From Saccoglossus kowalevskii (Eukaryota > Hemichordata > Enteropneusta > Harrimaniidae): DNA of 37,954 nt. Every line of letters begins with the position of its first letter. The first letter of the stretch is position 1. Below are positions 1 to 37,954 of the stretch, in pieces. Under the pieces are notes generated by a model. That model was not told the DNA's origin. It made no database searches and saw nothing but the letters and a program-made list of their open reading frames with translations. A program made the translations under genes and the position numbers. The stretch spans positions 144,564-182,517 of the forward strand of contig NW_003151761.1 in assembly GCF_000003605.2 (NCBI RefSeq). Reading direction: 5' to 3'.

Positions 1-2
1 TC

Positions 3-101
3 CACCAATGTCCAAACAAGCTGCAAGTTTTTTTGTTACTAGTGGCGGTCTTTATTGTCGCAGTAGTTATTGTCCGCTTGCTCATTACTAGTATTCAATA
101 G
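3..101 (+). CDS. Possible C-terminal transmembrane exon, cut by the left edge
   Basis: Frame 3 is open from the window edge to TAG at 99-101 (32 codons). It ends in a continuous hydrophobic run of about 22 residues (Leu/Val/Ile/Ala/Phe), a single Arg, and a short tail. Codons are mixed rather than poly-T, which would suit a membrane-anchored C-terminus or a tail-anchored micropeptide. The 5' part is outside the window, so neither start nor splice site can be judged. Chance remains plausible for so short a frame. Confidence 0.22.
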   Translation, partial: HQCPNKLQVFLLLVAVFIVAVVIVRLLITSIQ

Positions 102-141
102 GCTTTACTGCCACCTCCTAGGTCGCTCATTATTGACACGG

Positions 142-174
142 TACCAAAATAGTGGCAAATACCAAAATAGTGGC
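142..174 (+). repeat. 18-bp tandem repeat, two copies
   Basis: TACCAAAATAGTGGC occurs at 142-156 and 160-174 with AAA between, a perfect short duplication. Confidence 0.85.
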
Positions 175-521
175 TTAACAGACGATCTTCAGGGAATAAT
201 TCCTTAACCGATGGTTTTTATTTAACAAGAAGCTGTGATGTCTGTATTTATTCCGACATGTCAGCGTCCACTAACGTAATTCTCTTTCTGGCACGAGTTG
301 AATGGTGTAAAAAAGTATGACGCGCATTTCACAAATACGGAAGACGTTAAAGCGTGTCATTAGCGCACTCAAACGCGCGCGTAGGGCGTACGGCCATGTA
401 TTATTTAATACAATCTAGAACTACCTGAATGCACACTTTGCAGCGTGCTCGTGAAAATATTAATATTGTAAATTTATTTTCCTGTTTTTAAGCATGTTTT
501 GATGCGAAATAATGCAGAGAA

Positions 522-740
522 ATGGCAACGAAAGATGTTTTTTTCGCTTTGCAAACGTTTGCGTTCACTGTCGCGGTTATATGTTCATTACGCGTTATAA
601 CGCTCATTGGTTCAATACATTTTACATTACGCAAATGTGACCAACCTCGGCGCCCGAATGACATCTGTCAAGCCACTTGGGGTGAAAGCCTGAGGGAACG
701 TGATTACTGTGCTGTTATTGTCAAATATTCCGAAGTGTAA
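522..740 (+). CDS. Possible 72-residue single-exon ORF with N-terminal membrane segment
   Basis: Starts at an ATG in good context (G at -3, G at +4), 29 bases after a strong acceptor-like sequence (ATTTTCCTGTTTTTAAG, ending at 492). Residues about 7-33 are mostly hydrophobic; the rest is polar, with four Cys in total. A perfect donor (GTAAGT at 748) lies just past the stop, which would put an intron in the 3' UTR. No family is recognised. The length is within what chance gives here, so this is a weak call. Confidence 0.18.
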   Translation: MATKDVFFALQTFAFTVAVICSLRVITLIGSIHFTLRKCDQPRRPNDICQATWGESLRERDYCAVIVKYSEV

Positions 741-1104
741 CTATAAAGTAAGTTATTGAAAATAACACATATACATCAATGGAAATAATCAATAACTGGT
801 CATCGATTTGTTGTTTATTTTGTACTAACTTATTTAATGTAATTGATTCGTGCACAGCAATTGTACGCACTTAGACTGGAGTACCAAAACATCAGTCATG
901 TTAAATTTTAAACTGGTAAAAATCTCTTAGTTGGGGTGCGTTTTCAAAAACAAATCGTATTACGCCTATTGCGTCTGTTGTGTTCCAAATGTTTGCAGAT
1001 ACCGAACACGTAATAGGAAAAGCTGGAAAATAGTTTAAAAACTTATCTTGTCTAGTTCTCTGCTTTCTACTATGAATGCAAATTTGTATATGACACGATT
1101 TGTA

Positions 1105-1110
1105 TTTAAT
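1105..1110 (-). promoter_or_regulatory. Possible poly(A) signal ATTAAA for the small membrane protein gene
   Basis: TTTAAT on the plus strand reads ATTAAA, the common variant signal, on the minus strand, about 270 bases beyond the stop codon. The motif is frequent by chance in AT-rich DNA. Confidence 0.25.
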
Positions 1111-1375
1111 ATAAATGTTGGAAAATAATTACTACTAGAATTTCTTTTTTTCAATTTTACTTTTTGTTACACATGTTAAGCCGTCTGCTTCCTGGTTCCA
1201 CGTCTTAACACCACGATATTTACAATAATGTCTGCCAGTCTTATTCTGTATTTGTATTGCTTCGTTTTTGCATATACTAGTAACACTTTTGTGCACACGA
1301 TTTGATCTACCATGCAAATATATCGATGAAGTCTGTGACACCATAGTACACATTGCACACTCCCCGGTCCCACTC

Positions 1376-1512
1376 TCAGCGATTTCTCGAAGACTTGGCG
1401 CTTTTGTACCAACACCAGAATATAAGAATGACGCTGGCTATGAAGATCGCTACGATAACGCCGACTAATATGTACGTGTTATGTTCGTCCATGGCGCCCC
1501 TACTGACGTTAT
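1376..1512 (-). CDS. Candidate last exon: transmembrane helix and basic tail of the small membrane protein
   Basis: Follows an acceptor with a good pyrimidine tract (CTTTATTGTCATTCACAG) and enters in phase 1, as both upstream donors require. It encodes a short ectodomain end with a sequon (N32-V-S34 of the joined protein), an acidic patch, then a 22-residue hydrophobic helix (about 45-66, ending in aromatic W63, W65 and Y66), a basic tail (K67, K70, R73, R75) and TGA at 1376-1378. The predicted topology is N-out, C-in. An ATG at 1492 in strong context (GCCATGG) could instead start a 38-residue peptide. Stannin-like and phospholamban-like micropeptides were considered; no clear similarity was seen. 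No function is proposed. Confidence 0.5.
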
Positions 1513-1819
1513 CTGTGAATGACAATAAAGACGCCAGTTAACAAATGATTGTGCAAATATGTTCAAAGTATAGTACGCCACCACTGGGAAGGAAAGATTT
1601 ATCGTTTTTTTTTTTTTTATTTTTCGTAAAACGTTTCCTATCATCGTATCTGTTGGTCAGTTTATATATATATAAATATTGATAAATTATTAATAAATAA
1701 TTTAAACTAAACGCCCGCGTTGGGTTCTTGATGTACAAATCAGCGGAAGTTATCTGGATCCAGTTGTCATGGCAATATGATTTTAATGACAATTGTTTAT
1801 AAATGATATTATTAAACTT

Positions 1820-2405
1820 GCAAAGTCGGGACTTCTTTTTTTGTTTTACAAAAAGAAATGAAAAATTGTTCTTCTAGTTCTTTTAGCGTTATCGCGAAAA
1901 CTAACCTGACTGCTAAAGAAATCCCGACTGGACGCATCTGCGGGCATTTGACTGCTATTGATTATTCGTGATGTCATTGATTATTCATGAGTGGGTGTGT
2001 GAAAGTAAACATGACCTTTTAAAGGTTTAAAGGTGCAATCGCAGAGATGGATACTTTCTAAGTGCAAAGGCGATACTTTCATACATGCTTATTGAAAACA
2101 AGTCGATTTAAATGTCCAATCTATATAAGTAGTCTTTCAAAATCGCCGGGACCTCAGAAGTGTAAGGTCACGTACATTAACATACATAAGATTTGTTGTG
2201 CAATGCTTAGTCAACATCTTTAATTAGCATAATCACCGGAGTGATCCGCTCCGGTTTTCATTCCAACGCAGGGGGTCGCCTGCAGATGCGTCCAGTCAAG
2301 ATTTCTTTCGCAGTCACGCTAGTTTTCGCGATCATGTTAAAAAGGCTAAGTTGACAATTAATTATATTTTTGTTTGTAAACAAAAAAAGAAGTCCGATTT
2401 TGCCA
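1820..2405. mobile_element. Foldback (long terminal inverted repeat) non-autonomous element
   Basis: Arms at about 1820-1945 and 2278-2405 are diverged reverse complements. They share a perfect 16-bp match (GACTGGACGCATCTGC at 1926-1941 against 2282-2297), the ATCGCGAAAACTA block (near 1891 against 2332) and the CTTCTTTTTTTGTTT block near the outer ends. The spacer of about 330 bp carries no coding frame but has a short stem (2235-2241 with 2249-2255). No clear target-site duplication was found. It lies in intron 2 of the candidate small membrane protein gene. Confidence 0.75.
2235..2255. repeat. Small perfect inverted repeat inside the foldback spacer
   Basis: ACCGGAG and CTCCGGT form a 7-bp GC-rich stem with a 7-base loop (TGATCCG), a strong local hairpin in otherwise AT-rich sequence. 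Confidence 0.6.
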
Positions 2406-3018
2406 GTCTATACTATTATTAGTAATATTAGTTATAATATGACTACATCTATATTAGTGACATCACATAAAACGAAAACAATAGCCTCATGACTGTGTTG
2501 AATAATATAATTTAATTTAAATGTTTGCAGTCATGAATCAATGCAAAACAATTCAATCCTTCTCATTCAGATGACTAAAGTATTGTTCTGAGTACTAATA
2601 TTGTACAAATATTGTTTTAATTATCCTGGTATTAATACGACGTATGAGATAAAAGACGAGTACGCGGACGCCATATATAATCCTACCTGACAAGAATTGT
2701 AAAACAACCAGAGGAGCCAACGTATGGCATACTAATAATCAACTTGAACTAGATATTACACATAGATGGGTTTCAATGCGGGAAATCGGTACGTCATCTA
2801 TTTTTCTAAGAATACACTCATTAAAAAGGTTGTAAAGGCTCTCCGGTGCAGTTTACCTGCTTTCCATTCTATGCAAACTGGCATGTTTCGATTTTTCGAA
2901 TATTAAACTAATTCGTCTGAGCGTGCGTGTTGGTTGTGATGCTTGGACTTAGGATTGACACATCTAATACAGTCACCATGCTCGGCGTAAATCAGTACTT
3001 TGTTAAAGTAATCCTTAC

Positions 3019-3048
3019 CTGGTGGTTCGGTTAATGGATTGATTGGAC
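3019..3048 (-). CDS. Candidate 30-nt microexon 2 of the same small membrane protein
   Basis: Bounded by a pyrimidine-rich acceptor (TTCTCGTTCATCTCCTAAG) and a strong donor, CAG|GTAAGG (3018-3013). It is a symmetrical phase 1-1 exon adding about ten residues, Pro-rich (SPINPLTEPP with the split codon). Intron 1 would be 99 nt and intron 2 about 1.5 kb. A 30-nt exon is small but well within what animals use; its call rests mainly on the two splice sites and on phase. Confidence 0.4.
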
Positions 3049-3147
3049 CTTAGGAGATGAACGAGAACAGACGCTTGGTATTAATTGTCGAAAAAATGGC
3101 AACGCTAACGAGAAAGTGTAAGCCACCTGTCTGGGGATGGTACTTAC

Positions 3148-3208
3148 TTGGTGATGTTAACGCAGTCATTATCAGTGAAGACAGCGTCAGTAGGAATAAA
3201 CAGTTCAT
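3148..3208 (-). CDS. Candidate exon 1 (signal peptide) of a small type I membrane protein
   Basis: Starts at the ATG at 3208 (G at -3) and encodes 20 residues, with Leu/Ile/Ser-rich hydrophobic residues about 3-17 that look like a signal peptide. It ends in phase 1 at a perfect donor, GTAAGT (3147-3142). The exon seems to begin at 3230, after a pyrimidine-rich acceptor (ACTTTTCAG), so a 5' UTR exon would lie upstream. Joining to 3019-3048 and 1376-1512 leaves one frame, with no internal stop and matching phases, giving a 75-residue protein. The family is not recognised. The joined model is inferred, because no transcript is available. Confidence 0.45.
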
Positions 3209-4958
3209 CGCAGTATTAGGATTACACTGCCTGAAAAGTGTATACAATTATGATAATCAGCTTAATAAGGATGAACCCTGTCAATTGTACAGGCTATATA
3301 CTATGTAACAAATATGTAAAATATGTAGAAGACGGTAACAATGAAATATTTTGAAAAAAATAGAACGATATTTGTTTGCGATATTTCAAAATGTAACCGC
3401 CATTTCAGCTAAAACGATATTATCTTAATAGATTGATGATACTCCCACGTAATCTTACTAGCTCGTGACGCACATGCGAACGTTTTGGGACAGTAGAATC
3501 AGTCCGAGATACTATTATGCAATTAGATAAGTAGAGGTTAAAGCCCGAGTGCGTGGACGTTTCTTAAATGTACTGTTCGACCAAAAATAAAATGTCGGGA
3601 CATAATGAATTGTTTTCACGGAGATGACTTTATATTCCAGAATAATCCACTTAAGACGGCTTGATTTGACGTCAGTTTTTTCTCCTACAAAGTGTTTCTC
3701 ATACAACTTGCATATTGAAATTGTACACCATGAAATTCAGCATAATGTCCAAAACATGAATAATCATAGCCCAAACCGTTAAATCATATAGCCCAATAGC
3801 CAATGACCGCCATTTTTTCTGATAGTTCAATGGGCAGAGGGCCGTTGTTTGAAATCCGAGTTTGGACTCACCTAGGTTGTTTGTTTTATCATTGACACAG
3901 TGAAACAGTGTTTCATTATTTATATGGTATGTATACAAGTCCCAAAACACTTCTTCTAGAACACGTTTATGGGGAGAAAACCCCATTACATTTTTTATAA
4001 CGTTTGTATTAATAGTTCCTAAACCAGTTTAGGAGAACAAAAGGAATTGACTTGAGAGAGGAGATTTAAATAGATAAAGTCGGTCAATGCAGCATTGTGG
4101 TTTGTCGAGGGACACTTTGTGGCTGTTAATTGCTTAGATGATACAGAGCAGCGAACTGCCCATTAGTGTGTGATAACAGAGCAAGGACGGAACTGTGCAC
4201 AATAATGGGTCAGACGCTGTCGAGGCCATTATAGGCTAACATCCTCGTGAGCGCAGTGCGGAGTCCTTTATTTCAATTTCCGAACAATTAAATGTACGTG
4301 CAGTCAGTGGTAGCTTACGAAGAAAGGGATTTGGTTATCGAATTGTGAACGATTGTAGTTCAGTTACGCGCACAAGTCCACGAGCAAACGTCATGCAAAC
4401 ATACAAACACAGGTAAAACAGAGCAGGATTCAACCTATCGCACAAATAAAGGTGCGTTTGTTAAATAAAATATTCATACAAATGTGAAAAAACATTGAAC
4501 GCACGCACACGCAATATTTGTAGTATGTCCTATACCAAATAATTGCCAGATTACAACTCCGAGTCTGTGAATATTATAACAAACACCAGAATGTATATGG
4601 CAAGTAGAATCGGGAAAAAAATTGCCCACAAACTGTGGTTTGAAATCAGACGCTTACAACATTCTTTCTGTGAATCAGATATATAATCGCACGGAGCAAT
4701 CGTTTATCGTGATATTTTCGCTTCACAATCACCCCCAATAGTGTGTCACGAATCTTACGGAGAGGTGCGGAATTCAAAGGTAAGTTACCTAAACTGCAGA
4801 TGACAAATGAAGTCCAACTGTGACATAAATAAAAAGTCACTATTTAATTGATTCTATGGTGAAAAACACACCGATATTCTAATTGATCTTCGTGACGTCA
4901 TCCTATAGATATACTAGTAATCAATATGTTAAACTGCGTCCCATCATTGTATACGTTT

Positions 4959-4972
4959 GTTTCCATGGCAAC
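4959..4972. promoter_or_regulatory. X-box-like (RFX) palindrome
   Basis: GTTTCCATGGCAAC fits the RFX consensus (GTTNCC, two bases, GGNAAC) on both half-sites. No gene start is evident nearby, so it may be an enhancer or just part of a repeat. Confidence 0.35.
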
Positions 4973-5244
4973 TAATAGTAGCATGAATAATGAATGGACT
5001 TGAATAGCAATTGACATTGTTTGATCATTCCATTCAAGCGATAGCCATTCTTAAAACGTTAGTGTTAGTTAGTGTTAATTTTTGTAATTGGGCTTATAAA
5101 GATATACACCGAGGACGGCAGAGGAGTAAACAATTAACGATACTATGCGAAAAAAGTATATTATACGTATAAAGGTCGGCACACTAGCCTAAGGGCGGGG
5201 ACATTCACAATAATTATTTAAACGAACATCCCCGTGTGAGTCAT

Positions 5245-5260
5245 GTTATCACGTGATAAC
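5245..5260. promoter_or_regulatory. 16-bp perfect palindrome with central E-box
   Basis: GTTATCACGTGATAAC is a perfect palindrome centred on CACGTG, flanked by GATA-type half-sites (TTATC / GATAA). It could bind bHLH factors or be chance; no adjacent gene start was found. Confidence 0.3.
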
Positions 5261-5706
5261 GAGTTTTTCAATTGTAATACCCCAAATGACAATATTTGTA
5301 GCAATCGTTTAAGAAGAGATAAATCGATTGTGTTGTTAATCGATTTGAGTCAAAGACGCTCTTGTCAATAGACTTGCCAAACAAACTTAGAGGTTATTTT
5401 ACAGAAGTTGTCGTCCGATAACCGGGCAGCATGTGGTATATCGACTAATGAGAACGCGACAATACACTAAGACTGACCGTTCAACATCATCAAACGAGAG
5501 GAATTTAGGAAGAAAAACGACACACCTTTCATTATTACGTGATATCAACGCGAAGGACGGAGATGTGCGGAATATTGACCAACAAACAATCATTACTCAA
5601 ACTCTGTCTGTCATCACGAGTAAACGGCATGCGAATGACAAGTATGTCAAGAATAAAAAAACACGAAAAAGATTTAAGATGAGTTTGTAGTTTAAATGAT
5701 ATGCAC

Positions 5707-5835
5707 CAGGGGCGGATACAAGATTTGTTTATGGGGGGGCAAAGTTTAACATCGGCTAAGCTAATGCTTTTTTATATTATACAAAAATAAATTGAATAAA
5801 TGTGTCTAATTGAATAAACCCTCCCCCTAGATCCG
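5707..5835 (+). mobile_element. Eroded short hAT-like MITE
   Basis: The left end reads CAGGGGCGGATACAAG followed by a G run. The right end has a C run followed by CTAGATCCG, the complement of the same terminus, but lacks the expected final CCCCTG. CAGGGGCGGAT-type termini followed by G-rich sequence are typical of many hAT-family MITEs. About 130 bp, non-coding; the right end has decayed into an A-rich stretch, so no target duplication can be seen. Confidence 0.5.
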
Positions 5836-5839
5836 AAAA

Positions 5840-7568
5840 AGAAAAGAAAAGACACAATATTGCTTGTATATTCGCGCACTGACCTGACTGCCCAGGACTG
5901 CACATGCTACCAATTCAACAAATTGGAACATAGCATTTCTATAACGGGAAGCTTACCGGATAATATTATTGTATATTGTGTCGTACATGGAGTCACTAAG
6001 ACGCGTATTTTAGAGACATTTTCAATCATCTTTAACCATTCAAATATTATTATCTATTTGTTTCCTAAGCTGTTCATTTTGGTGAGCATTTTAATATCAT
6101 GATATCACACAAAGATTTGTTTTTTTCATTTTTTTTTTCAGCGAATAAAGCTGTTTTTTTTCGGAAAGTCTCATTCCTCCTTATAGCAAACATAATAATT
6201 GCCAACTGCATTAGTTTTATCCATGTCAAGCTTCTTCTTCAAGTATCCTTCGTTTGTCCTTCAAAGCGGCTTTTACGCAGCGGCTTTTGAAATGTCCGAC
6301 ATGATAGTGGAAGTAGAGGCTGTACGTATCACAAAATATTGATTATAAGTAGTATTAAAACAGCGCATTGTCTTTTGTTTGTCGGTCAAAGGCAGTCTTA
6401 TTATCAGACAATAACTGGAAAGTTATTGAGGTCAATCAGGTCAATGCACGAACAGACCAATAATAAGACAGTGTGAATAACAAATATGTTTCACACCTGT
6501 ACAGTCTTTTAAACAACGAATCCATCATGCTTTATTCGAGTTCAGAAACCTGGTCATTTTCACCTGACAATTTACCCACGCCGTTTATTCGTGGAAGTTC
6601 TGCGCATAAATGAAATGCACGCGTCCTCGACCCGCAATCGAATTTTACATTTCTTTCATCCCACCACTGTATGTAAGTATATTGAACTGTTCGACATTTC
6701 GAGAAACTATAATTGCGTAGCCTTTCATTTTCTAACTGATGACATCTTTATTGCAATGCCAGTAAAATGGCTATATTTGGTAATATCTCTGTTGTTCATC
6801 TTTGTAATATAATTAGTAAACCATTAGTTAAAAGTTGAAAAAAATTCCATAATTTTAGTAATATAAAAATAAATGTATTGAATCAGTAACATATATATTG
6901 ATTGTGTTTTGATGTTAATTCATATAATCATATTCATATTTCAACTATCCATATTTTGCAGAACTTACTCAAAGAATCAATGAATACCGACATCGCACGA
7001 ACAATCGTGATATATTGCAAACGTGTTGTACTTGTATTACGACTAGTACTTGACAATGACAATATTCGTACACGGACATATTTCCAGGAGGACAATCTCG
7101 TAGTATTTTACAAGAGGCAGTTATAAATTGCATTTGAACTAAAAAAAAATGTACATACCTTGGCCTGAATGTTAAACACAGATGTACTCAGATGTCAAGG
7201 TCTCGTTGAATATTATAAATTTATAGCGATTTTCTCTTCCGTCTGAAATCCACGCCTAATTAAGCGACCAGAAACGCTACTTTATATATATATATATATA
7301 TATTATACATTATATCATCCGAGTCACATCCATTCTCTGTAGTGGCTAAACTAAATCGCATCATAACGTTAAGTAACGATCGATAATTGCTGACGCGAAT
7401 GTGTTATGCTAATTAAGACTTATTTGCATATAGATAAGCCCTGCAATGAATCAGTACAGTACTCGATGTATGTTTAGGAATTACCCCAAAAGCAACTTTG
7501 AGCTAATTAGCCAAACAAAACAAAGATATACTACATATACGGGAGTGCAGAACTTCGACGGGTGTAAC
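5840..7568. other. Stretch without a recognised gene
   Basis: T-rich tracts near 6120, a perfect donor (GTAAGT) at 6673 without a convincing exon in front, and a (TA)n run at 7283-7303. Nothing else stands out. Confidence 0.5.
7283..7303. repeat. (TA)n microsatellite
   Basis: About ten TA units, uninterrupted. Confidence 0.95.
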
Positions 7569-7572
7569 TTAA

Positions 7573-7697
7573 AACGCAGTGGTCGTCGCGCAGCGCGTGT
7601 TCGAATTTCATGTAAATAAACAATGCATTTTACACGCGTTGTATACGTCGCTATGTGTCTTATATCGAACAGGACGCGGCGCGACGACCACCGCCCT
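7573..7697 (+). mobile_element. 125-bp MITE with TTAA flanks, copy 1
   Basis: Flanked by TTAA at 7569-7572 and 7698-7701. The termini are inverted repeats: GTGGTCGTCGCGC near the left end and its exact complement near the right end, with imperfect extension inward (GCGTGTTCGA / TCGAACAGGACGC). The element is GC-richer than its surroundings and non-coding. The copy at 28781-28905 has the same length, is its reverse complement apart from scattered substitutions, and is also TTAA-flanked. A TTAA target suggests mobilisation by a piggyBac-like transposase, but the ends lack the usual CCY start. Confidence 0.85.
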
Positions 7698-7799
7698 TTA
7701 ATTTCATCTCGGGGTTATTTGCAGACAGTATTTTCTTTTTCGTACACTTGCGGTTGATTATAATTGAACTCACATACTATCAAAACAACAAAGCTGTTA

Positions 7800-7907
7800 C
7801 CTTTATTTTTATAAATATATTGATAAATTTCACAATTCAAACTAAAACACGAGGTGTTTAGTGGTCGATTGAATATCTATGCAATGTTTTCAAATGATAT
7901 TGTTGCG
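7800..7907 (+). repeat. Diverged dispersed repeat, copy A
   Basis: Aligns with 27503-27611 in the same orientation at about 70% (shared: TTTATAAATAT, ACAATTCAAACT, GTTTTCAAATGA.GTTGTT). About 100 bp past MITE copy 1. Probably a fragment of an unrecognised repeat family. Confidence 0.45.
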
Positions 7908-7909
7908 CA

Positions 7910-10419
7910 CCGTTGGTTGGTTGGTAGGAAAACAAAACAAAAAAGCGTATTACGTAAACAAGAAACGGGTTCTATTCTATCCGAGATATGGTTTAGGCGA
8001 ACAAGCACCAATGTGACGTCGAAAGTATCTGTTTACTATGTGTATATGACGTCCCGCAATGTGATTTAATAAAATATTTGTTTCATCCTGAAATAAAATT
8101 GTACAATTTCGCACTATTATACTGACAAAGACGAATAAGTGGTCAATTTCAATAGACGCTAATTGCCGCAGCGATTCATTGGGAGAGAGAGAGAAATAAT
8201 CACGTGACATTTTTATTTGCTCAACTGATGGCGTTTCATTCTGACAATAATCGCGTCTATTGTTGGTGAGATGGCTTTTAAACATATACGGAGACTCATT
8301 GTTTCCAAGGTATGACGTCATGCTGCCGTTTTATGTATTTTATGAATTCCAGCACATGTGTATGACATGGTTCTTACATACGTCAGTCGGTCAGATTTTC
8401 CACTACTGTAAAAAAGTTACGGATGCTTCGAATCATGCACAAAATGTTGATCTGTAAACTGCTGAAATGACGCAAAGACTGATGCTACAGTGGCTACTTC
8501 CTCCGTCACGACAAGTTGTCAATTCCAACTAGAAAGATAATAGAAATATAGAATATAGAAACATATAAAGATAGAAAATAATATGATTGTGTTAATAAGA
8601 TGTGTGGGTCATCATATTTTTGTAAGAGAACATTGCTTTTTTTGCATTACAAACTTAGTAGAAATGTTTTCAATTTCGAAATGTGTAATACATACTTTGA
8701 ATATTTCGTTTCATTACATTGACAATTATATATGTTAACTTTTCACTTTTGTGAAAGTCGACATAAATGTATTGTGTTGACTGAACACTGCAGACGGAAG
8801 TAAAAACACAGTATATTTAAATAGTCGATCGATTGAAAGCAAATAAACGCTTCTTGCAAATAAGACTGCGGGTATTATATAACAAACGAGCTGCTGCCAA
8901 AGTGTGTTCATGTGACTTCTACCCCGTGTCACGTGATTACATCTATGTGGACCAAGACATGTTTCGACTACATCGCGGAATTATTGCGACTGTTACTTTG
9001 GTAATACACCTATATATTATGTGCTTATAAATTTTGACACGTTAGGTAGCTTGTATCAATGCAATTCTCACCTTTAATATTTACATGAAAACATGATTCG
9101 TCTTTTATGTCACATAGATCACCATAATGTGATGCTCTCATTTCCGGTGCCACTGTGAGGTCAACACTGCAGTTCGTGCTGCCATAGTTAGCGTTGTAAT
9201 CAAACAGGCAGACGACGCACGCGCAATAACCGCTTCAATCAGACGAGTAAAGTACCCATATTAATGCCGTAGGTGGCGTTAGTATACCATTCAAAGTATC
9301 CTTCACGCTGCTCTTTTTATGGGTTGCAGAGCCGTTACCGATATCTACCTCGTCGATGAACGTCTTGAGAAAGTATTGGGGTATATAAACGACATGATTA
9401 AACATGTGAAAGTGTTGAATAGTCATCTAGGCTAGAGTATTATCTTTTACCTTAATCATATGACCGACACATAGCGCAGTGACCTGTCTACATTATTTCC
9501 AACTATTTTATTTTTAGTTATTTAAAATCTAAAAGCTTATATTGACGTGGTTAAATTAATGTGGTATAGGTAACTCCAGGTATATCGGTTACAATTGAAA
9601 GCATAATATTATATTAACATGTTTATTCATTTATATGCGTTTTTAACGTCTTGGACCTACATGTGTTTCCAACCATCATTTCCACTGAGACCTAGTGTTA
9701 AACCTAGTCATTTAAATTTAATTATAATATCTCATTTAATGGGTATAACTACAAGATTATTATGTATGGAGATTTCTGCTTACCACTCGTCTAAACGGGG
9801 TTTGAATTATAAAACTATCTAAATCTTACTTTAAGCTAGTAAGCTTCCTTTAGTGTTTAGTTCTGAACTCTTTTGTTAAGAACACCAATAAAACGTGATA
9901 GACTATTTACACTAAATGAACAAAAAGGCATGCCATAGAGACATGCCCATACAGAATTTAATTTGCCATTTTTAACACCTTGATCACATTATTGACATTT
10001 GTCTATTGATTGAGCCCTTGAGCCGACAGATAACAGACGTGCAAAACGTGCACGTTTCGTACAGGATTGATAGTTGTAGGTCTCATTTACCGTTATAAAA
10101 GTTTCTATCATCATTGTTGTTTCAGTTGCAGCAACATTTTCGACAACATCTGCGTATTACCTTCCAGCTGCAGATTCGCTGATACCTGACGCAGACCACT
10201 ACGTAGATTTATATAGTTTGTAAACAAAACAATGTTCATAATATAATAAATACCCTAGCTTATATTTCACGGCAGGTGAATAAAACATTGTAATAATCAT
10301 CGATATTTGCATATCATGCAATAAAAACTGCCACTTTCTGATTGGTCAATGTAGTATGATGAAATAGTTTTTGTGTATCTGTTGTCCGACTTAATTAGTT
10401 GATTACGAGTGAATTGCTG
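7910..10419. other. Stretch without a recognised gene
   Basis: The 114-codon minus-strand frame at 7977-8321 has no domain and no supporting splice or poly(A) signals, and is near the longest length expected by chance. No repeat of note was seen. Confidence 0.5.
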
Positions 10420-10955
10420 TGTTACGTCTGTCATCGTTTAGGCAGGCGAGGTCCTGGACGGAACTCGACTCAGTGATTTGTAACTAATTACGAGATAACC
10501 GTCGCTATTTAAACTACTATTTCTGACAGTTGGTATTGGCAGTTATTAATATAGTGAACCATTAATCAAAAGATATGACGTTTCCAGTACTTAGTGTGAT
10601 TGGCTTTATGATTGAAGGTTACGCCCTAGAGTCTTTTTACTGTATTGTAATTGGTTAAGGTTTTGAAAATGAATAAAGAGAGTTTGAGTTGGTCTTGGCG
10701 AGTACACCACGATAGACGCAGTCGAGAGTCCAGTCCTGGAGAGTTTTGGGGCGAGCCTTGGGGCAGTCCAGTCTTGGGCTAGTCTTGGGTCAGCCTTGCG
10801 ATAGTCTTGGGGATTTTTCCCCAGGGCGCTGTGTCTTATAGAGTGCACGACTGACCGACTAAGACGAGAGTTGAAACGTATTTCGTTGTGTGTATCTTAT
10901 TTGACTGTAGGGCTTAAATAACATTCCCGATCCCGTACCGCAAGGGGACGTGACA
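10420..10955 (+). mobile_element. Possible solo LTR of a retrotransposon
   Basis: Starts TGTTACGTC and ends GACGTGACA, near-perfect inverted TG...CA termini as in Gypsy-type LTRs. Between them lie an AT-rich U3-like part, a TATTTAAA-like box near 10506, an AATAAA at 10672-10677, and a GC-richer R/U5-like part. No 5-bp target duplication, primer-binding site or retroelement coding sequence was seen beside it, so it would be an old solo LTR or a coincidence of termini. Confidence 0.3.
10725..10812 (+). repeat. Degenerate minisatellite of TCTTGGG-like units
   Basis: Repeated variants of (C)AGTCTTGGG(G/T)C and GCCTTGGGG at spacings of about 11-16 bases, GT-rich on the plus strand. It lies in the R/U5-like part of the possible LTR. 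The 80-residue minus-strand frame here is a shadow of the repeat. Confidence 0.5.
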
Positions 10956-11267
10956 TAGAGACGAGACGAGATTCCCCCTGGCACGTGTGGAGAACCCTAG
11001 AGAGAAGAATTCCCCCTGATGGTAGCAACATCGCATTCCGTGATAATTTGTTGTTACTTGAAAACATTTATCATACTGTCCTTGGAAAGGAAGATCAAAC
11101 TGAGCCTTGAATAGGTTGGTTCACTCAAAAAGAATCAGAAGATGACGCTTTCTAGCAACAGTGAAGAATCTTTTTCAAAAAATATGGATCTATATCACTT
11201 CTAAAACATGATGGACTAGTTTATGTTACAAATTCACGATTTTTTTTCATTGAAAAAAAAATGTATC

Positions 11268-11494
11268 CATGGCAATGAGATTCAGATCTAAAGCAACCTC
11301 TTATCGATTGCAACCCCATTCCATAACTTTTTATGATATAAATATTTGATCATTCCCGAAAATGTGTCCATGGCAACAAGTTTCATATGCATCTCGTAAA
11401 ATATAATCGATTGGTATTTGTTTCCATGGGTAACCCATACTGAAATAACTAAACATTTGTTTGGAGCATTTTTTTTTGTTTTCATGGCAACAAG
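11268..11494 (+). repeat. Cluster of four CCATGGCAA-type motifs
   Basis: Motifs CCATGGCAATGAGATTC (11268), CCATGGCAACAAG (11368), GTTTCCATGGGTAAC (11420-11434) and TCATGGCAACAAGA (11482), separated by T/A-rich sequence. The core resembles half or whole RFX X-boxes, and its ragged recurrence suggests decayed copies of one short unit. Confidence 0.5.
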
Positions 11495-14400
11495 ATCCAC
11501 ACTCCTACCTAGTTAAGTCTATATTACACAAACAAAATAGTGACACGGGTATCAATATAAATCAAAACACACCTTGACGTCTCTTACAACAATCAACCTA
11601 AAACTCGTTTTTATGTCAGTTGGAACAGAGTTTCCCAAGTAAAAGAACCAATATATACGAGTTGTATAATTCAACGAAAAAAAAACATAAAATATTTTCT
11701 ATGGAAAAATTGCTTGAATCTTTAAAATAAATTCACATGACACGTTGAACTTTAAATGCATCATGGGTAAAATAAAAATTGAAAATAACAGTGATTTCAG
11801 GATATTTTTTTCCAGCTCTAAATTTAGTCAGAATGTACATGGAAATCAAAAATGGTGGAAAATAACTTCGCTCACTATGATAACGCTGCCATCCAATACC
11901 AGTGTTTCTTATACTTCTGACCCAGATAGTAGCAGACCACGTGTTCGTTTTTTGTGTGCATTGGTCAACGACAATGACGTAATTTTCGCTCTGACCGTTG
12001 TCCGGTCGCAGCACCTCTGATTCTCACCTGAGCGAGGCCTCAAATATTTCGTTAATTAACGACAACGATAACAGCCGGGTAACTGCACGCTGACGAAGTT
12101 ATACCGCAAATTCAGCGACATTATGTTTTAGAAATACCATAAATGAGATTTCATAGAAATTATGCAATATCCTGCAAACCATGAAAAATGATATCCACAT
12201 CTGTGAAAAAGAATCAATTGATATATCTTTTTAAAGCGACTGAGTGAGGACCATCGTTGAGTAAGACTAATGTCGGTATAATCAAAGATATTAGACAACC
12301 TTTTTCTAATGTTTTTGGTATAATATAATTACTGCCTGATAATTACAGTTTAAAAACATTTAATGTTTCCGTGATTCCGCGATGTGAACCACGATAGTAT
12401 TGACAGTTTGCAAAATAAGAACACGTTTTTATTTATTAGTATATGCACATTGTTACGTTTCCATATATTATTAGAATAATAACTGTAACAAGCAAGATGA
12501 ATGTACTTCTTACCCCCTATAATAATTACTGTGAGGGTATTTCAGTTTATTGACAATACAGTGTCAAATGATCATCATGAGGTAAATGGATTAATTCACG
12601 TGAACGCGAACAGGTACAATTCTATTTCTACGCACATCAAGTCCGGCGTATGTCAGCTTTCATAATGTAATTTAGAAAATATGTCGCCTATAAACGAGAC
12701 AAATTGTAAAATGATATTTATATTGGATGTATTGATTGTCATGGTGATGGTGACTATACATTATCGGAATCAGTTTTACTATGCAATGCGTAGGGGTATT
12801 TTTATTATCAAAATCACGGGAGATTATTACACGTCGTGTAGAAGAGCTAAATACATGCGGTATTCAATTCACTATTTTGTAAAAATGAAGGATTTGCATC
12901 TGAGAATTCCGACCACAGGTGGTTTCAGGTGGTGGTGATGACTGGTATCGACTATCTGAAAGTTACCATACATAAATAAAAGTTAATGATGAATAATCTG
13001 TTGTTTAGTGCAGTGTCTATGTGGGAAGAAATACCATGTGCATGCGTTTATAGCTGGGATTGGACAATGTCGTCTCAGCGTTTGACAACAATTCCTCCCG
13101 CCAGGTGGCGCCCTTTAGATAATTCTTCAGTATTCAATTATCAGCGCATTAGCACGACTTCATCATTTGTCACATGGTATTCGGTGCCTCGGGCGTAGAC
13201 TATAGGTGACAATGTTACCATTATTGAGCTTTAATCGTAAATAACTCTCGAAGTAAACTTGCACGAAAACATAGTTCTTCAGCAAACACAGACACGAACC
13301 ATACCCGGAGTTTGGTACACGTACTATTCAATCAATATAGTATAGTAATTATAATAATAAAGCCAATGCAGGTCACTTCATGACAATAACAATTTCGATA
13401 CAATAACAACAAGAGGAAAATCCTCAGGCTGAATGTGACCCATAAGTTCATTGATTGTCATTACAAGGAGTTATTTATTCACAAGGGCAGCAGAACATTC
13501 CACATTCAGGGTAGGGCGAGTCTCCTTGTATGATGTGCAGCACTGTAATATACATAAAATAAGAAAATGCACAAATAGGCAACTTGCTGTGCAAGACATT
13601 ATATAATTAACTTGTCAAGCACATATTAGTGAATACTAACCAAATATTAGGCAGCCATTCGATGATTTGCCAACAACTAATAAATATTGAATCGATTGAT
13701 AAATACGTCAAGGACACAGCCTTAGTGTTGTAAGGGAAACTATTCAAGATAAATGAATTTGCTGAAAAAGGTAATAAAAATGGCATGATTTTTTTCAACA
13801 GTTGTTATCTAAATTAGATGATATGAATTATTTATTTTATTTAACTTGTATTGAGGTCTCGAGCAGAGGAACCACGTGTGCACATAAACTATTTTGTTTA
13901 TGGAATAAATGTGATCAAATATTAATACTCTTGGGTCACCAAGTGTATGAATATAGACTGAGTATTTGGGTGGCTAATCACTTCATCTTTACAAAAGTTC
14001 CCATGAAACCGTGCTCTGAGAATTGGCGTTCATAACTTATTCATCGTTGATTTTCAATGCAATTCGCGTGCACACATTCATTTACGAATCCCATTATTAT
14101 ATTTCGCTGATTCTCTATCATTGTTTGTTAGTAATTAAGAATGGAACGTTGTTTGTACATACATATACTGGGAAGATGTTTCCACGCATATTGCACCTAA
14201 AATGAGTCCTCGGCATGGTCACTTTCTCTCGCCATATTATGATAAAAAATAATTTCAATTTTGTCGATAAATAACAATTTACTTTGTCTGTCGATTGTTC
14301 GTATTACATAAATCCATACTCACATAATCTTACTCGTTTATGTGTGTTTTGTTTACACCCAGATACAAATATGATTGAAACAAATCGTTTAGTGAAGCAA

Positions 14401-14868
14401 GATTCAAAAATTGTCATTGCTGGAATAAATCTAAAGCCTCTAAAATAACCGATTAATCGATGTTTTTGCATGTAATCGCGAATACGCCAATCGAATTTTT
14501 ATCTTAATCATGGTCGTTGTAGATTCATTCTTCGTATTCAGTATGACATCACAAACAATCGCAATTATCTAAAAACAGAATATTCACATATAAGGTTTGT
14601 CGTGCAAATAAAATCGAGTCATTTCGTAAAATCGAAGCAGCTTTCTGTATTCACATGAAAGCAGAATTAGTCGTTTTGGAAAAAGAATACAAACATTTGT
14701 TTGCAGGGGTTCTATTTTTGTCACAATTTACATAAACAATTTATTGTTACTTCACGAGCACATGTCATTTACTGCGTACAGGTGAACCACTTCGGACAAA
14801 TACAATTACTTACTCAGTCATGTGATTGAGTCTCAAACAATAACAGCATGCAGTGAGATTTGTGAAAC

Positions 14869-14882
14869 TAGCACTAGTGCTA
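14869..14882. repeat. 14-bp perfect palindrome
   Basis: TAGCACTAGTGCTA is perfectly self-complementary. No associated gene or repeat. Confidence 0.5.
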
Positions 14883-15616
14883 TAACATGCTCACCGCAAT
14901 TCAAAGATTATTGCTCCTGTATATTCGAGTAATCATTCAATGCAGACAAACCACTGAGGACAATATAATTAATTATTTTCAAACCCAAGTAATCTATGTT
15001 GTGTTAATTTTGTTCATAGCTTTATCATTAACAAATAGGCGTAATGTGTCTGCTGTCCGAACTTAAATCATCGACCCTGCTCCGATGAAATCTGGGTATG
15101 AAAAGCGAGTGGAAAAGAGCACCTTTTACTTATACTACATCAATATCGAATCAGAAAAAGGCTACTATTTTTATATGACGTTTTTTTTTTCTAAATTTTT
15201 AGGCACATGTCTAAAAAATAACTGTACAAAGTAGCCCAAATACAGATTTTGTTTTCATAACACATAAGTATTCCTGAATAATTTGGTGTCACTAGTCTTC
15301 TATTTCAATAGTGAAAATGGTGGAAACCAAATCAGCGGAAATGATCTAATTCGACCAATACATCGATTCACATTTGAAATATCTTCAACGCGTCCTTGGA
15401 GTAGTTGTTTGGTAAGGTCGACTCGGATCATATTCACTTGCATTCTTAAAATCAGCGTTTATTTTCGATTTTTTTGTTATCAGGTGAATAAGAAAGTATT
15501 CAATATGCTCACATGGGTATTATGAAGTGGCAGGTGTCATTTCAATAAAAGCGAGCTGTCAAGCTGATGTAGACCCATATGCATATCCCATTGAACGGAA
15601 CGGAAAGCATTGAACG

Positions 15617-15634
15617 TTATATATATATATATAT
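15617..15634. repeat. (TA)n microsatellite
   Basis: About nine uninterrupted TA units. Confidence 0.9.
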
Positions 15635-15706
15635 CCCGACAGAAAATAGATTGAGGTTGTAATCCTATATAATAATGTGCCCGGTTATGACGTCAAGTCC
15701 ACGTGT

Positions 15707-15758
15707 CATGCATAGAAGCTGTCTTATAGTTACATGCATAGAAGCTGTCTTATAGTTA
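15707..15758 (+). repeat. 26-bp perfect tandem duplication
   Basis: The unit, beginning CATGCATAGAAGCTG and ending TTATAGTTA, occurs twice back to back with no mismatch, indicating a recent slippage or repair event. Confidence 0.95.
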
Positions 15759-16238
15759 CAATATGTATTCTTGCATGTGTGTTCCCAGATGTTATGCAAA
15801 TATTATCGGCTTATTTTATATGCGTGTTGGCAACTATTTCAGCATCTTATTTAAGTGATTGTTATTGAATTTCAAAAATATTAATGCAAGTATGTTTCAT
15901 TGTCAGGAAAACAAATATCAAACGGAGAGTATATACACATTAATTTAATATCATGGCAGTGTAATAATTTACATTCTCAATTCTATGTACTGCAAACCCA
16001 ACGATCTGATTAGTGGCTGGAAGCAGCAGATAAATAACGGCAATCGACATTCATGACACGGGATCATTTATGTAAAGAAGCCAGGAGGCTCTGCGATGTC
16101 TGCGATCTAACTGCGATCACTGTTATATTTTAGTCTGTATTTAATAGCTACAAAATTAATACACGAGATAAACAGGACATCAAATTGTTGAATCTACAAT
16201 GTCTGTATTAATGAACTACTGTATTAAATTTCAATCAT

Positions 16239-16242
<4 letters not shown>

Positions 16243-16275
<33 letters not shown>
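16243..16275. repeat. (AT)n microsatellite
   Basis: About sixteen AT units. The frames through it on both strands read as Tyr-Ile repeats and are artefacts. Confidence 0.95.
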
Positions 16276-16278
<3 letters not shown>

Positions 16279-17319
16279 AAGTTCAATTCCAACTGCGGAC
16301 TTTTACTGTACTGGGTTGTTAACAAGTCTAAATATGTACAACATGCTGTTATTCTCTGATGACGTAAACGTTTCGCCGTTATCTCAGCAACGACGATTGG
16401 TTTCTCAGCGGCATTATAAATCGTGTTACAGCATTCATATGCATTCATCATCATGTACTGAGAAGAATTGCCAATGTTCTCGTGATTAGGTTTACCTGTC
16501 CCTGTAGGTAAATATAGTAAAGAGTAAGTATCACAAGGTTTATGTTATTCAAAACATATGAAGTCAAATAAGAAGCACTGACATACCCATTCATTAATCT
16601 AAAATCGATATTCGTATTTTAACAACTGGCATATAACAATAACAATGTACATACTTATATAGAAATGGTCGATCGATGTGTATAATAGTACACAATTAAT
16701 GTGCCACACGGGATGGAATGATCAGTCTCGGAGCAATCACAACAGTTAATGTACACACAAATGATATATGGACATCAAGAAGTTATATCAGACGTTTGCA
16801 AAAGAATGAGCGTATTCTGTCCTACCGGTATCATCCGCTATATATTAAACTGAGTAGTCAGTCAATTGAGGGATCTTCTAAATAGGATAAATAATTTTGA
16901 AAAAACAAAGATCATCTAGGTGATTAGTCGTATTTTATCACCAGTTCATTATATATGCCACACAAACGTTTGAATGTCGAGATTAGACGTTTTATTAACA
17001 AACACTTGCTTCATTATAATAGGGACAAGCTCTGGTATATCATACAAGCTTGGAAAAGTAAACACACCTCTTTTGTCACACATTCTAGTTGAAAGGTTAC
17101 CTTTAGAGTCGAATTTAAGGACGACATCGAAATATGTAGAGAAACTTGATTCTGTTGTTTCTTTGACTCAGGTTGATATATCGTAGAACGATACTTATTA
17201 CCTCAGACAAATTACCAGTGTGTTTCCATTATTGAATCAATCGAGAGCGCGCAAAAACAAACTGTAGCGATTGGATGGCGACCTCAAAGCTGAAAGAAAT
17301 AAATGATTACCTGACGCTT

Positions 17320-17445
17320 CAATGAGGTGAGATGGGCCAGGCGTGTCCTGCTGAACAGAGTGAGCGGGGCTCAAATCCAATCTCGTGAATTACCCCTGAA
17401 CCGAAGGTGCGGGGTACAAGGGTGCTCGCCGGGGCATGTAAAATT
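17320..17445. other. Isolated GC-rich segment, possibly a SINE remnant
   Basis: Clearly richer in G+C than the several kilobases around it. It contains GGGGCTCAAATCC, vaguely like a tRNA B box, and a hairpin of TACCCC (17391-17396) with GGGGTA (17411-17416). A tRNA fold was tried and fails, because no T-stem pairs. Could be a SINE or other repeat fragment. Confidence 0.25.
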
Positions 17446-20136
17446 TGCGGAAAAAAATGTATCATGTGTTCAGTCAGTGAATTGCATTAATTAATAAATC
17501 ATAACAAAATAGTACTGATGAATTCGCAGTACTATAGATGGAAGGGTTATTGTAGAAAAGTACATCGTCAATATACATGTAGGTGAAATTGAATAGTTTC
17601 TTCTTACTCGGTCATTTTTATTTGATGAGTTTAATATATTTTCATTCATGGATGACTGTAACGCCGACATTACACAGCCTTCAGAGAACGTACAAGACGA
17701 CGATTTATTTCGCAGTGCCATTATATTTCGCAATTGAAGTCGATAAGTGTTTTGCATCACATATAAGGTGTATCAATCTATCAGAGTCTGAATTGGAAAG
17801 TACATCATATGGCTGAAATCAGACAATAACAAAAATTATTAAGACGATCTTCTTGTTGAGCAGGATCGTTAAAAAAGGTTACTTCCTGTTGGTTATTTTA
17901 TTTGTGTTTGTATTGCCCTGTAATTTACTTGTCAATTGATTTTATTTAGGAAATGTGAGAGAATATGGTATTAACAGCTTCTCGCACGTGTTTTGTTTGC
18001 GTAATGCTGCTCCTTTGTAGTAGTAAGGTTATAAATTAGTGTACAAACCTATGTACTTTGCTCGCAAATTAATTAACTGTCAAACGTTGCAATATAAGGG
18101 ACTGAAGAGTGCGCGAGTTTAATAATTTTGCAACCAAATTATATCATGCATTGTAAACACTGCAACGAAGTAACGAGTGATTTATTATCTTCTTTCCTTA
18201 GTTACCAACAAGGTAGCACCATAATTAATCTGTTTTTTTAGGAGTTCTTTCTAAACGAATTTAAGTAGTAATATCCGTTAAAATTGACAACATAAATAGT
18301 GTGACATTCTTTACCTCAAATCGCTAAAAAATGTCGTTAATAAAACGTTAATAAACGAATGGCATATTCCATGATAACGACGAAAGATATCTATAGACTA
18401 TAAAACTATAGATTAGCAAATAAGAGACAGCTAGCTTATCGTCATGTTAAATGGAAACGTTCCATAACGATGTGCTCGTATAATCTAACTAGTGCACACA
18501 CATAAACAACCTTTGTGATATCTGTACATGTGTTTTCAGTTTTAATTAGTTAAGTTTTTTACAACAAGAAATAACACAATTATAAATATATTTTTTTTGT
18601 TTTGTACTTGAGCATAGATCCCTTAGGTCATCCTCGCATTCAGGAAGTAGAGCAATAACCGGCGATGTCAATGTGCATAAAAATTACCCCGCAGGCATTA
18701 AACTTTCCTTTAAACAATTTTAACAATCATTCATATAATACCGGGCGTAATCGACTAGGTAATCTCAAAATCCCACAAATTAAACCCGAGGGTTGTTAAT
18801 GCCTAAATATGGTGATGCAAAATTATATTCTATATCATATCTCTCCATTCAAGTTACTTCAACAGTCAGAAAATGTATAAAATTACCTGTGTATTAAATA
18901 CACATGCGTACACATATTTTTTAATTATTATTATTTTAACACTTAAAAGACAACTTCCACCTTAATTACGCTCTAATAATATACTAACTATAACATGAAA
19001 CTCGATTAGTGGTTGATCCCCACTATTATATTTTCCCCTTTGTACGTCCAAAATAAAAAAAAATAATATGTATTTATATATTTATATAAGGGAATGAATA
19101 AGATACATATAAAAGTAAAATACAAAAAGAGTATAACCTTACTATTTTTCGTGTCTTTTCTAGCGTGAACATGCTACAATATATACTCCGTGTCACCATA
19201 GACAATGTACAAATAACATTTTAATCGAACGTTACACCATGCGGTCAATCGTATAGATAACATGCATTGATACAACAATTACCCGTATCATGTTTATCTG
19301 TCAAGTACACTGTACTTTTACTTTGCTATTTATTGAACCTATAACTACAACAATCAATTCATTTCTGATTTATTTATGATTTTCACTAATCAAAATAGAT
19401 TAAGTGTATTCTTATAGTACCCACATTCCGCTACTGAATTACGAAACAGAATGGCTTTCTGAAAAGTTATAGATAGTTTGGAGATTAAAAAAGCGTCATT
19501 TGTGTCATATGGGACACAGTTGCAAACATAACACATAGAGTACGAGCAGTTGAATTTAATATATTCAAATTTATTATATTGCGATGGTTTGACCATAGCA
19601 TGTTCTTGATGGAACTTTCCTACACAATGTGCAAATAGAAACCTTTGACCTCGAAAATATAACTGTACGTGCATAAAAGCAAGTCCATCGAACTCCTTAT
19701 ATTTAAAGTGGACTAATTAACAAGTAATCTATCAAATTAAATTATCAGTTGATTAGCTTGACAAATGAACTACAGTTTGTAACGAAGATACTGGTAGCCG
19801 TCGACAAATCTGTCAAATTACCGATGCAAATTACCAAACATATCCCGGGGTAATTTATACATCTCAAACATCAAAATAATTTATAATAGATTGTCTAAGG
19901 ATACATAAATATTAATCATCTGAACAAGTAAGGTTTGACATTTCGTTAGTGATCTCTGACGTCAGTTTGTTGTCATGTTCGAAAAGACCCGTTGGGGTTA
20001 ACATTTCCCGATACAAAAGCAGAGATCAAATGAAATGTCAAAGGTAGTTCGATGCTGGGGGATAGAACCAATATATCAATAGTAGAGGAATATTGTTTGC
20101 ATGTTATTTAAAATCTTCGCTGGTCACGCATATGTC

Positions 20137-20746
20137 CGATATTGGCGCCTGAATATGCCTTAATATATGTACCCACTATTATATTTATTCTCAAGAGATG
20201 CTTTGGTCATACATGCTACATGCAAAATAGCAAGTTGGTCAGTTAAAGTATTCATGAAATACAAATGTCCCAAATTGTGGTCAGTTTTGGCGAAAATACA
20301 TGCTGACGGCGAAATTAACTGATTAAAATTATTTTTTCATGGCAAGTTAATACTGATATATTAAATTTAAATGCTCATAATTTCATGTCTTACAATATTA
20401 ATAATGACCATAACAACACATTATAATGCGAGTATTTACAGTTAAACTGATTAATTTGATTAGTTGAACATTTTTATTAATTATCTCATTATTCCTTAAT
20501 TGTAGTAGGAGATAAGAGCACAGCTGACTAGAAAGTGCGTATTTCTATCCAGGCTGATACGAATTGAAACCATCTGTAATCGTAACCTTGCCAGTCCCAA
20601 GCACTTTTACATTGATCTGACCTCCAATGAGGCTTAATGTGTTTTCAAAATTAATCTACATGATGGCCGGATGAGCATTATACATTTTGATTAATCACAT
20701 CTCGCAGCTTGTATCCCCATCTCTCGCTCATGATTATGACAACTGA
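20137..20746 (+). repeat. Tandem duplication of about 610 bp, copy 1
   Basis: Matches 20747-21354 base for base except for about 20 substitutions and small indels (about 97% by eye). The copies abut directly: each begins CGATATTGGCGCCTGAATATG and ends TGATTATGACAACTG. The unit carries no convincing coding frame; the 60-codon frames at 20691-20934 straddle the junction and are not preserved in copy 1. Confidence 0.95.
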
Positions 20747-21354
20747 CGATATTGGCGCCTGAATATGCATTAATATATGTACCCACTATTATGTTTTTCT
20801 CAGGAGATGCCTTGGTCATACATGCTACATGCAAAATAGCAAGTTGGTCAGTTAAAGTATACATGAAATACAAATGTCCAAATTGTGGTCATTTTTGGCG
20901 AAAATACATGCTGACGGCGAAATTAACTGATTAAAATTATTTTTTTCATGGCAAGTTAATACTGATATTTTAAATTTAAATGCTTATAATTTCATGTCTT
21001 ACAATATTAATAATGACCATAACAACATATCATAATGTGAGTATTTACAGTTAAACTGATTAATTTGATTAGTTGAACATTTTTATTAATTATCTCATTA
21101 TTCCTTACTTGTAGTAGGAGACAAGAGCACAGCTGACTAGGAAGTGCGTATTTCTATCCAGGCTGATACGAATTGAAACCATCTGTAATCGTAACCTTGC
21201 CAGTCCCAAGCACTTTTACATTGATCTGACCTCCAATGAGGCTTAATGTGTTTTCAAAATTAATCTACATGATGGCCGGATGAGCATTATACATTTTCAT
21301 TAATCACATCTCGCAGCTTGTATCCCCATCTCTCGCTCATGATTATGACAACTG
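20747..21354 (+). repeat. Tandem duplication of about 610 bp, copy 2
   Basis: Second copy of the unit at 20137-20746. Differences include T/C and A/G substitutions near the start, one missing C in a CCC run, and one extra T in a T run. The low divergence points to a recent event or to gene conversion. Confidence 0.95.
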
Positions 21355-24271
21355 GCGGATTTTATAACTTCAATACTGTTTGCTGTACTATAAGGTGTAT
21401 TACATACATGAACATCTGTCGACGATAGTAGTGACGTATTGTCCCGTTCAATAAGTCGCTACCCGGTGTTTACTACATTAGCTATGTTTTGCGGCAGATT
21501 CGCAGTGTTTTGATCGATTTAACGCAGCTGGAATTCTCGTGTTGTACTTTTCCTTCATATATGGTTTCATATGTTACGTCTTTTGAATCCCAATGTTGGT
21601 ATAGCACGTTGAACTATTGTTACTGGATTGTTCATTGTTGAAAATAAAAATACGGACTATTTCAAGTAACTAGTATTTAAAGTAAAAAGCTGCCTACGAT
21701 ATTTTCCAGAAGCTACTATCGTAATTCCTTTCACTCCATATAAATGTAGGTACCATGGGCAGACCCTTCAGGTTTTCCATTCATTACGTCATTTCATAAC
21801 ATCACAGCTAGTAATACACTCAATAACGTGTAACACTACTATACAAAACCTGCATGAATAAATAAATACCCACCACGCTATCGAAATTCATTAAGCCGTT
21901 CTCTTTTGAGGGGAAGTGTAGCATATATCAGATGTCAGTAATACACAAGTGTAGTCGAGTTTTTGGCTATGCTTCGTCTATGATTTGAATAATAGAATTG
22001 AGAACATGTCTACTCAAACTTTTTTCATCCGATTTTAATCCCGTTATTTTTAAAACGTAGTTGTTAAAACTGTATCACTAACATGATTTTAGAGTATGGG
22101 CAGGCAACATTCCTGTTGTTGACTGTCATTGCTATCTTGAGAAAGTATTAGAACATGCAACCAATACAGTCGACTGGTCACTCATTCCACTGATAAGAAC
22201 GTATACTGGACTTTCAACTGGTTCAGTCTAGTGAATATTATGCTAGTACACCAAAACGAATAGCACTGTACATAAATGTAGTGGGACATATTTGAGCCTG
22301 GATAATACTTTATTTAATACAGAAATAATTCTGAACTGAACGACAGTGAAAACAATTTAATGTTGTTTTAATCTAATCATGATTTTATTTGGTTATATGA
22401 GCAACATAGATAATGATGTCCGGCAACACTGTAAGTGCACGCTTACGGACGACTCCACGTGATTTGATCGTAAATTCCTTTGCTCTTATAATTGTAATTG
22501 TCACTAAATAATAAAATTATATGAATTAGGTTAGACTGCCATCTACCACTCGCATAGAACACAGCGTGGGTATGGAACGCAATTTGGTCATAGGGAGAAT
22601 GTGTCTATATAATAATACGTCCTACGAAGTCTTTGAATAGGCAGAACTGTTACATAATGGGTGCCGTGATGTCTAAGAAAAACCCTATTTAATCTTCCAA
22701 TTTAATTACAGAGAAACTAACACACATACATACATTACTACATTTAAAGTGGAGTTTGAATACTTGATCACGGCAAGCGCCCTGTCACTGTAAGCAAACA
22801 CACACCCCTATCCAAATAGAAATAATCCTAAATAGCGCACAACTAACACGCTTAAAGCAACTAGCTGATAATGGACAACCGAATCCTGGCCATTGCAAAC
22901 AATATACAATTTATAAATACATACAAATATAAGCCATATTTTATGATTTAATACGAAATTAATTCACAATTAAGATACCGACCATAACATAATCTCCATG
23001 GCACAGATATTAAGTGTATTTTTGGGCATTCAAAAGATAAATATCCACAATAAACATATAAATAAACATTGTATCCCAATTGAAGTTGACATTTTAAATT
23101 GCCAGGATAATAAAATAAAATATGAATTCCTCAGTGTCTACTAGCAATACGATAGAGTATGAAAACGTGGATTGGATGATATTTCATATATACACTGAAT
23201 GACAATTCATATTCGTAGGAGGAACGCAGTTTTACTGGTAATAGAAATCTAGGTACAAATTAAATATAATAGGATGAATTGTTGGAATTTCATGTGTTTA
23301 ATTTCATTCGTATACACGTGTTTTTAATAAACATTATAAATTCATCGTGAAAACACACCTGGAACACAGTCCATTAACACTGATTATTCTTCATATTGTT
23401 ACAATGCATTAGTCTGACTTGGGATCAAATACGTGCGTGCATAGTAAAACTAATATCAAAGTTCAAATGCCTAATTAAATAATGGCATTACGATCGAGAG
23501 CACTCTGCATACTTTATCTGCTACAATATAAGTGTCCACTATTTATATACTACGATTATACACAGTATAACGTAACGATAGCCTTGATGATGAGTTACTG
23601 AGTAACTATGCCTCGGGGAGCAGCTTTCACTGTTATGCACCAGTTGTTACAGCACGTGTCCGTGATACATATAAAGTGGTTATGTACGCATCATGAATTG
23701 ATAACAACAGTACTGTGATAACTTCATTTTGTTCGGCATTGAAAATGAAAATTTGTCAGTAACTCGATGGTTTGTATAAAATCCAATCCATTATATTTCT
23801 TATTTAAGCGCGTCTTCATATTTTCTGCCATCGATTCAACAGCTTACTTATTATCCATTTATACTATATACACCAATCATATGTACTATATTGGTGAGAG
23901 TTGATACAATACTCAACGGCTTGCATAATATTATACGAATAATTACAAGTTGTTCGATGTTATAATTTCACTTTTTAAATATGGCGAACGTCTTATTATT
24001 ATCAACAATAACGCCTATGTTTCGAGTTTCGATTATTCACGTTTTGTTTTTAGAAATGAGCTAGAAAGAAGATCATGTGGGTATACGTTAATTTGCTGAG
24101 TTATTTGGTTATCATTTTGGTGTAACACTTTAAATCATGTTTATCTAAAAGGATTATTAAAAAATGGATGCAATCATCACAGAGCAGGCTTTCTTAGCTA
24201 CATATCAACTGGCGTCCACCTCTCACGAGAAGCAATGATGAAGTATATCCGCTTTGTACCAACTGCCAAAA
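21355..24271. other. Stretch without a recognised gene
   Basis: No frame above chance length on either strand, and no repeat longer than short homopolymers was seen. Probably intergenic or intronic. Confidence 0.5.
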
Positions 24272-24672
24272 CGAATTCCGATGAGTTCACGATTTAAGTA
24301 AACCACTTAGTTTGTTTTTTATATTTTGTTCAGAACACTGACATTTCCGTGTCACTCAAAATATACAGCTGAAAATACAACTAAGGTTATGATGGTGGTC
24401 GGGAAATATATAGGATATCTACTTTAAACTGAATATACGTCAAGCCTTCATTTGCATATTGCTTCGTTATTGATCGTAATTGATTGTCACTTCGTTATCA
24501 ATATGAATCATGGCTAGCTTGCGGTATCAGATCGAATAATAATGACCCGCGGTAACACCGATACACGTGGGACATATTTTATATTACCGACGGTTGTGGA
24601 TATCACACTCGTCTTAGACCTTCTTGGAAAATGTAATTGCATGTAATTGGGTAAATAGGTTGTTCATTTCTG
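24272..24672 (+). repeat. Diverged tandem duplication, copy 1
   Basis: Aligns in order with 24806-25118 at roughly 70%. Shared blocks include CGAATTC, TTAGTTTGTT, TATCTACTTT.AACT, CGTTATCAATA, CACGTGGGA/CTCGTGGGA and GTTCATTTCT. Copy 1 has extra sequence between blocks. No coding frame spans either copy. Confidence 0.75.
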
Positions 24673-24805
24673 AAATGAAATGAAATTTATGTCCTCAGAG
24701 GGCATGAAACAAATCCACAGATATGTATGTTTTGATGACTGTTACCAAACTTTTACCAATGTCGAATAAAATTTAGATGGTAAGATAATACTAGTTTGAC
24801 GAGCT

Positions 24806-25118
24806 CGAATTCAAGATTTGAGTATAACACCTAGTTTGTTGTTATACTTATCTTTATTTCACTTAAAATACTCAGCAGTTTATGAAAATATATCTACTTT
24901 GAACTAAAGTTACACCCTCATTTACATGTTGCTGCGACATTGATCTAAATTTATTGTCGCTACGTTATCAATACATATCATGAATAATATGCGTTATGGG
25001 ATCAAATAATATTGACCTTCGTGTCAGTGCTACTCGTGGGAGACGTTTTAAATTAACGAAGGTAATTATTTTCAAATTGCATATGATTAGACTACCGGTA
25101 ATTGTGTGTTCATTTCTA
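24806..25118 (+). repeat. Diverged tandem duplication, copy 2
   Basis: Shorter partner of 24272-24672, with the same block order. The offset is about 530 bp at the start and about 445 bp at the end, so net deletions occurred in copy 2 or insertions in copy 1. Confidence 0.75.
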
Positions 25119-26451
25119 ATCATTGACACTCAATTCTGCAAGTAGAGAAGATAAAATTCCGCCAGTTCGCAAAAATATGAGACATTATAGCGCGAGTCAT
25201 TTCATTCTTCATCTAAGAATTCTCATTATGGCTGTTATATTTTATAGTATATACTCGGTTATCATAAGTATGTTAATTTTCGTCGACACGTTGCACACCA
25301 TATAGTTGAGCCGACGATATAAATATTTTTTTAGTCTTAGAACATTCATTGCGAAATATGGGTTAGTGACGATCTATTGAAAGTAAGCCTCAAAGACCCG
25401 TTGGATTCGTATTATTCGAGCAATGCAATTATCAATACATGCGTTTGGTACTTGGAGAAGCATTACCAATGTATAAATAACTATTATTAATTATTATATA
25501 ATTAATATAATTAGTTTTAATTAGACTAAGACACTTTCACTGGTGTAGAACTTTTATATTTCATATATATAATTTGGCTGAAAACAGTCAATACAAGACA
25601 GTCAATAATAATAATATAATATGACTTAATATGACATAATATGACATAGCACAGAGTACCAGCAAATAAAAGTATGATATTGAAAAACAGCGACAGCTTG
25701 CATATCAAATATGAATCGTAAAATTTAACGCCACCACCAATCGAGGTCAGGTGGGAATTCAATGATAATATTGATTTTCATGCAAATAAAATCCTAACGT
25801 TGGTTCAACGACAGATTGCATGATAAAAGCACTCTCACAGTGGTAAAATATTTTACTATAAAATAGGTAATGACAAGACTATCTATATAAAATTCAATAA
25901 AACTTGTCAAAAAATAGACATTTTTGCTCAGCAAACACAAAATAGTTGCTTTTAATCCATTAGCCACTTTATATTTCACAAATAAAAGTATTCTGATTTC
26001 CTGCTTTGTTTGTTTTTTTTCAGCTGAACGACTAAACCTACAACGTTTTGATGACACGGTCAATATGAATGCACTATTGTTATTGAGATTAATGCTAGAT
26101 TATATACTCATTATATTATATGTTTTAGAATTTAAAAACGCTGCAAATCATACAATGATGTGACAATGGGCGTGGGGCATCACTTAGCATATTGTGCACG
26201 TCATAGCATTGCTTAAAGTAGCGTGACATAGAACTGTATTCGGTCATATACACATTTAATAATATTAAATATACCATCAAAGAATTTGATGACACAAATT
26301 AATCTGGGAATAATTATAGGTGAGTATTTGTTGGCTCGTATTTGCTAAATATAACGTGTGATATGGTACCAGTATATTATTATACCTAGTTACTGTTGCA
26401 GTTTCAAATATCTTCGAAACCAGATAATATTCAATACATTAAATAATGAAT

Positions 26452-26549
<98 letters not shown>

Positions 26550-27071
26550 TGCGACGTCCAGTAACTTATATCGATTCTCTCGTCATGTAGGGACAAAGGA
26601 AGATAGACATGGTTATGAATACATCTTGGCTTTTTAGTACTGTGTGATAGAACAGAACGTTGTAATTAAATTGAAATTTTTAATTGCGTAGATTAGCACA
26701 TGGAAACCGCATTGTTCCACATCTCATTTATAATGATGCACATTTCTAGGTCAATTGAATAGAACTGTCATGTTCCAATTATTAATAGGACTCCATTCAA
26801 ATGCGTGAATGATATGTACAAGCACAATGAGTTAAGCCAAATTAAAACTCGTTGTCCGTCACTACCGATGTATAGCTGCTGCTGCAATTGTCTGTCTTGC
26901 TGTGTAAATACTTGGCATGTTAGAACGACAAGTTGTACTGCACGTGTGCTTTCATAATTTGCGTCTGGCAATTAAAGACAACATTGAGTGAGTTTTCAAA
27001 TTGTTAACCGCTTCAAGGTTTCAAAACAATCGTACAAGTGGTGTTGACTCTACTTTAACTCCAATGTCTTG
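25119..27071. other. Stretch without a recognised gene
   Basis: Holds the long (AT)n tract. The minus frame at 26768-26971 follows a decent acceptor (TTGTCTTTAATTGCCAG) and could join in phase 1 to 28376-28516, but nothing else supports it. Confidence 0.45.
26454..26546. repeat. Long (AT)n microsatellite
   Basis: About 46 uninterrupted AT dinucleotides, the longest simple repeat in the window. It can extrude as a cruciform and is likely length-polymorphic. Confidence 0.98.
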
Positions 27072-27277
27072 TTATTCCTTGCTATTTCTAATTACGTAGT
27101 AAATATACCGAGACCTTTTAAAGGATATCCCATATGCATTACAATTAATGTAAATTGTGTTTTCAGGCATGTCTAATTGGGCAGCGCCAGTCAGTACTTT
27201 AGCCGCATAGTTGATTTCATCATAGCGGTAGGTTCGACTTTCACAAGTAAACGCAATCTTGTGGGTCAATTTAGTAG
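27072..27277 (-). CDS. Candidate terminal exon, phase-compatible with the exon at 28376-28516
   Basis: An open frame of 68 codons ending in TAA, with mixed codon use and two Cys. An acceptor AACAG at 27278 would enter in phase 1, matching the donor at 28375 and implying an intron of about 1.1 kb. The pyrimidine tract is only moderate, and no AATAAA was seen downstream. The motif TCESRTY....INYAA loosely recalls the start of fungal RNase T1/N1-type domains, but the catalytic His/Glu region is absent, so the likeness is probably accidental. The length is within chance expectation. Confidence 0.15.
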
Positions 27278-27502
27278 CTGTTTGTGTAATTGAGACACGC
27301 TGTGATTACTATGAGTTTGTGACATTGGACATGAACTATCTTTTCCATATATGGTTATGCCGATAGCAGCATGGGTGATAAATTAACATACAATTAAACT
27401 CGTAGAAATAGAATCATGAAGTATACGTACACTATTTTTCACTTGTATTTGCGTGATTTAAAAAAGGTAAATCACGCCCGGTACTTCTGTAAGAACGGCG
27501 TT

Positions 27503-27611
27503 TCCTTCATATTTATAAATATTTATAAATTTTACAATTCAAACTGAAATGAAAGGTTTCTTATGCCCGATTAGATAACACTGGGACGTTTTCAAATGAC
27601 GTTGTTTACGA
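27503..27611 (+). repeat. Diverged dispersed repeat, copy B
   Basis: Partner of 7800-7907. The alignment fades on both sides, so the element's ends are not visible. Confidence 0.45.
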
Positions 27612-28375
27612 CTTTTATGTCAATTTGTGACGTGACTATTAAGCGCGTAAATCCAGTACATTTGCCGATATAACCGCCGATGTCTTTAGCAACCGGAAGG
27701 AACATTACTCTTCGTGGCGATAAATCTTCTGTCGTTATTAATATTGCTATTGCCCCATGCGAGTAATTGCTTTTGTCTAGTCAGAAATATTCATAACGCG
27801 ACGATAAACACGGTACAGACACTCGATTTGTATTTCTCTGTGTACTACTCTTCGAGCATGCATTTCCACATGTTACGTATGTTTAGTGTGAATATATATT
27901 AGTTATATTTAACACTAAACGTCACTAGTGTGAATGATATACACCATAATCATGTGAAAATATATCAAATGATACTCAATGAGACAAATCATCGGTTTAT
28001 TCATTGCATTAGGTTTCAATGAATAAATTACTGTAGAATACTTTATTTTCGCTTGGAATTAGTTTTTCGCTATTTTTGCTGAAGGAATGATTCAGTGTTA
28101 AGTGATATATATATATCTTTTTATATATTTTACATTCCACTCTCCAATCAGCGAAAATAACTTCCATACAAAACACCCAAAAAGTCTATTCAGCGAAAAT
28201 AAATTCTAGCTAAAATAAAATATTTATCAGTAATTGATTTTCGTTGCCGCTAATAACACACACCTCGAAGACGGATATTTCTTAAAAGCCATGCCTCATA
28301 TAGCTAATAAGCAATGATAACAGATAAAGACGGCTTTCTTGCCTATTAAAATGCTTATTTTCAGCAAAACGATAC

Positions 28376-28516
28376 CTGGTGGACGTAATGTAAAATCAAT
28401 GAAAAATGTTCCTACATAATTAGTGCCACAGATTTCCCTGCTCCTGACTGCAGCATTGCTTGCAGGCCCAAAAAAGACAATTACCATCCACAAAAACGTC
28501 ACAGCATAAAACAGCG
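28376..28516 (-). CDS. Candidate exon encoding a signal peptide and start of a secreted peptide
   Basis: A 141-nt open stretch between a strong acceptor (branch-like TTCTAACG, pyrimidine tract, ATGCAG) and the donor CAG|GTATCG, in phase 1-1. The translation opens with about 17 hydrophobic residues, then small residues (ASNA) like a signal-peptidase site, then a polar segment with REICGTNYVGTFF. The CG..YV..FF spacing resembles an insulin/relaxin B chain, but the second B-chain Cys position is Phe and no A-chain CC motif was found, so this is not called insulin-like. No starting Met lies in this exon; an upstream exon would have to supply it. It lies downstream of the GPCR on the same strand. 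Confidence 0.25.
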
Positions 28517-28780
28517 CTGCATGAATACAAACGTTAGAAAGAAGTACAGATTAGATTAAATGCGTTGACTGAATGTGAGATGATCGCATGTTTCCGATTA
28601 ATGAATTCTCGACACCAACCTGCAGAATACGTTATTCATAATACTCTCTGTGAGACTTATTCAAAGGGAATACTTGAATGACGTTGAACTAAGTTTATTT
28701 TTTGTTGTTTTCCCATTCAAACCAAAGAAATTATTCTATTCAATTGTTATGTGCATCGCCCACATTAAATAAGAAGTTAA

Positions 28781-28905
28781 AGGTCAGTGGTCGTCGTGCC
28801 ACATCCTGTTCGATATGGGACTCATAGCGACGTATACAACGCGTACAAAATACATTGTTTATTTACATGAAATTCGAACACGCGCTGCGCGACGACCACC
28901 GCGCT
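28781..28905 (-). mobile_element. 125-bp MITE with TTAA flanks, copy 2 (inverted)
   Basis: Reverse complement of the element at 7573-7697, same length, flanked by TTAA at 28777-28780 and 28906-28909. It differs by roughly a dozen substitutions, several in the left terminus (GTGGTCGTCGTGCC), so the two inserted separately or long ago. It sits a few dozen bases past the GPCR poly(A) signal. Confidence 0.85.
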
Positions 28906-28941
28906 TTAATATAAACCATGACTATAAATAAATATCCTGTT

Positions 28942-28947
28942 TTTATT
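28942..28947 (-). promoter_or_regulatory. Poly(A) signal AATAAA of the GPCR gene
   Basis: TTTATT on the plus strand reads AATAAA on the minus strand, about 100 bases after the GPCR stop codon. It is the first canonical signal downstream and ends the transcript just before the MITE copy at 28781-28905. Confidence 0.6.
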
Positions 28948-29048
28948 AAAAACTATCATTAATAAGTGTTACCTAATACTGTAGCAACATGTATTCATTC
29001 ATTCATATTGGTGTTCGAAAATATATGATTGACAGCACTTTACATATA

Positions 29049-30302
29049 TTACCCATATAATAAACCAGATCGAGTGTTTAGTTCTAGCGAATGATTCCGT
29101 GAGTTCGACTTTAAATTGTAGGTCACCTCATTTGTTTCCGACCTTTTTCTGGTGGAGCAAGTGGTCACAGATGTCATCATATAATCATTTTGATTGTTCT
29201 TGTCTCGACGATTGTCGCAACACCGAAGAGTTGCGATGAACGCACTTCTGTACTGTTTATTCAATATGCCATAAATAATGGGATTGATTGATGAATTCAC
29301 CATCGGCAGCCACCGAACCAGTTCATTCCATGCCTGGGGCATGGCGATCACACTGTTTGGATGTGTTATGTTGTATAAGTAGCCGATTACCAGGTCTAAA
29401 TGATACGGCAATAGACACACGAATAAGGCACCCGCCGTCACCGCTAACATAACCACTATCTGCCGTTGCTGATGAAGCCTCTGTTTCAAATCGTGGGCGC
29501 TGACTGAATATTTCCGCACTCCTCTTTGCAGTTCTTTTATCGTTAACACGTTAAGCACGACAATAATCACGATCACTAAAAAAAATGCAGCTATCGGCGT
29601 CAGACTGTATAATATTCCATCAACCGGAGTCAACACAACGGTAAAACAATTTGAATATGACATCTGATGTGAAATTGTCTCGTTACTCGGCGGCCACAAA
29701 ATACACGTGGTATGCCAATTAGTATAAAATCTAAAGATCGGAGCGGAGAAAACAAGACCCATGATCCACGTAAAAATTATGAGTTTGAATGTGCGAGACT
29801 TGGAACTGATTCTATCTGATTTAAACGGTTTACAAATTGCCATGTTTCGTTCGAAGGTCACCAACACGATGTTAAACTCGGAGACGAAAAGACAAATATC
29901 TAGAGCTATGTTCACAATAAAACATCCAACCGGTCCTAGGAAACTTTTATCGTGTACAACATCAGTTGACAACGGTTCACCGACTTGCACTATATAGTAT
30001 ACGCTAAGGAACATACAGTCTACGATGGCTTGGTTCGATAGATACATATTAGTCAATGTACGCATGGCTGACACTTTGAATACTACGTAGAGAAACAGAC
30101 AGTTGAGTATGATACCAAACGGACATGTAATCGTAGCTGGAATTATACGAGTTAGCAATATATGTTGGGAATCGTAAAGATGGTCTCGTGTACCTGGTTC
30201 CGTGTAGAAATCCGTGAGATTTTCACTTCGCGCATCAATGACACACTGGTTGTTGTCGATCAGATCATTATAGTCGCTACTGGTATTCATTGTGTTTACC
30301 AT
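29049..30302 (-). CDS. Class A (rhodopsin-like) neuropeptide-type GPCR, intronless
   Basis: A 417-residue seven-transmembrane receptor, expected in the plasma membrane and coupled to G proteins. From the ATG at 30302, chosen for its strong context (A at -3, G at +4; no upstream in-frame ATG): the N-terminus has two N-glycosylation sequons (N6, N28). TM1 is about 51-76 with N67, and TM2 about 83-106 with D95. TM3 has C127 and an ERN version of DRY (E151-R152-N153). TM4 has W179. The second extracellular loop has C200 in a CILWPP stretch and a sequon at N207. TM5 is about 229-254 with P236. TM6 has CLLP at 296-299. TM7 has NPIIY at 340-344. A helix 8 follows, with a Cys pair (361-362) suitable for palmitoylation. 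Length is normal for the class. The TM6-TM7-helix 8 region recalls TRH, neuromedin U and ghrelin-type receptors, but the ligand cannot be assigned. An AATAAA lies about 100 bases past the stop. Confidence 0.93.
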   Translation of the reverse strand: MVNTMNTSSDYNDLIDNNQCVIDARSENLTDFYTEPGTRDHLYDSQHILLTRIIPATITCPFGIILNCLFLYVVFKVSAMRTLTNMYLSNQAIVDCMFLSVYYIVQVGEPLSTDVVHDKSFLGPVGCFIVNIALDICLFVSEFNIVLVTFERNMAICKPFKSDRISSKSRTFKLIIFTWIMGLVFSAPIFRFYTNWHTTCILWPPSNETISHQMSYSNCFTVVLTPVDGILYSLTPIAAFFLVIVIIVVLNVLTIKELQRGVRKYSVSAHDLKQRLHQQRQIVVMLAVTAGALFVCLLPYHLDLVIGYLYNITHPNSVIAMPQAWNELVRWLPMVNSSINPIIYGILNKQYRSAFIATLRCCDNRRDKNNQNDYMMTSVTTCSTRKRSETNEVTYNLKSNSRNHSLELNTRSGLLYG

Positions 30303-30499
30303 AATGATCCGACCAGTGATATAGCAGGTATTACCAGTCACTGGGAGAAGCGTGTAATAGTTAACTCCGAACGGTAACGACACTTGTTTAAAGCATCCAA
30401 TGCTGCAATGATATGAACTCAGTGTTATTGCACGCTCTAACCAGTCATGTTCGAGTCTGTTTAGTACCCACCTACAGAAATGGCGCCCTCACACATAAC

Positions 30500-33400
30500 A
30501 TGTTTATCAAAAGCAAACGTAGAATGCACATGTTACATCTATTGTTCTCAATAGATTATTATTCTATGGGAGATATTCGCTTTGCCTTATCATTCATAAA
30601 ACTCATGGTCAAACAAAGCCATGTGCGTCGGATTTAGTAATGAATATTCATTTGAAACGTACGATTATTGTTGTAAGCAATACACGCTTCATTTTAACTA
30701 AAATAGACAACAATTGAGCAAGAGAAGTGAACTTTACTCAGGTATGTTGACTGACGCGATTTTATAACTATATAGTTCAAACCTCAAATACAAATAGTAT
30801 GCACAGTATGTTATGATATGAAATTCCACTTGATTGCTTGATGTGTTGCAGGCTAATATGATAACAGTAATAACACAATAGAAGAAGTTAAATTTTAAAA
30901 ACCTGATTTATATAATTTAAATTTAAAATGAACAGTGAAATTAAACATTTAAATACTGGCGTTCCAAACCTCGTATATTTTTAGGATGAATTGCCATTGA
31001 CAAAATTAACAATCAATTACATTTCGGCGTAGATACATGACAATGTCAATAACGAAAATGATTTCTTCTGTGTCTCTCAATGAATTACGAGCGAAATTTC
31101 ATGTTATAAGTTTCCAGGAGGGGGGTCGCTCTTGATACAGACCAATCAATTAAATTTTGGTATAGATTCAAATTGGTTGCCATGGAAACGAACATTTCGT
31201 AAATTATTTTTTATAATTTACCTTTATAATTTTATGAGGCAATTACAAAAATATGAGACAATTATTTTTGAATCTCATTCAAGTCTATGTCTTTGTATTC
31301 AAAAAGGAATTAGAAGCAAATTATGTGAGTGCGGTAAATCTATACGACAGGGTAGAAGTATTAGTTAGGATATGTTATTTGCATATATAGCTGACGTCTG
31401 CGCGCTCTCGGGTCCAAAGTGCCTCCTAGAAACTTATTTAATTGATATGATTAGCCCATAGTAAAAATGTATAAAATGCCAAAATTGTATTGTTAAATCG
31501 AACAATTCGGCTCACAACACCCACCTATGTTAAAATGAATATATCATTTACTTGACATAACTTTACATATATATCTGAATACATGCATATTCAGTTGCCT
31601 AGCCCCTAATATAGATTGCGCATTTGGTATAAGACGTGGACAAATCACCTATATGAAGCAGGTTGGCGCAGGTTGAAGCCTTCAACTTCCTGCGTATTAT
31701 ACTCACTTCCCACCATGGTAGGAATATAGTGTGTTTTCGCTATAGGAGTGCCTCCTAGTTAATTATATAACTGATAATATTAACCAACAAAAATACTTAA
31801 ATACAGGGCCCCAATCCTATTGCGGGTGGAAGATTCAAAACGGAAATACCAAATGGCTTTGTAACATGAGACTTTTATATCCTAAGGTAATATGACCACA
31901 TTGGCCTTGACGACATTTTGATCACTTGTCAGCTCATCTATTTGTCTGCGAGAGCTATTTTTTGACGTTCAGTGACATTTACGATTACAGCTTTCATGCA
32001 TTAATTCACACAAGGTTAATTTGTGGTGACATCCATCGCAACACAGGTGCATCGCTTGAACATACACGCGATTAATATGCTCCACTTGAAAGCATTTTTG
32101 TAATTCCGCGATTATTTCGCGTAAACATGTGTAATGGATATAGTAACACAATCTGTCGGTTATTTTGAGTTGTATCAAGATGCACTTTCACTACATGTGT
32201 GAAACTTACATACGAAGAAACGTGAGTTTTCTTTGTGATATATTTGGAATGCGCGACAAATACCAAATTCATTTTTTAATTGAGTTAGTATTCATTGAAT
32301 TGAAGATGCACATTATTTTCTGTCGACGAGATCGGAGTCACTTTCACTTTTCTGACTCGGAAACAAAGGAGAGAACAACTCAGGCTTGTAGTCCGAAGAA
32401 TACGTCAGTTGCGACATGAACTCTTTTACGTCCATGAAGGATAGGAAGAGTGCACGGGACTGGGGTCGATAGCTTTACGCCCCCCTCCGAAAGAACACCA
32501 TTCTCCCAAATACGAATGCGAAAAAATGTAAATACACTTGTGTATACTCAAATTTCGCATTATCAAGTCATGGCTCTGAGTATTGTTAATTGGTCTGCCA
32601 TTCAATTTGGGCGCCTACTTTAACTAATTTATTCATTGAAACTCCTATCCAACTGCTACCGTATGATAGATTTCCGTATCTCCGTCGAAGAGCGAGTTAC
32701 CAGCTTGGCATGTAATGTAACAGCTGAATGTATACGAAAATCTTCATAGTACAAACATATTTTCCGTTACGAAACCGTGAAGCACATACGAATTTGATAT
32801 TTTATTGATAGTGAGCAAACTATACGTAAACGGAACAACTGCACTCTCCATTTTGTTGTCGCCCAATGAAACATCCTTGACACAAGAGTGGATCACTGTG
32901 GAGTAAAGTGGGATATAGGTAACTAAACTAATGTCTATCACATAATTGACTGTAGGCATCCCCGACTAAAGGACTTTTCGACCCACGCCTGTGAGATGCA
33001 CCTAATTAGGTATGCAATTACTCATTCAATGTTAGCTCATTTTGTTTTTTAAATAATCGAGTCATAATTCTTTCTTCTGAATGCTTGTCATGATTGTTCC
33101 ATGCTATGAAACGAATAACTGCAAAGACATGCTTGATTGTACTTCGTAATTGTAACATCTGTCACCGCATCGCCGTTCGTTACACCGTATTTGTAAGCTT
33201 CAATAATTTCTACCATTTTGCATGATTTTGACTTCTGGTATATGGGTACGAGTCATGTATACAAATAATTAATTAAATTATAACGAGGATACAGAACGTC
33301 GCAGCAATCTTTTAAAATAATGTTGTATATATGCAAAAAAATATGGAGGTGATAATATATTAATACCGAGACTTGGATAAAGTAGTCATGTAGGGAATAT

Positions 33401-36400
33401 TACATTTTGAAATTATTTGCGAATATCAATGACCACGATAAATGGCAGCAATGTTTTAGTATAGAGAAAATGTATGTTTCCAAGGTGATGAGATTCAATT
33501 ATATTATTATGAGCTCATATAAGTTTCAATTATGAAATTATGAACAGGTAAAGTATTTTATATAACATGGGAAATCACATTTAGAAATTCTTCTATTATT
33601 AAACTTAAAAGTAGAATATATCAAGGACAACCAAGACTACAATAATTGAAAAACACCTGTCAATATAATGTGCGCACAGTAAAGCAATGTAACAACTCGT
33701 GATTATTTATTTTAATTTAAATATATTTTTACTAATTGTAAGGATAACTAAATTTTAAGTGTTTGTGTTCTGACAATTTACTTCTTGTCACTCATCCGCT
33801 AATAAATTGTGTACAATGTAATAGTGTTTTTCCCCGGTGAACACTGAAATAAATATCCAATGTACTTTGACTCATTTGTAACAAAGTCGTATTTAGATGT
33901 ACGGTTACATATTACAGTGAAGCACTTTCTCTACCGTTTTATCCGATGAATATGTGTATGTCAACTGAGTGCAAATGTGTATCCATAGTTTCCTCGCTCA
34001 AGGGTTGTGAATTTAAATGAGCGTCGACGAGAACGTCTGAATCTCCCTTATTCAGATCATTCAATAATCTACATTAAGACAGATTACATAATATTAATTT
34101 GTTGTGGTGTGTGTACATTTTTATTTTATAATTGGCTTGTGTAATAAGGCAATTCGTTTGCCATATTCTATCAAATTTCGAACGATAGATAAATTCAATA
34201 TTTCTTGCAGAACTTATCAGCAGTTGGTCGCCTATGTACACGCTGCTTTATAAGTCAAAACCATTTAAGGGAAGACACAATTACGATGTCTACCACGTGG
34301 AGTACATTGTCTCTCTAATCGCCTAACTCGATTTTGTTTTGACATGTTTTCTACATTGCTACATAACTGTCTTCATCCCACTAATCGATTTCAGTGTCAC
34401 TTGACAATTTTATCTACGTACTACACGAAATCCTCTATTGAGATGTTGTGAATAAACAGGCCCTCTACACATCTATATATAGCATCCCCACATTTACTAA
34501 TTGTATATTTGGTGCAGTGATTCGCACGTGCGTGTCTTGGGCATCATGGAACGAGGACAAATTATTTCAGACGTAATGGGGGTAATGTCACGCATACCGG
34601 AAACCCGCAAATGGTTTCTTGAGGGATTTAGTTGTATCTTGCCCTAAAGAACATAATACCAAGACGTGTCCGTTTCAGACATTGCTTAAACATATATCAT
34701 ACACTGTATACCATGAGTGTAATACTAATAATATAAGCTAGTTTTCCAGTCGACACGAATATGTGAGACCAATAATAATCAACTTGTAAACGTAACGTCA
34801 TACATAGTGTGAGGAAAGACCGCTGAATTACAATTACTACACCGATTTGTTGGTTGAATGCCCGGATGCATGCGACAGGTACTGTAATGTGACCATGGTT
34901 ACCGACAATTATCTTGATCATTATTTTTGTTGTCGCTTAAATTAAAATAATGACGGTTGATGAGTGCCGTAATGGAAAGCTGTGCAGGGCTAAGAGTCAT
35001 TCTAAATTCGATGATATGCCATACCCGCACCTATAGCGATTAAGAATTATTTTCCAGACCATTAAACTAATTAGGTTTACTTTCTTGACAATTTCGTATT
35101 TTTACATTTCTTGAGTGAGTAAGACAGAAAATGTGCTGTACTTGTACGTTGATTTGTATTTGAAAAAACAGCGACATCTTGAATAAGGCTTGTAATTATT
35201 GACAATATTGCACGAGAAATAGCCTTTTTATCTTACTTGCATTACTGTCAATAGAAATTCCAATCTTCTATCCTTGGATATATAGTAGTATGTATATGTG
35301 TACACGTAGACACTTTCTTTTATCAAATGAAATATCTTCCAATCTTTGTAATCAGTATAAGTGGAAGTGAACATAGAGGGCGATTTGCTGCGTGTATAAT
35401 AATATATGGATCAACTAATACATTAATATCACTCGGAGCGGATAAATTATAAGGGCCGGTTCCGGTGCTTGCCTCATGAGGAAATTTTTTCTCCTGGTTT
35501 ACAGTCGTCACAAACATAGATATTTGCTTCACAAGTGATAATTTGCTTGAAAAGTGGCATATTGTGCGTTCAGACATTCTCTAGATAGTCTAGTTACCGA
35601 AAAGTAAAACGTGTCCATTGTCTGCATCGTGTCTGTGCACATTTGTGACGTGACTTCAGTCATGGAATTAGTCAAGTTAAAATGCCAACTGCATGTATTT
35701 GTTTTATTTTGATCATCTCAATTGGCCATGTGTCCGTTCCAGGGATGTTACATTAGATCAAAATTTGATTGGATATAATTATGTTCAAATTATTGCTCAA
35801 TTTACAACGTCTGTGTACCAGAAATTCCTCAAAGACGAATTTAAAAGGCATGATGTCTTCATTTGCAAATAACCATTTTTAGAACAAAATGAAACTTTTC
35901 CCAGAATACAAAGTCGTTAGATTCACCATTTTATTAACCCTAAATCTAATTCCAAATGTTTTAAAGGAATTGCGTAACAATAACTACTGAAAAATTCGGA
36001 AAATCTTCAAATAAATTTAAGAAAACTAAAATTTGTAACATAAACCCGGGTACACTGGTTGCTTTATACAACTCTTAGCATCCATATTTTGACATATGAT
36101 TAATTACATAACAGACCATGTTTATACTTCTGTCCTAACCGAGTACAGAACACGGAGTGCCCATGACACAGTAGAGTTTGTGGAGATCATGTTTAAATTT
36201 GCAGCGGACGAAATGTCTTCATCATCGACTAAACTAAACAATTTTAATTTTCATATCCGGGCAACGAGTACATTATTTGCTGTCTTGATATTCTCTCTGA
36301 AATACCTATTTAGTGTGTACATCTCGCTTTTTTTTCTTTCTGGTCTTGGCAAACAAAAAAACATCAGAGAACTGTATCTAACTTTATCAGCTATTCTAGT

Positions 36401-37574
36401 ATTACCGCCTCTGATAAATGTTTGTACTTCTTGTCCCCTTGATTAAATTTCTGTTTGAAAGACACGATAACGTATTTTGTTAGTATATTCTGGTTGCTAG
36501 TAATGTTAAATTGGATAAATTGTAATGCTCTAATATTGACATGACAAACGGTAAATTGATCAATGATTCCTCCAGTACGATATGTTACGATAATTAGAAT
36601 AGATGGCTTGTATTGTCACTGCAAAATAATATTGTGATGTTCTTGCCTGCATAGCACGAGTTTGCCGACTTTAAAGCTAGCATCTGTCAAGTAATGCTTT
36701 CCCATTTATTGATGGGAGACTGAGAGATGTACGATAGCCTACAGTGGTTCTATATAGTTAATATATCGGTATTGGAAAATATTGAGACCTCGTTGTTTAA
36801 AAACTATAGGACAGTATTATCGCCTGCGTCTTTGTGTATTACTGAGAACTTGGGAATACACTGTGCGAATTGTTGACCTCGGTAATGCCGGGTAGCATAG
36901 GCAATTCCGAGCTGGGCTTTTATCAATGATGTTATTATTGTAATGTATTTTATAATCCATCTGCTTGAATCATGTCACTGGCCTAGTTTATATTACCCCC
37001 GTTAATTGTCTATGATTAGTATATGATTTATTAGTTTATTAAATTAGTTTTATTGATTCGCAATTTTGCCTTTTTTTGACCTTCAGTGTTTCGTTTTAAA
37101 GACTCGTTCGTATTCCCGTTCGTAATGTATACATCTCCTGAAAGCATAGATACATGCAAATTGCAGTGCGTATGCCGCACTAATGTTTGTCAAAGAGATT
37201 AGCCGACAGCCAATTTCGCTATTTGCTCTGATGACTATTCACTTGCAGTCAAGTGAATGGCCTCTGAATTGCACAAGTGTGTAACGTTGTAGGCTACATG
37301 TTGGACTGCAGTTTTTTTTTTTATCAGCTATTTTTCAAACGGATTTGTTTTTGTTTTACGTAAGACGACATCAGTAAACAAGATCCCTTTGAATGTTTGG
37401 TTCAAATAAGATTTGTTTACTATCCCGAGTTATAATACATCAAGTAGTGACCACTTTGTTTTCTGACTCTACTGCAAACGTTGAGTACAGCCCTGAACAT
37501 GTTTGCAAAACGTATTGAGAATTGTATTGAGTAATTTGTCAGGCTTTCCTGCTCCCATAATTTTTTAAATATAG
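30500..37574. other. Long stretch without a confident gene
   Basis: Includes the X-box at 31176. A minus-strand frame ending at 32744 follows a strong acceptor (ACCTATATCCCACTTTACTCCACAG, at about 32895) and has an AATAAA near 32628, so it may be a terminal exon of an unseen gene. A Cys-rich minus frame lies at 31969-32178. The 116-codon plus frame at 36096-36446 has hydrophobic patches but no other support. Confidence 0.4.
31176..31189. promoter_or_regulatory. X-box-like (RFX) palindrome upstream of the GPCR
   Basis: GTTGCCATGGAAAC matches both RFX half-sites. It lies about 0.9 kb upstream of the GPCR start codon on the transcribed strand's 5' side, a reasonable distance for a regulatory site. 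Function is inferred only from the motif. Confidence 0.3.
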
Positions 37575-37733
37575 TTATTATTTCGACAATTTTAACCAAA
37601 ATGCATATTCATTGTATCTAGTGATGTCCTGGCATTACCTCCATTTTGATAGATGTGTATTTTATCATGACATACAATGGCATGATGTGGAATTGGACGT
37701 TACAATGGGACTATCCATGCTTGCAGCGACCAG
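37575..37733 (+). CDS. Candidate internal exon at the right edge
   Basis: A 159-nt open stretch after a pyrimidine-rich acceptor (TTTCCTGCTCCC...AAATATAG) and before the donor CAG|GTAAAA, symmetrical in phase 2-2. It encodes about 52 residues rich in Tyr, His and Trp, with one Cys; no domain is recognised. An alternative frame starting at ATG 37682 would also reach this donor. Partner exons upstream were not identified, and downstream exons would lie outside the window. Confidence 0.18.
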
Positions 37734-37954
37734 GTAAAATATGTGGGCGTTTTATTTGGTAGAGAGTTTGTTTTGTTTGCATAAGTTTTGTCGATGATTC
37801 GTTGCCATGCATTAGGCTGCGTTTTTGTTATATTATTATTTATTTTAAGTAGCTAAATTAGGACAATGCGATTTTATTATGTTCGAGTATGTTATTACTG
37901 TTCACGTATATTTCAAGTTTCTGAATATAGTCGTCGGAAAGTGAAAGTTCTACA

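Follow-up and report, generated by a model that had tools for sequence, protein, structure and literature searches.

A probable three-exon gene for a 75-residue membrane protein in the acorn worm Saccoglossus kowalevskii

Our analysis shows that three short exons on the minus strand of a 37,954-nucleotide stretch of the Saccoglossus kowalevskii genome (the window) match in phase and join into an open frame of 75 residues. This observation is confirmed. The three-exon gene to which it points is very probably real. We consider the three-exon model likely to be right, and exon 3 is very probably coding. The fuller statement, that we are dealing with a real, apparently single-copy acorn-worm gene of three exons for a 75-residue membrane protein, seems to us reasonably probable. 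Gene finders easily overlook single-pass membrane proteins of fewer than 100 residues when their coding sequence is divided among tiny exons. If the gene is transcribed, then it would be one more orphan in a deuterostome genome used for reconstructing chordate origins. It would also mean that the sequence alone suffices for recovering genes of this sort; the general picture would stay unchanged.

Gene structure

Exons 3208-3148, 3048-3019 and 1512-1376 of the minus strand join in phase 1 at all junctions and give 75 residues, followed by TGA. The joined frame translates to MNCLFLLTLSSLIMTALTSPSPINPLTEPPDNVSRGAMDEHNTYILVGVIVAIFIASVILIFWCWYKSAKSSRNR, and exon 1 on its own to MNCLFLLTLSSLIMTALTSP. 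The exons, and a shorter frame that has to be considered with them, are as follows.

3148..3208, minus strand: exon 1, 61 nt, ATG and hydrophobic signal-type segment, 20 codons plus 1 base; donor AA/GTAAGT at 3147
3019..3048, minus strand: exon 2, symmetric Pro-rich microexon of 30 nt; acceptor CTAAG, donor CAG/GTAAGG
1376..1512, minus strand: exon 3, 137 nt; acceptor TTCACAG, NVS sequon, hydrophobic helix at residues ~45-66, basic tail, TGA stop
1379..1492, minus strand: rival frame of 38 codons from an internal ATG (context GCCATGG), in the frame shared with the 75-residue product

An earlier note on this DNA had proposed these exon coordinates, splice sites, phase 1 junctions and the stop-free frame of 75 residues, and they turned out to be exact to the base. 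The sequon, the hydrophobic helix and the basic tail that it described in exon 3 are also there: NVS occupies residues 32-34 of the product, the best 19-residue Kyte-Doolittle window reaches 3.08 and the residues after the helix carry a net charge of +4. The note further called the splice sites of the microexon strong. Its donor ranks first among the 2287 GT sites of the minus strand (the donor of exon 1 lies within the top 1%). The two acceptors reach only the top 2.8% and 3.8% among 1690 AG sites. All these ranks come from scoring with splice matrices. Additional exons in intron 2, which the note had thought possible, did not materialize: besides exon 2, no symmetric exon between exons 1 and 3 passed an acceptor score of at least 2 and a donor score of at least 3.

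If the microexon is skipped, then the frame is still open (65 residues), because the microexon is symmetric. Hence, the joined frame by itself is no proof of the microexon. When intron 1 is retained instead, exon 1 reads on to a stop just past 3053 (open at 3053-3230) and gains a second hydrophobic stretch. We reject a decayed pseudogene, as the frame is free of stops and the splice sites are intact.

Several elements flank the exons or lie between them.

3295..3300, minus strand: TATA-like element (by pattern match alone), ~90 nt ahead of the ATG
3209..3230, minus strand: stretch that may be 5' UTR, given an exon farther upstream; preceded by an acceptor of moderate score (1.87)
1105..1110, minus strand: ATTAAA, first polyadenylation-type hexamer after the stop (pattern match only)
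1813..2410, minus strand: MITE-like repeat in intron 2, ~600 bp with inverted ends of 133 nt

AATAAA hexamers also begin at 819, 478, 252, 222 and 56 of the minus strand, again as pattern matches only. The arms of the repeat (1813-1945 and 2278-2410) are 73% complementary. Among 287 candidate places in the genome 40 were scored for it, its own copy included, and the other 39 are 79-87% identical.

Codon usage

We derived a synonymous-codon model from 30 GPCR frames in this genome (12,536 codons). Under this model exon 3 reaches 7.56 bits, where the background averages -2.83 (P 0.00005). Its value lies inside the coding range, and none of 330 background frames of at least 40 codons matches its score per codon. 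Exons 1 and 2 together score -1.65, with P 0.41 against background and P 0.065 for being so low under coding. For the whole gene P is 0.00235, and 8 of the 330 background frames equal it per codon. Exons 1 and 2 are without signal and 8 background frames match the whole gene; therefore the coding evidence sits in exon 3. A second model, trained on 19 of the 30 loci (those with their match on one strand), gives the same picture (exon 3, P 0.00015; exons 1 and 2, P 0.32 and 0.085; whole gene matched by 7 of 330 frames). Base composition of exon 3 is GC 0.467 and GC3 0.622, compared with 30.5-38.3% GC in 2-kb steps of the window.

We also scanned the window for open exons that combine splice sites with codon bias under the 19-locus codon model. 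Exon 3 leads the minus strand (z 3.83). Six more rows lie on this strand, namely five parts of a GPCR gene and the weaker unspliced frame of exon 1 into intron 1 (z 2.52). The plus strand yields eight rows, one of which outscores exon 3 and one of which is antisense to it. The highest codon-bias z of the window scan (3.98) is that of an open terminal-exon candidate at 34211-34323 on the plus strand.

Chance expectation and rival readings

How easily could unrelated splice-like and hydrophobic segments assemble into such a frame by chance? Under fixed thresholds, a signal-type exon, a microexon and a terminal exon with helix and basic tail each occur once in the window, in this order and in phase. 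Over both strands of the whole window there is one phase-1 signal-type exon and one symmetric open exon, and these are exons 1 and 2. Not one of the three exon types occurs in 41 further loci of this genome, which add up to 164,557 bases with 17,423 N among them. These loci surround GPCR frames and repeats or, in two cases, adjoin the window, and are no random sample. In simulated sequence, signal-type exons arise at 0.002-0.004 and symmetric open exons at 0.003-0.004 per strand-kilobase. Terminal exons were simulated in 180 windows, with 60 for each of the Markov orders 1, 3 and 5. Across these 180 windows a single terminal exon paired a helix of 3.0 or above (19-residue Kyte-Doolittle mean) with a tail charge of +3 or higher; lowering the helix threshold to 2.5 gave 10 and to 2.0 gave 72. 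The real window contains two terminal exons at the level of at least 2.0, exon 3 being one of them.

These thresholds were picked when the candidate had already been seen. In a second simulation they were therefore all loosened and any phase was allowed. Among 1200 simulated strands (600 windows), 10 then carried a chain from exon 1 to exon 3 and a single one carried a three-exon chain; split junction codons were not checked for stops in these counts. With 1 in 1200 strands and some 15,000 windows in a genome of 572 Mb, about 25 relaxed three-exon chains are therefore expected by chance. One could argue that our candidate is one of these, all the more so as it came from a search aimed at such features and as exons 1 and 2 show no codon bias. 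However, the observed scores clearly exceed the relaxed thresholds, and exon 3 is independently backed by codon usage, so that we regard a chance assembly as quite improbable. Rarity, order and phase of the exons give good support to the earlier claim of a single three-exon gene, and for exon 3 codon usage and the exon scan do so as well.

Two further readings accept exon 3 and dispense with the exons before it. In one of them, translation would begin at the ATG inside exon 3 and yield a single-helix micropeptide of 38 residues, with exons 1 and 2 being 5' UTR or lying outside the transcript. By analogy, such a peptide would act like the pump or channel regulators of the sarcolipin or DWORF type. 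G at both -3 and +4 makes a strong context under the Kozak rule, and the internal ATG has both; the restriction of the codon-usage signal to exon 3 fits as well. Yet this reading leaves unexplained why the window's sole signal-type exon and its sole strong microexon lie just upstream and match in phase. The 38-residue peptide also finds no micropeptide family in Pfam (E up to 10, where the HMMER filters drop most matches above ~0.1). We judge it improbable. Slightly less probable still is that a longer type I receptor ends in exon 3, with ectodomain exons farther upstream and exons 1 and 2 incidental or alternative. A sequon, a helix and a basic tail in the terminal exon are typical of larger type I proteins, and a novel ectodomain would escape Pfam. 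Against this, Pfam searches of the minus frames (1-37,950) and the plus frames (1-28,700) place only the GPCR above cut-off, and the exon scan (z > 2.5) adds no minus-strand exon candidate of at least 22 codons in the interval from 3.3 to 29 kb.

Surroundings

In the scanned frames a single gene is recognizable, an intronless rhodopsin-type peptide GPCR (29049-30488, minus strand). Its best relatives in the PDB are the ghrelin, tachykinin and neurotensin receptors, and it served as the positive control of the domain scan. The Pfam scan covered positions 1-28,700 in six frames, positions 28,003-37,952 in the three minus frames and ~9.9 kb past the low end of the window in six frames; in all of these frames nothing except the GPCR lies above the cut-off. 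Matches below it are PF21930 (0.00061) and PF17857 (0.47). Rfam and tRNA searches of the window returned none. A tandem duplication with a period of ~609 bp occupies 20137-21233, and its ungapped blocks are 94-99% alike.

Some observations concern other contigs of the assembly. Rhodopsin-type GPCR frames form a cluster at 403,790-826,792 of contig G000:C593, where three of the five listed carry in-frame stops and look like pseudogenes. On the mitochondrial contig (G000:C4830:1-17037), the rRNAs and most nameable frames share one strand and COX1 lies on the other, and a frame read as ND2 precedes a frame read as ND1. In the matched part of COX1, at conserved sites, ATA stands for Ile, TGA for Trp and the single AAA for Lys. 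One published description of the S. kowalevskii mitochondrion reports a COX1 inversion, a transposition of ND1 or ND2, AUA as Ile and AAA as Lys (PMC3121625), and another is in accord on the codons (PMC2697986). The contig matches these descriptions and so points to S. kowalevskii or, less probably, to a close congener as its source.

Searches for relatives

We searched the 572-Mb assembly of 4830 contigs, in which the window is part of contig C4178. A protein search of this genome for paralogues recovered the gene itself only (E up to 10; one candidate scored), and so did the search for duplicate or allelic DNA copies outside the repeat (40 of 287 candidates scored). No Pfam family passes the cut-off for the products of 75, 65 or 38 residues (E up to 10, with most matches above ~0.1 dropped by the HMMER filters), and no PDB chain matches the product significantly (E up to 10). 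Two weak likenesses consist of the helix and basic juxtamembrane residues: Melan-A in Pfam, at E 0.07-0.21 and under the cut-off, and beta-dystroglycan in the PDB, at E 0.46. Both amount to generic membrane-helix similarity. Our literature search did not turn up the gene by name, and we make no claim that it is unpublished or unannotated. None of the libraries covered shows a detectable relative of the product, which is an ordinary kind of protein.

Topology and possible function

A single membrane helix precedes a basic tail in the product (3.08; net +4), as expected of a small type I membrane protein. Helix and tail agree with the type I topology put forward in the earlier note; the signal segment is atypical. 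Its best 10-residue Kyte-Doolittle mean is 2.4, and it has neither a basic n-region nor a clean cleavage site; the best cleavage by the -3,-1 rule is between T18 and S19. From the sequence, type I topology is plausible. Given the atypical signal segment, an uncleaved hairpin in place of a cleaved signal is also possible.

In the three-exon, type I reading, exon 1 would target the nascent chain to the ER. An outer segment of ~25 residues would follow, made up of the Pro-rich stretch and a single N-glycan at N32, ~13 residues ahead of the helix. Residues ~45-66 would then span the membrane once and leave the nine-residue tail K67-R75 on the cytosolic side. In transcripts that skip the microexon, the outer segment would lose 10 residues. 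The helix carries small residues at the spacing G48, A52, A56, which we take to be a small-xxx-small motif, with C64 next to the membrane and a tail of Ser and basic residues. Such a pattern may favor packing against another helix, and palmitoylation of C64 is possible. Taken together, helix pattern, C64 and tail would suit an accessory subunit, one that binds to a larger membrane protein and modulates it.

Several known small single-pass membrane proteins control pumps and receptors. By analogy with FXYD, KCNE and SMIM-type microproteins and with Stannin/Hemotin, an accessory-subunit role would be the likeliest function, although we propose it only tentatively. More speculative is the idea of a hemichordate-specific orphan microprotein whose optional 30-nt microexon sets the outer length and which serves as a subunit of an acorn-worm receptor or pump.

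Comparison with known small membrane proteins

KCNE, DAP10/DAP12 and phospholamban-type families are present in the Pfam and PDB libraries, and none of these regulators is among the matches listed for our product (E up to 10). Stannin has a Cys/Trp-type juxtamembrane stretch. Our product resembles Stannin and Hemotin in being small and in having a membrane helix and a similar juxtamembrane stretch. Stannin/Hemotin are described as small proteins with an N-terminal membrane helix, and Stannin as having 88 residues and a cytosolic second helix (PMC4807881). Membership in this family was rejected, since only nine residues (67-75) lie past the helix of our product and neither Pfam nor the PDB gave a match (E up to 10).

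The likeness to FXYD proteins, regulators of the Na,K-ATPase, is one of build, as our product is also small and has one membrane span and a putative signal-type segment. According to one source, FXYD proteins have ~60-160 residues, one membrane span and, in several members, a signal peptide; the cytoplasmic tail of FXYD1 is phosphorylated, and a PFXYD motif next to the membrane helix, on its outer side, marks the family (PMC12860976). PFXYD is absent from the 75 residues and no FXYD profile is among the Pfam matches listed (E up to 10), so that membership was rejected here too.

The product likewise has no Pfam match to SMIM families (E up to 10, with the filters dropping most above ~0.1). SMIM30 consists of a signal-type segment, one helix and a short basic tail. 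It is a microprotein of 59 residues that resides mainly in the ER and is said to extend across therian mammals (PMC12071610). Our product shares with SMIM30 the single helix, the short basic tail and a putative signal-type segment.
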